From a bacterium (GTDB lineage Bacteria; Vulcanimicrobiota; Vulcanimicrobiia; Vulcanimicrobiales; Vulcanimicrobiaceae), in the NCBI GenBank assembly GCA_021778415.1, contig JAJYCL010000006.1, forward strand, positions 1 to 64,000: a DNA stretch of 64,000 nucleotides. The letters are read 5' to 3'. The notes beneath the pieces are model-generated. The model saw only the letters and a program-made list of their open reading frames with translations. It did not search any database and was not told the origin of the DNA. This document shows, one piece after another, positions 1 to 64,000 of this stretch. The position numbers were made by a program, and so were the translations under genes. How positions within the stretch are numbered: the stretch's first letter is position 1; every line of letters starts with the position of its first letter.

Positions 1-690
1 CCCGAGTACCGCATTTTTTCATCGCTGCGCATCTCGCTACGAACGGCGTGGGCATGTACGCGCATGGGGGCCCCGGAAGCCATTTTTATCGGCGCAATTC
101 TTATTCCGGATGCAATGCTCGTAAAATTTATCGCACCGCTTGGGGTAATGGCCGTTGCCGGCTTACGAGCACTCAATATCGCATCGGATCTCACCTTTAT
201 CGTTCCGTCGCCACTTCAGAGCGCAACGCAAACCGTCATCGGGCAACGGCTTGGAGCAAAAGATCCGGTCGGTGCCCTTGTGTTCTTTCACAAAGCGCGA
301 AAACAGACACTGCTTTTCGCAACGTTGGCCGGCGCACTGGTCGCCATCTTTGCGTGGCCGCTCGCCTACATTCTTACCCTCAATGCCGCCGTTGCGACGC
401 TGGCCGCCGGGCCGCTTGCGTTGCACATGCTTACGCTTCCGCTTAAAGGTTGGGCGATGGTTTCGATTGCGCCGATTCGCGCCGCGGGCGATACGCAATT
501 TTCGATGTTCGCGGGATTAGCATGTGCACTCGCCGTGTTGCCCTTAGGCTGGCTAAGCGTCAATGTGGTGCATGCCGGGCTCTACGCCGTTCCCATTGCG
601 TGGATTGCGGCGTGGCTCGCGCGCTTACTCGTGACGGAATGGAAAGTTCGCCGCGGCGATTGGCTCCTTAACCAAACGATTCGGGTATAA
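1..690 (+). CDS. MATE-family efflux transporter, C-terminal part
   Basis: The reading frame is already open at base 1, so the true start lies upstream and only about 229 C-terminal residues are visible. The protein is strongly hydrophobic with about six membrane segments. The stretch PSPLQSATQTVIGQRLGA, followed by a basic loop and further helices, is typical of the second half of MATE Na+/H+-coupled drug and metabolite exporters. MATE proteins are about 450 residues, so roughly half is missing. The 3' end overlaps the convergent DUF4383 gene by 23 bp. The substrate cannot be inferred. Confidence 0.75.
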   Translation, partial: PEYRIFSSLRISLRTAWACTRMGAPEAIFIGAILIPDAMLVKFIAPLGVMAVAGLRALNIASDLTFIVPSPLQSATQTVIGQRLGAKDPVGALVFFHKARKQTLLFATLAGALVAIFAWPLAYILTLNAAVATLAAGPLALHMLTLPLKGWAMVSIAPIRAAGDTQFSMFAGLACALAVLPLGWLSVNVVHAGLYAVPIAWIAAWLARLLVTEWKVRRGDWLLNQTIRV

Positions 691-1108
691 ACGCTGCCTC
701 GGGCTCAATCGCAGCGCGGCCATAGCCACCAAACGCGAACAGCAACGCTAAGCAACCATGGACGAGCGTATCCCAGCCATAAATCGGAACGGCGCCGAAA
801 AACGTATCGGTGATCGGGATACATCCCAAAATGAACAGAATGGCAAACACCCAAAAGGCAAAGCGGCAAAACCGCTTCGCCGCTGCAAAATTGCGCGACG
901 CTATCAATCCCCATAGACCAAAAAATCCATGGAGAATATCGTGCGCGAGATTCATGGGCAAGAAGCCGAAAGCAAAGACATACCATTGCGGCCACTGCAA
1001 ATACTCGGCTTGCAATGGAGCCGGCGGGCTGAGGGCCGGCACAAACGCAAGCCCAGCCGAGAGGAGCAACAGCACGCCGACGATACGGGCGAGTCCAGGG
1101 CTACGCAT
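668..1108 (-). CDS. DUF4383 family membrane protein
   Basis: This 146-residue protein has four hydrophobic segments (about residues 9-27, 41-70, 84-102 and 118-134). The segment HDILHGFFGLWGLIAS, the later CIPITDTFFG and the WDTLVHGCLALLFAFGG end match the DUF4383 family of small four-helix membrane proteins as I know it. Their function is unknown. It is transcribed toward the MATE gene and overlaps its 3' end by 23 bp. The ATG at 1108 is the first in the frame. Confidence 0.65.
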   Translation of the reverse strand: MRSPGLARIVGVLLLLSAGLAFVPALSPPAPLQAEYLQWPQWYVFAFGFLPMNLAHDILHGFFGLWGLIASRNFAAAKRFCRFAFWVFAILFILGCIPITDTFFGAVPIYGWDTLVHGCLALLFAFGGYGRAAIEPEAAFIPESFG

Positions 1109-1175
1109 ATGGCCTGCCTTCTCGCATCCCCCACGATGGCCCTCGGTTCTTAATCATTAGCATGCACAGTCTTTC

Positions 1176-1191
1176 GCGTCGGACACGACGC
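1176..1191. repeat. Short perfect hairpin upstream of the deacetylase gene
   Basis: GCGTCG-GACA-CGACGC forms a 6-bp stem with a four-base loop, ending about 20 bp before the GTG start of the polysaccharide deacetylase. It lies in the 102-bp gap between divergent genes. It could be an operator or a leader hairpin. No T-run follows, so it is not an intrinsic terminator. Confidence 0.4.
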
Positions 1192-1210
1192 CCTGGGGTA
1201 CCCTCGTAAA

Positions 1211-2869
1211 GTGAAGTATTTCCTCGCATTTCTTACGCTTGCGTTTCTCGCGACAACCCAGCCGACTTCAGCAGCCAGTTTACGGCTGACACCGATCCCG
1301 GACCGCTGGGTGGCCGTCCTGATGTTTCACCAGGTGAGCAGCAACCCGGTAAAAAGCGTCGCCGGTATCGACCATGTCACAAAACCCTGGCTCTCGCCCA
1401 CGCAGTTCGATCATATTCTCACAGAACTCTCGGCTCACGGGTACCACGTCATCTCGCTTGCTCAGGCCTTGCAGATCGTCCGAGGGGGTACGGTGGCAGT
1501 ACCGGCAAAGCCGGTGCTCATCACGTTCGATGACGGCTATCGTAGCGCGTGGACTGAGGCGACCCCGATTCTTGCGCGGCACCATGATGTCGCCACGATG
1601 TTTTTTGAAGGGCACGCGACGGACAATCCGCGTATCCCTCGCCGCTTGAACAGGGCGGACCTCCGTGCAATGGCGCGTTCCGGGATCTGGTCCTTACAAT
1701 CGCACGGCTTTGCGGGGCACTCCGATCTTCTCGTCTCACCGAACGGTACGACCAGCCCCTATTGGTACGCGAATCTCGCATGGCTCCCAAAGGTCCATCG
1801 CTTCGAAACGAAAACGGAGTTCCGGCGGCGCATTACGGACGATCTCACACGCTTTCGCACCACGTTCGAACCCATCACGGGAGCGCCAATTGACATCTTC
1901 GCCTATCCCTCCGGCGAGTATGGACAAAACGCGCCGCGTCGCCCCGGCGAAAACCGATCCATTCGCGTCCAAGCCGGTGATTCCAACGCAGCCGATCTCA
2001 CCCCACTCATCGATGAGGCGCTACGATCGGCGGGATACATTGCGGCATTCGCGGTCTCGAATTATGGCGGCGATCACCTCGCGAATGCGACCGATAACAT
2101 CTTTGCGATTCCGCGCATCGGCGTCAACGAAAGCTTCACCCTCGCCGAAATATCGGCCCTGGAAACGATGGGTTCCGAACTTCCGGAAATCGCAGAAGGC
2201 CGATACGCCGATGTTGGTCCGGTGGCGGTCATTCCCGGCGGCATAATCGCGGCATCAACGGATGCGCCAACGCTCTTTCTCCTGGATTCCGCAGGGCGGA
2301 CGCAAGGAACGGCGTCGTTCCTGCAGTTACTTGCAGATCGCGCCGACCATCGGTCGCTGATTCGCGGCCTGGCATTTGATCATGGCTCTCTCTGGCTGAT
2401 CCAGCAAAAAGGCCGGGGGGCCACCGCACAACCGATGCTTAACCGATTCACCGTGCACGCCGGAAAAATCAACTTCGTATCGAGGAAACAGTTACCCGCT
2501 GCGATGAATTGGACGGTAGGCTTATGCATGATGGGCGGGCAGCTCATCGCCATCGACGGTTCGGGTGATTTTTTCGATGCCTCAACCGGAACCGCCATAA
2601 CGAAGCTCTCGGGCATCGCGCCCGGGGATCCAGGAATCGATCCGTTCTCGCGTTTTACCGGATTGGCGGCAACAACCACGACACTCTTCACCTACGACCG
2701 CGCTAGCAAAGCACTTCTGGCCTTCAACCGCTCGGGCGTCGTGCTCGCCTCGGCACCAATAGCTGCACCTCTCCACGATCTGACCATCGACGGTTCAACG
2801 CTCCTTGCCACGACGTGGGAAAAACAACGACGCACACTGCGTCGGTACACCATGGAGTTCATCCGATGA
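1211..2869 (+). CDS. Secreted polysaccharide deacetylase (NodB/PgaB-like) with C-terminal extension
   Basis: This 552-residue protein starts at GTG and has a signal peptide (residues 1-21). A NodB-type carbohydrate esterase 4 domain follows. FHQV lies at 39-42. TFDDGY at 105-110 carries the catalytic and metal-binding Asp pair. SHGFAGHSD at 164-172 holds the two metal-binding His residues. Residues about 330-552 look like a beta-propeller-type domain of unknown role. The family removes N-acetyl groups from polymers such as PNAG or Pel. The next gene overlaps by ATGA, and PelF and PelG follow, so it probably fills the role of PelA in modifying the exopolysaccharide in the periplasm. It could instead act on peptidoglycan. 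Confidence 0.75.
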   Translation: MKYFLAFLTLAFLATTQPTSAASLRLTPIPDRWVAVLMFHQVSSNPVKSVAGIDHVTKPWLSPTQFDHILTELSAHGYHVISLAQALQIVRGGTVAVPAKPVLITFDDGYRSAWTEATPILARHHDVATMFFEGHATDNPRIPRRLNRADLRAMARSGIWSLQSHGFAGHSDLLVSPNGTTSPYWYANLAWLPKVHRFETKTEFRRRITDDLTRFRTTFEPITGAPIDIFAYPSGEYGQNAPRRPGENRSIRVQAGDSNAADLTPLIDEALRSAGYIAAFAVSNYGGDHLANATDNIFAIPRIGVNESFTLAEISALETMGSELPEIAEGRYADVGPVAVIPGGIIAASTDAPTLFLLDSAGRTQGTASFLQLLADRADHRSLIRGLAFDHGSLWLIQQKGRGATAQPMLNRFTVHAGKINFVSRKQLPAAMNWTVGLCMMGGQLIAIDGSGDFFDASTGTAITKLSGIAPGDPGIDPFSRFTGLAATTTTLFTYDRASKALLAFNRSGVVLASAPIAAPLHDLTIDGSTLLATTWEKQRRTLRRYTMEFIR

Positions 2870-3621
2870 AACGACTCGCGCTTTTCAGCACGCTCGCCGT
2901 TCTTGTGTGCGGCACGCCCGCACTCGCCGATCAGGCCGGCTTTCTCTATACGACGGCAGTCGATGTCGCCCGTTACGGAGATATCGTGACGTCGCTTGAT
3001 GCGATGAAGCCGATTGGCAGCCCGAATAGCCGTGTTCGCCCGTTCACCGATGTCTTTCTCTTCCGCGATACCAAAAGTGCAAACTCGACGGTGCCGCGCA
3101 TCTATAACGATAATTACGCGGGAGCTGCCGTTGGCTTGCAATATACGACGCCCGGCGGATTTCGCGCCTTTGCACAAGTTGGCGGCACAACAAACCTCGG
3201 GTCGGTTGTCGCCGTCCCATCGGGCGGAGATTTTCGCGGCGGCTTGCAGTATTACCGAGAATGGGGACCGGCATCGCAGCGAACCTACGGCAACTTCTAC
3301 GGAAGCATCACCTATTTCAGTCGGTACCAAGATACGCTTTCCTACAACCAAATGGAATTCGGAACGCGAATCGGACGTGGATCTCATCATACGGAACTCT
3401 ATTTCCGCCCGACGCTCACGCTCGATACACATCAATACTATTATTCGAACGTAGCGGAAATAACGGCCGGCATTCGTTTCTATCCGTTTGGATCCCACGG
3501 CCCTACCGTAGCTATTGAAGAGGCCGCAGGGCAGTATTTGCGCGGCGGGCTTTTGCCGGTGGGGATCGGCTCGACGTATCTTGATTTCCGTCCGACAATC
3601 GCTTATGGGGTGAACATTTAA
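2866..3621 (+). CDS. Predicted outer-membrane beta-barrel protein of the exopolysaccharide locus
   Basis: Translation probably starts at the ATG at 2866, which overlaps the upstream stop (ATGA) and gives a clear signal peptide ending PALA. The 251-residue product has alternating hydrophobic and polar strands with many Tyr and Gly residues, as in outer-membrane barrels. It resembles the C-terminal barrels of NfrA/PelB-type secretion proteins in general character. I saw no specific domain signature. Its position between a deacetylase and PelF/PelG suggests a polymer export channel, which is inference. A longer in-frame start at 2815 would put the signal peptide inside the protein, so I rejected it. 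Confidence 0.55.
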   Translation: MKRLALFSTLAVLVCGTPALADQAGFLYTTAVDVARYGDIVTSLDAMKPIGSPNSRVRPFTDVFLFRDTKSANSTVPRIYNDNYAGAAVGLQYTTPGGFRAFAQVGGTTNLGSVVAVPSGGDFRGGLQYYREWGPASQRTYGNFYGSITYFSRYQDTLSYNQMEFGTRIGRGSHHTELYFRPTLTLDTHQYYYSNVAEITAGIRFYPFGSHGPTVAIEEAAGQYLRGGLLPVGIGSTYLDFRPTIAYGVNI

Positions 3622-3622
3622 G

Positions 3623-4843
3623 ATGGAGCAGTTAAAAACTGCAACCATGGAGATTGCGCGACGCAATGCGCAAGAAGCCGTCGCACAATTCGATCTTATC
3701 GCCGTTCGCATCGATGCACGAGTTGGGGACGGTCCGATCCATCGGCTTGCATCCCTTGGAGTCGAATCCGACCTGTTTCTTCCGACCAACGATCTCGCCC
3801 GTTGCTTGAGCGATTCGCCTCCGCCACCGGAGATGCGCGGCACCTTTTTAGGGATGCCGCTTTCCGCCAATGGGAGTTGCATCGGGTATTTTCAATGCGT
3901 TGCTCAAACGCCAATCGGTTTTGCATTAGCGGCGAGAATCGAGCAGTGGAGTCTTTCCCTTGCCGATGCACTTGCATCGGCTCAAGCGACGCTTACGCTT
4001 GAATCATCGTCGAATGGGCGCCTTCTGATCGCCGACGACGATGCATCGATTCGCAAGCTCCTTTGCACCATCTTAGAGAAGGATGGCTTCACGGTTACTG
4101 CCGTTGCAAACGGATTGCTGGCGTATGAAACCGCACGTCGTGAGCGTCCCGATCTTATTCTTCTCGATTTTATGATGCCGATTTTAGACGGACGCGAAAC
4201 CGCGATGCGACTCAAGGCCGACGATGCAACAAAAGACATTCCCATTGTCATGGTGACGGGGCAAACCCTCATCGAAGATAAAGTTGCGGCACTTGAAGCC
4301 GGTGCTCAAGACTACGTCACCAAGCCGTTTGATGCGCGCGAGTTACTTGCACGCATTCATCAGCAACTTCGCTGGCGCAAACTCCTCTCCGATGATGCCG
4401 TACCATCGAAAGAGCCTGATCTCCAACCTGCGCCCGAAACTCCGATTCAGACCTCGACGAGCGGCGATTACTGGTCGCTCGCCATATCGGCGCAACAACA
4501 AGGTCGCTTGCGAGAAGCGCTCGCGTACTTTGTCCAAGAAGCGGAAACCTGCGAAGTGGCAAAGCAATTTGCCCGCGCAGCGATTGCCTTCCGTAGTGCA
4601 TCGGCCGTTGCCGGGCAACTGCAGAAAACCGATCTCTCCAATAAGCTCTTACGCCTGGCCGGAAAAATGTATCTTTGTTGGGGCGAGACATCGGACGACG
4701 GCAAGGCGATCCAAGAGGCGTACGTCAATGCTGCGCGTGCATTTCTTGCTGCCGGAAATTTGCAATTAGCGAAAAAATCGGTGGAATTTGCCGCGTCGTT
4801 TGATTCAGTTCTCGCAGACGATCGGCCAACGAAAATCTCGTGA
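3623..4843 (+). CDS. Response regulator with N-terminal sensory-like and C-terminal TPR-like regions
   Basis: This 406-residue protein has a receiver domain at about residues 132-250. It has an acidic cluster (138-140), phosphoacceptor Asp182 in LLDFMMP, Thr212 and Lys234 in the TKPF loop. Residues 1-125 resemble a GAF-type fold in composition but carry no clear motif. Residues 270-400 are helical, Ala-rich and TPR-like. There is no DNA-binding or enzymatic output domain, so it probably works by protein contact. It starts 2 bp after the barrel gene and its stop overlaps the PelF start, so it is translationally coupled within the Pel-like operon. It may stand in for the missing c-di-GMP receptor PelD. 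Confidence 0.75.
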   Translation: MEQLKTATMEIARRNAQEAVAQFDLIAVRIDARVGDGPIHRLASLGVESDLFLPTNDLARCLSDSPPPPEMRGTFLGMPLSANGSCIGYFQCVAQTPIGFALAARIEQWSLSLADALASAQATLTLESSSNGRLLIADDDASIRKLLCTILEKDGFTVTAVANGLLAYETARRERPDLILLDFMMPILDGRETAMRLKADDATKDIPIVMVTGQTLIEDKVAALEAGAQDYVTKPFDARELLARIHQQLRWRKLLSDDAVPSKEPDLQPAPETPIQTSTSGDYWSLAISAQQQGRLREALAYFVQEAETCEVAKQFARAAIAFRSASAVAGQLQKTDLSNKLLRLAGKMYLCWGETSDDGKAIQEAYVNAARAFLAAGNLQLAKKSVEFAASFDSVLADDRPTKIS

Positions 4844-6279
4844 CGCCCCTTCGCGTCTGCCTCTTGACCGAAGGGACGTATCCGTATGTACGGGGTGGCG
4901 TATCGACGTGGTGCAATGAGTTAATTCGCGGCCTCAGTGACGTGCAATTTAGCGTCTATGCCCTCATCGGGAATCCGGCTGCCTCGCTGGAATACGCGCT
5001 CCCGGAGAATGTCGAACGAGTTCTCTGCCTGCCGCTCTGGGGGCACGAGGCCGTCGACGAATACAACGGCCCGGACGTGCGCGGCAAACGAGATCGCTCG
5101 GTTCGCGCCTTACGCAGCGAATTTGTTCCCTTGTTTCAATCGTTTTTGCATGAAGTTCTTCGCGGCATGGAGCAAGCCGATCCACAAGCACTGATCCGCG
5201 ATATCGGTGAACTCTATCTGTATTTTCGGCGGCATGATTACGATTGGACGATGCGTCGCAGGGAAACGTGGGATGTCGCCATCGCCACCTTTCGCGCCCA
5301 ACCTTGGCATCGTCGATTCATGACATCGCTTGAAGCCATCGAACTCGTCCGGTCGCTCTATCGGTATCTTCTCCCACTAGCCATCGAACTTCCTCAGACC
5401 GATATCATGCACACGTCGGTATCGGGCCTCTGTGCAATCGCCGGCATCGCCGCAAAATATGCGCACAAAACGCCGCTCATCCTCACCGAGCACGGAGTGT
5501 ACTTGCGCGAACGGGTTCTCGGCCTAGCGCGCGGCGGATTTCCATTCTCCGATCGGTCGGTAAAAAAGAATCTTTTTTCGGCCATTGCTCGTGCAACGTA
5601 TGCCTGCGCCGATGTTATTGCACCCGTATGCACCTATAATACGACGTGGGAACATTTTTACGGTGTTCCCAACGACCGCATTACCGTCATCTATAATGGG
5701 GTTGACGAACATCGCTTTGAGGATCGCGATATTTGGCCGAACGTTCCAACCGTAAGTGCGGTGTTGCGAATTGATCCGCTTAAAGACGTGATTACGATGA
5801 TATCCGCGGCAAAATACGTACGTGATAAGCTCCCACAGGTACAATTCAACCTTTGGGGCCCGGTACATGATTTGGAATACGATCACGTATGCCGCGCACT
5901 CATCGCGGATTTGCACCTTGAGGAGACGGTACATCTTCGTGGCTCAACCCAAGATACGGTGAGTGCGTATTCCAATGCACATGTCGTCGCGCTTTCTTCG
6001 ATCTCCGAAGGTTTCCCATATTCCGTCATCGAGGCGATGATGTGCGCAAAGCCCGTTGTCGCAACGGATGTCGGCGGGATAAGCGAAGCCATCGGATCCT
6101 GGGGAACGGTCGTACCGCCCAAGCGTCCGGAGCGCTTCGCCGAAGCGTTGCTCACCTATCTCTCGAATCCAGAACATGCCCGAAGCATCGGCAAAGGAGC
6201 CCGCGCCTTCGCTCTCGAGCATTTTACGCAAACTCGCTTTCTGGCAAATTATCGGGAGTTGTACGCTCGTGTCGTTTGA
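4840..6279 (+). CDS. pelF: PelF-like exopolysaccharide glycosyltransferase (GT4)
   Basis: This 479-residue cytoplasmic glycosyltransferase starts at a GTG that overlaps the previous stop (GTGA). The N-terminus LLTEGTYPYVRGGVSTW is the PelF signature. The C-terminal GT-B half holds the nucleotide-sugar motif SEGFPYSVIEAM (the E-x7-E pair) followed by KPVVATDVGG. PelF in known Pel systems uses UDP-sugars to polymerise the Pel polymer together with the membrane protein PelG. The following gene is PelG, overlapping by 11 bp. Length and motifs fit the family well. Confidence 0.88.
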   Translation: MTPLRVCLLTEGTYPYVRGGVSTWCNELIRGLSDVQFSVYALIGNPAASLEYALPENVERVLCLPLWGHEAVDEYNGPDVRGKRDRSVRALRSEFVPLFQSFLHEVLRGMEQADPQALIRDIGELYLYFRRHDYDWTMRRRETWDVAIATFRAQPWHRRFMTSLEAIELVRSLYRYLLPLAIELPQTDIMHTSVSGLCAIAGIAAKYAHKTPLILTEHGVYLRERVLGLARGGFPFSDRSVKKNLFSAIARATYACADVIAPVCTYNTTWEHFYGVPNDRITVIYNGVDEHRFEDRDIWPNVPTVSAVLRIDPLKDVITMISAAKYVRDKLPQVQFNLWGPVHDLEYDHVCRALIADLHLEETVHLRGSTQDTVSAYSNAHVVALSSISEGFPYSVIEAMMCAKPVVATDVGGISEAIGSWGTVVPPKRPERFAEALLTYLSNPEHARSIGKGARAFALEHFTQTRFLANYRELYARVV

Positions 6280-7876
6280 CGATTTCGAACCCTTTGAAAC
6301 GCGAGATCGCGAAGTCGAAAGTGCGGCGCGCTCCATCCTTACACTCGCGCGTAGCGATCAATTCGGTCGCGGCTGGCGGCCAAAAGGGATCGATGAAATT
6401 GCCATTTTGCTTGAGTCGTTAGGGTACAGTCAGGATATTGTCGCCGAACTTTGGTACCCGGATCTTTTTGCAATGGCCCGCGATGTTTCGACGCTCATCG
6501 ATAAGTATATTAGCGATGAGGAGTTAAACGAACACAAAGAGACCCATTGGTTTATCCTTGCCTGCCGCGATTATGCGGCCGGCGCGCTCTACGCCGGCCC
6601 GTGGATTATCGCCGTCATTGGGTTGGCTATTTTCGGAGCATCACTCTGGTCGAGCCTTTCAACGCCGCTCCATCTTGCCACGGCTATTGCTCTGGGCGTC
6701 TTTTCCGCACAAATCATCAGCGGCTTCTTCTCGCAAGCCATTGCTCGACGACTGTCGTTTTATTTCGCGCAAGAGAACTACTCCCTCATGGAATGGACGA
6801 TGCGCCGCGTTATCGCGAGCGCCGTTCTTTCGATCTTCGCTGTCGGCGGTCTCTTCTGGGCGCTCTTAAGCCTTTCATACGGGCAACCGGATGCGGGCCT
6901 TGCTGCGGCGTTTTTCGTCGGCAGCGGACTGTTTCAAATATCGCTTGCCCCGTTATATACGATGCGGCGATTTCTTTGGATCATTGCCATCGCGTTGATT
7001 GCAAGCCTTGCCACCGGGCTCACCTTCATCATCTTCTTTGGGCGTCACGTTGAAGTTCCGTGGGAACCCGCGACTCTCGCCGCAGAAATCGCAATCATCG
7101 GCGCCACGGTCCTTGTTTTAACGCTTGCCTGGCTTTCGCGCAAAGCGCGCGAGGGCCATGTCACATCCGTTCCGCCGTCGCTTGCATCCGTCGTCAAGGC
7201 ATCGCTTCCCTATGCTATTTTCGGCGCGATGTATTTTGCGGCGATCGTCGCGGATCGCATTGCCGCCGGAATGGCTCTGGGCAACGGCACCTATCGATAC
7301 GCGGCCGGTTATGAACTGGGCGCCGATATTGCCGTTCTTGCGATGATTCCCGTCACCGGTCTCATTAACGTTATTTTGGAATCGCTTCCGCGGAGAATTC
7401 TTCGTGGAGCGACACTCGGTATCGAAGAAGCGGCACCGTTCGATCGCTCGATGCTGCGATTTTACCTAGGAAGTGTAGCAGCCTCGATGCTCGCCATTCT
7501 CATCGCCGTCGTGCTTGCCGAATACGTTGGGCAGGGCGTCCTTACCTCAAGCGCGCTTGGCGGAAATCCGGCTGATCGCACAGTTGCCTTCGATGTGCTC
7601 CGCATTGCCGTCGTCGGATATGGCACCGCGATGCTTGCCTTGCTCAATGTGCAACTGCTCTTTTTTCTTTCACGGCCCACAATTGCGCTCATCGCGGCGG
7701 GCGCCGGCCTGTTCATCAATGGAGCCTGGGGAGCGTATGTGGTGCTTACCGGTCAACCGTCAGAGCTCTGCGCCTGGGGATTGCTCATCGGAATGGGCAC
7801 GTTTACGATCATAAGCACCATTGGTGCCCTCAGCGCCATGCGCCACTTCACCTACGCCTACTACAGCGCGTATTAA
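6269..7876 (+). CDS. pelG: PelG-like polysaccharide transport membrane protein
   Basis: I place the start at the GTG at 6269, inside the PelF 3' end. An in-frame ATG at 6176 would overlap pelF by about 100 bp. The 535-residue product has about 12 hydrophobic segments from residue 100 onward, with PelG-like features such as an ALYAGPWI first helix. PelG is the inner-membrane flippase-like partner of PelF. A soluble, charged N-terminal stretch of about 90 residues precedes the membrane part. It contains helical segments such as IDEIAILLESLGYSQDIV. I do not expect this in the Pseudomonas protein, which is about 456 residues. Confidence 0.82.
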   Translation: MSFDDFEPFETRDREVESAARSILTLARSDQFGRGWRPKGIDEIAILLESLGYSQDIVAELWYPDLFAMARDVSTLIDKYISDEELNEHKETHWFILACRDYAAGALYAGPWIIAVIGLAIFGASLWSSLSTPLHLATAIALGVFSAQIISGFFSQAIARRLSFYFAQENYSLMEWTMRRVIASAVLSIFAVGGLFWALLSLSYGQPDAGLAAAFFVGSGLFQISLAPLYTMRRFLWIIAIALIASLATGLTFIIFFGRHVEVPWEPATLAAEIAIIGATVLVLTLAWLSRKAREGHVTSVPPSLASVVKASLPYAIFGAMYFAAIVADRIAAGMALGNGTYRYAAGYELGADIAVLAMIPVTGLINVILESLPRRILRGATLGIEEAAPFDRSMLRFYLGSVAASMLAILIAVVLAEYVGQGVLTSSALGGNPADRTVAFDVLRIAVVGYGTAMLALLNVQLLFFLSRPTIALIAAGAGLFINGAWGAYVVLTGQPSELCAWGLLIGMGTFTIISTIGALSAMRHFTYAYYSAY

Positions 7877-7907
7877 TCAAGAACCATCCCATCACAAAGG
7901 AAGCACT

Positions 7908-8345
7908 ATGCTCGGATTCGCACGAACCTTCGCACTTGGCATTTGGGTAGGTGGAATGCTCACCTTCGCCTTCATCTTTGCGCCGACGGCATTTGCCCAT
8001 ATTGGCCCCACTGCGGGATTTGCCGATACCATTGCTGCGAGCCTGAGTTCGCTGACGTATTTTGGTTTTGGCTGCGCGTTCATTGCCATCGTCCTCTCAT
8101 TCATCCTCGGCATACGCACAGTGAAAAACGTCGTGATTATGCTGGGATCGCTCATCGCAGCGATTGCCGGAATCATCGAACTCACAACCATCATCCCGAT
8201 CATGCAACGGACTCCGCTGCAAACTCCCGCCTATGAAGCGCTCCACCACACGAGTAGCGCCATCTACAGTGTTGCTCTCATCGCAGCGGCGACTGCTTTC
8301 GCAATCGCCGCTTGGGATTCACGCCGGGAGACTCACCTCGGCTAA
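7908..8345 (+). CDS. DUF4149-like small membrane protein
   Basis: The ATG at 7908 is preceded by an AAAGGA ribosome-binding site at good spacing. Upstream in-frame starts overlap pelG and are unlikely. The 145-residue product has four membrane helices, beginning ARTFALGIWVGGMLTF, in the style of DUF4149/TMEM205-like proteins of unknown function. It sits 31 bp after pelG and may be the last gene of the exopolysaccharide operon, though a role there is unproven. It ends with a 4-bp convergent overlap with the large adhesin gene. Confidence 0.6.
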   Translation: MLGFARTFALGIWVGGMLTFAFIFAPTAFAHIGPTAGFADTIAASLSSLTYFGFGCAFIAIVLSFILGIRTVKNVVIMLGSLIAAIAGIIELTTIIPIMQRTPLQTPAYEALHHTSSAIYSVALIAAATAFAIAAWDSRRETHLG

Positions 8346-11300
8346 GAGTTCGGACAAGCCGCCGTATCTTCGATGATCGTATAGGTGAGTTGCGACGTTG
8401 TCAGGCTTGCAAACTCGGTACCGATCGAGAGTTGAAGATTATTGAGGGTATCGTACGGAGCCGAGCGGGCTGAGTTAAACGGCCCGGTAGCGAGCTTGAG
8501 TTCCGGGTTGCCGGAGCCAATTACCGGGATCGTCGCGAAGGTTGAATTGTAATAGGTCAAACCGGCAACACCGGTCGTTGACCGAGATGGGTCCGTTGCC
8601 AACTGTAATTCATTCGTTTGACCGGGGAATGTCGATGCCGGATTATTATTGGTATCGACGCAGAGGACCCACGACGAGTGTGCCGAGGACTGTGCGTAGA
8701 CGGATGCGCGGATAACATCCTGGCCGACGGTTTGCGTTGAGGCCCCCGGGTTGCCAAGATCGATGGTCAAGCCGGAGAAGGCGCACGCCGAGCAATTCAC
8801 CGATGGCGTAGACCCACCGGGGCCCGGATTACTCGGATCGACGACAATCGTTAACCCGATGACATCGACGATTTTAATACGCGTATCGTTCGTCCATGCT
8901 TCACCCATCTTTGCGCCGCCCGGCGAAATCGTCGTCGGCCATTGGAACTCATCATTTTGAACGCCCGGAGCTGTCGCCGTAAACTGGATCGAAATGGTGC
9001 TACTCGCACCGATCGAGCACGAGCCGCCACCGATGACGATGGACCCATTCGTTCCGCCGGCGGTCGCTTGCGTCGTCGATACGACGGTGCAACCATACGC
9101 CGTACCGGAAATCGCAGCACCGCTCACACTCCACGGTGAAACACCGAGTTGCGTGGCCGAAAGTCCGCTGATATCGGTACCCGGAATGGTAATCGTTAAG
9201 CCGGTAATGTTCGTCCCGTTCGTGCTGTTATTTTTAATCGAATACACATACGTATTCGGGTCTCCGCTGATTTGCGGCTCGGTGTTCGTCGGTACGGCGG
9301 TGCCATTAATCGAGGCAAAGCCGCCGCTTCCCGATACCGGGACATTCGTGAGGGTGATGTTGCTATACGAGGTCCAGCCGCCGCCATTGGCGCCGTGAAC
9401 GGCAACACCCCATGTTGTGTTCGCAGTGCCCGCATTCGCAATCGTAAACGGCATGCTCATTTGGGTTCCCGGAGCAAGCGCACTCGGTTCGGTCGCTCCG
9501 CACTTTGCTACGGAGTTCGCCAAGGCACCTAACGGTGTGGTCGGCGGCGGAGTCGATTGGGCGCCGCCCGGTTGAATCGAGGTAAACTGCGCGCTACAGA
9601 GACCAAAATCGTAATAGTGGAAGGCACCTTGCGTAAATGTTCCAAGATAACTCCACCCAGGATTCGTCGGCGTCGCCGGATTGATCGTGTTACCCGTGAG
9701 GTATGCATTCGGAACTTCGACCAACACATTATCGATATAATCCGGGTTCGGATCGGACGACAGCGGCGTGTTCGTAAAGAGAACATCTTCGGTGAAATTA
9801 GTCGCGTTCGCGCCGACCGTTGATGGAGCAAACGAATAACTCATGAAGCCGCTATTGAGCGAATAGAGGCCCTGCGCTAACGAATCGACATTCAACCCAC
9901 CGGAACCGGCGGCAAACACGGGGACTGCTGCCGTTGCCGGCGTGATCGAGAATTGGAAGCCATTCCCCGAATTAGGATCTTGAATCGATGAAAGGGCAAT
10001 ATCGAGATACGTGAACGATTGCGCGACGGTACTTGCATCGAAATAAATCGTTTCCGTTCCGCCGGTTGCGATGCTGTGCCCGGCAGCAGCGCCGCTGATG
10101 CAGGTGTAGGCACCATTTAAGAATCCCGCCGGGCACGTGACGAGTTGCCAATTTCCCGTGCTTGCTGCATCAAGACCAATGTTGTAGAGCGAACCAGGCC
10201 CCGCAAAAGGTCCCGTCAATTCGAACGCAAGGGCATAAATGCGATCCGGCGTCCCGCCACTTGAGGTGTTGTGAACCGTGATCCCATAAATATTTTCATT
10301 GGTATTCGGGATCGTGTACGGCGTATTAAGATTATAGGCGGCTTGTGCGAAATTGAGTTTGTAATAATGCGCCTCGCCACCATTAAATGCGCAGCCGCCG
10401 CCGCCCGAACACTCGCCGACAATCGCAAGTGAGCCCGTTCCCGAATGCGAACTCGTGCCGTCCGTAAAGTAGACCGGAGCCCAAGCACTTTGCGAATTAA
10501 TCGTCGACCAGGTTAGGCCGTCTTGCGGGAGGATGGAGGTATCGCCGGGGCAAGCCCCGTTCGGAAGACCATTACACGCAGAGGCAGAGGCATAATAAAA
10601 TGTCATCGACGGAATCTCAAGCGAATCGCCGGGCTTGAGCACGGTCGAGGAGAGCGCCGGATCGGCCTCTATATAACACTCGCCCGTATTAGAAACCGTC
10701 GGGCCGCTACAGAAATCCGAAAGGTTCCAAGAGTTCCCGTTGCTATCGGAGGCAACGGAGGTACATTTCGGCGAGCACGACGCAAGCGTAAAGCCGTTGA
10801 GTGACGCCATGACTCCGTTACCCGCACCGGCGGTGGCCAAAAATGCTCCATCGGAACCGCGCGGGTTCCCCGTGGTAAACAGCAGGCCGCGTAAGGGGTC
10901 GCCATTGCCGATACCATAATAATTGTCGCCGGTGTTCACGAACTTCAATCCGGAAACGACGCTTGCTCCCGGTGTCACCACAAGCGACGCCGAGTACGTA
11001 CCGGCCATGGCAACATCGAATTCCGTCAGCGATTGATAGCCCTTCACTTGGAAGGACTGCGAAGCAACGACCGCTTTGAGGGTGTTATCGTAGAGCGTGC
11101 CCGTGAGAATTTTCGACGCATACCCACCGGCAGATTGAATTGCGCCGTTAAAATTAAAGGTATGCGCCTGCGGGCCACCTGCGGTAAACGTATTGCTCGC
11201 GGCGACGAAACCGGTCGGATCGGCCAATGTCCAGGTGTATGTATGATTGAGCAGATTTGCAACCGTGGCGAAGTTCACGCCGGAAGCCGATTGTTCCGAT

Positions 11301-12409
11301 CCATCATCCCAAGCCACGACTGACGACGAAATGCCCGGTGGAAGTTGCGGCAGCGGCGATGGGTTTGCAGCCGTTCCATCGGGCTTTACCGAGAGCGTAA
11401 TACCCGCTCCGCCGGTGATCGCAACTTGCACGGTTCCCAAGCGCTTTTTTGCCGTCGTATCAAAGATGCCAACAACATACGTTCCCGGTGCATAGCTCAC
11501 GGAGAGCGGCCAGGTCACCGACATCGTTCCGCCCGAGGAGACGATGCCGACCAACGAGTTGGGATTGCAGAGCGATCCTGTGCCGGTGGTCGGATACGAT
11601 CCTTGTGCCGGCGCGGAGAAAATACAATGCGGGGCGATCGACGTGGATTCTACATAGACCACATAGCCGTCGCCGGGCGTGAGGTTCGTTGCGTAGATGT
11701 ACGCATCACTGACGGAATTGACATCATATTGATAGGATTCTTGCGAGTGGAAAGAATCCTGATAGACTTTGAGTGCAAAGGTTTGACCGGCGCTGGCATA
11801 GACCACCGTTTGCCACTGATTGGCTGTCACATTGAAGACCGCGAAGACCCAAATGCCCGCAGACGAGAGCGTTGTCGTGTGCCCCGGCCCGGCGCCGCCG
11901 CCGTGGGTTCCGCCGACAGCCGTCGCTACCGATGAATTTGCCGCAATATAATAATCTTGATAGGTACTTCCAGCTGGAATATTTTGCGCGTTCCAATTGA
12001 CTTGGCAACCGACGACGAACAACGTCGACGTAGAACCCGAACACTGTGCACTTCCGGAGCCGGCAACGGCAATGGTCGAGCCGTCGGCAGACATCGGACG
12101 CAATGCCGGGCGACCCGGGGCAACCGTGTTGGCAAACGTACGCATCGGCAGTGCCGGTAGCATCGAAAGCGGCACGCGCGTCCCTGGAGCAACGGCGCCG
12201 ACGCGAGAACCGGAGACGGGCATTCCAATCGGCGGTAACGTTGCCGCCGGAGCGAGCGTTGGGCGCGAAATCGGTGGAAGAATCGGTGAGACAATCGGAT
12301 GCGTCGGTATCCCGTTCGGCGGCGCGGCAGCACTTACAGCCACGGCAGCAACGCTGGCAAAAACGGCGAGTGCGGCTAAGACCGAGCGAAGCGATTTCAT
12401 CGGTCTCAT
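8342..12409 (-). CDS. Large secreted adhesin-like protein with pilin-like C-terminal domain
   Basis: The product has about 1355 residues. The ATG at 12409 lies one base after the upstream stop, suggesting coupling; ATG 12400 is an alternative. A signal peptide is followed by a Pro/Ala-rich linker and a long series of Ig-like, Ser/Thr/Gly-rich beta domains, some with possible disulfide Cys pairs (ASCSPKCTS, STGSLCNPNS). I recognise no enzymatic motif. The last 170 residues resemble the small subunits upstream: LTIDLGNPGAS parallels their FGNV/FGSV motif, and the protein ends near a TYTI strand. That suggests a tip adhesin carrying an assembly domain. This assignment is inference. Confidence 0.6.
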   Translation of the reverse strand: MRPMKSLRSVLAALAVFASVAAVAVSAAAPPNGIPTHPIVSPILPPISRPTLAPAATLPPIGMPVSGSRVGAVAPGTRVPLSMLPALPMRTFANTVAPGRPALRPMSADGSTIAVAGSGSAQCSGSTSTLFVVGCQVNWNAQNIPAGSTYQDYYIAANSSVATAVGGTHGGGAGPGHTTTLSSAGIWVFAVFNVTANQWQTVVYASAGQTFALKVYQDSFHSQESYQYDVNSVSDAYIYATNLTPGDGYVVYVESTSIAPHCIFSAPAQGSYPTTGTGSLCNPNSLVGIVSSGGTMSVTWPLSVSYAPGTYVVGIFDTTAKKRLGTVQVAITGGAGITLSVKPDGTAANPSPLPQLPPGISSSVVAWDDGSEQSASGVNFATVANLLNHTYTWTLADPTGFVAASNTFTAGGPQAHTFNFNGAIQSAGGYASKILTGTLYDNTLKAVVASQSFQVKGYQSLTEFDVAMAGTYSASLVVTPGASVVSGLKFVNTGDNYYGIGNGDPLRGLLFTTGNPRGSDGAFLATAGAGNGVMASLNGFTLASCSPKCTSVASDSNGNSWNLSDFCSGPTVSNTGECYIEADPALSSTVLKPGDSLEIPSMTFYYASASACNGLPNGACPGDTSILPQDGLTWSTINSQSAWAPVYFTDGTSSHSGTGSLAIVGECSGGGGCAFNGGEAHYYKLNFAQAAYNLNTPYTIPNTNENIYGITVHNTSSGGTPDRIYALAFELTGPFAGPGSLYNIGLDAASTGNWQLVTCPAGFLNGAYTCISGAAAGHSIATGGTETIYFDASTVAQSFTYLDIALSSIQDPNSGNGFQFSITPATAAVPVFAAGSGGLNVDSLAQGLYSLNSGFMSYSFAPSTVGANATNFTEDVLFTNTPLSSDPNPDYIDNVLVEVPNAYLTGNTINPATPTNPGWSYLGTFTQGAFHYYDFGLCSAQFTSIQPGGAQSTPPPTTPLGALANSVAKCGATEPSALAPGTQMSMPFTIANAGTANTTWGVAVHGANGGGWTSYSNITLTNVPVSGSGGFASINGTAVPTNTEPQISGDPNTYVYSIKNNSTNGTNITGLTITIPGTDISGLSATQLGVSPWSVSGAAISGTAYGCTVVSTTQATAGGTNGSIVIGGGSCSIGASSTISIQFTATAPGVQNDEFQWPTTISPGGAKMGEAWTNDTRIKIVDVIGLTIVVDPSNPGPGGSTPSVNCSACAFSGLTIDLGNPGASTQTVGQDVIRASVYAQSSAHSSWVLCVDTNNNPASTFPGQTNELQLATDPSRSTTGVAGLTYYNSTFATIPVIGSGNPELKLATGPFNSARSAPYDTLNNLQLSIGTEFASLTTSQLTYTIIEDTAACPNS

Positions 12410-12410
12410 A

Positions 12411-13136
12411 TTAGTAATAAATCGTATAGATCGCATTGGAACTATACGCCCCGCCGGGAACGGCAGCTGGAATAGTGAGCGTCAAATCAACGCAATAGGT
12501 TACGGTTCCGCCACTCGTCGCAAGAGTCGCCCACTGACCGCCATTATCCGAATAGACGGTAAATGGCGTCGCCGTCGGATTTGGCGCGGTAACGTAGGTA
12601 TTATTGGCGAGATCTCCACCCGGGAAAAGGCTCCCCGAGAAATCGTTCGACAAACCATGCTTAAGCTGCCAATACGTCTTTGTCGTATGAACGGTCACAT
12701 GGTAGGGGCAGGTAAAAACCGTCGTCGTTCCGCCCGTTGCATTGAGCGTAACAAGCGTTTGATCGCTGTACAGGAGCGTGCCCATGGGATTGGGCGAAAC
12801 TTCAGCTTCGATGCGTACCGCTTTTTGATTTTGCGCAACGAGCGTGCTACCGATGTTGACATTCGGAGAATCGAAATGAGCGCTCGAGCCAACCTTACGG
12901 AAATGCACATGCTCAACAATACCGACTTGTTTTGCGGTGCCGACAATCTCCGGTCGAGCCGCCGATGCGATGGCCGATTGCGAGGCGTTATACGGCAACG
13001 GTGCCGGCGTTACGTTGATAACGATCGTCACGGCGATCTGATCTTGCTGCGAGATAAACGCGAGAGCTCGTGCGCCGACGACGACACCGATCGCGATGAT
13101 CCCGAAGAGGAAGAACCAACGTCGCGCGTTCATCAT
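12411..13136 (-). CDS. Secreted pilin-like subunit, hypothetical
   Basis: The start at 13136 overlaps the upstream stop (ATGA). The 241-residue product has one N-terminal hydrophobic segment (WFFLFGIIAIGVVVGARALA) acting as signal or anchor, then a beta-rich domain. It ends PGGAYSSNAIYTIYY. That resembles the C-terminal strand of spore coat U/Csu-type chaperone-usher subunits (G-x-Y followed by alternating hydrophobics and a penultimate aromatic). NVNIGSTLVAQN may match the FG-x-V motif of its neighbours. I recognise no named domain. It lies between two other secreted proteins with essentially no gaps, so they are likely one transcript. Confidence 0.55.
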   Translation of the reverse strand: MMNARRWFFLFGIIAIGVVVGARALAFISQQDQIAVTIVINVTPAPLPYNASQSAIASAARPEIVGTAKQVGIVEHVHFRKVGSSAHFDSPNVNIGSTLVAQNQKAVRIEAEVSPNPMGTLLYSDQTLVTLNATGGTTTVFTCPYHVTVHTTKTYWQLKHGLSNDFSGSLFPGGDLANNTYVTAPNPTATPFTVYSDNGGQWATLATSGGTVTYCVDLTLTIPAAVPGGAYSSNAIYTIYY

Positions 13137-13810
13137 TTCGCTACCACCGTATAGACAACCCAAACGTAATATGCGCCCGTGCTTGCCAATGCCGGAACGT
13201 GAAGTTCATAATCGTAGTAGAAATCCGAGAGCGCCGTCGTTGACGTCGCAATCGGCGAAGGATACGTCGTGTACGTAATCGTTGCGGGAATCGCAAAGTT
13301 CGGTTGCGCCGGCGAGACGGCGTTGCTCGTCTTATAGAAGGGCAGACCCGGCGAAAAGCCCGTATTCGAATCGGCGGGGCTTCCGCTGGTGGATTTCACG
13401 TAGAAGACATCTTGCTGAATGGGCTGCGATGTCGTATCCGTTGAGTTGTAAAAATCCGCCGCGCCTTCACCGAACAGATTCACCCCATTGGGATCCGTCG
13501 AAAAGACGTTGATGTGCGCCGCATATTTATAGAGATAATTCTTAGCGGTAAGAACGCTGCCAAAATCAACGGCTCCGCCGCCAAACGAGGCATCGGGGCC
13601 GTGGACCGGCGACGGTTGCGTTCCGAACACTGCGGGGACCGCGCCAAAGCCGGTGGCATAATTTGGCGTGAGCGTAATTTTGACGAGCGCTTGGGTATTC
13701 CACCTCACGATCGTCGTGCCGGTGGCCGCAAAAAGCGGGTGCGACGAGCAGATGAGAGCGAGCAGCGTCGCAGCTACGTACCCCCATGTTTTCCGTCGAA
13801 TCCCCGTCAT
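13133..13810 (-). CDS. Secreted pilin-like subunit, hypothetical
   Basis: The chosen ATG at 13810 has an AGGGAG site about 10 nt upstream. A GTG at 13819 is possible but too close to that site. The 225-residue product has a signal peptide ending about LFAATG. The mature start, IVRWNTQALVKITL, parallels VKWNTQAVGSLVLV in the next subunit upstream in the cluster. It also has VDFGSV, and ends in the hydrophobic strand AYYVWVVYTVVAK. The two proteins therefore look like diverged paralogues. I infer a structural subunit of a surface fibre. No database family is assigned. Confidence 0.55.
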   Translation of the reverse strand: MTGIRRKTWGYVAATLLALICSSHPLFAATGTTIVRWNTQALVKITLTPNYATGFGAVPAVFGTQPSPVHGPDASFGGGAVDFGSVLTAKNYLYKYAAHINVFSTDPNGVNLFGEGAADFYNSTDTTSQPIQQDVFYVKSTSGSPADSNTGFSPGLPFYKTSNAVSPAQPNFAIPATITYTTYPSPIATSTTALSDFYYDYELHVPALASTGAYYVWVVYTVVAK

Positions 13811-13854
13811 ATCGCTCACACTCCCTGTGCGCTTTTGTGCCGTATGTAGAATCG

Positions 13855-14655
13855 TTACTTCACGGTGAAGGCGATTTCGCCGCCCGTCTCCGTTGCGCCA
13901 CCGTAATCGATAGTGGCAATGGCCTGGTAGGTGCCCCGAGAAAGCTTTTTGCCGTGCAGATCGATCATGAGATCCCCTCCGCGTTCGACGAGTAGGCCTT
14001 CCTCCATCGGATACTGTTGAATCGTTCGACCGTTTTGCTGGACTTGCACGCTTCCACGAAGATAGACGTGCATGTTGCCGGTATTTTTGAACAGGACGCG
14101 ATAGTCTTGGCCTTGCTTAGTCGTGAAGCTGCTCATCTTCGTAATCGCACCATCAACTTTTTCCGTTCCCGGAATCGTCATGTAGATCTTCGCTGCCACG
14201 CGAGCCGCGAAAGCGAAGGAGTTTCTGCTCGGTCCACGCGTCGGCCGTGTTTGAAAGAAGACGACTCCTGCGTATTCTCCCGAGAGCGACGACGAGTGCG
14301 GAACGACGATCGTGAACTGAACTTGTTGTGCGCTGGCCGCCTTGAGATCGAATTCACGTGGCCGGATCGAGACCCATCGCATGATCGAGTAGGGGCGCGT
14401 TCCGGGTTTTTGAAACTCGTAGTTTCCGCTTGTGGTGACCGTGAAATCTCCGAGTGAGGCCTGGATGTGGGTGAGACCGGCGCCATTGTTGCGAACCGTA
14501 ATCGGGAAGCTGTAGTTCGTGCCGGGCGTTGCCGAGAACTCGAACTTTGCCGGTGATACGGTGATCCCGATAGCATCCCCGACTGCGTTGCGCGGAGCGC
14601 CGATGCAGAGAGCGAGGAGTAACGCGATCGATCCAATTCTGCGTAATCGTCTCAT
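13855..14655 (-). CDS. Periplasmic Ig-fold chaperone-like protein (PapD/DUF916-like)
   Basis: I choose the ATG at 14655, just after AAGGTGG, which gives a standard signal peptide. The 266-residue product begins GITVSPAKFEFSATPGTNY, followed by FPITVRNNGAG, then EFDLKAASAQQVQFTIVVP and LSGEYAGVVFF. This is the arrangement of a PapD-like or DUF916-like Ig domain. A second Ig-like domain, with YRVLFKNTGNMHVYLRGSV, fills the rest. No transmembrane anchor is visible after the signal. Its place among putative pilin subunits and a large barrel suggests a periplasmic subunit chaperone. An alternative is a peptidoglycan-binding surface protein. Confidence 0.6.
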   Translation of the reverse strand: MRRLRRIGSIALLLALCIGAPRNAVGDAIGITVSPAKFEFSATPGTNYSFPITVRNNGAGLTHIQASLGDFTVTTSGNYEFQKPGTRPYSIMRWVSIRPREFDLKAASAQQVQFTIVVPHSSSLSGEYAGVVFFQTRPTRGPSRNSFAFAARVAAKIYMTIPGTEKVDGAITKMSSFTTKQGQDYRVLFKNTGNMHVYLRGSVQVQQNGRTIQQYPMEEGLLVERGGDLMIDLHGKKLSRGTYQAIATIDYGGATETGGEIAFTVK

Positions 14656-14726
14656 AGCCACCTTGTTCGCCGCGGGATGCGCGGGGCATCCCGCGGCCGA
14701 CAAGTTCAGGACGTTCCTCGGATTCT

Positions 14727-15440
14727 TTAGAGCAGGGTGAGCGTGTACGTGACGGTGACGGTTTGGGCACCCGATGGCGCGCTCGCTCCGAGCACCAGTT
14801 CGTAATCCTCACCGAGGTTCGCCGGGGTCGCGGCGGTGAACGCGTTGGTGTTGGTGGTATTCAGCGTGAACGCGGTCGACGCGCCGCTCGCGAACACCGG
14901 GTTGCCGCCGCTACCACACGCCGTCGCCGACGTATTCGTTACCGCAGCTGCGCGGGCCGAAGCCGTCGCCGGAAGCGAGGCACCGTTGGCGAACGGGAAC
15001 GATGCCGATCCGTTAGGATACGAGCAAAGTTCGAAATTCGTACCGGCTGGAATACCTGCGGTCGCTTGTTCGGAGACTTTCCATCCGGTCGTATCGTTTG
15101 TCACAACTTGCGAATCAACCGCATTAATTTCCATGCAATCGGTTGCAAATGTACTATCCGGGGTTACGTTCCCGAAATTCACCGTTCCGGACGCCGCTTC
15201 GGTATCCGACGCGGTACATGCGCCGGCACCACCATTGAGCTGCGGGAAAATTGTTTCCGCACCGGCATTATGGCTTCCGACCGGGGCACCATTGTATTGA
15301 GTCACCAAAACGAGGCTACCAACGGCCTGCGTGTTCCATTTTACCGTAACGTTGCCGGTAAGGGCGGCGTTTGCTTTTACCGCCGGAGTCAAGGTAAGTG
15401 CCGCGACTGCTGCGAGCACCGCAAATTTCTTGAGATTCAT
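14727..15440 (-). CDS. Putative major pilin-like subunit
   Basis: The ATG at 15440 starts MNLKKFAVLAAVAALTL and has AGGA and GAAAGGA sequences upstream. A longer frame to 15506 is less likely. The 237-residue product has a cleavable signal (ANA-AL). The mature domain begins with VKWNTQAVGSLVL, has TVNFGNV in the middle and four to six Cys residues that could pair. It ends GAQTVTVTYTLTLL, very like the C-terminal strand of Csu/spore coat U pilins. It is the first subunit gene after the putative usher, with a 175-bp leader of its own, which would suit an abundant major subunit. Confidence 0.6.
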   Translation of the reverse strand: MNLKKFAVLAAVAALTLTPAVKANAALTGNVTVKWNTQAVGSLVLVTQYNGAPVGSHNAGAETIFPQLNGGAGACTASDTEAASGTVNFGNVTPDSTFATDCMEINAVDSQVVTNDTTGWKVSEQATAGIPAGTNFELCSYPNGSASFPFANGASLPATASARAAAVTNTSATACGSGGNPVFASGASTAFTLNTTNTNAFTAATPANLGEDYELVLGASAPSGAQTVTVTYTLTLL

Positions 15441-15615
15441 CGTCCTGAAGTGTCCTTTCACCATGTTTACGCGAGATTGCCGTCCTTGGCAGAGGGGGCG
15501 AGTCACCTTACTATTATCGGTGTTCTCGGCAATCGGTAAAGCCTAAATCGGCCCAAGTCGGTAAAGAACCTGTCGCCGGGGCGTTAAGAACGTGCTAACC
15601 ACGGGTGAAGCCGCG
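15441..15615 (-). promoter_or_regulatory. 175-bp gap between usher-like gene and major subunit gene
   Basis: This is the only sizeable gap inside the six-gene surface cluster. It holds two near-direct copies of CTTTACCGA about 27 bp apart on the minus strand and a possible AT-rich -10 region (GATAATAG). I found no convincing -35 and no terminator hairpin. A separate promoter or processing site for the downstream subunit genes is plausible but not shown. Confidence 0.3.
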
Positions 15616-18600
15616 TCACCGGATGATAATCGGCACGCGCTCCTTGCCCGAAATCAGCGTTCCTTGGAAGGGCAAGCGCCGCACGGTTACGCTAAAGACA
15701 TAGACGCGGCCCACGACGGGTTTGCTTAAGCTGGTCACCGTGCCGTCCTCCCAGGCAATGCGAGCCGATGTCCCGACATCCACGAGGAAGCGTGCGTGGA
15801 CTTGGACCGCGGCCCCAATGACGACATGCGACGGGCGCGTGGAGACGATTACCAAGGCCATCGTGGGATCGACGATGAGGCTCGATCGCGCCGTCGTCGT
15901 GCCCGAATCCGTCGTCACCTCGGCTGTCACCGGAACTTTTCCGGCCTTTTCCGCATTCGGAACGACGATTTCGGCAAGCCAGCCCCGCCCGGCAACATAG
16001 TGGGCCTTCACGCTCCGACCGAAGGCGCTCACCACAACGGCGTGGGCATCTTTGGAAGCGGAAACAAAGGCCTCCGTACTTCCCCGTGGCGGCAATCGCG
16101 GCTCACTGAGGTGCAACGAGGCCGTTGTCTGCGCTGATCCGCCTAGGAACGAAAAAACGACTTTCTTGATTTCATGGCCGACAAGGAAGAGCAGGCCGTC
16201 TTTGTGTTCGCGAGCGGTGAGATCGACGACCACATTGGGGCTGATCTGCCCGGTCTGATCCGGGACGGTCTCAGGATCGACGGACAGCGTATAGGTGCCC
16301 GGGGGAAGATCATCGATGATGAACGAGCCATCGTCGTTGGCAATGGCGGCGTGATCGCCGGGCTCGGCGACGACGTAGGAATTGACGACGCCGCCCTTGT
16401 GCGTCCGAGCCAAGCTTGCATCGAACACGACCTTCCCGGCGATCGAGCCCAAGGGCTCGGCCTCGAAATTGACTTCCGTGATCTTGCCATTGCTCACGGT
16501 GACTTTTCGGGTCAGATCGGCCTTGGGGAACTCGGCAAAGGCCGGCACCGTGTTTTCGATCACCGTGACGACATGATCTCCGGGAGCGAGACGACCGAAG
16601 CCGTAATTCCCCTGCGGATCGGTGACCGAATACTGCCCGCCGTCGACGCGAACTTGCACGTTTTGCAACGGCACCAATCCGCCGGAGGAATCATGCGCAT
16701 AGATATGCCCACCGATCCCGCCGAAATTGCCGACACGGAAATAAACTTGCCCCGTTTGCCCGCCCTGCAACGTAACGGAAACGACCGGTTGATCGACGGT
16801 GAGACCGGGTGGAATCGATGTCGTTTCCACACGAACTTGATGTGTTCCGGGACTGACGAAATTGAATTGGAAATTTCCCTGCAGATCGGTGCGCTGCACG
16901 GTAACGCCGTCAAGAATGACGGCAACATTGGCAACGCCGCCCGGCGCAAAACTGAGTAGACCCGGATTATCACCTAGATCATTGACAACGCGGCCGGTGA
17001 TAATCGCCGGCAAATGCGGATCGATACGCCCCGCGACCGCACCGTTTCCAAATGCAAACGGAGCGTTGAATTGAATGCTAAATATTTTGGTCTTGCCGTT
17101 GGACGTTGGATTTAACGCATCAACAAGAGATTGCACGCCGTACGCCGCCTGCACGGAGAGAACCGGCGAAATCCGGCGAGCAATGGAAATCAATGGGGTG
17201 CGTTGTGTTGCGTCGCTTGTGAGCGAACGTGTGCGCATGACGGCATACGTCAATGCGTACGTCGTTTTTCCCATCGTGCGATTTAATCCGTAATTCGCAA
17301 CGGATTGATTCGTGGTGCCCAATTGCTGACTCATCTGACGCAACCACTGTTGGTTCAGACTCGCCGCAAACGGCCCGATCTGCCGCTGCACTTGCAGCGA
17401 ATAGCCAATCCCCGCAAGCGTTGTTCCGCTTAATTGCGTCGAGCGAGAAATTTGCGAACCGACGCTCACAAATCCCATATGAATGGGCATGGCAAGCTGG
17501 GATGTCACCCCACCGATCCACTGCGTTGCAGAATTACTCAAGAGTTTTTGCGACTGCAAACCGATGGAATACGTCATGCGATGCAGCGGGCCGAAAATGT
17601 TGAAACCGAACCGTTGCTGGGCCGTCGTCGTGCCCGAATACGCTGTCGTATCGAAGGTTGCATTCAGCGACGTCGTTGTGCGTCCGTTCGAACCGCGTAG
17701 TGCAAAATCAATCGCGTTATCATAGGGCGCTTCACCTGCGCCTAAAATGAGATAGCGCGCTGGGATGCGTCGATAATTGATCGTATACCCATTATTGCCG
17801 ACGCCGGAATCAAAACGCAATGCATACGCCAGCCCAGAAAGATTCGCATCGGGCGCTTGACGTTTCTGAAATGCAAACTCTCCGACGATCGATGCTTTAC
17901 CGCGCGGCTCGGCAAAGCCGAAAAGAGCGGTCTTCGAAGGGCCGGTCTGCGTGCCACCCGAGCCGTCGGTCAAGCCGAATTCAATGAGCCGCTGCCCAAT
18001 CAGACGCCGACCGCGCACTCCGAGCAGATGAATCAGTTCCTGATTCACGCCGTAGGTCGGCCCACCGAAAAGCGCCAGATCCCCAGTCCCGAAGGGAACC
18101 GTCAACGATGGCCCGCGCAGGGTCGTCCCGACCGGCAGCAGGCCGAATACCGAGCTCGTCACCGAGCCGTAATCCACCTCGAAGTGCGGAGTGGAGAAAG
18201 AAATCGTCGCAAGGCCCGTCGTCGTGCCGTTATTCGAGAACCCGAATGGCAAGCGGAGATCTGTCGTCGTCGAGCCGGTCCGTCGCGAGATTTCGGCGAG
18301 CAATCCAACTGCCGAGGTCGTCGAGTTCTGGCTCGTCGTCGTCGGAGTCGCCCCCGGCGAGGGAAATGCCGAAAGGGTCGTCTGCGTCAGCTGGCTACCA
18401 AAGGAAAGCGAGCCCGTGAGATTGAGCTGTAGCGGCCCGCCGCCGTGAACCTTCGGCCCGGGCGTGGGCGTCGGGCTCGGACTCGGGCTCGGCGATCCCA
18501 GAGGCTGCGGCCCTGGAGAAGCGCTTGGTAAAGCCAGCACGGGAACGGCGTAGGCAAGCAACGCTCGCGCCGCGCGAACGTTGAGCCCCGAAGCCACGGC

Positions 18601-18675
18601 CAAAACGGCCAGACCCAGGCCAAGCACTTGCAAGGCTCGACCAACTAAGCGAACGTTTGTTCGGATATCCTTCAT
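15616..18675 (-). CDS. Large outer-membrane barrel protein with C-terminal Ig-like domains, putative usher
   Basis: The 1019-residue product has a signal or anchor segment (residues 15-48) and a Pro/Ser/Thr spacer (51-75). A long barrel-like region follows (about 80-550), with many short Gly/aromatic beta strands. Three carboxypeptidase-regulatory or SdrB-type Ig-like domains come next, at about 555-640 (GRVVNDLGDNPG), 650-735 (GGIGGHIYAHD) and 743-823 (GSIAGKVVFDAS). The remaining C-terminus is also beta-rich. Classical fimbrial ushers carry their plug inside the barrel and small domains at both ends, so this layout differs. The usher call rests on context with chaperone-like and pilin-like genes. 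It could instead be a secretin-independent surface anchor. Confidence 0.5.
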   Translation of the reverse strand: MKDIRTNVRLVGRALQVLGLGLAVLAVASGLNVRAARALLAYAVPVLALPSASPGPQPLGSPSPSPSPTPTPGPKVHGGGPLQLNLTGSLSFGSQLTQTTLSAFPSPGATPTTTSQNSTTSAVGLLAEISRRTGSTTTDLRLPFGFSNNGTTTGLATISFSTPHFEVDYGSVTSSVFGLLPVGTTLRGPSLTVPFGTGDLALFGGPTYGVNQELIHLLGVRGRRLIGQRLIEFGLTDGSGGTQTGPSKTALFGFAEPRGKASIVGEFAFQKRQAPDANLSGLAYALRFDSGVGNNGYTINYRRIPARYLILGAGEAPYDNAIDFALRGSNGRTTTSLNATFDTTAYSGTTTAQQRFGFNIFGPLHRMTYSIGLQSQKLLSNSATQWIGGVTSQLAMPIHMGFVSVGSQISRSTQLSGTTLAGIGYSLQVQRQIGPFAASLNQQWLRQMSQQLGTTNQSVANYGLNRTMGKTTYALTYAVMRTRSLTSDATQRTPLISIARRISPVLSVQAAYGVQSLVDALNPTSNGKTKIFSIQFNAPFAFGNGAVAGRIDPHLPAIITGRVVNDLGDNPGLLSFAPGGVANVAVILDGVTVQRTDLQGNFQFNFVSPGTHQVRVETTSIPPGLTVDQPVVSVTLQGGQTGQVYFRVGNFGGIGGHIYAHDSSGGLVPLQNVQVRVDGGQYSVTDPQGNYGFGRLAPGDHVVTVIENTVPAFAEFPKADLTRKVTVSNGKITEVNFEAEPLGSIAGKVVFDASLARTHKGGVVNSYVVAEPGDHAAIANDDGSFIIDDLPPGTYTLSVDPETVPDQTGQISPNVVVDLTAREHKDGLLFLVGHEIKKVVFSFLGGSAQTTASLHLSEPRLPPRGSTEAFVSASKDAHAVVVSAFGRSVKAHYVAGRGWLAEIVVPNAEKAGKVPVTAEVTTDSGTTTARSSLIVDPTMALVIVSTRPSHVVIGAAVQVHARFLVDVGTSARIAWEDGTVTSLSKPVVGRVYVFSVTVRRLPFQGTLISGKERVPIIIR

Positions 18676-18738
18676 CTTCCATTAGGGAATGTCGTCGGAC
18701 CTTATCCGGGACTTAACCCAAAAGTGTCTCCTGAAAGG

Positions 18739-18766
18739 CAAAGTTTTCGCCCGGGGCGGCCGATAC
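18739..18766 (+). promoter_or_regulatory. Sigma-28 (FliA)-type promoter of the flagellin gene
   Basis: CAAAGTTT (18739-18746) and GCCGATAC (18759-18766) are separated by 12 bp. Each half differs by one base from the enterobacterial FliA consensus TAAAGTTT-N11-GCCGATAA. The spacing lies within the range reported for sigma-D of Bacillus. The -10 ends 42 bp before the flagellin start. The match to both halves directly ahead of a flagellin gene is unlikely to be chance. Confidence 0.75.
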
Positions 18767-18808
18767 CTCATATAGTCGGAACGTTTCATGGAGGAAACCA
18801 CCGCTTAG

Positions 18809-20137
18809 ATGGACCTGCTGGGGAGTGCGTCCTTTGTTCTTCGGAACTTGGACGTCACGCAATCGAATAAGGCAAAAGATGTGCGCGCGTTAGCCAGTGG
18901 CTTACGCGTGCAATCTGCTGCTGATGACCCCAGTGGCCTTGCGATCTCACAGACGATCCAGGCCAAGGTCGACGGGCTGCAACAAAGCGTGCAGAACGTA
19001 CAAGATGCCAACAATGCGATGAATCTCGCACAAAGCACCCTCGGTCAAGTCACGACTGTTCTCCAGCGCATTCGTACCTTGATCGTCGAGGCTCGTTCAG
19101 ATTTGAATTCCGCGAATGATTTGCAGAATATTCAATCCGAGATTCAACAATTGTTGCAAGAGATCGACACGATCTCAAGCCGAGTGACATTCAACGGGCT
19201 GCAGCTTTTCAGCGGGCAATTTGATACGTCACAAGGCACCGCCGCATCGATCGTCGCGATTCCAGCGCCTATTCTCAATCCTGATGGTTCGGTCCCCAGC
19301 CCAACCATTACGAATGCAGACGGCCTCGGAAATCCTGGACCGATGCTCACAACCCCACAACTTATCGGAGGCAATTTCCAAGCGGGCATCGTGGTTATGC
19401 AATCGGCTCCGAGCGCAAATCCAATCGACGACTTGTCTGGACCGCTGGGCGGCCCAGGGACGCAATTCGTCATCAATGCCTATTCAAATTCCAGCAATGG
19501 AACTGGAAATCAGTTCACGTATAACACAAACGTTCCATATAACTCGGGAGTGATGACGAACACGGCATTCCCAAATCCAATAGGCGCGTTGCCATACATC
19601 AACACCATCACCCTATCCAACACAACGGCGAACGATCCGGCGTCCGAAGTCGCATTTATTACGACGGCCGCGACACAGGCGGCGGGCGGACAAGCCCTCA
19701 CCGTAAATGACGGAGGCCAAGAAGGCACCACCGTCAGCATCGCCCTTCCAACGATCAACACGAGTGCTCTCGGTATTTCCGGAATTTCGGTCTTGGCACC
19801 GCAAACTCAAAATATCATGGGTGCTATCGTCGGTCAGCAGTCGAGCAATATGCTTGCAGCAGTTGATGCAGAATATCGCGTCGATGCAGCGTTACAACAA
19901 ATCTCCGCAGCAGAAGCAACCATCGGTGCACAAACCGTTGCCTTGAGTTCAGACGCAAGCAACGATCAAATCACCATTCTCAACGAAACCGCCGCGATGA
20001 GCGCAATTCGCGACACGAACGTCGGGCAAACGGTCACAGATCTTACCCTACAAAACCTCACGCAAAGCGCGGGGAACGCCGTTCTTGCCCAACTTCAAGT
20101 CAACCAAGACCGCGTCACGGCAATGCTCTTCAAGTAA
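18809..20137 (+). CDS. Flagellin
   Basis: This 442-residue protein has the conserved flagellin ends. The N-terminal D0/D1 region contains LRNLDVTQ, ASGLRVQSAADDPSGLAIS and the coiled-coil heptads that follow. The C-terminal region contains SAIRDTNVGQTVTDLTLQN and a VLAQLQVNQDRVTAML end. The middle (about 140-345) is variable and Ser/Thr/Asn-rich, as in surface-exposed domains. The GGAGG site lies 14 nt before the ATG, which is unusually far, but there is no in-frame upstream alternative because TAG directly precedes the start. No other flagellar gene is in the window, so filament assembly genes must lie elsewhere if it is functional. Confidence 0.88.
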   Translation: MDLLGSASFVLRNLDVTQSNKAKDVRALASGLRVQSAADDPSGLAISQTIQAKVDGLQQSVQNVQDANNAMNLAQSTLGQVTTVLQRIRTLIVEARSDLNSANDLQNIQSEIQQLLQEIDTISSRVTFNGLQLFSGQFDTSQGTAASIVAIPAPILNPDGSVPSPTITNADGLGNPGPMLTTPQLIGGNFQAGIVVMQSAPSANPIDDLSGPLGGPGTQFVINAYSNSSNGTGNQFTYNTNVPYNSGVMTNTAFPNPIGALPYINTITLSNTTANDPASEVAFITTAATQAAGGQALTVNDGGQEGTTVSIALPTINTSALGISGISVLAPQTQNIMGAIVGQQSSNMLAAVDAEYRVDAALQQISAAEATIGAQTVALSSDASNDQITILNETAAMSAIRDTNVGQTVTDLTLQNLTQSAGNAVLAQLQVNQDRVTAMLFK

Positions 20138-20176
20138 CATCGCTCATGGGGTTGACCGTAGGGCTATACTAGTTTG

Positions 20177-20350
20177 TGAAGGACACCTCGCTAGGTGAGG
20201 CGTCCACGCACCACACATGCCGCTGCCCATAAACGTCGAGAGACGCCACCTGGGTTGACCAGGCTTCGCCGAATCAAGGCGTCGTCTAACGCGGCTGGCC
20301 GTCGAGGCCTACGGGGCGTGGTGCCAAAGCTTGCAGCCTTGAGGTCTTCA
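20177..20350 (+). ncRNA. M-box (ykoK) Mg2+ riboswitch
   Basis: The leader matches the M-box core in order: CTCGCTAGGTGAGGC (from 20187), then CCGCTGCCC (from 20220), ACGTCGAGAGACGCCA, TGGGTTGACCAGG, AACGCGGCTGG, and a 3' GTGCCAAAGCTTGCAGCCTTGAGG. The ends can form P1: GAAG and ACCTC near 20177-20189 pair with GAGGT-CTTC at 20341-20349. M-box RNAs fold on Mg2+ and usually repress Mg2+ transporter genes such as mgtE. The next gene is MgtE-like. I did not fold it computationally. Confidence 0.85.
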
Positions 20351-20415
20351 AACGTGCGGTCACCGCGCGGGGCGTCCCTCTTCTGTTCATGCTATACGAG
20401 AGGGGGTGTCCGCTC

Positions 20416-21702
20416 ATGCCATTTCACGAAGGCTTCGTTTCCGAACTCGTTGGCCGCAAAGCGACCGTCGACGGTTTGGCGATAGGGCGCGTCTCGGATT
20501 TTCTCGTCGCTAAACCCGATGATGTTTTCCCACAGGTCGACGGCTTTGTTATCGCGACCTCGCAGGGCCCCCGCTTTGCGCCGATTGATTCGATCCGCGA
20601 AATCGATGACCACGGCACCGTCGCACTATCGACCCCTCCGCACGAGCCGGCGTTACATGACGACGATGCTCTTTATCTCATTGCCGATCTGCTCGACAAA
20701 CAGATCGTCGATGTCGACGGCCGGAAAGTCGTGCGCATCAACGATATCGAGCTTGCACAAACGGGCGGACGCCTGCGCATTGTCGCAGCCGATGTCGGCG
20801 TTGCCGGCCTGATGCGTCGCCTCGGACTCAAATCATTCGGCAAGCGCTTCACCCCTTTCATCTATGACCGTATTCCGCGGACAATGATCGCCTGGGATTC
20901 GGTCGCGCCGATCAGCGATAAGAATCCATCGCAGGTTCATCTTTCTGTCTCGGAATCCAAGCTTGCCCGATTGCACCCGAGTGATCTCGCGGAAATCATC
21001 GGCGATCTCTCCTCGAACGAAGCGGCAGCCGTGGTGCGCCAGCTCTCGGATGAACGCGCCGCCGATGCACTCGAACATCTCGATGCGGAAACGCAAATCC
21101 GATTGATCGACGATCTCGGCACACAGCGCGCAGCGGACATCATCGAGGAAATGGATGCCGACGACGCCGCCGATCTCCTCGCCGAACTTCCCGAGGAGAA
21201 ACAAAGCGCACTCCTTGCGGAAATGGATGAGTACACGGCCGGCGAGTTGCGCACGCTGGTGAAATACGATGAAGATACTGCCGGCGGTTTAATGACGACG
21301 GATTACACTTGGATTTACCCTCATCGCACCACGGAAGCGACGATCCAGAAAATTCGCGAGATTGCTCCGACATCGGAATTCATCTATTACCTCTACGTCA
21401 TCGATAAGCATGATCGCTTACTCGGCTTGCTCACGCTACGCGATCTCTTGCTCTCGTTACCCACAGCCTTTATCGGCAAGATTATGCGCACGGATTTTGT
21501 GACGCTACATCCGGATACGGATGCGAAGGATGCCGCAGCAATGATCGCTCGCTACGATCTCCTCGCCTTACCGGTCGTCGATGATGATGGAAAAATGCTC
21601 GGCATCGTCACCGTGGATGACGCCATCGATGCCATCATGCCCGATGATTTACGACGAAATCTTCCGCGCATTACCGCTCGACGCCACAAGACGCCGGCGT
21701 AA
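20416..21702 (+). CDS. PRC-barrel / MgtE N-domain / CBS protein lacking the transporter domain
   Basis: The ATG at 20416 follows a GAGGGGG site. The 428-residue product has a PRC-barrel-like region (about 88-165), a superhelical MgtE N-terminal domain (184-285, with repeats such as LSDERAADALEHLD) and two CBS motifs (290-410). The MgtE signature YDEDTAGGLM sits at 284-293. Full MgtE proteins then have five membrane helices forming the Mg2+ pore. Here the protein stops 20 residues after the second CBS and has no hydrophobic segment. It is therefore likely a soluble Mg2+- or nucleotide-sensing regulator. Control by an M-box supports a role in Mg2+ homeostasis. Its transport partner is not in the window. 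Confidence 0.8.
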   Translation: MPFHEGFVSELVGRKATVDGLAIGRVSDFLVAKPDDVFPQVDGFVIATSQGPRFAPIDSIREIDDHGTVALSTPPHEPALHDDDALYLIADLLDKQIVDVDGRKVVRINDIELAQTGGRLRIVAADVGVAGLMRRLGLKSFGKRFTPFIYDRIPRTMIAWDSVAPISDKNPSQVHLSVSESKLARLHPSDLAEIIGDLSSNEAAAVVRQLSDERAADALEHLDAETQIRLIDDLGTQRAADIIEEMDADDAADLLAELPEEKQSALLAEMDEYTAGELRTLVKYDEDTAGGLMTTDYTWIYPHRTTEATIQKIREIAPTSEFIYYLYVIDKHDRLLGLLTLRDLLLSLPTAFIGKIMRTDFVTLHPDTDAKDAAAMIARYDLLALPVVDDDGKMLGIVTVDDAIDAIMPDDLRRNLPRITARRHKTPA

Positions 21703-21708
21703 GCTCGA

Positions 21709-23517
21709 CTACTCTGCGGTATCGGCGACCGCGGATCGAGCTGCCGGCCACGACGTACGTGCCGACGCTTCGTTGGCAAACGACCAGCGGTTGCGCCCGC
21801 CGTGTTTTGCGCGATAGAGCGCGCGATCCGCTGAATCCATGAGATCTTCGACACTTTGCGCATCTTGCGGGAAGAGTGCAATACCGATGGAGGTCGTCAT
21901 CGCATGTTTCTTCCCGTCGATATCGATGGGCTCGACCATCGCGGCGACGATCTTGCGAGCGAGATCCGCTGCATCGCCCGGTCCATCGACAATCGGTTGC
22001 AAGACGACAAACTCGTCGCCGCCAAACCGGGCAATCGTATCGCTTTCACGGAGCGCCGAATGTAAGCGGCCGGCAACTTGCCGCAACACTTCATCGCCGG
22101 CACCATGCCCGAAACCGTCGTTGACCGCCTTGAAATGATCGAGATCCAAATACATCACCGCAAAACCGCGTCCGTAACGCCGTGCCGTGGCAAGCGCTTG
22201 ATGCAAACGATCATTAAACAACACGCGATTCGGCAGGCCGGTCAGCATATCGTTAAAGGCCAACTGCTCGATGCGTTCTTCGTGTGCGGCACGCTCCAGT
22301 GTCGCTGCAAGAAAAAGCGCCATGAGGGCGATAATATCGCGATCCGAATCCGGAATGCCATCGAGTCGCGGGGCGCGCCCGGCAAAGACCAGGGCTCCGT
22401 ACACCTCGCCGCCGACGACCAATTGCACCGCATAGTAGGATCGCCAGGGCATCGTTCCGTAGGCAGTATCGCGTTTCCAAATATCGCTATCGAGATCGCC
22501 GACAAAGAGGGTCGATTTCTCGCCCCGTAGGTGGCGTGAAAGCGCCTCATCCATCGGAATGACCATGCCAGGTCGAATCTGCCCATCTTCGCCAACCGCG
22601 TAATCGATGATGAGGTGTTCGCCGGCATAGCGCGTCACATAGGCATATTCAAAGCCGAAGGCAAGTTGGCCAAAGCGCAACGTCTGGGCAATCTGATGAT
22701 CCCGCGATCCCGTTCGCGATGCCGAAACCATATACAGATCCCGGATGCGTTCGCTCTGCTGGGCAATGGTCGCCTCGGCACGTTGCTGAGCCGTCACATC
22801 TTTGGCGACGGCATAGGCTCCGCGAATTTGCCCCGTCGTATGGAGCGGTACGAGTTTGAGTTGGACAGCAATGCGATTACCCATCCGATCCAGTACGGCA
22901 GAATCGACTTCGCATGCCTCACCGCGCATCGCTTCGCGCAGCGCTTCTTCAGCCGATTCGCGTAATTCCGGAGCGATTAACTCCAACCAGGGCTTCCCCA
23001 CAATACGCTCGCCGAAAAATCCCGTCGCACTTTCCAATGCAACATTGACTCGAGAAATCGTGCCGTCGCCTCGTAATTCCATGATCGGATCGGGATGATA
23101 TTCGAATAGCGATCGAAACCGTTCTTGATTGACCGAAAGCGATGCCTCCGCAGAACGCAGGGCGATAAGATCGCGCGCCTGCACGAAAATACCGACGACT
23201 TCTCCATCGACGCGAGCCGGAAGAATATCGCATTCTAGTGGAATTGCGATGCCGCTGGAATGACGGACTTCGATCTCCACGGAATCCGAACCGCCGGAAA
23301 ACGCAATCGCCGTCGCCTGCGATACGCGGGCAACATCGGATTCGCGAACGTGCTTACTGAAGTGCTGCCCGAGGACATCGTCCTCCCGATATCCCAACAT
23401 TCGCTCCGCTGCCCCATTGGCCGCCACAAAAAATCCATGGCGATCATACAGGATGATCGCCTCGGGTGACTCTTCAAAGAGCGAGGGCAGGGCGCTTGCC
23501 AGCATCTGGGCATCCAT
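21709..23517 (-). CDS. Diguanylate cyclase with PAS, PAS and GAF sensors
   Basis: The 602-residue product has two PAS domains (about 8-115 and 125-240), a GAF-like domain (255-400) and a GGDEF domain (420-585). The catalytic motif GGDEF is intact at 499-503. An RESD inhibitory site (490-493) sits exactly five residues before it, so product inhibition by c-di-GMP is likely. No membrane segment or EAL domain is present. The enzyme makes c-di-GMP from two GTP. Targets could include the Pel-like locus or motility, but that link is inferred from general biology. It is convergent with the MgtE-like gene and divergent from the PucR regulator. Confidence 0.88.
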   Translation of the reverse strand: MDAQMLASALPSLFEESPEAIILYDRHGFFVAANGAAERMLGYREDDVLGQHFSKHVRESDVARVSQATAIAFSGGSDSVEIEVRHSSGIAIPLECDILPARVDGEVVGIFVQARDLIALRSAEASLSVNQERFRSLFEYHPDPIMELRGDGTISRVNVALESATGFFGERIVGKPWLELIAPELRESAEEALREAMRGEACEVDSAVLDRMGNRIAVQLKLVPLHTTGQIRGAYAVAKDVTAQQRAEATIAQQSERIRDLYMVSASRTGSRDHQIAQTLRFGQLAFGFEYAYVTRYAGEHLIIDYAVGEDGQIRPGMVIPMDEALSRHLRGEKSTLFVGDLDSDIWKRDTAYGTMPWRSYYAVQLVVGGEVYGALVFAGRAPRLDGIPDSDRDIIALMALFLAATLERAAHEERIEQLAFNDMLTGLPNRVLFNDRLHQALATARRYGRGFAVMYLDLDHFKAVNDGFGHGAGDEVLRQVAGRLHSALRESDTIARFGGDEFVVLQPIVDGPGDAADLARKIVAAMVEPIDIDGKKHAMTTSIGIALFPQDAQSVEDLMDSADRALYRAKHGGRNRWSFANEASARTSWPAARSAVADTAE

Positions 23518-23549
23518 GAACGTGGCACCCCTTCGACGAAGATAGGATA

Positions 23550-24386
23550 ATGACTCCCGACGAGCCGCGTGAAGATGTCGTTAAGGCGCTTGAAGCTGCG
23601 CAGCACCTACTCGCGCAGGCCAGCGAGCAACTGCGACGAGAGCGACGCGATCCGACGGTTGGATTCTGGGACACGTTGCTTCGTGGCGGCTACGCCGATG
23701 CGACCAGCCTCCGGGAAGCCGCTCAGACGCATGGCGTGCGGCTTGCAGCGGAGTATCTCTGCCTTCGCCTTCACGCCGAGACATCGGTGCGCGCACGTGC
23801 GCGGCATGCGTTTTCCAGCCATACTCACGACGCCGTCGAAGACGACCACGCCCTTCTTTTGCTGTTTGCCATCGAACGCACCTCGGATCTCACCTCGATT
23901 CGCCGGATCGCAAATACGTTGCTGCGAGGGGTGAACCGCGATGAAGCACTGCTCGACGGCGGAATCGGAACCCTTGAAACGCCGCTCATGCTCCATCGCA
24001 GTGCACGCAACGCCATGATCGCCCTGGTGATCGGGCGCCGCATTCATGGTCAGGGGAAAATTACCGCGTATGCCGATCTAGGCGCCTATCCGCTCCTCTA
24101 TGACGGCGCCGATCCACAAAGCTTGCGCGCCTTCGCCACGGGAATGCTCGCGCCGATTCGCGCCTACGACGAAAAACATCAGACGGAACTCGAACGTACC
24201 TTACGCGTCTATATCGACTCCGGGCAAAATGTCAAAACGACATCGGAGCAACTCTTCGTTCACCGTCACACGGTCTTTTATCGACTCCGCCAACTCAACG
24301 AAATCGCAGCGATGCGCTTTGAAGATCCACAAGCGCAACTTGCCATTCGGTTAGCTCTCGCTATTGAAATGATTCATCATGACTGA
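23550..24386 (+). CDS. PucR/CdaR-family transcriptional regulator
   Basis: This 278-residue protein ends in a PucR-type helix-turn-helix at about residues 215-270, with TSEQLFVHRHTVFYRLRQLN as the clearest part. The middle resembles the degenerate GGDEF-like domain of CdaR/PucR regulators. Such proteins control catabolism of purines, sugar acids or amines. Its stop overlaps the next gene's start by 8 bp, so it is cotranscribed with a glutamine synthetase and probably regulates nitrogen use. The inducer is unknown. Confidence 0.78.
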   Translation: MTPDEPREDVVKALEAAQHLLAQASEQLRRERRDPTVGFWDTLLRGGYADATSLREAAQTHGVRLAAEYLCLRLHAETSVRARARHAFSSHTHDAVEDDHALLLLFAIERTSDLTSIRRIANTLLRGVNRDEALLDGGIGTLETPLMLHRSARNAMIALVIGRRIHGQGKITAYADLGAYPLLYDGADPQSLRAFATGMLAPIRAYDEKHQTELERTLRVYIDSGQNVKTTSEQLFVHRHTVFYRLRQLNEIAAMRFEDPQAQLAIRLALAIEMIHHD

Positions 24387-25674
24387 ACCGTCGACCGTTA
24401 CAAAACGCGATGTCCTACGCCTCGCAAAGGATGGCAATGTCCGCTTCGTGCGACTTGTTTTCGCCGATATTCTCGGTGTTTCCAAAAACGTCACGATCCC
24501 CGTTTCGCGGCTCGCAGCTGCGATGGAACATCGCATTACTTTCGACGGCGGTTCCATCGATGGATTCGTACGTGGCGAAGAACTCGATATGGTACTGCAG
24601 CCCGATCCGACGACGTTCGCCATTTATCCGTGGGCGGGAAGCGACGGGTGCGAAGCGCGATTGATCTGCGATATCGCCATGCCCGATGGCACGCCCTTTG
24701 AAGGGTGTCCTCGAACGACCTTACGCCGCGCCGTCGATGCCTCCGCGATTCGCTTCGGAAATGTCAGCGTTGCCGCCGAACTCGAATTTTTTCTCTTTCA
24801 GCATAGCGATCTGGAACCCGGTTCGCTCTCCACTGGCGACGTTGCAACGTATTTCGATTTTCCGGCAAACGATCGCGGCGAAGAGGCGCGACTCGCAATC
24901 GTTGCCGGACTCGAAGCGATGGGGATTCCCGTTTGGGCCTCGCATCACGAACACGCGCCAGGACAACACGAGATCGATTTTGCGGCAATGACCCCGTTGC
25001 AGTTAGCCGATGCGATTCTTACTGCACGAACCATTACCAAACACATTGCCGCCCGATTCGGGCTCGATGCAACGTTCATGCCAAAACCTTTGGAGCGCGC
25101 AGCCGGTAGCGGCTTGCACATCGATGTGCGTATGGACGCCGACGAAGATACACTTCTGTGCGCCGTCGGCGGTATTCTCGCGCACGCCCGCGCAATGACT
25201 GCCCTGTGCAATCCCACCGTGAACTCCTACAAACGACTCGTGGCCGAATGGGACGCGCCGATTTATGCCGTTTGGTCGGAGCGTAGCGTCGATACCCTCG
25301 TACGCCTGCCAAAGGGCACGAAAGGCGGCCTTTTTGAAGTCCGGAGCCCCGACCCATCGTGTAATCCGTATCTTGCACTCGCAACTATTTTAGCTGCGGC
25401 GAGCGACGGCATTGCTACGTCGACGTTTGCGGGCGAGCCGGTGCGCGATTCAAGCTACGCCCTCGATGCTCGTCAGCGTCGTGATTTAGGCATTATCGCG
25501 TTACCAAAATCTTTGCGCGCGGCGCTCGATGCCCTTGACGAAGATCATGTCATTCGCGCGGCGCTTGGCGACCATCTCTTTGCCGCATTTCGCGACGCCA
25601 AGCTTGCCGAGTACGAACGGTACCGCCGCAGCGTCCATGCCTGGGAACACCGAGCGTATCTCCGTCTCTATTAA
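24379..25674 (+). CDS. glnA: Type I glutamine synthetase
   Basis: The 431 residues match short GSI enzymes from end to end. They include RLVFADILGVSKNVTIPVS, FDGGSIDGFVRGEELDM, catalytic-region ELEFFLFQ, ASHHEHAPGQHEIDF, SGLHIDVRM, NPTVNSYKRLVAEWDAP and EVRSPDPSCNPYLA. The enzyme makes glutamine from glutamate, ammonia and ATP in the cytoplasm. The NGSGxH(Q) motif region reads AGSGLHID, so a gamma-glutamyl-amine ligase relative is also possible. I see no C-terminal adenylylation Tyr region of the longer GSI-beta type. It overlaps the PucR gene upstream and is convergent with the hybrid kinase. Confidence 0.82.
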   Translation: MTEPSTVTKRDVLRLAKDGNVRFVRLVFADILGVSKNVTIPVSRLAAAMEHRITFDGGSIDGFVRGEELDMVLQPDPTTFAIYPWAGSDGCEARLICDIAMPDGTPFEGCPRTTLRRAVDASAIRFGNVSVAAELEFFLFQHSDLEPGSLSTGDVATYFDFPANDRGEEARLAIVAGLEAMGIPVWASHHEHAPGQHEIDFAAMTPLQLADAILTARTITKHIAARFGLDATFMPKPLERAAGSGLHIDVRMDADEDTLLCAVGGILAHARAMTALCNPTVNSYKRLVAEWDAPIYAVWSERSVDTLVRLPKGTKGGLFEVRSPDPSCNPYLALATILAAASDGIATSTFAGEPVRDSSYALDARQRRDLGIIALPKSLRAALDALDEDHVIRAALGDHLFAAFRDAKLAEYERYRRSVHAWEHRAYLRLY

Positions 25675-25680
25675 GACCTC

Positions 25681-27135
25681 TTAGTGCTTCTTCGCATATT
25701 TTTTTGTCGCTTGAGCGACGGCTTCATGCAATTCCGATGCCAAGAACGGAAGCGGCAAGCAGAAATCCCAGCCTTCGGTCTGGACGCCCCCGACGCCGAT
25801 CGATGCATAGGGTGAAGGCGAATCGACAATTTTGCGCAACGCCTGCGCATTGGGAACCACGGATCGTTCGACGACAAACGCATCGAAGGGCTCGCGAGAA
25901 CCTTGCTCTGAAAATTCCGTAACGGATTTGAATTCGCGCACACGATACCCGTGAGTGCGCAATTCGTACGCAATGAACGGACCTTGCGTTTCATCCTCGG
26001 CCAAAACGGCAATTCGTGGACCACGAGCAGTAGCAATGTTCCTCGGCAAATGAATCTCAAAAGTCGTCCCCGCGCCGATCTCACTCTTGACGTTTACGGA
26101 ACCACCATGCGTTTCAACGAGCATCTTGACGAGAAAGAGCCCGATTCCGGTTCCCTTAATTTTTGACATACGTGCATTTGAAGCACGCGCAAACCGTTTA
26201 AAGAGTTTTGGGATATCGTCTGCCGGAATTCCAATACCATGATCTTTCACGGCGATGACAATGCCATCGCCGTCGGGGCGAATCGTCACCGCAATCGGCT
26301 TTCCACCAGGCGAGTATTTGATCGCATTGCCAATGATGTTTTCAAAGACTTGGCGCAAGCGCGCAGCATCGCCGATGATGATCGGGTCGTTGATGCCGAC
26401 GGAAACATCGATCTGGCGTTGATCCGATAGCATCGTCGCGACCTCACGCACCAGGGCAACGACATCAACGCGCTCTTCGACAAGATCGAGTTCGCCATGC
26501 TCTACGCGAGAGAGCGCCAGCGTATCGTTCGCGAGATTAGTCAATCGCTTAGCGTTATTTCCGATCGTCTTTGCCGCATCTTTTGCATCGTCGCCATCAA
26601 GCGCCCCCTCGGCAATGAGTTCGGAAAAACCCAAAATCGATGTCAGCGGACCTTTAAAATCATGAGCGAGAACGGCGATAAGATCGTTCTTGAGTTGGTT
26701 CGTACGGATAACTGCCGAGCGGTTTTGCTCCAACTCGTCAACGCTCTTTTCTAAGCGATCGACCATCTGCTGCCGTTCAATTGCGTGACGCAACGCTCGG
26801 CGTAGCGTAAACCCTCCGATAAACCCCTTCATAAGGTAATCTTGCGCGCCCGCCTGCATCGCCGCTAAGGCGAGGGTATCTTCTCGGCGTCCGCTCAAAA
26901 TGACAACGGGCACTCGAGGATAGTCATCGTGCAACTTGCGAAATGCAGCGAGCCCCTGTGCATCGGGGAGATTAAGATCCATCAAAACGACATCGAAATC
27001 TTGCCGCGAAAGCATGGTGAGGGCATCGCTCAATCGCAGCGCCGACACACATTCGACATCGCTATTTTCGGCGACGAGCATCGTTCGAAGGAGCGCGATA
27101 TCAACAGAATCGCGTTCAACGATTAACAGGCGCAA
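25681..27135 (-). CDS. Hybrid protein: receiver, histidine kinase and degenerate receiver
   Basis: I place the start at TTG 27135, overlapping the decarboxylase stop by 13 bp. A longer frame to 27285 would be entirely inside that gene and encodes no domain. The 484-residue product has a receiver at 1-120 (phosphoacceptor Asp53 in LMDLNLP) and a HisKA domain with LAHDFKGPLTSILGF. The ATPase domain has GNAIKYS, DHGIGIP and GTGIGLFLV. The last 110 residues resemble a receiver, but Glu replaces the phosphorylated Asp (FVVERSVVP) and the usual Lys loop reads LPLPF. There is no transmembrane segment. Input is probably phosphotransfer to Asp53. Confidence 0.82.
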   Translation of the reverse strand: MRLLIVERDSVDIALLRTMLVAENSDVECVSALRLSDALTMLSRQDFDVVLMDLNLPDAQGLAAFRKLHDDYPRVPVVILSGRREDTLALAAMQAGAQDYLMKGFIGGFTLRRALRHAIERQQMVDRLEKSVDELEQNRSAVIRTNQLKNDLIAVLAHDFKGPLTSILGFSELIAEGALDGDDAKDAAKTIGNNAKRLTNLANDTLALSRVEHGELDLVEERVDVVALVREVATMLSDQRQIDVSVGINDPIIIGDAARLRQVFENIIGNAIKYSPGGKPIAVTIRPDGDGIVIAVKDHGIGIPADDIPKLFKRFARASNARMSKIKGTGIGLFLVKMLVETHGGSVNVKSEIGAGTTFEIHLPRNIATARGPRIAVLAEDETQGPFIAYELRTHGYRVREFKSVTEFSEQGSREPFDAFVVERSVVPNAQALRKIVDSPSPYASIGVGGVQTEGWDFCLPLPFLASELHEAVAQATKKYAKKH

Positions 27136-28574
27136 TCGTCTACATCCATGGCGTCTTCTTGCTCGTTCGCCGCGAGTTGCAAAGCTTCCCAGGCTGCCGC
27201 GACATCCCGGTGCGTCGTTCGAAGGTTGCCGATTGCCAAGCGCAATGCGTAGGTAGCTCCTAGTTTCGTATGCGAAAGAAAGCAAGTCCCCGAGGCGTTT
27301 ACCCGCTCCAAGATTCCGGCATTGAAACGTTCAATCCGCGTTTCATCCGTTTGGTTTCCGCGATAGCGAAAACACACGACCGAGAACGGATGTGGGGCGA
27401 GAACCTCCCACTCCGACGAGGCTTCGATCCAGCCGGCAAACTCGGCAGCTAAGGCGACGTGCTCGCGCAAATGGGTGCGCAAGCCCTCGGCGCCAAAGGC
27501 TCGCAGGACGAACCAGAGTTTGAGGGCTCGAAATCGACGCCCCAATTGAAGGCCGTAATCCATGTAATTGACGACGTCTTCATCGGTCGTCGTGAGATAC
27601 TCCGGAACGAGACTAAACGTGCGGCGCAATTGCCCTTCATTGCGAATAAACAACACCGAGAGATCCATCGGGACAAACAGCCACTTATGCGGATTCACGA
27701 CGATGGAATCGGCGTACTCGGCTCCGGCCAGGGTAGCCGCAAACTCCGGAACGATGGCAGCCACCCCGGCATAGGCGGCGTCGACATGGAGCCAGACGCG
27801 TTCCCGTTGGGCGATTTCGGCGATTTCGGGGATCGGATCGATCGACGTCGTCGAGGTGGTTCCCGCGGTCGCGACAATGGCCATCGGACGCCGCCCCGCC
27901 GCTCGGTCATCGGAAATCGCGGCGAGGAGCGCCAATGGATCCATCGCAAAATGGTCGTCGCAAACGATCTTCACCACGTTCTCGCGACCGATTCCAAGAG
28001 CAATCGCCGCCTTTTCGATATGCGAGTGCGTATGCTCGGTCACGTAGATGCGAAAGGGGTGCGTTGCCTGGTTGATCATTCCGCGGTCGCGGATTGCCGG
28101 ATCCATCGCATCGCGCGCGGCGGCAAGGGCGGTAAATCCGGCAATCGATGCCGTATCGTAGATGATGCCCGTAAACACCGACGGCAACCCCAGAAGCTCG
28201 CGCAGCCAGCGCATGACGACGGCTTCAAGTTCACTTGCCGCCGGCGAGGTTCGCCACAGCATCGCTTTGACATCGAGCGTCGCTGCCAGCGCTTCGGCAA
28301 GAATGGCGATCGGCGCCGCACTCGTTGCAAAATAGGCAAAAAAACGCGGGTGATTCCAGTGGGTGATTCCGGGAAGGATCAGCCGCTCGAAGTCGGCGAA
28401 AATCGCATCGAAGGATTCACCTTCCTGGGGAGCCGAAGCCGGGAGGCTGGCGGCGATCTCACCTGGGTTGACACGAGCAAGGACCGGGTACTCCTCCGGA
28501 TGCTCGAAATACTGTGAAATCCACGCTCCTACCCGTGCAAAGTCATCCCCATTAAAACCGAAACCATTCATCAT
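27123..28574 (-). CDS. Group II PLP-dependent amino-acid decarboxylase
   Basis: This is an aromatic-L-amino-acid/glutamate decarboxylase-type enzyme. The PLP-binding lysine is in NPHKWLF, with HVDAAYAG ahead of it. The N-terminal HWNHPRFFAYF and the SEAE-like TSPAASELE also fit the family. I prefer ATG 28574 because the fold normally begins about there (FNGDDFARVGAWISQYF). In-frame ATGs at 28595 and 28607 are possible. The length of about 483 fits. The substrate (tyrosine, tryptophan, DOPA or similar) cannot be read from sequence. The following kinase gene overlaps its 3' end. Plausible products are biogenic amines. Confidence 0.82.
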   Translation of the reverse strand: MMNGFGFNGDDFARVGAWISQYFEHPEEYPVLARVNPGEIAASLPASAPQEGESFDAIFADFERLILPGITHWNHPRFFAYFATSAAPIAILAEALAATLDVKAMLWRTSPAASELEAVVMRWLRELLGLPSVFTGIIYDTASIAGFTALAAARDAMDPAIRDRGMINQATHPFRIYVTEHTHSHIEKAAIALGIGRENVVKIVCDDHFAMDPLALLAAISDDRAAGRRPMAIVATAGTTSTTSIDPIPEIAEIAQRERVWLHVDAAYAGVAAIVPEFAATLAGAEYADSIVVNPHKWLFVPMDLSVLFIRNEGQLRRTFSLVPEYLTTTDEDVVNYMDYGLQLGRRFRALKLWFVLRAFGAEGLRTHLREHVALAAEFAGWIEASSEWEVLAPHPFSVVCFRYRGNQTDETRIERFNAGILERVNASGTCFLSHTKLGATYALRLAIGNLRTTHRDVAAAWEALQLAANEQEDAMDVDDCAC

Positions 28575-28648
28575 TCTTCTATGCGTGTTAGCCATAAAAA
28601 CCCGCATTACCCGTAGACACTTCCCCCATAAGCCATGAGGTCGATGCC

Positions 28649-29680
28649 ATGAACTACCGTCGTTATCCGAACAGCGAACTTACCGTCAGCGAAGTCGGCT
28701 TCGGCCTCTGGACCACTTCGACTGGATGGTGGGGAACGATGAGCGATGACGACGCCGTCGCAATGTTGCAAGAAGCGGCATCATTGGGGATCACGCTGTT
28801 CGATGCGGCGGATGCCTATGGAAATGGACGCAGCGAAGAGCAACTCGGCCGGGCCTTTGCGTCACAGCGCGACACTATTGTCTACGCGACGAAATTCGGC
28901 TACGACTTTGTTTCCGGCGACAATACGCGACGGGGTCAGCAAGAACTTCCCCACGATTTCTCGCCGAATGCCGTTCGCAAAGCATTGGAGGCCTCTCTCA
29001 AGCGCCTACAAACAGAGTACATCGATATCTATCAAATTCATAATGCGCGGATGGAACACATCGATGACGACGTCCTCTGGGATCTGTTGGAGACGTTCAA
29101 GCAAGAGGGCAAAATTCGCATGTATGGTGTGGCGCTCGGCCCGGCAATCGGTTGGCTCTACGAAGGGGTCGATGCCGTTCATAAACGCAACGCAGCAACG
29201 TTGCAAATCATATGGAACATGCTCGAACAACATCCGGGCACGGCACAAATCGCAGCGGCCCACGAGCGCAACGCCGATACGGGATATCTCATCCGCGTTC
29301 CACATTCCAGCGGACTCCTCGAAGGGCATTACACCGCGGAGACGACATTCGCGGCAAACGATCATCGTCGTCATCGCCCGAAATCGTGGCTTCTCGACGG
29401 CGTCGCAAAAATCGAACAATTGCGCTTTTTGGAGAAACCGGACCGCACGCTCGGACAAGCGGCGATCCAGTGGCTCCTTGCCGAACCGCGCGTCATGTCC
29501 GTCCTGCCGAACATCTATGATAAGGCGCAACTTCATGAGTTTGCCGCAGCGTCGGCGGCGCCGCCCCTCGATGCCGCAGAGCTGGCTCGCATCGCCGAGT
29601 TGGTTGCATCGAATTTCGGCTTGCCGCAACTACCGATGAATTTTAAGGGCACGATGACGCGCGATGGAGTTCCGGCGTAA
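28649..29680 (+). CDS. Aldo/keto reductase
   Basis: The 343-residue product begins YRRYPNSELTVSEVGFGLW, with DAADAYGNGRSE (catalytic Asp and Tyr), YATKFGYDF (Lys) and YQIHNARMEH (His) forming the family tetrad. It is a cytoplasmic NADPH-dependent TIM-barrel oxidoreductase of unknown substrate. The stop TAA shares its last A with the RidA start (TAATG), so the two are coupled. The pair may detoxify reactive carbonyls or enamines, which is inference. Confidence 0.85.
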   Translation: MNYRRYPNSELTVSEVGFGLWTTSTGWWGTMSDDDAVAMLQEAASLGITLFDAADAYGNGRSEEQLGRAFASQRDTIVYATKFGYDFVSGDNTRRGQQELPHDFSPNAVRKALEASLKRLQTEYIDIYQIHNARMEHIDDDVLWDLLETFKQEGKIRMYGVALGPAIGWLYEGVDAVHKRNAATLQIIWNMLEQHPGTAQIAAAHERNADTGYLIRVPHSSGLLEGHYTAETTFAANDHRRHRPKSWLLDGVAKIEQLRFLEKPDRTLGQAAIQWLLAEPRVMSVLPNIYDKAQLHEFAAASAAPPLDAAELARIAELVASNFGLPQLPMNFKGTMTRDGVPA

Positions 29681-30060
29681 TGCACACCGTCCTAACGGCA
29701 GAAGCGCCAGCCCCAATCGGACCATACTCGCAAGCAATACGTTCGGGTGGTTTTCTCTTCTGTAGCGGTCAAATTCCATTAGATCCGCACAGCGGCGCGA
29801 TCGTCGAAGGCGACGTCTCGCTGCAGACGAGACGCGTTCTCGCCAACCTTGAAGCCGTTTTACACGCCGGCGGTAGCAGCGTCGACCACGTCGTAAAAAC
29901 TACGATTTTTCTTGTTACAATGAGCGATTTTGCGGCGGTCAACGCCGAATACGAACGCGTTTTCGGCACAACAAAGCCGGCGCGTTCGACGGTTGCAGTC
30001 GCAGAACTCCCACGTGGCGCTCGCGTCGAAATTGACGCGATTGCGCTTATCGCGGAGTAG
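29680..30060 (+). CDS. ridA: RidA family enamine/imine deaminase
   Basis: This 126-residue protein of normal family length carries GPYSQAIRSGGFLFCSGQIP near the N-terminus. PARSTVAVAELPRGARVEID near the C-terminus includes the conserved Arg that binds the carboxylate of reactive 2-aminoacrylate-type imines. RidA proteins hydrolyse these toxic PLP-enzyme by-products. A PLP decarboxylase lies just upstream on the other strand. It overlaps the aldo/keto reductase by one base and the convergent TPR gene by 14 bp. Confidence 0.9.
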   Translation: MHTVLTAEAPAPIGPYSQAIRSGGFLFCSGQIPLDPHSGAIVEGDVSLQTRRVLANLEAVLHAGGSSVDHVVKTTIFLVTMSDFAAVNAEYERVFGTTKPARSTVAVAELPRGARVEIDAIALIAE

Positions 30061-31243
30061 CTCCACCGTTTAATCGCATCAGTCGATCTTGCGCGATGTC
30101 GCGTGCGGTCGCGTTATCCGATGAGATGGCGGCCTGATACTGTAGCGCGGCGAGATTTTTTTGCCCTTGTTCGTTGTACACATCGCCGAGCAACACGTGA
30201 ATGCGCCCATCGTACGGAGTAAAGGCAACGCCCTTGGTGAGTGCCGCTTCTGCCAGGTTATACATCCGGTGCCCAATGTAATCAAGGCCGACATCGATAT
30301 AGGCTTCCGGGGTATACGGGCCGACCGCAATCGCTTCGGCGTAGTACGTTACCGCACTCTTCCACGCGCCGCGTTGATCGGCAAGATACCCGAGATTGAC
30401 CAGCGCTCCCGGTCCCTCCGGATCCAAAGCTCGCGCGATAGCAAGCGCGTGTTCTGCTGCGTCAAGTTTATGGAGATGTAGATAGTTCGCGCCTACATTT
30501 GTCCAACAAGAATATGATCGAGGATGATCTTTCACGCATACTTTGAAATCGGCAAGTGATGATACATAATTTCCCTCGACCATATCGGCTCGACCGATTC
30601 CATTTTCTGCCGGTTCGAAGCCGGGTTGATCCCGCAACGATTGCGCAAAAGCTAGCATTCCATCGCGCGGGCGGTTATCGGCAAGGTCCAACTCTCCAAG
30701 TTGATCCTGAATAACCGCATCGAAGCGATGGGACGCAGCCTCGCTCTCAATTTTCGTGCGAAATTGCGCTAAATCGCCACGTATGCGATGGAGCGTCACC
30801 AGATCTCGGATGCCATTGATCGATGGAAGACTCTTTGTGAATTCGGCGATTGCATCGTCAATGCGATGCTCCGTCGCGTAGGCGACGCCTAAGCGATCAT
30901 GCGTCTCCCGGTCACCCGGAAATTCACGCACGATCGCGATATAGATCGAGATTGCGTGCGCGACGTCCCCGTTGCGAAAATAGAGGTCACCCAAAAAGCG
31001 ATTCGGCGCAATTTCTCGCGGATGAAGCTGATCGTACCGTGCGAGCCAGGCAATCGCATCGGCAATCTTTCCTTGCGCAACTAACTGCCGAGCATGGGTG
31101 ATGGCCCCCTGCGGATCCGAAGCGAAATGGAGCGAGTAGCTATCATCACCCGACGGGATCTGGACGATCCACTGGGCACGCGCCCCCATTGGCCCGAGGA
31201 GCACGAGACAGGCCGCGATGATGACGGTGATCGTAGATTTCAT
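30047..31243 (-). CDS. Secreted TPR-repeat protein
   Basis: The ATG at 31243 has GGAGG 10 nt upstream. A signal peptide (ending GARA) precedes a 375-residue superhelix of about nine tetratricopeptide repeats. Typical repeats are DAIAWLARYDQLHPREIAPN, DAIAEFTKSLPS and AEHALAIARALDPEGPGALV. It is probably a periplasmic scaffold or assembly protein. There is no enzymatic motif. The neighbourhood gives no specific partner. It is convergent with ridA and shares a 115-bp gap with the 3' end of nuoN. Confidence 0.75.
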   Translation of the reverse strand: MKSTITVIIAACLVLLGPMGARAQWIVQIPSGDDSYSLHFASDPQGAITHARQLVAQGKIADAIAWLARYDQLHPREIAPNRFLGDLYFRNGDVAHAISIYIAIVREFPGDRETHDRLGVAYATEHRIDDAIAEFTKSLPSINGIRDLVTLHRIRGDLAQFRTKIESEAASHRFDAVIQDQLGELDLADNRPRDGMLAFAQSLRDQPGFEPAENGIGRADMVEGNYVSSLADFKVCVKDHPRSYSCWTNVGANYLHLHKLDAAEHALAIARALDPEGPGALVNLGYLADQRGAWKSAVTYYAEAIAVGPYTPEAYIDVGLDYIGHRMYNLAEAALTKGVAFTPYDGRIHVLLGDVYNEQGQKNLAALQYQAAISSDNATARDIAQDRLMRLNGGATPR

Positions 31244-31358
31244 GAGAGCCCAATCCTCCCTGATCTCTCATGTTAGCACCGACAAAGGTCGAAGTCGAGC
31301 GCTTGCGCTTTCTGATCGCTATCCCGGCACGTAAGGTTATTTTCCGTAAGCGTCGCCC

Positions 31359-32792
31359 TTAACGGACGAAGGGGACGATATTGCTTGGCGTGAGCGGATA
31401 GAACGTCATCACGACGAGGGCGATCCCATAGAGAGCGATGCTGATCATCGCAGGCCAAGGTGCCACCGGGAGTTCCGGCTGCGCCTTCCCATCCGGCCGC
31501 GCATACATCGCACGAATGATTTTTGCATACGCGAAGAGCGAAATTGCCGTCCCGAGAATCAAGAGCACTGCCAACCACCAATAGCCGGTGGCAACGCCGG
31601 TCGAGAGCAAGAGGATCTTTCCGAGAAACCCGGCCGTCGGCGGCAGTCCGGCAAGAGCAAGTAAGAACAACGACATCATGGCAGCAAGGTACGGACGACG
31701 CGACGCGAGCGCATGATAGGCGGAAAGAGCGCTTCCCGCCTCCTTTTCATCCGACAAGGCCGCGGCCACCGAGAAGGCTCCGAGATTCATGATTGCATAC
31801 GCAACCAGATAGTAGATCGCATAGCGTAATCCGAGGGCCGTTGTTCCAGCTAACGCGACGAGCAAATAGCCGGCCTGCGCAACACCCGAATACGCCAGTA
31901 GCCGTTTCAGATCGGTTTGCGCCAGCATGCCAAGGTTTCCGACGAGCATGGAGAGCCCGGCAAGAATCCATATGGGAAGCAGAAACGCACTCGACATTCC
32001 GGTCGGCAACGCAGCGTACAGGAAGCGCGCAAGAACCGCCAGCGTTGCCGCTTTGGTTGCTACCGACATAAACGCGGTGACGGGCATCGGCGCGCCTTCA
32101 TACACATCGGGTGACCACGCGTGGAATGGCGCGAGGCTCATCTTAAATGCCAGACCAACGAAAAACAGCGCGCTGCCACTCCACAAAAACGACGAGGTTG
32201 CCAAGCCGCCGAGCGTCAACGAACTCAGGGCAACGCTTCCGCTTGCGCCGAAGAGCAACGCCATTCCGAGTAACATAAAGCCTGAAGCCGTTGATGAAAG
32301 CACCAAATATTTTAGCGCCGATTCGCGCGATGCCGGGCGGTCGTTCATCCCGCATAAGCAATACAAGGCCAGCGAGAGTAATTCGATGCCTAAAAAGACC
32401 GTCATGAGATTCGAGGCACCGGCCATTAACAATGCCCCGCACGCACTCCACAACATCAGCGCAACGCTACCGCCGACGCGGCGTTCCTGCATCGTCGTTG
32501 CGAAGAGCAACAATGAGCCGAACAACGCCAGAAGCACAATCTCTTCAAAGACGACCGTGAATCCACCGAGGGCGAAGGCGCCGCCGAAGACCGTTCCGGT
32601 CGAACCGTATTGCTGGGCGCATAATCCGGCGGCGAGCAACGTTCCAAGGCCGCCGATCAGGATCGCAACCCAACGCTTCGCGTGCGTTCGCGCGAAGAGG
32701 TCGGCAAAAGGCACGACGAGCGCAGTAACGGCAATCGTGATGATCGGAGCGATGCCGTTCCAATCGACCTGGGTGGTTGGATTCGCAATCAT
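31359..32792 (-). CDS. nuoN: NADH-quinone oxidoreductase subunit N
   Basis: I take the ATG at 32792, which overlaps the nuoM stop (ATGA). Upstream in-frame codons lie inside nuoM. The 477-residue product is an antiporter-type membrane subunit of complex I with about 14 helices. It has KMSLAPFHAWSPDVYEGAPM and the conserved lysine region TDLKRLLAYSGVAQAGY. It is the last gene of the nuo operon. No clear intrinsic terminator follows in the 115 bp before the TPR gene. Confidence 0.92.
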   Translation of the reverse strand: MIANPTTQVDWNGIAPIITIAVTALVVPFADLFARTHAKRWVAILIGGLGTLLAAGLCAQQYGSTGTVFGGAFALGGFTVVFEEIVLLALFGSLLLFATTMQERRVGGSVALMLWSACGALLMAGASNLMTVFLGIELLSLALYCLCGMNDRPASRESALKYLVLSSTASGFMLLGMALLFGASGSVALSSLTLGGLATSSFLWSGSALFFVGLAFKMSLAPFHAWSPDVYEGAPMPVTAFMSVATKAATLAVLARFLYAALPTGMSSAFLLPIWILAGLSMLVGNLGMLAQTDLKRLLAYSGVAQAGYLLVALAGTTALGLRYAIYYLVAYAIMNLGAFSVAAALSDEKEAGSALSAYHALASRRPYLAAMMSLFLLALAGLPPTAGFLGKILLLSTGVATGYWWLAVLLILGTAISLFAYAKIIRAMYARPDGKAQPELPVAPWPAMISIALYGIALVVMTFYPLTPSNIVPFVR

Positions 32793-34168
32793 TTGATCAC
32801 CGTTTGCAAGAGTGCTCCAGGGATGGTCCCAAGAGCAAGCAGAGCGAGGACTAACGGCGCGAGGGCAATTCCTTCGCGCCACGAGAGATCGGCACGAATT
32901 GGAAGATCGCTGCGTTGCGGGCCATTCATCACACCTTGGAACAGGCGGAGCATATACGCAGCGGCCAGCACGATCGGAATCAAGGCAAGCAACGCTGCCC
33001 AGAGGAGCCCTGACTGAAAGATACCGGTGATGATCAGCAACTCACCGGCAAAGCCGGCAAGTCCGGGCAAGCCTAATGCTGCGAGCGCTGCAATACAGAG
33101 GGCACCGGCGAGGCGAGGATTGAGTGCGCCGAGGCCACCCAAGTGAGTAAGCGAACGCGTTTCTTCTCGCTCTTCAACAAAGCCGAGTACCAAGAACAAC
33201 GCCGCAGAAAAAATACCGTGCGCAATGAGGTAGAGTCCCGCGCCTTGTAAGGCGATTGTGTTGAACGAAAAAATCGCGATGAGGATAAGTCCCAAGTGGG
33301 AGAGCGATGAATACGCGACGATTCGTTTCGTATCACTTTGAGCCAATGCAGCAAGGGCTCCGTAGATCAACGAAATGGCGCCGAGCACGAGAAAAATCCC
33401 CGCGTACGCTTTCATGTAATCCGGAAAGAAGGCCAATCCGATCACGATGAAACCGTAGAGTCCGGCTTTCGACTGCACCGCGCTAACGACGGCAACCATC
33501 GCCGGAGGCGTATCGGCATAGGTGAGCGGCATCCATGTGTGCAGCGGAAAGACCGGAGTTTTCACCAAAAATGCGAGCGCGAAACCGCCCAAAATCCATG
33601 GCGCCCAAGCACCGATCACATGCACGCCCGCTTGTCCGATAACATCGGTCGATCCAAAGAGGACGCCGAATGCAGCCGTCGCGAGCAAGAGCGCAAGTCC
33701 GCCGGCAAAATTATAGAGGAAGTACCGCCACGCCGTCGTCACATGCGATGCGCGCGCCAAGAGCGTGAAAAATACCGGGAGCAACATCGCATCCCAAAAC
33801 AGCGCAAACAGCAAGAGATCTCGCGCTAAGAAGAGCCCGAGCATCGTGCCTTCCAAAAACAGGAGTTGCGCGATGAGATCGCGTCGCGCCGAAGCATTGC
33901 AGGCCACAATTGCGCTGAGCGTGACTACCGTGAGCAACAGTGCCAACCAAAACGAAAGACCGGACAGCCCAAGATGAAACGCTGCCGTAAATGGACGCGA
34001 AAGCCATCGTACCGACCAATCATCGCCTCGCGCAGCGAGCACGAGGACGACCGTTGCCAACGACGCCACGACACCGATAACTCGGCTCAACGTCTGCGCC
34101 GCCGCCGGCAGCGCAAAGAGCAGGGTTCCGACGATCAGGGGCACGAGGACGAGTGCGAGGAGCATCAT
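32789..34168 (-). CDS. nuoM: NADH-quinone oxidoreductase subunit M
   Basis: The start at 34168 overlaps the nuoL stop within ATGATG. The longer frame to 34366 is nuoL shadow. The 459-residue product is a proton-pumping antiporter-like subunit, with FLVKTPVFPLHTWMPLTYAD and SDTKRIVAYSSLSHLGLI as family signatures. Helices fill the whole length. It lies between nuoL and nuoN in the canonical order. Confidence 0.92.
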   Translation of the reverse strand: MMLLALVLVPLIVGTLLFALPAAAQTLSRVIGVVASLATVVLVLAARGDDWSVRWLSRPFTAAFHLGLSGLSFWLALLLTVVTLSAIVACNASARRDLIAQLLFLEGTMLGLFLARDLLLFALFWDAMLLPVFFTLLARASHVTTAWRYFLYNFAGGLALLLATAAFGVLFGSTDVIGQAGVHVIGAWAPWILGGFALAFLVKTPVFPLHTWMPLTYADTPPAMVAVVSAVQSKAGLYGFIVIGLAFFPDYMKAYAGIFLVLGAISLIYGALAALAQSDTKRIVAYSSLSHLGLILIAIFSFNTIALQGAGLYLIAHGIFSAALFLVLGFVEEREETRSLTHLGGLGALNPRLAGALCIAALAALGLPGLAGFAGELLIITGIFQSGLLWAALLALIPIVLAAAYMLRLFQGVMNGPQRSDLPIRADLSWREGIALAPLVLALLALGTIPGALLQTVIK

Positions 34169-36138
34169 CGGTGAACTCCGATCAACGTGTAATAAGCGAT
34201 GAAGACAACGGCGCCACCGACGACAAGGAGCACGTAGGCGCGCAACAGGCCCGATTGCACGGCGCGTACGCCGTTTCCGAGTGATCGTGCGAGATGAACG
34301 ATTTCGCGGACGGCGCCATCGATAATATGCGGATCGAGGATCTGCGCGCTCAGCGCGCCTAGCCACGCCGCCGGACGCACGAACAGTGCATCGAGCGCTG
34401 CATCAAAGTAGAATGCATTGGTGAGCGCTGGGAATGCATGAACGGTTTCCATGCGGAGTTTTTCAGCCGCGGCTTTCGCATCGCCCATTCGCCCATAGCG
34501 AAGATACGCAACGAGAAACCCGAGGGCGACGATCAGCAGGACGATGCCGGTTGTTGCCATCTCAGAGATAGGAGCGGCGGGAAGCGTTTCCGGTGCGAAG
34601 GTCGTGGCGAAGAACGTCGCCCACCACGATGCCCCGCCACCGAAGAGCAACCACCCCGCAGCAATTGTCGGAACAATGAGGATGGCAACGGGAACATTCA
34701 TCAACCATGCCGGTGCATGATGGTGTTCGCTATGCGAATCACCATGCGGAGTTCCAACGAGTTCGGGATGACGCATCCCTAAATGCGATGGATCGATCTC
34801 GCCGCGATGCGCACCCGTAAACGTGAGGAACAGCATGCGGAACATGTAGTAGGCAGTTATTCCCGCGGTGACGACGCCGACGACATACAGCCACGGATGA
34901 CCGTGTTCGAGCGCACCTTGGATGACGGCATCTTTACTAAACGATCCGGAAAGACCCGGCAAGCCGCAAATGGCTAACACGCCGATGAGCATCGCAAAGA
35001 ACGCAAAGGGCAATTTTTTGCGAAGGCCACCCATACGACGTACGTCTTGTTCATTTGCCAAGGCGTGAATCACGATGCCCGAGCCCAAAAACAACTGCGC
35101 TTTAAAGAACGCATGCGTAAAGAAGTGAGCGACGCCGCCTTCATAGGCGCCGACGCCGACACCCATGATCATGTAGCCGATCTGCGACATGGTCGAATAC
35201 GCAAGGATTCGCTTGATATCCCATTGCGCCGTACCGAGAATCGCGCCGACAAGCGCGGTCAAGCCTCCGACGGTCCCGACGAGCAGTTGCGCGTCGGGCG
35301 AGGCATTCCACAAGGGCGCGCAGCGCGCAATCAAATAGACGCCGGCCGTTACCATCGTTGCGGCGTGGATGAGCGCTGAAACCGGGGTCGGGCCTTCCAT
35401 CGCGTCCGGCAACCAGGTATGCAAGGGCAGTTGCGCCGATTTCGCCGCAGCGCCGATAAACAGGCAGACGCACACGGCAAAGAGCGTCGGTCCGAATGCT
35501 GCGACGTGCGAGAACACATCGCCGTAGCCGACCGAACCTACTTTTGCAATCATGATAAAGATGGCCATCATAATGGCAATGTCGCCGACGACATTGATGA
35601 CGAAGGCTTTCCGTGCGGCAGCTACCGCCGACGGTTTTTCAAACCAGAACCCGATTAAGAAATACGACGCAAGTCCAACGAGGCCCCAACCGATCAGCAA
35701 TCCGGCAAAATTATCAGAGAGCACCAGCGTGAGCATTGCGAACACGAAGAAATTCAAAAACGCAAAGAAGCGCGCAAACGCCCGGTCCCCGTGCATGTAG
35801 CCGATCGAGTACAAGTGGATCAGGAATCCGACGCCGGTGATAATGCAGGTCCAAATCAGCGACAGCGGATCGAAGAGCAAGCCGAAATCAAATCCCGGCA
35901 TCCACGACACGAGCGCCTGATGGGCACCTACGGCACCGTTGAGATTTTGCGTCGCCGTTGGCCAAGCAACGATCGTCAACACAAACGATGCAAGTAACGC
36001 ACCGCTCGCCAACCATCCGGCCGCAGTTTTTAATTGGGGTCCAAATGCCCAACAGAGCACACCGCCAAGCAACGGCAATAACCACAGCGTTAGCAACAAC
36101 GGATAGGTCCCATCGACCCCCATCACATGATGAATCAT
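34165..36138 (-). CDS. nuoL: NADH-quinone oxidoreductase subunit L
   Basis: The ATG at 36138 has a GGAG site (GAGGAGTGAAGTC). The 657-residue product has about 16 membrane helices and the long lateral C-terminal helix expected of NuoL. Signatures are KSAQLPLHTWLPDAMEGPTP and WDIKRILAYSTMSQIGYM. A His-rich loop (HGDSHSEHHH) lies near residue 470. It is the distal proton-pumping subunit. Unlike all other nuo junctions here, a 214-bp structured gap separates it from nuoK. Confidence 0.92.
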   Translation of the reverse strand: MIHHVMGVDGTYPLLLTLWLLPLLGGVLCWAFGPQLKTAAGWLASGALLASFVLTIVAWPTATQNLNGAVGAHQALVSWMPGFDFGLLFDPLSLIWTCIITGVGFLIHLYSIGYMHGDRAFARFFAFLNFFVFAMLTLVLSDNFAGLLIGWGLVGLASYFLIGFWFEKPSAVAAARKAFVINVVGDIAIMMAIFIMIAKVGSVGYGDVFSHVAAFGPTLFAVCVCLFIGAAAKSAQLPLHTWLPDAMEGPTPVSALIHAATMVTAGVYLIARCAPLWNASPDAQLLVGTVGGLTALVGAILGTAQWDIKRILAYSTMSQIGYMIMGVGVGAYEGGVAHFFTHAFFKAQLFLGSGIVIHALANEQDVRRMGGLRKKLPFAFFAMLIGVLAICGLPGLSGSFSKDAVIQGALEHGHPWLYVVGVVTAGITAYYMFRMLFLTFTGAHRGEIDPSHLGMRHPELVGTPHGDSHSEHHHAPAWLMNVPVAILIVPTIAAGWLLFGGGASWWATFFATTFAPETLPAAPISEMATTGIVLLIVALGFLVAYLRYGRMGDAKAAAEKLRMETVHAFPALTNAFYFDAALDALFVRPAAWLGALSAQILDPHIIDGAVREIVHLARSLGNGVRAVQSGLLRAYVLLVVGGAVVFIAYYTLIGVHR

Positions 36139-36162
36139 GACTTCACTCCTCGAAGGGGTGCC

Positions 36163-36310
36163 GCGACGCGATGAGCATTACAAACGCGACGAGGACGCGC
36201 GCATTTTCCCATCCATGGGAAAATGCTACTCGGTTCGCCACGCCTCTCGCCATCCTGGCTCCGGCGTGGCCTCACACGCCTCGTCGCATTTGCAATGCCC
36301 ATCGCGTCGC
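36163..36310 (-). repeat. Large imperfect inverted repeat between nuoK and nuoL
   Basis: Arms of 32 bp at 36163-36194 and 36279-36310 match at 29 of 32 positions when one is reverse-complemented. All three mismatches become G-U pairs in the minus-strand transcript, the strand of the nuo genes, but would be A-C mismatches on the plus strand. They enclose a perfect 12-bp hairpin. This suggests a folded RNA in the nuo mRNA that may set the ratio of distal subunits, or a palindromic mobile element. Confidence 0.65.
36201..36226. repeat. Perfect 12-bp inverted repeat with 2-bp centre
   Basis: GCATTTTCCCAT and ATGGGAAAATGC flank a CC centre. It lies inside the larger inverted repeat of the nuoK-nuoL gap. 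A two-base loop is too tight for an ideal RNA hairpin, so a protein-binding operator or a DNA cruciform-type element is also possible. No U-run follows on either strand. Confidence 0.7.
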
Positions 36311-36352
36311 TACCCATGCTTCGCATCGCTACGCAAAATCGAGAAGTTTTCA

Positions 36353-36673
36353 TCATCCTCGTAGTATCCGTACATCGTCGACGTCGACATTTTTGGCGTT
36401 TCGGAAAACGACGACCACGATCGCGAGGCCAATAGCGGCTTCAGCTGCGGCGACGGTAATCACGAGGAAGGCAAAAATGTGGCCCGCATTATTCATATAG
36501 ACGCGAGCAAAGGTAATGAAGAGTAAATTTGCGGCGTTCCACATGAGTTCGATGGACATCAAGACGATCAGCGGATTGCGCCGCAGGGCGATTCCGGCGA
36601 CGCCGATGAAAAAGATGACGAGCGAAAGGCCGATATAATCGCCAAGGGCAACCGGCAAAACGGTCAGATCCAT
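36353..36673 (-). CDS. nuoK: NADH-quinone oxidoreductase subunit K
   Basis: The 106-residue membrane subunit has three helices. The conserved LIVLMSIELMWNAANLLFI carries the membrane glutamate, and AEAAIGLAIVV follows. It starts directly after the nuoJ stop with no gap. The C-terminus, beyond the third helix, is charged. It is part of the proton channel next to NuoJ and NuoA. Confidence 0.92.
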   Translation of the reverse strand: MDLTVLPVALGDYIGLSLVIFFIGVAGIALRRNPLIVLMSIELMWNAANLLFITFARVYMNNAGHIFAFLVITVAAAEAAIGLAIVVVVFRNAKNVDVDDVRILRG

Positions 36674-37279
36674 TTACTCGCCCCCCTCTTTGAGTATGGC
36701 TTCGCGCATCTCACGTTTTACACGCTTCGTATCTGCTGTGCGCGAGACAAATGGCGTAACATCGCCGGCAAGCAAGACGACGCCGATGACCGCGACCATC
36801 AGGATCAGCGCGGTAATTTCAAACGGAAGTAAGTGTGTCGTGAAGAGCGCTTTGCCGAAATCGGCGACGCTTCCAAACACATTGGCAAGACCCGCAGCGC
36901 CATGTAATGAGCCGGAGTTGGACGTTGCCGTTGCCTGCGGCGTCGCATTGGCAAGGCCGAACGCGAGCAAACCGAAGCCAACGAGCACGGCGAAACCCGC
37001 CGGAATCGCCGCCTTGGGCAGACGATCCGGGCCCTGTGCGAACGCTGCAACGCCGCTGGAAAGCAGCGCGATGACGAAAAGGAAGAGCACAAGAATCGCT
37101 CCGCTGTAGACGATGATCTGCGTTACGGCGAGAAATTCCGCGTTGAGCGTCACGTACAGAGCGGCGAGGGCTGCAAAATGTAGCAACAATGCGACGACGC
37201 TATAGACCGGTTTACGCGCAGCAACCGTCCAGACGGCACTGGCAATGAGCACGATCGCGAGCGCAAAAAAACCAATCAT
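36674..37279 (-). CDS. nuoJ: NADH-quinone oxidoreductase subunit J
   Basis: The 201-residue product has five helices. Typical sequences are LLLHFAALAALYVTLNAEFL, IIVYSGAILVLFLFVI and LPFEITALILMVAVIGVVLL. It starts within the end of nuoI (4-bp ATGA overlap). The loop between helices 4 and 5 is longer than usual and Ala/Asn/Ser-rich. It is a membrane-arm subunit at the junction with NuoH. Confidence 0.92.
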   Translation of the reverse strand: MIGFFALAIVLIASAVWTVAARKPVYSVVALLLHFAALAALYVTLNAEFLAVTQIIVYSGAILVLFLFVIALLSSGVAAFAQGPDRLPKAAIPAGFAVLVGFGLLAFGLANATPQATATSNSGSLHGAAGLANVFGSVADFGKALFTTHLLPFEITALILMVAVIGVVLLAGDVTPFVSRTADTKRVKREMREAILKEGGE

Positions 37280-37872
37280 CCGGCCAGCCCTCGACGCTGC
37301 GTCTTCAGGATGATGCCGCGATTCGTCGCGTCATAGCCGGTATCGCTTTCCATCGTCGATTTGACCTGAGCGACCATCCCAAGATCCGAAGGAATACCAT
37401 TCGGGCGTTCATCGGGAGCAAGGCCCACGCCGGCCTCCGGCGGGACGAGCAGACGATCTTTCGAGTAGACGAACGACCCGCGACGAAAATCAGCCATCTC
37501 GAAGCGCGGCGTCAACACGATAGCATCGGTCGGACACGCCTCTTCGCACAGGCCGCAGAAAATACAACGCAACTCATCGATTTCGTACCGGGCGGCAAAA
37601 CGTTCGCCCGGCGAGTGGCGATCATCGGGAGAGTTCTCTGCGCCGATCACGGTAATGGCATTTGCCGGACATGCCGACGAACACAATTCACAGCCGATGC
37701 AGCGCTCTTTGGTATCGGCGTAACGTCGTAGTTCGTGCAAGCCGTGAAAACGCGGAGCATGTTTTTTCTTGACCGACGGGTATTCAATCGTCGGACGCTT
37801 CTTAAACATATAGCTAAACGTGATCGAAAAGCCACGCAAGAGAGCACCGACATTGCCAAGATGTTTACGCAT
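37276..37872 (-). CDS. nuoI: NADH-quinone oxidoreductase subunit I (2x4Fe-4S)
   Basis: The 198-residue ferredoxin-like subunit has two four-cysteine motifs, CIGCELCSSACPANAI and CIFCGLCEEACPTDAI, binding the N6a and N6b clusters that pass electrons to NuoB. An N-terminal amphipathic region (LLRGFSITFSYMFKKRPTIE) is typical. It sits 3 bp after nuoH and overlaps nuoJ by 4 bp. Confidence 0.95.
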   Translation of the reverse strand: MRKHLGNVGALLRGFSITFSYMFKKRPTIEYPSVKKKHAPRFHGLHELRRYADTKERCIGCELCSSACPANAITVIGAENSPDDRHSPGERFAARYEIDELRCIFCGLCEEACPTDAIVLTPRFEMADFRRGSFVYSKDRLLVPPEAGVGLAPDERPNGIPSDLGMVAQVKSTMESDTGYDATNRGIILKTQRRGLAG

Positions 37873-37875
37873 ACG

Positions 37876-38883
37876 TTAGCCCCTCAACGCGACAATCAGC
37901 GCGGTGATAATAAGATTGAGCGTCGCCGCCGGCAAGAGAATTTTCCAGCCGAATGCCATAAGTCGATCATAACGAAAGCGCGGCAACGTCGCGCGCAACC
38001 ACATATAGAAGAAGAGAAATGCGCCGACTTTCATCACGAACCAGAGAATGCCGGGAATCATCGTTAAACCGAACGGCGCATTCCATCCGCCGAGGAACAG
38101 CAATGTTGCAATACATGCGACGGTCAACATATTGACGTACTCGGCAATGAAGAACGAGCCAAAGCGCAGCCCGGAATATTCCGTGTGAAAGCCGCCGACG
38201 AGTTCCGTCTCGGCTTCTACGAGATCGAACGGCGTTCGATTCGTCTCGGCCACGGCCGTAATCACATAGATCAGAAAGCCGAAACACTGTGGGATGAAAA
38301 ACCACATGCTCGCCTGCGCGTGAACGATGCCGGCAAGCGACGTTGTTCCCGCCAAAATCAGAACACCGACGAACGACATCGACATCGACAGTTCGTAGGA
38401 AATCATTTGTGCCGTAGCGCGAACGCTGCCCAGCAGCGGGTATTTCGAACCGGACGCCCAGCCGCCGAGTGAGATTCCATAGACGCCGATCGACGAGATC
38501 GCCATCAACAAGAGAATACCGGCATTGACATCGCCGATGGCCCAAAGCGATCCATTATTTTCACCGAACGGAATAACCGCATAGACCGCAAATGCCGTGA
38601 TCAGCGAAATAAACGGAGCAAGACGATAAATGAGCGGATCGGCCGTTTTCGGCGTGAGATCTTCTTTGAGAATAAGTTTTGCGGCATCGGCTGCCGGCTG
38701 CAAAAGACCCCACGGCCCGACGCGATTCGGTCCCGGACGCAATTGCATCCATCCGAGAATCTTGCGCTCGAACAACATTGCATAGGCGAAGGTCGTCACC
38801 ACCACCAGCAAAAGCAAGGCGGATTTGATTAAGATCACCAACCAGAGCGGGGCCGCGTTCAACGTCGCTACGAGCGCATCCAT
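37876..38883 (-). CDS. nuoH: NADH-quinone oxidoreductase subunit H
   Basis: The 335-residue membrane subunit has eight helices and lines the quinone-binding site. Signatures are ERKILGWMQLRPGPNRVGP, GGWASGSKYPLLGSVRATAQ and ETNRTPFDLVEAETELVGGF. Charged loops face the peripheral arm. It sits 3 bp from nuoG and 3 bp from nuoI. Confidence 0.95.
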   Translation of the reverse strand: MDALVATLNAAPLWLVILIKSALLLLVVVTTFAYAMLFERKILGWMQLRPGPNRVGPWGLLQPAADAAKLILKEDLTPKTADPLIYRLAPFISLITAFAVYAVIPFGENNGSLWAIGDVNAGILLLMAISSIGVYGISLGGWASGSKYPLLGSVRATAQMISYELSMSMSFVGVLILAGTTSLAGIVHAQASMWFFIPQCFGFLIYVITAVAETNRTPFDLVEAETELVGGFHTEYSGLRFGSFFIAEYVNMLTVACIATLLFLGGWNAPFGLTMIPGILWFVMKVGAFLFFYMWLRATLPRFRYDRLMAFGWKILLPAATLNLIITALIVALRG

Positions 38884-38886
38884 TCG

Positions 38887-40839
38887 TTATACTCCGACCG
38901 GGATTGCAAGAGAATCTGCTGGACGTAATGCTGCGATGCGAACATCGTGGGCACTCGTGCCGCCGCCTGCAAACAGATGCCGACGCTGTGCTTGCACTGC
39001 TTGCTTCTGCGACCACACGTAGCGTGCATCCCCGAAAGCATCGTCGCTCCGCTGCGCCGCAGCGGCGATGACGGTGCGCCGCACTTCTTCTTCCGTGGGC
39101 AGAGCGATATCTAAGGCTTGGGCCAAACCGATGAGCACCTCGAGATCGCTGAGAACTCCCACCGGGGCTTCGAGTGCGGCTTCGACCGGCAATAACTCGC
39201 CGGTAGCATTGATGATCGTTCCGGATTTCTCGAACGCGGAACGAACCGGCAAGACGAGCGTCGCTTGCTTGGCAGTCTCCGTCATAAAAAGTTCGGTGAC
39301 AACCGAAAACGGGGTCGCGCGCATCGCTTCCGCAACGAGAGCGGGATCGGAAAAATTCAATGCGGGATTGACGCCGAAAAGATTGAGAACTCGCATCGTG
39401 CCGGCACGTGCAGCATCCAACATAGCGGCCGTATCGAGGCTTGTATCGCGCGGCAAAAGTCCGAGCGCTTCGGCACCGCGAGCGTTGCCTTGTTCACCGG
39501 CGATAAAAGTTGAAAGCGACGCATGCCCGGAGAGCAGTTCATGGAAACGCGCACCCAGCGCTACATCGGAACCATCCCAAACGAGCGCCACCGAGCGCGC
39601 ATCGCGGGCTGCCATGAGCGCGGCGGTTTCATTCTGTGCGTCGATATCGAAACGACGCCCTCCATGACGAACGGCCTTGCGAATACGCAGGTCAAGCACC
39701 GGCGCCGTCTCAGCCGGCGAAGCGCCGATGACGAGAATAACGTTCGCCGATTCAAGTTGTTCGAGTGTTCCAGAAAAGCGACCAGGCGTTGCTTGGCGCT
39801 GGACGCCGGCTCGCCAATCGATGTTGCGCACGCCGATGGCCCGCATGAGCGTGCCGAGCAGATAGGCCTCTTCGTTGAGCAATCGTCCGCCGCCGATGAC
39901 GCCCACGGATTCCGGCGCACTCTTGGCATCGTGAAGCGCTTTCGCCCATAGCGCAAATGCGTCGTCCCACGAAATCTGAACGAAGCTTCCATCTTTGCGA
40001 TAAAGCGGCTGTGTGATGCGCTCGGGAGAATCGACGTAGCCGATATTATAACGACCGCGATCGCAGAGCCACCCATCGCTGATCGCATCGTCCGATTCCA
40101 CCGACATCGTGCGCAACAGCGTTCCGCCGCGAACGTCGGCGTTCATACGACATCCAACCGAACATTGCGTACACGACGTTTGCGTGCGCGTCAGATCCCA
40201 TGGGCGCGATTTGAAGCGATAGGTTTTCGACGTTAATGCGCCGACCGGGCATAATTCCGTGACGTTGCCGGTGAAGTGATGGCGGTACGGTTCGCCCGTC
40301 GCCGTTGCGATCATATCCTTATGCCCGCGATCCTTGAGCACGAGTTGCTGATCGCCGACGATGAGTTCATCGAAGCGAACGCAACGTTGACAAACAACGC
40401 AACGTTCTTCATCGAGTACGATCGTTGGTCCGAGATCAACGCCTTTGGGTTTACTGGTCTTTGCATCGGCCACATCGGATGTGCCGCGAGCGTAAGCCAT
40501 GGCATAATCTTGCAAATCGCATTCGCCGCCCTTATCGCAAATCGGGCAATCCAACGGATGATTGACGAGCAAAAGTTCGAGCACCATCGCTCGCCCCGTG
40601 TCGACCTTCTCTCCGCGCGTCCGAACAACCATGCCTTCGGCGACGGGCGTATTGCACCCGATCTGCAACTTAGGCATCCCCTCGATATCGACGAGGCAAA
40701 CGCGGCACAATCCGGCAGGCCCGAGTTTCGGATGATAGCAATAGACGGGAATCTCTTGTTGGATTTTTTTGACGGCTTCAACGAGTAGCGTACCTTTGGG
40801 AACGCTCACCGGAACGCCGTCGATCGTCAGATTCACCAT
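38887..40839 (-). CDS. nuoG: NADH-quinone oxidoreductase subunit G
   Basis: I use the ATG at 40839 (MVNLTIDGVPVSVPKG), two bases after nuoF. The upstream extension is nuoF shadow. The 650-residue product has a plant-type 2Fe-2S domain (CYHPKLGPAGLCRVC), a His/Cys-ligated 4Fe-4S region (HPLDCPICDKGGECDLQ) and two further 4Fe-4S sites (CVVCQRCVRFDE and CTQCSVGC). A molybdopterin-oxidoreductase-like domain without cofactor function follows. It carries electrons in the peripheral arm. It is shorter than the roughly 900-residue E. coli form, as in many bacteria. Confidence 0.93.
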   Translation of the reverse strand: MVNLTIDGVPVSVPKGTLLVEAVKKIQQEIPVYCYHPKLGPAGLCRVCLVDIEGMPKLQIGCNTPVAEGMVVRTRGEKVDTGRAMVLELLLVNHPLDCPICDKGGECDLQDYAMAYARGTSDVADAKTSKPKGVDLGPTIVLDEERCVVCQRCVRFDELIVGDQQLVLKDRGHKDMIATATGEPYRHHFTGNVTELCPVGALTSKTYRFKSRPWDLTRTQTSCTQCSVGCRMNADVRGGTLLRTMSVESDDAISDGWLCDRGRYNIGYVDSPERITQPLYRKDGSFVQISWDDAFALWAKALHDAKSAPESVGVIGGGRLLNEEAYLLGTLMRAIGVRNIDWRAGVQRQATPGRFSGTLEQLESANVILVIGASPAETAPVLDLRIRKAVRHGGRRFDIDAQNETAALMAARDARSVALVWDGSDVALGARFHELLSGHASLSTFIAGEQGNARGAEALGLLPRDTSLDTAAMLDAARAGTMRVLNLFGVNPALNFSDPALVAEAMRATPFSVVTELFMTETAKQATLVLPVRSAFEKSGTIINATGELLPVEAALEAPVGVLSDLEVLIGLAQALDIALPTEEEVRRTVIAAAAQRSDDAFGDARYVWSQKQAVQAQRRHLFAGGGTSAHDVRIAALRPADSLAIPVGV

Positions 40840-40841
40840 GA

Positions 40842-42095
40842 TTACACCGCTACCGTCTGGATGCGAGCTTCGAACTGCTCGGGGAAACGTTTGAGCACCG
40901 ACTTCAAAAATGGTTCGATGGAATCGCCAAGGGCACAAAGATTCAGGCCGGTGATCGTGCCGCTCACGCGATGCAACATCTCAAGATCGCTGTGCAAGCC
41001 ACGACCTTGCACGAAGCGATGGAGCACGGTCTCAAGCCAATGCCCCCCTTCGCGACACGGCGTGCATTGACCGCACGATTCGTGCGCAAAAAAGCGCACC
41101 ATATTATAGGCTGCTTGCACGAAATCGGTGCGATCGTCGAGCACGAGAAACGCGCCGGAGCCGAGCATCGAACCGGCTTTTGCGAGCGATTCATAATCGT
41201 ACGGATCGTCAAGATTTTCGGGGAAGATACATGCCGACGAACCGCCGCCCGGCTGAATTGCGGCGAGCGTTCGTCCGGGAAAAAGACCACCGGCGATCTC
41301 GATGAGTTCGCGCACGGGAGTACCGAGCGGAACTTCGTAATTTCCGGGTTTTTGCACGTGCCCGGAGATCGAAATGATCTTATAGCCTTTGCTGCGCTCG
41401 GTTCCGACTGCGGAGAACCACTCGGGACCGTTTGCCAAAATGGGAACGAGATAAGCCAACGTCTCGACATTATTGACGACGGTCGGCATGCCGTAGAGTC
41501 CGGCGATCGCCGGGAACGGCGGCTTGAGCCGCGGCTCGCCACGTTTGCCTTCTAAAGAATTGAGCAATCCGGTTTCTTCACCGCAGATGTATGCACCGGC
41601 TCCACGATGCACGGTGAGTTCCAAATCGTACCCGGTTCCTAAAACATTTTTCCCGATGAAACCGGCCGCCCGCGCATCGGCAACGGCTTTCATGAAAATT
41701 TCGTAGCCGCGCTTAAACTCGCCGCGAATGTAGATGAACGCGTGATGCGAGCCGATGCCATAAGCGCCGAGCAAGATGCCCTCGAGCACCAAATGCGGCG
41801 TCTCTTCGAGCAACATATGATCTTTGAACGTACCGGGCTCGGCTTCATCGCAATTACAAACGAGATAGCGCGTTGGAATCTGCCCGGGCAGAAACGACCA
41901 CTTCTTTCCCGTCGGAAAACCCGCACCACCACGGCCGCGAAGGCCGGATTTCTCAGCCGCGTCGAGGACATCCGTCGATTTCATCGTCGTCAATGCTCTA
42001 TGGAGTTGAACGTAACCACCGCGTTGACGATACACGGCGATATCTCGCAAATCGCACTCGCCGATACCGGCAGTCAGCACTTTAGTGACCGGCAT
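40842..42095 (-). CDS. nuoF: NADH-quinone oxidoreductase subunit F (NADH/FMN binding)
   Basis: The start at 42095 (MPVTKVLTAGIG) overlaps the nuoE stop by 14 bp. The 417-residue product has GLRGRGGAGFPTGKKW for NADH binding, CNCDEAEPGTFKDH for FMN, YICGEETGLLNSLEG, and the N3 cluster motif SCGQCTPCREG. It is the electron entry point of complex I. All catalytic features are intact. Confidence 0.95.
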   Translation of the reverse strand: MPVTKVLTAGIGECDLRDIAVYRQRGGYVQLHRALTTMKSTDVLDAAEKSGLRGRGGAGFPTGKKWSFLPGQIPTRYLVCNCDEAEPGTFKDHMLLEETPHLVLEGILLGAYGIGSHHAFIYIRGEFKRGYEIFMKAVADARAAGFIGKNVLGTGYDLELTVHRGAGAYICGEETGLLNSLEGKRGEPRLKPPFPAIAGLYGMPTVVNNVETLAYLVPILANGPEWFSAVGTERSKGYKIISISGHVQKPGNYEVPLGTPVRELIEIAGGLFPGRTLAAIQPGGGSSACIFPENLDDPYDYESLAKAGSMLGSGAFLVLDDRTDFVQAAYNMVRFFAHESCGQCTPCREGGHWLETVLHRFVQGRGLHSDLEMLHRVSGTITGLNLCALGDSIEPFLKSVLKRFPEQFEARIQTVAV

Positions 42096-42855
42096 GTTCG
42101 TGATCTCCCAGGACATCGGCAACGCTCGATGCATCCTGCACCAGACGTTCGTTACTCCGTCCGCGCATGGCAATTTCGTTATTGACGAATCGGTCGAGCA
42201 TGATCAATCCGCTTGCATCGCCGAGTCCCCCGGCGTTATTCGGGTGCGACACATCGGTCGCACCGAGCGATTTTCTTCCCATCGAGACTTCGCCGTCTTG
42301 TTTGACCGACCAGGTTTTCCCCGGCTGTTCCGTCTGCGCCATTGGGGCCACGGCAAACGTCCCGGCTCGCATTGCCGCAATCATCTCATCGATCATCGCC
42401 GGCGTAAGCGAATAGAAGAATTCGAGATTCACTTGCATGCATGTCGGTTTATCGCATGCCGCCAAACATTCGACTTCTTCATACGAAAAGAGACCGTCAT
42501 CACTCGTTTGTAGATGACCGATCCCTAATTTTTCACGAAAGTATTTCATGATCTCTTCAGCGCCGCTCACGGTACACGAAAGACCACGGCAGACTTGAAG
42601 CACATATTTTCCGACGGGACGACGGAAAAAGAGCGTATAAAACGAGACGGTCGATTCAACGACTGCCGGTGAAACGCCGAGCATCGATGCGGCACATCGC
42701 ATCGCTTCAGGGCTCACAAAGCCTTCATTCTCCTGAAAGAGATGCATGATCGGCAACAGAGCCGAACGCGGCTCTTCGTATTGGGCAATGAGAGCTTCGC
42801 AGGCCGGCTTTAGGCGGGCGGCGAGGGCTTCGAAATGTTCAGCGCGCGTCGACAC
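42082..42855 (-). CDS. nuoE: NADH-quinone oxidoreductase subunit E (2Fe-2S) with C-terminal extension
   Basis: The 257-residue product contains the thioredoxin-like N1a domain in its first 165 residues. The cluster ligands are in VCRGLSC and CLAACDKPTC. The remaining 90 residues are polar, with short motifs such as GKTWSVKQDGEV and a final His-rich HEHAGH. They have no recognised domain and exceed the usual length of about 160. It is paired with NuoF, whose start lies inside the end of this gene. It begins directly after the nuoD stop. Confidence 0.92.
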   Translation of the reverse strand: MSTRAEHFEALAARLKPACEALIAQYEEPRSALLPIMHLFQENEGFVSPEAMRCAASMLGVSPAVVESTVSFYTLFFRRPVGKYVLQVCRGLSCTVSGAEEIMKYFREKLGIGHLQTSDDGLFSYEEVECLAACDKPTCMQVNLEFFYSLTPAMIDEMIAAMRAGTFAVAPMAQTEQPGKTWSVKQDGEVSMGRKSLGATDVSHPNNAGGLGDASGLIMLDRFVNNEIAMRGRSNERLVQDASSVADVLGDHEHAGH

Positions 42856-44072
42856 TAGCGATCCACCTCGCCAAACACGGGATCAAGAGACCCGATCATC
42901 ACAACGGTGTCGGCGATAAAGTTCCCCGGAGCGATACCCTTGAGGGCTTGCAAATTATAGAGCGAAGGCGGCCGCGTTCGCACGCGGTACGGTTTATTTT
43001 CGCCGCTACTCACAATATAAAATCCGAGTTCTCCACGTGGGCCTTCCACTGCCTGATAAACATCACCGGGCGGAACGCGGAAGCCTTCGCTGACGATTTT
43101 AAAGTGATGAATCAACGCTTCCATCGAGAGCGCGATCGTCTCCTTCGGGGGCGCGGCCACCTTGGTATTCGTCGTCATAATCGGCCCCGGCTCGTTGAGA
43201 TGTTGACGCACCTGTTCGATGATACGCATCGACTCTTCCATCTCATCGAGGCGCACCAGGAAACGCGCATAGGCATCGCCTTCTTGGCGCACGGGAATAT
43301 CGAAATCATAATTTTCGTAACCACAATAAGGAAACGCACGACGAACATCATAGGCGATGCCGCTTGCCCGCAACACGGGGCCGGTACAATTCCATTGAAG
43401 CGCCTGTTCGCGCGAAAGAATTCCGACATCGATGGTGCGATCTTGGAAAATCGGATTGGCTTGTAATAAACCGCGTAAATCGCGCATGCGACCTGGGAAC
43501 TTTTTGATCAAATCATCGAGACGATCGAGAAAGCCTTGAGGAAGATCACCATTGACGCCGCCGATACGCACGTAATTGGGGTGCATGCGCGCACCTCCGG
43601 CATGCTCTTGCAGATCGAGAATATTTTCGCGTAAATCGAAGCAATAAAAGAACACCGAAATGGCACCGAGATCGATGCCGTGCGTTCCGAGTTGCACGCA
43701 ATGCGAGGCAATACGCGTCAGTTCGGCGATCAATATCCGAATGCGATTTGCGCGCACCGGAATATCATCGGTGATTCCCAAGAGCCGTTCGACGGCGAGA
43801 GCATAACAGAGCGAATTGGATTCGGGCGCCAAATAATCCATTCGCTCGATGACGGTCTGGGCTTGAGACCAAAATAAGTTCTCAGCCGATTTTTCGATAC
43901 CGGTATGCAGATAGCCGATTTCCGGATCGCAGGTGAGCACGGTTTCGCCTTCGATTTGTAGCATCAGTTGCAACACACCGTGGGTTGACGGATGCTGCGG
44001 TCCCATCGAAAGGACCATCGAATTGCCTTCGTGACTAACGATGTCGGGCGTTAGCGGTGCAGACATCGTCAT
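42855..44072 (-). CDS. nuoD: NADH-quinone oxidoreductase subunit D
   Basis: The ATG at 44072 overlaps the nuoC stop (ATGA); ATG 44066 is a possible alternative. The 405-residue product has MGPQHPSTHGVLQL with the quinone-site His, GYLHTGIEKSAENLFW, and a C-terminal GSLDPVFGEVDR. It forms the quinone pocket with NuoB and NuoH. NuoC and NuoD are separate genes here, unlike the fused enterobacterial form. Confidence 0.95.
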   Translation of the reverse strand: MTMSAPLTPDIVSHEGNSMVLSMGPQHPSTHGVLQLMLQIEGETVLTCDPEIGYLHTGIEKSAENLFWSQAQTVIERMDYLAPESNSLCYALAVERLLGITDDIPVRANRIRILIAELTRIASHCVQLGTHGIDLGAISVFFYCFDLRENILDLQEHAGGARMHPNYVRIGGVNGDLPQGFLDRLDDLIKKFPGRMRDLRGLLQANPIFQDRTIDVGILSREQALQWNCTGPVLRASGIAYDVRRAFPYCGYENYDFDIPVRQEGDAYARFLVRLDEMEESMRIIEQVRQHLNEPGPIMTTNTKVAAPPKETIALSMEALIHHFKIVSEGFRVPPGDVYQAVEGPRGELGFYIVSSGENKPYRVRTRPPSLYNLQALKGIAPGNFIADTVVMIGSLDPVFGEVDR

Positions 44073-44662
44073 GCTCCGGCCTCCCCGCGCACGCGTTTCA
44101 CCTCTTCTTGCAACGCTTGCAGCGTGTTGCCCGATGGTGGCGTTCCGGCGGTGACATTGGATTTTAACGAAAATGGCGGACGCGGAGCACGATCACGCGC
44201 CGGACCACGCACCGGGTAATCTTTTCGCAGCGGATAGCCTTCCCACTCGTGCGGCATTTGAATGCGACGCAAATCCGGATGGCCGCTAAAGACGATGCCG
44301 AAAAGATCGAAAATTTCGCGCTCCGCCCAATCCGCCGACTGCCAAAGATCCGTCACCGTCGGCACCGGCACATCAAGAGCCGCCGCGCAGAGTACGCGCA
44401 CACGCTTGGGGCGCACAACCCCATCGGCATTGACTGGAATGGCGAGCAGATGATAAACGAGATCGAAGCGCAAGGCACGCTCGGGATAATCGACGGCACC
44501 GAGATCGCTGAGCATCGTGAAGCCCTCGTCGCGCAACGTTGCAAGCCGCGCATGGAGCCCAGCGACTTCGACGCGTTCAATGTGCGCATCATCCAGCGGC
44601 GGGCGCACGGCCGTAGGATCAGTAGCGTAACCGCCCAGTGGCGGAACTTGCGTTGACGGCAT
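44069..44662 (-). CDS. nuoC: NADH-quinone oxidoreductase subunit C
   Basis: The 197-residue product has the 30-kDa subunit signature SADWAEREIFDLFGIVFSGH followed by the basic YPLRKDYPVRGP. It is a structural subunit of the peripheral arm. It sits 29 bp after nuoB and overlaps nuoD by 4 bp. The C-terminal 30 residues are variable. Confidence 0.93.
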   Translation of the reverse strand: MPSTQVPPLGGYATDPTAVRPPLDDAHIERVEVAGLHARLATLRDEGFTMLSDLGAVDYPERALRFDLVYHLLAIPVNADGVVRPKRVRVLCAAALDVPVPTVTDLWQSADWAEREIFDLFGIVFSGHPDLRRIQMPHEWEGYPLRKDYPVRGPARDRAPRPPFSLKSNVTAGTPPSGNTLQALQEEVKRVRGEAGA

Positions 44663-44691
44663 CGATCGTAATCGCTTTCCTTAAAACATTC

Positions 44692-45171
44692 CTATGCGCG
44701 CGAGAGAATGCCGCCGCGACCACCTTCGCGGATTTGCTGTTGAATCAAATTGACGGCATAGAGCAACCCATCGGGCGTCGGCGGACATCCTGGCACATAC
44801 ACATCGACGGGAATAATGGTATCGACGCCTTGGATGATCGCGTAGTTATCGAAGATGCCGCCCGAAGAAGCACACGCACCCATCGAAATGACCCACTTGG
44901 GATCCGCCATTTGATCGTATAAGCGTTTGACAACAGGTGCCATTTTTTGCGCAACGCGGCCGGAGACAATCATGAGATCTGCCTGGCGCGGCGAACTGCG
45001 AAACACTTCCGAACCTAAGCGCGCAATATCGTATTCGGGCGCCGTCACCGTCATCATCTCAATGGCGCAGCACGCTAAACCCATGGTTAACGGCCATACC
45101 GACTGACTTTGCGCCCACCGTGCGACATCGTCGAGTTTGGCCAGTAAAAATTGGCCGGGACCTACCTCCAC
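44692..45171 (-). CDS. nuoB: NADH-quinone oxidoreductase subunit B
   Basis: I choose the GTG at 45171, overlapping the nuoA stop by 10 bp and giving 159 residues, normal for NuoB. The longer frame to 45390 is nuoA shadow. The N2 cluster ligands are in [24 protein letters not shown] and [13 protein letters not shown]. It passes electrons from N2 to quinone. Confidence 0.93.
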
Positions 45172-45515
45172 GAAAATCCACCCTTCTTCCACACATAGGC
45201 GTACCCGATTCCAAGCACAACGACAAACACTGCCATCTCTAACAATCCGAACATGCGCAAGGCATGCATCTGAACGGCCCAGGGATAGAACGACGCAGCT
45301 TCGACATCGAAAACGACGAACAGCATTGCGATCAGATAGAAGCGAACGGGAAAGCGCCCACTCACCGAGCTCGTCGGTTCCACGCCGCACTCGTAGGCTT
45401 CATCTTTGTGCGCATTGGGTTTGGGCTTGGCGAGCAATCCGGGGAGGACAGTAAAAAGTAGCGCCGCAGCCAGTGCGACACAGAGATAGAGAGCAACCGA
45501 ACCATACGGAGCCAT
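45162..45515 (-). CDS. nuoA: NADH-quinone oxidoreductase subunit A
   Basis: I use the ATG at 45515, which gives 117 residues starting [13 protein letters not shown]. The frame extends further only as non-coding. Three helices and the conserved motifs YECGVEP and [12 protein letters not shown] identify it. It is the first gene of nuoABCDEFGHIJKLMN, and the operon promoter should lie in the 124 bp shared with the divergent lipoprotein-like gene. I could not pick out a clear -35/-10 pair. Confidence 0.93.
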
Positions 45516-45639
45516 AGATTGCTTCGAATTGTACGACGCAACGATGCGCCCCTGTATTGGATTGGTCGCAAACTGCGAACCCGAGTGCCCGCCAATTTCC
45601 CGGAGGCATCGACCGCACCGTAGTCGTACGCAGAGAATC

Positions 45640-46098
45640 ATGAAAGCGTTGGCACTCGGATTTGTCTTTTTTCTCACCATTGCGGCGAACGGCGGTGGCT
45701 GCGCACCGGCTAATGTCGTAGGCGTGCAAGATTACGGCACGGTCGTCGGTCGCGTCTTAGATGCCACCACGAACAAACCGATCCCCGGAGCCCTGGTCTC
45801 CGTGGGTTCCCTCTATACCGGACGCGCCGACGCGACCGGAGCATTCACCATTGCGGGCGTTCCCGTCGGTTCGCAAGTGGTGATCGCGCGTGCCCCCGGC
45901 TTCACCGCGAATTCGGCGACCGTCGCGATCACCAAGAACGTCACCACGTCGGCCGGCTACGTCCGCTTGCTTCCGTCGCTCCCCTACGGAGCGACCCCAC
46001 CACCGACGATGCCGCCGCCGGCTACGCCGACTCCGCAGCCGTCGGCGAGTGCAAGCCCGAGCCCGAGCCCGAGCGCAAGTCCAGCGCGAAGCCGCTGA
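45640..46098 (+). CDS. Secreted carboxypeptidase-regulatory-like (Ig) protein with Pro/Ser tail
   Basis: The ATG at 45640 gives MKALALGFVFFLTIAANGGGC, a signal with a possible lipid-attachment Cys. The 152-residue protein has one CarboxypepD-regulatory-type Ig fold: GTVVGRVLDATTNKPIPGAL, then GRADATGAFTIAGVPVGSQ. A low-complexity PTPQPSASASPSPSPS tail ends it. Such domains mediate surface protein contacts. The tail region overlaps the 3' end of cobU on the other strand by 77 bp. Its function is unknown. Confidence 0.6.
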   Translation: MKALALGFVFFLTIAANGGGCAPANVVGVQDYGTVVGRVLDATTNKPIPGALVSVGSLYTGRADATGAFTIAGVPVGSQVVIARAPGFTANSATVAITKNVTTSAGYVRLLPSLPYGATPPPTMPPPATPTPQPSASASPSPSPSASPARSR

Positions 46099-46627
46099 CG
46101 ACGAGAAACGCCTGATCCGACGCGCGCGCCAGGCGCTGGCCCAAGCGACCGAGCACATCCCGGAACAATCGCGCGGAGGGCATCGGCGGGACGACGTCCC
46201 AACCGACTTGTTCGCAGACGACGATGAAGCGACCGGCTCCGGCAATCAGGGCATCGGCCAGCATGCTCGCTTCGTCGTCAAGCATCGCTTCGACCCGAAG
46301 GTACTCATCCAGCATCTCCGCCGCGCGAAGGCCGACCCGCCCGCCAAGCCACGTTCCCAGGGATTCAAGCAGCACCGTCTCACCGGAGGGGCGGTCGCGA
46401 ACGAACGCGCACAGCTGCTCGACACTCCACGTTGCCGTCTCCACAATCACCCAATGTGCCGGGCGTTGCGCCCGATGCCGCGCGATGCGTTCGCACCATT
46501 CTGCGTCGTCGGGATCGACGTGCGCGGTGGCAAGATAGGTTATCGGAGTATCGCTGCGCTGCGCAAGCGATGCGGCAAACGACGATTTCCCGGAACGCAC
46601 CGGTCCGGTCACGAAGAGAAGACCCAT
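46022..46627 (-). CDS. cobU: Adenosylcobinamide kinase / guanylyltransferase
   Basis: The start at 46627 gives MGLLFVTGPVRSGKSSFAAS, with the family P-loop at residues 7-15. RIARHRAQRPAHWVIVE includes the His that forms the guanylylated intermediate, and EQVGWDVVP replaces the common NEVGxGIVP. The 201-residue enzyme phosphorylates adenosylcobinamide and adds GMP during cobalamin assembly. The last 20 residues (GSGSG and nearby) are only the antisense of the Pro/Ser tail gene and may be dispensable. Its start codon overlaps that of the divergent channel gene. Confidence 0.8.
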   Translation of the reverse strand: MGLLFVTGPVRSGKSSFAASLAQRSDTPITYLATAHVDPDDAEWCERIARHRAQRPAHWVIVETATWSVEQLCAFVRDRPSGETVLLESLGTWLGGRVGLRAAEMLDEYLRVEAMLDDEASMLADALIAGAGRFIVVCEQVGWDVVPPMPSARLFRDVLGRLGQRLARASDQAFLVVSGFALDLRSGSGSGLHSPTAAESA

Positions 46628-47741
46628 GCTCGCTAACATTGTCGTCGCGCTTGTCGGTCTCTTTCTCGTCATCATCACTTTGCGCGATGTCTTTGTCGCA
46701 GCAATCGTCCCCCGACCGGCCACACCGCTGCTGCGCCCGAGCGCGCTCGCGTTTCAGCTGATGTGGAAATTCTGGAAGCACGTTGCAAACCGGCAACGAC
46801 GTCCCGAACGTCGGGAAACCATCCTCTCGATCTTCGGACCATTCGGCGTGATCGCTCTCTTGGCGCTCTGGGTTGTCCTCCTCGTCTTCGGCTTCGGCAT
46901 CGTGCTGTTCGCCCTACGCAGCCAACTCAGTCCGCAACCGATGAGTTTTTGGTCGACGATCTACTTTGCCGGAACGTCGTTTCTCACCATAGGTTTTGGT
47001 GACATCGTTGGTCGCAGCGGCCTCGCTCGACTGATCTCGTTGACTGCGGGCGCATCCGGTCTTGGAGTCGTCGCCGTCGTCACGTCCTACCTCTTTTCGC
47101 TGATCGGTTCGTTTCAAGGTCGCGAAGCGTTTGTCGTCGGCATTGGAGCTCGCGCCGGCGTGCCTCCTAGTGGCTTAGGCCTCTTGGTTTTAGCGGGCGA
47201 AAACGACGTCCGCGATTCGCTTGCCGTTACGCTTCGCGAGGGCCAAAAATGGACGGCAACGCTTATGGAGACATCGCTCGCTTATCCCGTCATCACCTAT
47301 TTTCGTTCGAGTCACGATGACGAATCGTGGATTGCCACCCTCGGAACGCTCTTGGATGCATCGGCGCTCTTAATTGCAACCGCTCGCGAAAAGCGTCATG
47401 GCGAAGCCCGCTTTATGTATACGCTCGGCGTTCATGCCGTTACCGATCTCGCCCATTATTTTGGGCTCCCAATTGCCGGCGGCGTCGGCATCGACCGAGC
47501 GGAATTCGATAACGCGCTGAGCCAGTTATCGCAAGCCGGCTTCGATCTCGATGACGCCGATTCGTCATGGGCCGTGTTTAGCGATTTACGTACGGCGTAT
47601 GCGCGAGCACTCAATGCACTGGCGCGTCATTTTGAAATCCCGCCCGTTGCTTGGGTCAGCGATCGATCGCTCATCGGACACGGACGAATCGATATCGATG
47701 CAGCGATGCTACGCACAAACGGAGCATCCGCCGAATCGTAA
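46626..47741 (+). CDS. Two-helix ion channel (Ion_trans_2-like potassium channel)
   Basis: The 371-residue product has an N-terminal helix (1-20), a helix near 75-100, a pore loop with TSFLTIGFGDIVG (a potassium-type selectivity filter) and a further helix at about 130-160. The remaining 210 residues are soluble and predicted alpha/beta. They lack an obvious RCK/TrkA nucleotide motif. It probably passes K+. Its ATG at 46626 overlaps the divergent cobU start, so the two genes share a promoter region with no gap. It is convergent with the protease gene 3 bp away. Confidence 0.72.
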   Translation: MLANIVVALVGLFLVIITLRDVFVAAIVPRPATPLLRPSALAFQLMWKFWKHVANRQRRPERRETILSIFGPFGVIALLALWVVLLVFGFGIVLFALRSQLSPQPMSFWSTIYFAGTSFLTIGFGDIVGRSGLARLISLTAGASGLGVVAVVTSYLFSLIGSFQGREAFVVGIGARAGVPPSGLGLLVLAGENDVRDSLAVTLREGQKWTATLMETSLAYPVITYFRSSHDDESWIATLGTLLDASALLIATAREKRHGEARFMYTLGVHAVTDLAHYFGLPIAGGVGIDRAEFDNALSQLSQAGFDLDDADSSWAVFSDLRTAYARALNALARHFEIPPVAWVSDRSLIGHGRIDIDAAMLRTNGASAES

Positions 47742-47744
47742 AAA

Positions 47745-48446
47745 CTATAACCCGTGCTCGCTATCGACCTGATGCAGATAGCGTATCGCGACATCGCTTG
47801 GAATCGCAAAACCGATTGAGTGTTCATCGGCAAACCGTGATTGCGCAAGTCCGATGATGCGGGCATTATCGAGAAAAAATATCGGTCCGCCACTTTCTCC
47901 GGGCACAATCGGCAGCATGATCTCGAGTGCATCGTGGCGCACGGCCGAGAGTCGTCCCGCATTAAACGACATCGTCCAGCCCAAATGCTGATCGGTGAAC
48001 TCATCGGGTATCGGATAGCCGAGAACGCCGACTTCTCGACCGCGCTGCGCGAGAAGATCACTTGACCTGCCGAGATGGGCGACCCGTACATTCGGAATGC
48101 TGATGCGCAGCACGGCCAAATCACGATCCGAACTCATCGCAACGAGATGCGCCGCGCCGATGCGCCCATCGGCCACACGAGCCTGGAGCATGTGTGCGCC
48201 TTTGACGACATGTGCGACGGTAAGAATATCGCTGCCCCAGTCGCCCGATGCCACAATCAATCCGCTGCCGTACTCTTCATCGTACGCATCGATCCTAGGG
48301 TTTTTCGGCGGACGTCGCATCGTCAAGGAGACAACGCTCGATCGAAGCAGCGCAACGGAGCGGACCGCGGCATCATCGGCATAGCGCGAGCACGATGTCA
48401 ACGCAACGCATGCCATGACCAGTACGCACATGAAGCGACGCTTCAC
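47745..48446 (-). CDS. Lipoprotein-type trypsin-like serine protease
   Basis: The GTG at 48446 overlaps the hflX stop (GTGA). The 233-residue product has a lipoprotein signal (VALTSC, Cys at about 19). The catalytic triad is visible: His in TVAHVVKG, Asp in SDRDLAVLRI and Ser in PGESGGPIFF. There is no PDZ domain, so it is a short relative of DegP/HtrA enzymes. It probably works in periplasmic protein quality control or signal processing. It sits last in the cobB-btuF-hflX operon. Confidence 0.82.
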   Translation of the reverse strand: MKRRFMCVLVMACVALTSCSRYADDAAVRSVALLRSSVVSLTMRRPPKNPRIDAYDEEYGSGLIVASGDWGSDILTVAHVVKGAHMLQARVADGRIGAAHLVAMSSDRDLAVLRISIPNVRVAHLGRSSDLLAQRGREVGVLGYPIPDEFTDQHLGWTMSFNAGRLSAVRHDALEIMLPIVPGESGGPIFFLDNARIIGLAQSRFADEHSIGFAIPSDVAIRYLHQVDSEHGL

Positions 48447-49504
48447 GCTAGCGCCTCCACAATGGCCGCCCGCAGCGCATCGAGCCCTTGACCGGTTCGC
48501 GCACTGACGCGCAACGCGCCTTCCGGTTCTCGATGATCCGATGTCGCCGTATCGATCTTATTGAAAACGGTGAGTCGCGGCTGCGTTAACTCCAAATCTA
48601 CGAGAATTGCCTCCACCGAGCGCACCTGACGCGGCCAATCCGGATTTGATGCATCGATGACGTGGATGAGAAGATCGGCGCCGCGCAACTCTTCAAGCGT
48701 TGCGCGAAAGGCATTGACGAGTTCATCCGGGAGATCGGTAATAAAGCCAACCGTATCGGCCAACCGAATGTAGCGACCATCGGCAAGAAAGACACGTCGA
48801 ACGGTCGGATCCAGTGTGGCAAACGGGCGATCGGCGACGAGCGCATCACTTTTTGCCAGCGCATTCAAAAGCGACGATTTTCCAACATTCGTGTACCCGA
48901 CGAGGGCAACGAGGGGATCCGCGCCGCTTGATGGGCGCCGATTCGCTCGTTGCGTCTGCACTTCGGCGAGCGCACGGGAAAGCAAGGCAACGCGCATGGA
49001 AATCCGTCGACGATCCACTTCGAGTTTCGTTTCGCCCGGACCGCGCGTACCGATACCGCCGCCCAAACGTGAAAGCTCGGCGCCCATGCCGATGAGGTTC
49101 GATTGGCGATAGCGCAATTGCGCGAGCTCAACTTGTAGTTTTCCTTCGCGACTTCGCGCATGTTGAGCAAAGACATCGAGAATAAGCATGGTTCGATCGA
49201 TGATCGGTAGCGATTGGGCTTTCGCTAAATTTTTGCGTTGACGCGGTCGCAAATCGTTAAAGATAAACAAAAGCTCTGCGTCCGTATCCTCTGCAAGCGT
49301 ACGAAGTTCGATGACTTTACCCGCTCCGAGCAAGGTTGCCGGATCGACACTCTCCCGATGCTGCACGAGTTGACCGACAATTTGGGCGCCCGCGGCTTCG
49401 ATCAGCGCGCAAAATTCGGCAAGCTCAGGTTCCAACGGACGATCACGACGCCCTAAATCGACTGCGGCAACGATTGCTCGCGGACGTTTTTCTCGTGGCA
49501 TCAT
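48443..49504 (-). CDS. hflX: GTPase HflX
   Basis: I use the ATG at 49504 within ATGATG overlapping the btuF stop. The 353-residue product has the HflX N-domain (LLGAGKVIEL, FNDLRPRQRKNL, IIDRTMLILDVFAQHA) and RLGGGIGTRGPGETKLE. The GTPase motifs GYTNVGKSSLLNAL, ADTVGFITDLP and NKID are present. HflX binds 50S/70S ribosomes and rescues stalled ones under stress. It lies in an operon with B12 genes, probably by chance. Confidence 0.92.
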   Translation of the reverse strand: MMPREKRPRAIVAAVDLGRRDRPLEPELAEFCALIEAAGAQIVGQLVQHRESVDPATLLGAGKVIELRTLAEDTDAELLFIFNDLRPRQRKNLAKAQSLPIIDRTMLILDVFAQHARSREGKLQVELAQLRYRQSNLIGMGAELSRLGGGIGTRGPGETKLEVDRRRISMRVALLSRALAEVQTQRANRRPSSGADPLVALVGYTNVGKSSLLNALAKSDALVADRPFATLDPTVRRVFLADGRYIRLADTVGFITDLPDELVNAFRATLEELRGADLLIHVIDASNPDWPRQVRSVEAILVDLELTQPRLTVFNKIDTATSDHREPEGALRVSARTGQGLDALRAAIVEALA

Positions 49505-50355
49505 CGCAGAGAAGCTCGCAAATGCTCGATAAGCCAGGCAAGGCCTTGCGTATAGCGCGGACCCGGACGTTGTAAGATCGCCGGGGGATCGACAAGATAC
49601 ACATGATGTTCGCGAACGGCGCGCAAGGATCGCCACGGTTCGCGATTCAACACCGATGCAAGATGCACTTCCGGATCCGTAATGATGACGTCGGGTTGCA
49701 ACGCGAGTAACGATTCGGCACTATACTGCGCGTACGCCGAGGGAAGAGACGTTACAGCATCCGTTCCGCCCGCTAACCGAATCAAGGTTGCAATATAGGA
49801 TTGAGGGCCGACGGTCCAAATCGGCCCGGTTCCCAGTGCGACGAAGACGCGCGGACGATGTGCAAAGCGACCGGCCTCACGCTGCATGTTCACCGTCGTT
49901 GCCCGTAATCGAGCGATCAACGCCGTCGCCTCGGCATTTCGGCCTGTGATGCTTCCCATGCGGGCAATATCCCGAAAAATATCCGCATAGCTATCGTCGT
50001 TAAGCAACACAATGCGGAAATGCAGACGCCGTAATGGCGCCAGGAGGCGAGCCTGGGACGGTATGCCGACAATAACGTCCGGATGCAACGTGACGATCCG
50101 CTCGACATCAACCGACGAGAAATCTGCGACACGATCGACGTGGGCGACCGCGGAAATATCGCCGGTAAAATGCGACACACCGACGATATTTTTGGCGGCG
50201 CCGACGGCAACGGCGTCTTCTACCAATGATGGCACGAGGACGACCATGCGATGCGCCGGACTGCTCGGAGTATGTTCGTTGCGACGAGGATGCGCAACGC
50301 AGCCGACGAGCGCGACTAGCGCGAAAACTGCGAGCAGGCTTCGACGAATCGACAC
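49501..50355 (-). CDS. btuF: Cobalamin (or metal-chelate) ABC transporter binding lipoprotein
   Basis: The GTG at 50355 starts a 284-residue protein with a lipoprotein signal (VALVGC). The fold is the BtuF/FepB class: MVVLVPSLVEDAVAVGA, DFSSVDVERIVTLHPDVIVG and YSAESLLALQPDVIITDPE are typical. It sits downstream of cobB on the minus strand, and the permease and ATPase (btuC, btuD) are on the other side of the riboswitch. Corrinoid binding is inferred from this context. Its 5' end overlaps the end of cobB by 40 bp. Confidence 0.78.
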   Translation of the reverse strand: MSIRRSLLAVFALVALVGCVAHPRRNEHTPSSPAHRMVVLVPSLVEDAVAVGAAKNIVGVSHFTGDISAVAHVDRVADFSSVDVERIVTLHPDVIVGIPSQARLLAPLRRLHFRIVLLNDDSYADIFRDIARMGSITGRNAEATALIARLRATTVNMQREAGRFAHRPRVFVALGTGPIWTVGPQSYIATLIRLAGGTDAVTSLPSAYAQYSAESLLALQPDVIITDPEVHLASVLNREPWRSLRAVREHHVYLVDPPAILQRPGPRYTQGLAWLIEHLRASLR

Positions 50356-51617
50356 GTAGCGGTATCTCCCTGATAAAAACGTCGATGAAAAAAACTGGCG
50401 ACGGTGTTGTTACGCTTCGACCCCGGATTCTCGACGCCCGCATAGGCTGGCGGGTCATCGAACGTCCCGCGCGCATAGTGGAACTCGTACGCTCGTATTG
50501 CGTTTCCTTTTACATCGAGCGGCGAATCATCGGCGGCACGCAACTGTCGATAGCCGATTGTCAATGCAGGCTCGTCGATACTCGTCTCACCGTTAAGCGC
50601 GGCGCACATCGGGAATATGCCGGAAACCGTGCGTAAGGATCGCCCAAGGTACATATAGCCACCGCACTCGGCATACACCGGCATACCCGACGCAACGGCA
50701 TCGGCAATGTCATGTCGCAGTCCCGCGTTTGCCGCAAGCTGCTCGGCGTGCAATTCCGGATAGCCGCCGCCGAGCCACATTCCGCTGGTTCCGCGGGGTA
50801 ATGCGGTATCTCGGAGAGGTGAAAATGCGACGCACTGCGCGCCGGCTGCTCGCAACGCATCGAGCGTTTGGGGATAGGTAAACATCAATGCTTCATCATC
50901 GGCGACGGCGATAATCGGTCCGCCACTCGTCATCGGCAAACGTGTAGGAACTGTGCGAGGGACTCCAAAGAGCGATGCGAGATCACACTGCTGGGCGAGC
51001 ATCGTCGCCATCTCGGAGATGGTCGTTTCAAGATTCGCATCGGCGCTCACATCGAGTCCAAGATGACGTTCGGGCAATTTCCACGCTGCGCGATACGGCA
51101 ACGATGCGATCAATGGAATCCCGACGGACGCGAGTGCCCGTCGCACGGCGGCCTGATGGCCATCGCCGCCTGCGCGATTCATCACGGCACCAATGAGTCG
51201 AACCCGCGGTTGCATCAGCGAACAGCCTAAGGCAATCGCTGCGAGTGTTTGCGATGCCCGCCATCCATCGAGCACCAAAATCGTCGGAATATCGTATGCC
51301 GAAAAAATATGTGCGCTGGATGTCGCTCCCTCATCGTCCCCATCGAATAGCCCCATCATGCCCTCGATAAGCATGGCGCGCCCTTGGGCTGCGTGCAATT
51401 CGGCTGCAACATTTTCCGGGCCATCGAGCCACAAATCGATCGTGCGTGCGCGTTCTCCGCATGCGCGTGCGTAGAGTTGCGCATCGAGATAATCCGGACC
51501 GCATTTAAATGGTGCGACGGAATAGCCGGCATCGCGCGCAGCACGAGCAAACGCGAGTGCGATAGAGGTCTTCCCTTCGCCTGTCCCAGCGGCGGCAATG
51601 GCGCATGATCCCAACAC
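50316..51617 (-). CDS. cobB: Cobyrinate a,c-diamide synthase
   Basis: The GTG at 51617 (MLGSCAIAAAGTGEGKTS) is the likely start. The frame runs to 51749, but that part is the antisense of the B12 riboswitch and encodes no domain. The 433-residue product has an ATP-binding AAAGTGEGKTS motif, FKCGPDYLD, and a class I glutamine amidotransferase domain with GGGYPELHAEQLA and the nucleophile Cys in YAECGGYMYLG. It amidates the a and c side chains of cobyrinate using glutamine. With cobU nearby it indicates corrin salvage or late cobalamin synthesis. Confidence 0.85.
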   Translation of the reverse strand: MLGSCAIAAAGTGEGKTSIALAFARAARDAGYSVAPFKCGPDYLDAQLYARACGERARTIDLWLDGPENVAAELHAAQGRAMLIEGMMGLFDGDDEGATSSAHIFSAYDIPTILVLDGWRASQTLAAIALGCSLMQPRVRLIGAVMNRAGGDGHQAAVRRALASVGIPLIASLPYRAAWKLPERHLGLDVSADANLETTISEMATMLAQQCDLASLFGVPRTVPTRLPMTSGGPIIAVADDEALMFTYPQTLDALRAAGAQCVAFSPLRDTALPRGTSGMWLGGGYPELHAEQLAANAGLRHDIADAVASGMPVYAECGGYMYLGRSLRTVSGIFPMCAALNGETSIDEPALTIGYRQLRAADDSPLDVKGNAIRAYEFHYARGTFDDPPAYAGVENPGSKRNNTVASFFHRRFYQGDTATCRFVEACSQFSR

Positions 51618-51649
51618 GAGGCTTCGACCATTCCATACCCAGGAAAGCG

Positions 51650-51822
51650 CGCCTGCGCTCTCGTAACTGCCGCGTCCTGTAGGAGTCTGCGCGGGAAACC
51701 GGTGTAAATCCGGTACGGTCGCGCCACTGTAAGCGGGAAGTCGCTTCATTCGTCACTGTCGCATCGTCGATGGGAAGGCATGAAGCACACGGCAATGATC
51801 CGCCTAGTCAGGATATCGACGC
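51650..51822 (+). ncRNA. Cobalamin (B12) riboswitch upstream of btuB
   Basis: The plus strand shows the B12-element landmarks in order: GCGGGAAACCGGTGTAAATC (from 51691), CGCGCCACTGTAAGCGGG (the B12 box region, from 51720), TCACTG (from 51753), GATGGGAAGGCATGAAG, and GATCCGCCTAGTCAGGATAT (from 51797). Ends are approximate. It would repress btuB and the following btuC and btuD when adenosylcobalamin is high, probably by hiding the AAGGA site at 51857. The 5' half lies opposite the leader of cobB. Confidence 0.85.
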
Positions 51823-51870
51823 ACACTCCGCAATTCCGCCTCGCGAACATTAGGAAAAGGATTGCATCTC

Positions 51871-53766
51871 GTGACTATTTCGCTCGCTTTGCGTGCGCTA
51901 TGCGCCGCTGCGCTCATCGCCTCGTTCCCTTCGTTGGCTCGCGCCGCCACGGCCACGCCGTCGCCAACGCCGACACCGCTGCATACCGTTGAGCACGTGG
52001 TGACGGCCGATCGCACAAACGAAACGCTTCGTAACGTCATCAGAACAACATTTGTCGTCACCCACGCACAGATCGTGCGCAACGGCTGGCGCACGGTCGG
52101 CGATGCACTCGCCGATGTGCCGGGAGTCCAAATCTCCCAATACGGTGCCATTGGCGCGGGCTCGGATTTCGGTCTTCGCGGAAGTAGTTCCGCGCAAACC
52201 TTAGTCCTCATCGATGGCCTTCCGGCTCCGGGGGCATTTTCCGGTAGCGTCGCGCTTTCTGCGCTCACGACGCAAAATGTCGATCACATTGAAATCGTCG
52301 AGGGCGGCGGATCGACGCTCTATGGCACCGGCGCCATCGGCGGTATTATCAACGTCATCACGCGCACTGGTCATTATGCACCGAGCGCGTCGCTTGAGTT
52401 TGGAAGCTTCGCGGATACGACGACGCGATTGGCGATCGACGGATTCTCGTTCGAGCGCATTACGGCCGCAAATGCGTTTTCGCTTCCGGCAAACACTAGC
52501 GGCCTCACAGCGCAACCCAACGCCGATTACCGTGAAACGACCCTTCAATACGGCTCGAAAACTCGTTTGCGCGGCCTGGATGCAACGTGGCATGTTCAGC
52601 TTGAAAATGATGATCTCGGCGTGCCCGGGCCGATTGGTTCTACCTCGCTTACCAGCCGCGAAGAAGATCGCAATGCCACGGCATCGCTTTCGCTGACCCG
52701 AACTGCCGGTGCGGCGAGTACGACGCTTGCCCTGGGTGGCTCGCGTCAAACGATCGGCTACGGCTGTAGCGCTTCCGATCCGAATTGTTATCAGAAGACC
52801 CAATCGATCAACATCGATTCGCGCCTGTCGCTGGGATTACGGCACAGCCTCGATCTCGCAAGCCAGCATCTCATCTACGGAATCGATCTTGCTCGCGGAG
52901 TCGCGCGAACCGATAGCGGTGGCGCAACTCCCTTGTCGGTTGTTAGCAATCCCTTTGCGCAAACCGCTGCCTACATTCAGGACCGTCTGCTACCGAACAA
53001 ACGCTTGCAACTTTCCTTTGGACTGCGCGGCGAGCGAGACGCTCAGTTCGGTGGCGAATTTTCACCGTCGATCGGTCTCCTCGCGCGATTAACCAACGAT
53101 CTTTCGATCAAGGGCAATTACGCATCGGCATTCCGCGCCCCAAACGCCAGTGAGCTGTATTTTCCGGGGTACGGGAACTCGGCTCTCAAGGCCGAACGCG
53201 CCCGCGTGGCCGATCTCTCGCTCGTTAACGATGCCATACTCGGCGGCGCAACCATAACCTGGTTCTCGAACACCACGCGCAACCTCATTGTCCCCGTGTT
53301 AGTCGACCCCGTGAATTTTATCTATCAAGCGAAAAACTTCGACCTCGCTACTATCCGCGGCGTCACGCTCTCGGTGCGCACGCGCCCCGCGCACGGTTTT
53401 TCATCGAATCTCGAAGTCACGGATCTCTACACCGCAACCGATATCACGTCGGGAATGAGGCTTTCCAACGATCCGGTGTTCAATGTCGGAGTCGGACTGC
53501 AGTATCGCGCCGACAAGCGTGGGATTTTCAGCGATGCGGGTATTCACGTACAATCGATCGGACCGCGTGGGACGGTCGATCCTACGCAGCCGCTCTTCGA
53601 TCAACCGGCGGCGTACTCGCAAACAAACGCCTATGCACGCTTCCGCCTCGGAGAACGCGCCATGCTTGCGTTACGCGTGACGAATCTCGGCAACGAACGC
53701 TATGCCCAAATTGGCGGATTTCCGATGCCGGGTCGCGCGTTCTCCCTGGAGTTATCGACACGCTAG
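51871..53766 (+). CDS. btuB: TonB-dependent vitamin B12 receptor
   Basis: The GTG at 51871 has AAGGA at nine bases upstream. A TTG at 51862 is in frame but too close to that site. The 631-residue product has a signal ending ARA and a short PSPTPTP linker. The plug follows (VTADRTNETLRNVIRTTFVV, VGDALADVPGVQISQYG, TLVLIDGLP, VEGGGSTLYGTGAIGGIINV), then a C-terminal barrel ending in an aromatic-containing strand. BtuB imports cobalamins across the outer membrane. The upstream B12 riboswitch supports this assignment over siderophores. Confidence 0.88.
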   Translation: MTISLALRALCAAALIASFPSLARAATATPSPTPTPLHTVEHVVTADRTNETLRNVIRTTFVVTHAQIVRNGWRTVGDALADVPGVQISQYGAIGAGSDFGLRGSSSAQTLVLIDGLPAPGAFSGSVALSALTTQNVDHIEIVEGGGSTLYGTGAIGGIINVITRTGHYAPSASLEFGSFADTTTRLAIDGFSFERITAANAFSLPANTSGLTAQPNADYRETTLQYGSKTRLRGLDATWHVQLENDDLGVPGPIGSTSLTSREEDRNATASLSLTRTAGAASTTLALGGSRQTIGYGCSASDPNCYQKTQSINIDSRLSLGLRHSLDLASQHLIYGIDLARGVARTDSGGATPLSVVSNPFAQTAAYIQDRLLPNKRLQLSFGLRGERDAQFGGEFSPSIGLLARLTNDLSIKGNYASAFRAPNASELYFPGYGNSALKAERARVADLSLVNDAILGGATITWFSNTTRNLIVPVLVDPVNFIYQAKNFDLATIRGVTLSVRTRPAHGFSSNLEVTDLYTATDITSGMRLSNDPVFNVGVGLQYRADKRGIFSDAGIHVQSIGPRGTVDPTQPLFDQPAAYSQTNAYARFRLGERAMLALRVTNLGNERYAQIGGFPMPGRAFSLELSTR

Positions 53767-53773
53767 GAGTGCA

Positions 53774-54748
53774 ATGCGCGGACTAATCGTGCTGACGCTG
53801 GCAACCTGCGTCAGTGCCATTGTCGGCCTGTTAGCCGGTGCAACATGGTTTGCACCGGCAACACTCCTCGCTGCATTTTCTCAACATCATAGCGATGCTG
53901 CCACGATTTTGTGGCAATTACGACTTCCACGCATTATCGTCGTCGCCGTCGCCGGCGGTTCCCTCGGAGTCGGTGGCGCGCTCCTTCAGGGCTTGCTTCG
54001 TAACCCGCTCGTCGATCCATATCTCACCGGCACCAGTGCGGGCGCTGCATGCGCAATCGCCATCGGCGTCGTCCTCGGCATCGCAGCTCCAGCGCTGCCG
54101 GCAATCGGTTTTCTCGCCGGTCTCGGTACGGCGGCCGTCGTCGCATTGCTTGCGCGACGCGGAAGCGGCATCGATGCCAATCGACTCATCGTCGCCGGCG
54201 TTTCCGTCAGTGCATTGCTCTCGGCGGTGATCACCGTCGTGCTCCTCCATGCCAGCGATATGGATTCGACGCAAGCCATCCTTTCGTGGCTTGCCGGTTC
54301 ACCGGCCGGACGCGGCTGGCCGGAAATTCGCGCTGCGGTTCCGTACGCTGCGGTCGGGTTCGTCCTCGCCGTCGCGATGAGTCGCCCGCTCGATGCACTC
54401 CGTTTGGGCGATCAACGCGCGCGCTCACTCGGCGTCAATGTCGGCGTCGCACAATGGTTCATTTTGGCAGCCACATCATTACTGGCTGCGGCGGCCGTCA
54501 GTCTGTGCGGGATGCTCGGATTTGTCGGCCTCATCGTGCCCCACATTGCGCGCCGCGCCGTCGGTTCCGGTGCCTTTGCGCTCATTCCGGCAAGCGCGCT
54601 CCTCGGCGCGTCGATGTCGATTCTTGCCGATGCGATCGGGAGAACCATCATCGCGCCGTCGGAAGTACCGCTCGGCGTTATCCTCGCGTTTTTCGGCGTT
54701 CCAGCCTTTCTCTATCTCATCGCACGCACGCATCGGTCGCAGGCATGA
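53774..54748 (+). CDS. btuC: Cobalamin ABC transporter permease (FecCD family)
   Basis: The ATG at 53774 has AGGAGT just upstream, 7 bp after btuB. The 324-residue protein has about nine to ten helices. FecCD signatures include LRLPRIIVVAVAGGSLGVGG, GALLQGLLRNPLVDPYLTG and GFVGLIVPHIARRAVG. It is the inner-membrane channel for corrinoids with BtuD and BtuF. The btuD start overlaps its stop (ATGA). Confidence 0.85.
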   Translation: MRGLIVLTLATCVSAIVGLLAGATWFAPATLLAAFSQHHSDAATILWQLRLPRIIVVAVAGGSLGVGGALLQGLLRNPLVDPYLTGTSAGAACAIAIGVVLGIAAPALPAIGFLAGLGTAAVVALLARRGSGIDANRLIVAGVSVSALLSAVITVVLLHASDMDSTQAILSWLAGSPAGRGWPEIRAAVPYAAVGFVLAVAMSRPLDALRLGDQRARSLGVNVGVAQWFILAATSLLAAAAVSLCGMLGFVGLIVPHIARRAVGSGAFALIPASALLGASMSILADAIGRTIIAPSEVPLGVILAFFGVPAFLYLIARTHRSQA

Positions 54749-55518
54749 TTGAGATTCGACATCTAGATCTGGCTATCGGCAAACGCCGACTCGTCGGCGA
54801 TATCTCCGTAACGATCCCGCGCGGCGAATTTGTTGCGCTGCTCGGGCCGAACGGCGTGGGAAAAACGACTTTTTTGCGCTCGCTCTGCGGCCTGCATTCG
54901 GTGCCGACGGGGCGCGTCTACCTCGACGGCGAGGATCTCTCCGTCATGTCGATTCATGCGCGCGCCCACAAAGTCGCCTATCTTGCCACCGATGACCTTT
55001 TCGACGATGCCTTGCTCGTGCGCGATGTCATTGCCAGCGGCCGTTACGCCCATCGTGTTTGGTGGCGCTGGGATGAATCGCCCGATGATCGCGCCGCCAT
55101 CGAAGCGGCGATGGATGCGGTGCGTATGACGCCGTTTGCCGGCCGCCGATTTACGACGCTCTCGTCCGGTGAGCGGCAACGCGTTTGGATCGCGATGGCA
55201 CTGGCACAAGAGGCACCGATCTTGCTCCTCGATGAGCCGACCGGGCACCTCGATGTTCGCGTCGCGGACGCGATCCTGACCCTTTTGCGCGAACGCTCCC
55301 GCGCCGGAACAACGATTCTCTGCGCTATTCACGATCTCAACGAGGCAGCCGCATTCGCCGATCGCATGCTCCTCTTCGGCTGCGAACGCATGCTCACGTG
55401 CGCGCCGCCCGATGAACTCTTGGCTGGCGACCACCTCCAGAGCGCGTATGGGATCGCCATGCAGCCCATCATGTTAGCGAACGGGCAGTTGCGGGTTTTT
55501 CCCGCTCGTAAGGCGTAA
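54745..55518 (+). CDS. btuD: Cobalamin ABC transporter ATP-binding protein
   Basis: The ATG at 54745 overlaps the btuC stop. The 257-residue ATPase has Walker A LLGPNGVGKTTF, signature LSSGERQRVWIAMALAQ, Walker B ILLLDEPTGHLD and the switch His in CAIHDLNEAAAF. The long frame upstream is btuC in another frame. It is the last clear member of the riboswitch-controlled btuBCD operon. Confidence 0.9.
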   Translation: MIEIRHLDLAIGKRRLVGDISVTIPRGEFVALLGPNGVGKTTFLRSLCGLHSVPTGRVYLDGEDLSVMSIHARAHKVAYLATDDLFDDALLVRDVIASGRYAHRVWWRWDESPDDRAAIEAAMDAVRMTPFAGRRFTTLSSGERQRVWIAMALAQEAPILLLDEPTGHLDVRVADAILTLLRERSRAGTTILCAIHDLNEAAAFADRMLLFGCERMLTCAPPDELLAGDHLQSAYGIAMQPIMLANGQLRVFPARKA

Positions 55519-55564
55519 TGACGCCGATGGCGGTATTCGCCGCAGACAATGGAGGATGGTTCAC

Positions 55565-55837
55565 GTGAAATCGATCTCTCGCAAAGATGCCCTCAAAGCC
55601 TTCGTCGTTCTCCCGGCTATGGCAGCTCTCGGTGCGGCGCTCGCGCAGCCGGCTGAGGCAAAAGGCACAAAAGCACAATTCAAATATCGCGACAAACCCA
55701 ACGGCAAGAAAATGTGCGCGAATTGCTCGCTCTTTCTTCCCGGGAAGACCGCGACGGCGGCCGGCCAATGCAAAGTGGTTGCCGGTTTTGTCAGCCCGCA
55801 CGGCTGGTGTATCGCCTACGGTCCCAAAGCGAAGTAA
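55565..55837 (+). CDS. High-potential iron-sulfur protein (HiPIP)
   Basis: The GTG at 55565 has GGAGG nine bases upstream. An ATG at 55556 directly follows that site and is less likely. The 90-residue product has a signal-like N-terminus (SRKDALKAFVVLPAM, possibly a weak Tat type) and the HiPIP cluster pattern KMCANCSLF, GQCKVVAG and SPHGWC (C-x2-C, C, C). HiPIPs are small periplasmic 4Fe-4S carriers between cytochrome bc complexes and terminal acceptors. It sits 46 bp after btuD, followed by a strong terminator, so it may share the operon or have its own promoter. Confidence 0.85.
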   Translation: MKSISRKDALKAFVVLPAMAALGAALAQPAEAKGTKAQFKYRDKPNGKKMCANCSLFLPGKTATAAGQCKVVAGFVSPHGWCIAYGPKAK

Positions 55838-55849
55838 CACGACGCAAGA

Positions 55850-55892
55850 AAAAAGGGACGGGGTGGCACGTTGTGCCGCCTCGCCCCTTTTT
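55850..55892. terminator. Bidirectional intrinsic terminator
   Basis: A 20-bp stem (55850-55869 with 55873-55892, 17 of 20 matching, loop GTT) has A-rich and T-rich ends: AAAAAGGG on one side and CCCCTTTTT on the other. It lies between the HiPIP gene and the convergent TonB receptor gene. It can terminate both transcripts. Confidence 0.85.
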
Positions 55893-55911
55893 CTTTGCGC
55901 ATTTTGCGCTC

Positions 55912-58716
55912 CTAGACGGATTGCGAGAATGTCAGCATCATCGTTCGTGATGGAAGACCGAAGAGTTCGCCGGTTCCCGTATTTACAAATTGTTGTATCG
56001 AGTTCGCATCGTGAAAAAATTGGTTTTCGGGGACAAAAAGTTGATGTCCAAAATACCCGTAGTTTTGCACATTCTGATTGAAGACATTTTGCACACCGAG
56101 ACGCACAGCCAATCCATTACTCAACGTCTTGCCAAGGAAACCATTAAAGTAATTATAGCCCGGGCGCATCGATGGGTTATTCGGTCCAATAAAGAATGCA
56201 TCTAGGCGAGCTTCATACCCATTTTTCGCGTAGTCGATTCCAAGGGATGCTTTATGCGTCGGCAGGAAGGCGATTTGAGCGCCGTTGATGATTGTCGGAT
56301 TATTTGCCAGAATCGAATCCGGGATTCCGGTTTGAATGCCGGATTGAATATCGTAGCTATAATCGAGATAGACGTTGCGGTTAAAGCGCTGGCGACCGCT
56401 AATTTCAATGCCGCGGTATTGTGCGTTTGCCGCATTATACGTGGTACTAATTCCCAGAAGTGCACTTACGTTCGCTGCCGTCACCGGTTGGCCGCCAACC
56501 TGACATCCAATACTATCGATTTTCGATGCGTATTGAGCCAAAGAAAGCGGATCGAGGGTGACACCCGGGAACTGCGAAAGCGGTTCCGACGCCGCGAAGA
56601 GTTGGTTACCGACGTTCGTTGAGTAGACATTCACCTGAACGGATGAATCGCGCGTGAAGCTATGAGCATAGCCGAACTCAAGATCGTTCGCCTTCTTCGA
56701 CGTAATCGCCGGATTTCCGCCCGAGCCGATGGTGTTAATGAAGCAATTCGGATTCAGGCTCGATGGGTTCCCATTAATAACCGGTGCTCCGGAGGCTTTA
56801 AGTTCCGGTGCCGGATCTCCGGTTGTATGTCCATAGGTAAAGCGGAAAACATCGTGGCCGCTCTTCGGACGCACGACAAACGAGATGCGAGGGTCCACAT
56901 TCGTTTGACCGGTAACGCTTGATTTTTTCAACCAGGCATTGGCAAAGACCGAGACGTGACGCGAAAGAAATGCCGATCCGCGGACAAAGCCGCTTCCGTA
57001 TCCTAAGGCTGCCGGGGCGGAGTAATCAAACGTTCCCAGCGTTGGAGCGTTGGGGTCGTTATAGTTAAGTCGCGTTTGCAATTGGTGCTCGACAAAATAC
57101 CCGAATCCGAGATCGGTCTTATCGTTTGCAATGTCGTCGGAGAGCATGAGCCCCGTCGAGTTCGTGAATTGCGAATAGACGTACCCGGTATAGATCCCGA
57201 GCGTGGGGTCGAAGCCACCGGCAACTTGCGATGATTTATAGAATTTATAGTGATCGAAAAACATATCGGCTGCGTACGTCGATTTTTTCGAAATCGTCGT
57301 GATGCGCGCGTGATAGTCGAAAAACGACGTACCACGTTTGCGATTTGGCCCGCCACCGGCGGGGCCGTAGGAATTGGCTGCATATTGTGCGGCGGAGTAA
57401 CATGCGTTCGGGTTGCTATCCGTCGAAACGAGATATCCCGAGGTCGTTCCAGCCGGATCGCTCGGCAAGGCACAGTTACCGGGATTCGCTTGAATGAGCC
57501 CCAAGCGCGAATCATACGGAATATTGTCGCCGTCGCCGTTTCCCGTTGAATCGGCTTCTTGACCGGCCGCGTACCAGGCTGCGGTGATATCGGTATTTCC
57601 CGAAAGCGCGTACCGGAACTTCACAAGGCCGGTGCGCAGCGTCGTATCTCCGGTGACGCGATAGGTATTCGCAGCGAGGTTACACGATGTCAGATCGGGA
57701 TTCGGCTGCGCGGGGCACGGATTGATGCCAAAGTTATTCGGACGCGACGACTGCGCGATCTGAGCTCCCGGGAACATGCCGTAGAGACCTTGGACTCCGC
57801 CGGCCAAAGCATAGCCGAGACGACCGATCGTTCCCGTTGCTTTGAATGCCGTCTTCTGCTGGCCTTGATCGCCGATGCCTAGTATCAGCGACATCGAACG
57901 GTTACGCGTCGGATTTAAGGTCTGCATATCGATGGTTCCGCCGGTTGCGTCGGTTCCATACAAACCGCTCGCACCCGATCCGAAGGTTACTTGCACTTTG
58001 TTCAGTGCAAGAAACGATGCTGCAGCATAATTGAATGAACCGGAATACGTCCCGTACGGATGGTTGATTCCATAGACACCCTGCGGGCCAACCGGATGAC
58101 CGTCAAGCAATGCTTGAGTCTCGGTTTCACCTAACCCACGAATATCGATGTACGAGTCGTCACCTTGAGCGGCAGTCTGGCCGCTCCCGGCAAAATTCAC
58201 GCCCGGCAAATTGTGCAACAATTCCGCCGCTCGAAGATAGCCTTCGTCGTTGAGCAACTGCGCGTCGATTGATTTCGTAATCGTTGTCGTTGCGGCGAGC
58301 GCGCCGCCGGCACGCGAGGTCACGGTAGCGATCGTCTTGAGGCTACCCGTCGTGGCAACGCGCGAAAGCGACAATCGAACCGCGACGGTCGATCCACCGG
58401 CCACAGCGACGATATCGGAACGAACCAGCCCATAGCCATGCGCATCGACGCCTACTTCGTACAGTCCAGGCGACACGTTGGCAAAGGAGTAGTTTCCTTG
58501 ATCGTCGGTACTCGTGGTTTGGAAGATTTTTCCGCTGTGTTGAAGCGTGACTTTCGCATGAGCAATCGCAAGGCCGGTCGTTTGATCGACGATAATGCCT
58601 GTGATCGTTCCCGTTGTGGTTTGCGCGCTTACCGGTGCGAGGCACAGAATGCCAAACGCGCAAACAAAAAATGCCGACACAATTTTGTGCCAGACATTTC
58701 GTCGGTTTTCTAACAT
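55912..58716 (-). CDS. TonB-dependent receptor, Oar-like, with N-terminal regulatory domain
   Basis: The 934-residue product has a signal (ending VSA) and an N-terminal carboxypeptidase-regulatory-like domain (about 36-125, GTITGIIVDQTTGLAIAHA, DDQGNYSFANVSPGLYEV). The plug domain has LLHNLPGVNFAGSG, SYIDIRGLGETETQALLDG and FGSGASGLYGTDATGGTI. A barrel ends the protein. This is the layout of Oar/SusC-type receptors. The substrate is unknown. A hairpin-rich leader precedes it. It ends opposite the shared terminator. Confidence 0.85.
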   Translation of the reverse strand: MLENRRNVWHKIVSAFFVCAFGILCLAPVSAQTTTGTITGIIVDQTTGLAIAHAKVTLQHSGKIFQTTSTDDQGNYSFANVSPGLYEVGVDAHGYGLVRSDIVAVAGGSTVAVRLSLSRVATTGSLKTIATVTSRAGGALAATTTITKSIDAQLLNDEGYLRAAELLHNLPGVNFAGSGQTAAQGDDSYIDIRGLGETETQALLDGHPVGPQGVYGINHPYGTYSGSFNYAAASFLALNKVQVTFGSGASGLYGTDATGGTIDMQTLNPTRNRSMSLILGIGDQGQQKTAFKATGTIGRLGYALAGGVQGLYGMFPGAQIAQSSRPNNFGINPCPAQPNPDLTSCNLAANTYRVTGDTTLRTGLVKFRYALSGNTDITAAWYAAGQEADSTGNGDGDNIPYDSRLGLIQANPGNCALPSDPAGTTSGYLVSTDSNPNACYSAAQYAANSYGPAGGGPNRKRGTSFFDYHARITTISKKSTYAADMFFDHYKFYKSSQVAGGFDPTLGIYTGYVYSQFTNSTGLMLSDDIANDKTDLGFGYFVEHQLQTRLNYNDPNAPTLGTFDYSAPAALGYGSGFVRGSAFLSRHVSVFANAWLKKSSVTGQTNVDPRISFVVRPKSGHDVFRFTYGHTTGDPAPELKASGAPVINGNPSSLNPNCFINTIGSGGNPAITSKKANDLEFGYAHSFTRDSSVQVNVYSTNVGNQLFAASEPLSQFPGVTLDPLSLAQYASKIDSIGCQVGGQPVTAANVSALLGISTTYNAANAQYRGIEISGRQRFNRNVYLDYSYDIQSGIQTGIPDSILANNPTIINGAQIAFLPTHKASLGIDYAKNGYEARLDAFFIGPNNPSMRPGYNYFNGFLGKTLSNGLAVRLGVQNVFNQNVQNYGYFGHQLFVPENQFFHDANSIQQFVNTGTGELFGLPSRTMMLTFSQSV

Positions 58717-58723
58717 GTAGACT

Positions 58724-58782
58724 CCATCGTCGGAAGCAAGGTAATGCCCCGAGGATAACCGCGCCTTGCTAAGAGCCGATGG
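58724..58782 (-). promoter_or_regulatory. Nested hairpin in the leader of the TonB receptor gene
   Basis: Outer arms CCATCG/CGATGG (58724-58729 and 58777-58782) and inner arms AGCAAGG/CCTTGCT (58735-58741 and 58764-58770) are both perfect and nested. They lie in the 95-bp gap just ahead of the ATG at 58716. No known riboswitch class matches. A leader regulator or protein site is possible. Confidence 0.4.
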
Positions 58783-58811
58783 TCAAAAGATTAACGACTT
58801 CTAACGTCCGC

Positions 58812-60191
58812 TTAAGAGACTCCGACGCGCACGGCTAAGACGGCAAGATCGTCGCTCATGTGATTGCCGCCGCGCTCGCGAACTCTCGCGATGAGCTCAT
58901 CGGCAAGCAGCTGCGGGTCCTCGCTCGCTCGGGCGATGAGCGTGCAGGCGCCTTCGCTCCCTAAAATGTCGCCGCGGCGATCTCGCGCTTCCGAAAGCCC
59001 GTCCGTGGTGAGAACGAGTAAATCCCCTCGCGACAGACTCAAGCGCCGAGTTTCGTACGTCGCCTCCATGACTCCCAAAACCGGTCCCGTAACCTCAAGC
59101 GAGCGCACATCGGCACGGTGCCGCAAAAACGCCGTGTCGTGCCCGGCGCTCGCGTAGAGCAGATAGTGGGATTCAATATCGAGCATTCCTAAAAACATCG
59201 AGACAAAAAGGCTCGGATCGTCAAGGCCGTGCATCAACGCCGTATTTAATTCCGCCAAAATCGTTGCGGGATCGCGACGCGCGAATGCGATGGAACGAAC
59301 CGTGAATTTCACAAACGCCGAAAGAACGGCCGCGTCGATACCCTTTCCGCTAACATCGGCGACCATGACCATGGCCAAGCGATCGGAGAGACGATAGACA
59401 TCAAAAATATCACCGCCGACGGCAACATGCCGCGTCGCAGATTGATATGCGGAGCCGACGCTCGATCCCGGAAGCGCGACGTGCTCGCTTCGTATTGCCC
59501 GCTGCAGAATGTCGGTTGTCGCTCGCTCCGATTCAAGCGCATGATCGACGCGTGAACGATACGCATTGAATAAAATCGCTAAAAGGCCGAAGACCAAAAG
59601 CCAAAATGCCCGCACATAGAGCGTCGCATTGACTTGCTCGATCGTTGCGTCGGAAAGTTGTTTGGAAAGGGCATCGAGATCGGTTCGTATCGTTTGAATT
59701 CGTTGATGCTCATAATCGGCAAAGAGTCGAGTGAACTGATCGATACGTCCGGCGCCTCGCTCGCCGCCCGATAGCATCGGGCGAGCAACTTGATCGCGCC
59801 ATTCATTCTGTGCCGAGACGTATTCGCGCAGGGCGAGCGTTGCATTATCGAGCCGCTCTTCCGCCAACACCACTGCTAACGATTGTGCGCGCTGATCTAA
59901 AATGGAGACAAAAGTCGGATATTGATCGCGATAATACGCCTCGCCCGTAACGACGTACGCGCGAACTGCGCTCTCTTCGGAGACCTGCATGCGTACGAGC
60001 TGCTCGAGCGCAATCTCGGCTTGATCGAGCTTGGCGTGACGATCGAAGGTGGCAGCGATCTGAGCGCGTGTCGAAAATGCCCCTTGAACGGCAATAAAAA
60101 GCGTCACTGCCAGAAAAGCAGTAAAAACGACCGTGGCAGTAATGCGGGGAACCGCAATCCGGAAAGGCACCTGGGTTCCTACGCCGCGCAT
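58812..60191 (-). CDS. Membrane sensor protein phosphatase (CHASE3-like plus SpoIIE/RsbU PP2C)
   Basis: The 459-residue product has a transmembrane helix (14-34) and a periplasmic four-helix region like CHASE3 (35-205, with EESAVRAYVVTGEAYY). A second helix (about 196-212) and a PP2C SpoIIE domain follow. The metal-binding Asp residues are in VGGDIFDVY, ADVSGKGIDAAVLSAF and HMSDDLAVLA. Such enzymes dephosphorylate anti-anti-sigma factors in partner-switching pathways. No partner gene is in the window. It starts 35 bp from the divergent phosphomannomutase. Confidence 0.83.
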   Translation of the reverse strand: MRGVGTQVPFRIAVPRITATVVFTAFLAVTLFIAVQGAFSTRAQIAATFDRHAKLDQAEIALEQLVRMQVSEESAVRAYVVTGEAYYRDQYPTFVSILDQRAQSLAVVLAEERLDNATLALREYVSAQNEWRDQVARPMLSGGERGAGRIDQFTRLFADYEHQRIQTIRTDLDALSKQLSDATIEQVNATLYVRAFWLLVFGLLAILFNAYRSRVDHALESERATTDILQRAIRSEHVALPGSSVGSAYQSATRHVAVGGDIFDVYRLSDRLAMVMVADVSGKGIDAAVLSAFVKFTVRSIAFARRDPATILAELNTALMHGLDDPSLFVSMFLGMLDIESHYLLYASAGHDTAFLRHRADVRSLEVTGPVLGVMEATYETRRLSLSRGDLLVLTTDGLSEARDRRGDILGSEGACTLIARASEDPQLLADELIARVRERGGNHMSDDLAVLAVRVGVS

Positions 60192-60226
60192 AGGTTTCGC
60201 CCTGCGACCCTACGAACCGAAAGCCC

Positions 60227-61576
60227 ATGCTTGACCCGGCGCTTAACGCGATCTTTAAATCCTACGATGTCCGCGGTGTGTACGGAACCGAACTCACTGA
60301 TGAGATCGCCTACGCAATTGGGCGCTGCTACCCGGCGCTGGTGGGTGGAAGCAAGCTCGTGGTCGGCCGAGATATGCGCCCCTCGGGCGTTGCCCTGTTC
60401 GAAGCCTTTGCTCGCGGCGCCACGGAGGCTGGAGCATCGGTCACCGACATTGGCCTCGTCTCAACCGATGCGCTCTATTTCGCGGTCGGAAAATTTGGAT
60501 TCGACGGCGGAATCATGATTACGGCATCGCATAATCCGGCGAAATATAACGGACTGAAGTGCACGCGAGCGAATGCCGAAGCGATCTCCTTCGACGGCGG
60601 TCTGCGTTCGGTCCGAGATCGGATTGCGAATCACGACCTACCGCCAAAGGCGGCTCAGAGCGGTACGGTTGAACAGCGCTTTATCCTCGATGATTTTGCG
60701 CAGCATTGCCTGTCGTTCATCGATCCAAAACAGATCAAGCCGTTCAAGATCGTTATTGACGCGGGGAACGGTATGGCTGGAGCAACCGTACCTCACGTAT
60801 TCAAGCATCTTCCCTGCGAAATTATCCCGCTCTACTTCGAGCTCGACGGAAATTTCCCGAATCACCCCGCGAGCCCGATCGAACCGGAGAACATGGTTGA
60901 TCTCCAGGCAGCCGTTCGTAAGCATGGAAGCGATCTCGGCGTTGCGTTCGATGGAGATGCCGATCGCATGTTCATTGTCGACGAACATGGCAATTTGATC
61001 GATGGAAGCACCGTTACCGCGCTGGTTGCCCTCAACACGTTGCGCAAACATCCAGGTTCGAAAATTCTGTATAATTTGATCTGCAGTAGATCGGTTCCGG
61101 AACTCGTGGAAAAAGCCGGCGGGGTAGCAATTCGCTCACAGGTCGGCCACTCGATTATCAAACAAACGATGCGGGAACGCGACATCTTGTTTGGAGGAGA
61201 GCATAGCGGGCATTTCTATTTCCGCGAAAATTGGTACGCCGATTCCGGCATGATCGCGTTGATGGAATGTTTGGAAGTCTTTTCCCGGACCAACGATCCG
61301 GTCAGCGCCGTCATCGCTCCCATCGATACGCGCTTTCGCTCCGGAGAAATCAATTCGACCGTAGCGGATGCACAGGCAAAAATGTCTCAATTGGAATCGG
61401 TCCACGCCGATGCTCACATCGATCATCTCGATGGCGTGACCATCTCCTATCCAACGTGGTGGATGAACATCCGCCCGTCGAATACCGAGCCGCTATTACG
61501 ACTCAACGTCGAGGGCGATACTCGAGAGCTCATGGAACAAAATCGAGATGCAGCCCTTGCGCTGATTCGTTCGTAA
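60227..61576 (+). CDS. manB: Phosphomannomutase / phosphoglucomutase
   Basis: The 449-residue product begins IFKSYDVRGVYGTELTDEIA. The active-site phosphoserine loop is IMITASHNPAKYNG, the Mg2+ loop is FDGDADRMFIVDE, and the sugar loop is GGEHSGHFYFREN. A C-terminal phosphate-binding RPSNTEPLLRLNVE completes the fold. It interconverts hexose 1- and 6-phosphates for nucleotide-sugar and exopolysaccharide synthesis. All four domains are intact. The 9-bp gap to the Dps-like gene suggests one transcript. Confidence 0.9.
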   Translation: MLDPALNAIFKSYDVRGVYGTELTDEIAYAIGRCYPALVGGSKLVVGRDMRPSGVALFEAFARGATEAGASVTDIGLVSTDALYFAVGKFGFDGGIMITASHNPAKYNGLKCTRANAEAISFDGGLRSVRDRIANHDLPPKAAQSGTVEQRFILDDFAQHCLSFIDPKQIKPFKIVIDAGNGMAGATVPHVFKHLPCEIIPLYFELDGNFPNHPASPIEPENMVDLQAAVRKHGSDLGVAFDGDADRMFIVDEHGNLIDGSTVTALVALNTLRKHPGSKILYNLICSRSVPELVEKAGGVAIRSQVGHSIIKQTMRERDILFGGEHSGHFYFRENWYADSGMIALMECLEVFSRTNDPVSAVIAPIDTRFRSGEINSTVADAQAKMSQLESVHADAHIDHLDGVTISYPTWWMNIRPSNTEPLLRLNVEGDTRELMEQNRDAALALIRS

Positions 61577-61585
61577 GGAATCATC

Positions 61586-61807
61586 ATGACTTCAGCTACA
61601 CAACACAATCGTCGCACGCGCGTCGATATTCCGGAACAAACGCGTTTGCACCTTACGACAGCGCTCAACGCATCGTTGGCAACGGCGCTCGATCTAAAAT
61701 TACAGGCAAAACAGGCTCATTGGAATGTCGGTGGGATGGAATTCTCTACCGAAATCTCGCGAACCGCGGATAAAAACCTTTGGATGCTTGAAGCGCATCT
61801 TCGTTAA
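61586..61807 (+). pseudogene. Internally deleted Dps-like protein (mini-Dps or remnant)
   Basis: The frame encodes 73 residues. Residues 1-48 match the start of Dps proteins: TRVDIPEQTR, LNASLATALDLKLQAKQ and AHWNVGG with the ferroxidase-region His and Trp. Residues about 52-73, STEISRTADKNLWMLEAHLR, match the normal C-terminus (FTEISR...LWFLEAHLQ). The middle of about 90 residues, including helices B to D and the DE-rich iron ligands, is missing, and the frame is kept. It cannot form the normal four-helix bundle. It may be a degraded gene or a small regulator of another Dps. Confidence 0.65.
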
Positions 61808-61819
61808 TCTGTCCATTTC

Positions 61820-64000
61820 ATGAGTCGAGTCGATACCGACGCCCTTGCGCGCTATGAGCAAACTCGCGATTCTGCAATCGCGAGTTTGCTCGCGCTTGAG
61901 GGGCTCGTCGGCCACGACAGACGCCGAGATCTTACGGCGGCTCGCACGCGCCTTGAGCGTGGTCGCTTCGTATTGGCCGTCGTGGGAGAGTTTTCCAGCG
62001 GCAAATCGTTTCTCCTCAATGCCCTCCTAGGAAAATTTCGTCGCGAACGCGTTGGAACGCGCGACGCGCTCGTTGGCCTCCTCGCCGTTGATATTAACCC
62101 GTCGACTGCAACCATAACCCAGCTTGTCTCGGCCTCGACGGATCGCGCAACGGCGATATACGAAGACGGGCGCGAAGAACAGATCCCACTCGATCGACTC
62201 AATCGCTTTATCGCCGTTGGCGACGCCGATGCGCATGGTATTCATGACGCAACCAAAGCCGAAGGAAGCGCTCCCACGCGCGTCGTCGTTGAAACGAATT
62301 CCGAGTTTCTTGCTCGCGGATTCGTTGTAGCGGATACTCCGGGCTTAGCGTCGATCAATCCAGCTCACCGACGCGCCACGCTCGGTTTTCTTCCGAGTGC
62401 CGATGCGGTTCTGTATGTGATCGATAGCCAGCAACCGTTTTCCGAAGGCGACGCGGCATTTCTCGGAATTATTCGCAAACATATCGATTCGATTTTTATC
62501 GTCCAAACAAAAATCGATTTATGGATGGAAAAACAAGGCGATGGACGCCCGGCTTGGGAGTCGGCGTTCGACCGCATCGCATCGCTAGCAGCAATTCACG
62601 CGCCGGGAACCTACGTCTATGCGCTTTCTGCGCGCGAATACGCTGAGGGCATTCTTGATAACGATGCTCGCAGAATCGATGAAAGCCGATTCCCGCAATT
62701 TCTATCCGCACTCGACGCCTCGCTTGTCGCCAAAACAGGCCGTGCGCGCCTTCGACGCATTTTGAATCTCGGCAATGAAGCTGCCGAAGAAACACAGCGA
62801 TTCATTGCATCGGAATTAACGATGCTATCACTACCGACTGCTGCGCTTACGGAACGACGCAGCGCCGTCCTCCCTGAACTCGATGCCATCGACGATGAGC
62901 TACGGGCCGCCCGAAACGATGTCCGCGAGCGAGCGACGATACGACGTACCATCATCGAAGAACAGGGTCACGCACTCTGCGATGATGTCGAAACGGCGTT
63001 GCTGCGCGCCTTCGATGCCGCCGACGTAGCCCGCCTACGCGACCGCGCTCGATTGCATATGCTTGTCGATCGCACACTTGCGGCAACCGTCGATGATTTC
63101 GCGGCGGCCGTTGCCGAGCCGAGTATTGCGGAACTGACCGGCCTCGGGCAGCACGCCGTAGGGCATTTCGACATTCATTTTTCCCTTGCCGAATCGCTAG
63201 CGACGGCGTTTGGGAGCGACCCGGCAACGTCTCTCTGGTCCGGCGATCTTGCCGATGCCGTAAAGGCCACGGTCGTGTTGGAATCTCTTGGCGGCCCTGC
63301 CGTTGGATTTGTGCACGACATCGCATCGCGTTTTGCAGCAAAATCTGCGCAAGCGTACATGAAGCGTGAACTTGGTGCGGATTTGCGCGCGGAAATTTTT
63401 CCTCGCTTACGCGCCGATATCGTCGCTTTCGTTCATACTGTGGCGGCAACATTTGCGCACACCTATGACGATCTTCAATCACGCCTGGCCGCCGCCGGCC
63501 CTGAAATTCGCGACGCCCGCATTGGCGCCATCGATCGAGCTCTCAAAGCTCATTCCGATGACTCGATCGCAATCACAAAAGACGCGTTGCGCGTTCGAAG
63601 CTCAGCAATATCCAAAGCGACGCATCGCTTACAAACCGATTTGGACGAGTTTCTTGCCCGCGACGAAGAAATTGCCGCAGCCGATGCATCAAGCGATATG
63701 CTTGCGCGGGCGCGCCTTGAACCGACATTCGATACGACAAATTACGGCAAAGCGTTACAGCCGACGCGTTGGCGTGTAGCCGTCTTAGGTGGCTTACGGC
63801 GCGGAAAATCGAGCTTGATCGATGCGCTTGCGAACCTGTACGTTCTTCCCGACGACTCGGTGGGCAGCGCGCGCTATCCCATCCACGTGCGATATGGTGA
63901 ACGGGATGAAGCATTTACGCTCGACGCTCACGGCAACTGGCAGCCAATTGCACTCGACACGATTATGTCTGCAGCCGCGAACGATCCGATTCTTCGATTA
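61820..64000 (+). CDS. Tandem dynamin-like GTPase, 3' end outside the window
   Basis: From the ATG at 61820 the frame is open for 727 codons to the window end. The first GTPase domain has P-loop GEFSSGKS (56-63), DTPG (172-175) and TKID (230-233). A long helical stalk follows (about 290-650). A second P-loop, GGLRRGKSS (657-665), starts another GTPase domain that runs off the end. This matches bacterial dynamin-like proteins encoded as double-domain or paired proteins that remodel membranes. TKID and DTPG fit active GTP binding. A perfect hairpin lies within codons 13-24. The start could be downstream if the hairpin is a leader element. Confidence 0.85.
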   Translation, partial: MSRVDTDALARYEQTRDSAIASLLALEGLVGHDRRRDLTAARTRLERGRFVLAVVGEFSSGKSFLLNALLGKFRRERVGTRDALVGLLAVDINPSTATITQLVSASTDRATAIYEDGREEQIPLDRLNRFIAVGDADAHGIHDATKAEGSAPTRVVVETNSEFLARGFVVADTPGLASINPAHRRATLGFLPSADAVLYVIDSQQPFSEGDAAFLGIIRKHIDSIFIVQTKIDLWMEKQGDGRPAWESAFDRIASLAAIHAPGTYVYALSAREYAEGILDNDARRIDESRFPQFLSALDASLVAKTGRARLRRILNLGNEAAEETQRFIASELTMLSLPTAALTERRSAVLPELDAIDDELRAARNDVRERATIRRTIIEEQGHALCDDVETALLRAFDAADVARLRDRARLHMLVDRTLAATVDDFAAAVAEPSIAELTGLGQHAVGHFDIHFSLAESLATAFGSDPATSLWSGDLADAVKATVVLESLGGPAVGFVHDIASRFAAKSAQAYMKRELGADLRAEIFPRLRADIVAFVHTVAATFAHTYDDLQSRLAAAGPEIRDARIGAIDRALKAHSDDSIAITKDALRVRSSAISKATHRLQTDLDEFLARDEEIAAADASSDMLARARLEPTFDTTNYGKALQPTRWRVAVLGGLRRGKSSLIDALANLYVLPDDSVGSARYPIHVRYGERDEAFTLDAHGNWQPIALDTIMSAAANDPILRL
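61856..61891. repeat. Perfect 16-bp inverted repeat with 4-base loop in the dynamin 5' coding region
   Basis: The arms GAGCAAACTCGCGATT (61856-61871) and AATCGCGAGTTTGCTC (61876-61891) are exactly complementary around CTGC. The hairpin is much stronger than expected for coding sequence and starts 36 bases after the ATG. No T-run follows, so it is not a simple terminator. It could stall ribosomes, be a recombination site, or mark an insertion of a palindromic element. Confidence 0.8.

Follow-up and report, generated by a model that had tools for sequence, protein, structure and literature searches.

Ushers normally have an N-terminal domain as well as a plug inserted into the barrel. Chaperone-usher (CU) pili are known from the Proteobacteria, the Cyanobacteria, and Deinococcus-Thermus (PMC4654587). 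Described WxL clusters consist of WxL and WxLIP proteins, with small and large WxL proteins paired with one WxLIP, and the WxL partner is predicted to receive a strand from the WxLIP (PMC10599100). A literature search for Eremiobacterota in combination with chaperone-usher found no reports. Here we describe a six-gene cluster from a Candidatus Eremiobacterota genome (2.59 Mb, 95.6% complete) that probably, at roughly 70%, represents a CU-like pathway for surface assembly in these bacteria, lying outside the known clades.

Gene layout and conservation of the cluster

The window, i.e., the whole stretch of 64,000 nucleotides that was analysed (contig C26), carries six consecutive genes on the minus strand. 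The g6 gene (15616..18675) encodes a usher-like protein of 1019 aa with a signal/anchor segment, a Pro-rich linker, a beta barrel, and Ig/CarboxypepD-like C-terminal domains. It is followed by g5 (14727..15440, 237 aa), a putative small surface subunit, g4 (13855..14655, 266 aa), a two-Ig periplasmic chaperone-like protein with a PapD/WxLIP fold, g3 (13133..13810, about 225 aa), a putative small surface subunit homologous to g5, g2 (12411..13136, 241 aa), a third small beta-rich secreted protein, and g1 (8342..12409, 1355 aa), a large putative adhesin. The original prediction had described a minus-strand run of six secreted proteins with two overlapping or 1-bp junctions, and this run is real. 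All six are open frames with a hydrophobic, signal-peptide-like stretch at the N-terminus, as read from the sequence; g3 and g2 overlap in an ATGA, and g2 and g1 are spaced by 1 bp. Because g6 is separated from g5 by a gap of 175 bp that holds a promoter-like match, it may form a separate transcription unit. The g4 gene is present as a single copy in the genome. A search of all six proteins against NCBIfam returned no family, phmmer with g5 gave no match, sequence searches of the PDB using g4, g6, and the subunit profiles gave no useful one, and a PHROGs search with three of the six proteins gave one match, on g6, to a family of unknown function.

Computation across related genomes has also shown the conservation of the cluster. 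The gene set is clustered in some 25–30 of them, mostly with the same order and sometimes shuffled; the original prediction had proposed gene order in other genomes as a check. Of 60 relatives, 20 have g4 homologues; among the closer of these, the genes beside g4 are homologous too and keep their order. At least 14 distinct loci have the complete order g6-g5-g4-g3-g2-g1 and six (L034, L036, L109, L110, L112, and L113) have g6-g5-g4-g1-g3-g2; L044 and L111 are shuffled in other ways. The contiguous recurrence of the set in many genomes shows that the six-gene run is not a matter of chance. The genome that carries L109 has a second locus, L111 (G110:C11:304000-323900), with a rearranged gene order and different neighbours, so that positional co-inheritance alone does not explain the linkage. 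In L111 there are two g4 genes, each preceded by a g5-like gene, and then g1 and g6; the two g4 genes are possibly two dedicated chaperones.

Several neighbouring genes were also recorded. A flagellin gene (18809-20137, plus strand; Pfam Flagellin_N, 1.8e-30) lies divergent from g6, a position that it retains in at least 20 related loci; the genome as a whole has four matches to flagellin as well as FliF-family genes. Beside this flagellin gene, and conserved there too, a gene (20389-21702, plus strand) encodes a protein that combines PRC-barrel, MgtE_N, and CBS domains but has no MgtE transporter part. Just beyond g1, the region 4840-7876 (plus strand) contains a PelF-like glycosyltransferase (DUF3492) and, beside it, a multi-membrane-span protein without a Pfam match, which we take to be PelG-like. 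This PelF-like/PelG-like pair is also found near the cluster in L024, L025, L036, L047, and L061.

The chaperone-like protein and the barrel protein

The AF2 model of g4 contains two Ig domains (mean pLDDT 86.5). In Foldseek searches of the PDB, the best folds were those of the Enterococcus faecium WxLIP (9i1y and 9i25, 3e-12), followed by CfaA (1e-9), CsuC (2e-9), FimC (1e-8), and PapD (1e-7), the CU chaperones being matched with a TMt of 0.5–0.65 and E-values of 1e-9 to 1e-7. Comparison by hhalign with the CU chaperones of sister genomes and FimC gave 91.6% (E 8e-7) as against 0.5% for a reversed CU-chaperone profile used as control, the E-values in these g4 comparisons being those of one pair, uncalibrated against a database. 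Both results agree with the earlier assignment of the Ig protein as chaperone-like, and on its model g4 would provide the two-Ig periplasmic chaperone of PapD fold that belongs to a CU pathway. Pfam PapD_N matched neither g4 nor any other protein in the genome. WxLIP_PGBD was matched weakly by 11 of 11 members of the g4 family (best 2e-7), the match of the g4 in the window being weak and below the cut-off; the HBD of WxLIP had no match in g4, and the AF2 model shows no C-terminal membrane helix. The original prediction had named a match of the Ig protein to a peptidoglycan-binding family as a point against it. This is half the case: the weak WxLIP_PGBD match is there, but WxLIP itself has a PapD-like fold.

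Two lysines of g4, K37 and K156, are invariant in the family and align, in a sequence alignment only, with R8 and K112 of FimC, the classical cleft residues. Cleft residues of the R8/K112 type for anchoring a subunit C-terminus thus appear to be present in g4. The archaic anchor Arg of CsuC (Arg89 type) is not conserved in the alignment. A G1-like strand with alternating hydrophobics is predicted at residues 146–160 (14176..14220, minus strand), and F149, R152, K156, and Y158 within it are invariant. Residues of about 140–150, before strand G1, have low pLDDT in the free AF2 model, as would be expected for a strand that becomes ordered upon binding. The strand insertion predicted for WxLIP is a precedent for such a strand in g4 (PMC10599100).

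The AF2 model of g6 (pLDDT 77.8, pTM 0.51) has a predicted outer-membrane barrel at residues 82–543 (17047..18432, minus strand), followed by a chain of Ig-like domains. A test for a 24-strand barrel gave 24–25 long strands by DSSP of the model, with FimD ushers at ranks 1–7 of the Foldseek list for the PDB (8e-17 to 2e-14), PapC close behind, a TM to ushers of at most 0.49, and no sequence match for the barrel. Residues 552–735 (16471..17022, minus strand) match the usher CTD1-CTD2 domains by hhalign (residues about 594–733). This C-terminal region gave 92.4% (E 5.2e-7) against sister-genome ushers and FimD, and full-length g6 gave 96.6% (E 5e-10) against ushers with 0.5% for the reversed usher profile. 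The source of the signal is the C-terminal domains, not the barrel, whose own profile was negative against ushers (2.6%) and against the 700-aa barrels of distant relatives described below. Comparison with single usher sequences instead of the usher alignment was weak, at most 35%. By these profiles g6 appears to carry usher CTD1 and CTD2, in line with the suggestion that the barrel protein is usher-like; the match could also reflect a common transthyretin-like fold, and Pfam CarboxypepD_reg was found on g6 at 2e-11. The usher N-terminal domain is absent from g6, in which residues 29–78 form a Pro-rich, low-confidence linker leading straight to the barrel, and the AF2 model has no Ig-sized insertion between barrel strands that would represent a plug. 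The Pfam Usher family (PF00577) had no match in the window or its genome. Among sister genomes, PF00577 was above the cut-off in G009 and G036, and PF00345 in G009, G028, G029, G034, and G036.

Subunit-like proteins, the large putative adhesin, and a proposed route of assembly

The g5 and g3 proteins are homologous (98.5%, E 2.5e-15 by hhalign, with 0.3% for the reversed g3 profile). In both families a pattern of alternating residues, G-x-V-T-V-K-W-N-T-Q or (T)GxVTVKWNTQ, is conserved directly after the signal peptide, and a VTYTL-like strand is present at the C-terminus. In g5 the mature N-terminal strand, LTGNVTVKWNTQ (15327..15362, minus strand), is a candidate donor strand, and the sequence pattern fits subunits with an incomplete Ig fold and an N-terminal donor strand. 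The donor role is not certain because g1 has a strand resembling it upstream of its subunit-like domain. No match to a pilin family was found for the small subunits. The g2 protein is kept within the conserved cluster and has the same general pattern, but profile comparison detected no homology to g5/g3; against Csu-type subunits it gave a very weak full-length match (11%, E 0.003 by hhalign). The g1 protein is kept as a cluster member at 24–43% identity. Its C-terminal domain (8345..8797, minus strand) matches the combined g5+g3 profile by hhalign (about 91%, E 1e-6, with 0.1% for the reversed profile), so that, at the level of computation, g1 would be a large adhesin, as had been predicted for the 1355-residue protein, with a C-terminal subunit domain that recalls two-domain adhesins and large WxL proteins.

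The following route of assembly may be proposed. All six proteins would be exported to the periplasm via Sec, where g4 would hold the subunits, namely g5 and g3, possibly also g2, and the g1 C-terminal domain. It would lend its G1 strand to the incomplete Ig fold of the subunit, with K37 and K156 anchoring the subunit C-terminus, and would then hand the subunits to the g6 barrel through the C-terminal Ig domains of g6. There the chaperone strand would be replaced by the N-terminal strand of the next subunit (TGxVTVKWNTQ in g5/g3), and a fibre or short polymer would grow outward via the pore with g1 as the large adhesin. Strand donation, polymerisation, the pore route, and adhesion are all inferred.

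Relation to described systems and to distant variants

Like CU systems (FimC/FimD, CfaA/CfaC, CsuC/CsuD), the locus combines in one gene cluster a two-Ig PapD-like periplasmic protein, a barrel with two usher-like domains on its C-terminal side, small subunits that are secreted by Sec and bear an N-terminal strand, and a large protein ending in a subunit domain. It differs from them in that Pfam Usher and PapD_N find no match and that g6 has neither the usher N-terminal domain nor a plug, and also in the extra C-terminal domains on g6, the 1355-aa adhesin, and subunits that match no pilin family. With the WxL/WxLIP clusters of Firmicutes (DUF916-DUF3324, csc) it has in common the g4 fold, nearest to WxLIP, and the combination of small proteins with one large protein bearing a C-terminal small-protein domain. 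Unlike these clusters, it has a g4 without a membrane helix, no Pfam WxL match, and a barrel protein, and it sits in a genome encoding outer-membrane barrels. True Csu-type CU loci (L074-L078) occur in sister Eremiobacterota separately from the six-gene cluster. They have the same general layout and belong to the same phylum, but they match Pfam Usher and PapD_N and sit elsewhere in the genome, so that the six-gene cluster is not their local version. Two classifications were rejected, namely membership in the Csu/spore coat U group, since separate true Csu-type loci exist in sister genomes, and filing as WxLIP, in view of the missing WxL domain and membrane helix.

The main rival explanation, which we regard as unlikely, is a diderm WxL/WxLIP-like complex in which g4 is the lasting partner of WxL-like domains in g5, g3, g2, and g1, g6 serves as outer-membrane anchor or for display, and no polymerisation takes place. 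The best Foldseek matches of g4 are indeed WxLIP structures and not CU chaperones, all members of its family match WxLIP_PGBD, and in WxL clusters, too, a single WxLIP accompanies WxL proteins of small and large size (PMC10599100). However, g4 has no C-terminal membrane helix, Pfam WxL (PF13731) was above the cut-off in none of 41 genomes and is absent from the cluster, and the set includes a barrel with usher-like C-terminal domains, whereas the clusters described in PMC10599100 are made up of WxL and WxLIP proteins. The cluster is not classed as WxL/WxLIP, since searches for the WxL domain and for the WxLIP membrane helix were negative. It is less probable still that g6 is an unrelated porin or exporter with Ig/CarboxypepD repeats, the small proteins being ordinary proteins secreted to the surface with the help of a holdase in the periplasm. 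In Foldseek the g6 barrel matches porins and barrel-only usher structures to about the same degree, and its profile is negative against ushers, whereas the strand count near 24, the lead of ushers in the full-length ranking, the profile match of the C-terminal domains, and the steady linkage with PapD-fold and subunit-like proteins argue against this reading.

That the cluster is a divergent branch within the archaic (Csu/spore coat U) CU clade, which the original prediction had offered as an alternative, is very improbable. The chaperone folds nearest to g4 include CsuC and CfaA, but PF00577/PF00345 loci are found separately in sister genomes, the cluster has no such matches, and it is without the archaic Arg anchor, the usher N-terminal domain, and the plug. 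Assignment to the classical, alternative, or archaic clade was not made since the usher N-terminal domain, the plug, and the Pfam signatures were sought and not found. The cluster is thus likely CU-like but outside the known clades, because it has no Pfam Usher or PapD_N match, no N-terminal domain or plug, and Csu-type loci are separate; the prediction of a new or very distant pathway agrees with this, its roles holding computationally.

Distant relatives of g4 have also been found (profile match 99.8%). In L037-L042 they adjoin subunits of 170–200 aa and a barrel of about 700–770 aa, and the last domain of these 700-aa barrels is related to the C-terminal domain of g6 (96.7% by hhalign). In L114 and L115, elsewhere in the phylum, subunit-like proteins are found with a g4-like protein and a protein of 870–1020 aa matched by the g6 profile. 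The arrangement in L037-L042, L114, and L115 is the subunit-chaperone-usher layout, which speaks for the CU-like reading. Profile comparison of the N-terminal domain of the 700-aa barrels with the usher N-terminal domain was negative (2.4%), and a plasmid search with a distant g4 relative gave no match. Long repeat proteins (457–1056 aa) are present in L040 and L037, and their last part resembles the adjoining small subunits.

A distinct CU variant in Eremiobacterota would widen the known range of CU systems, and if a usher does without its N-terminal domain and plug, one would have to ask how recruitment and gating are achieved. Since g4 shares its fold with CU chaperones as well as with the WxLIP of Gram-positive bacteria, a common origin of both systems can be tested. 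As a tentative view, held at somewhat below even odds, the cluster may be a further branch of donor-strand assembly, with a plugless usher lacking the N-terminal domain and WxLIP/PapD-type chaperones, which together with the distant Eremiobacterota variants (700-aa barrels, L114, and L115) connects diderm CU pili and monoderm WxL/WxLIP as one superfamily. Likely functions are also provided for proteins that are unnamed in curated family libraries. Eremiobacterota are a barely studied phylum, and the cluster looks like an unrecognised, very distant adhesive-fibre machine.
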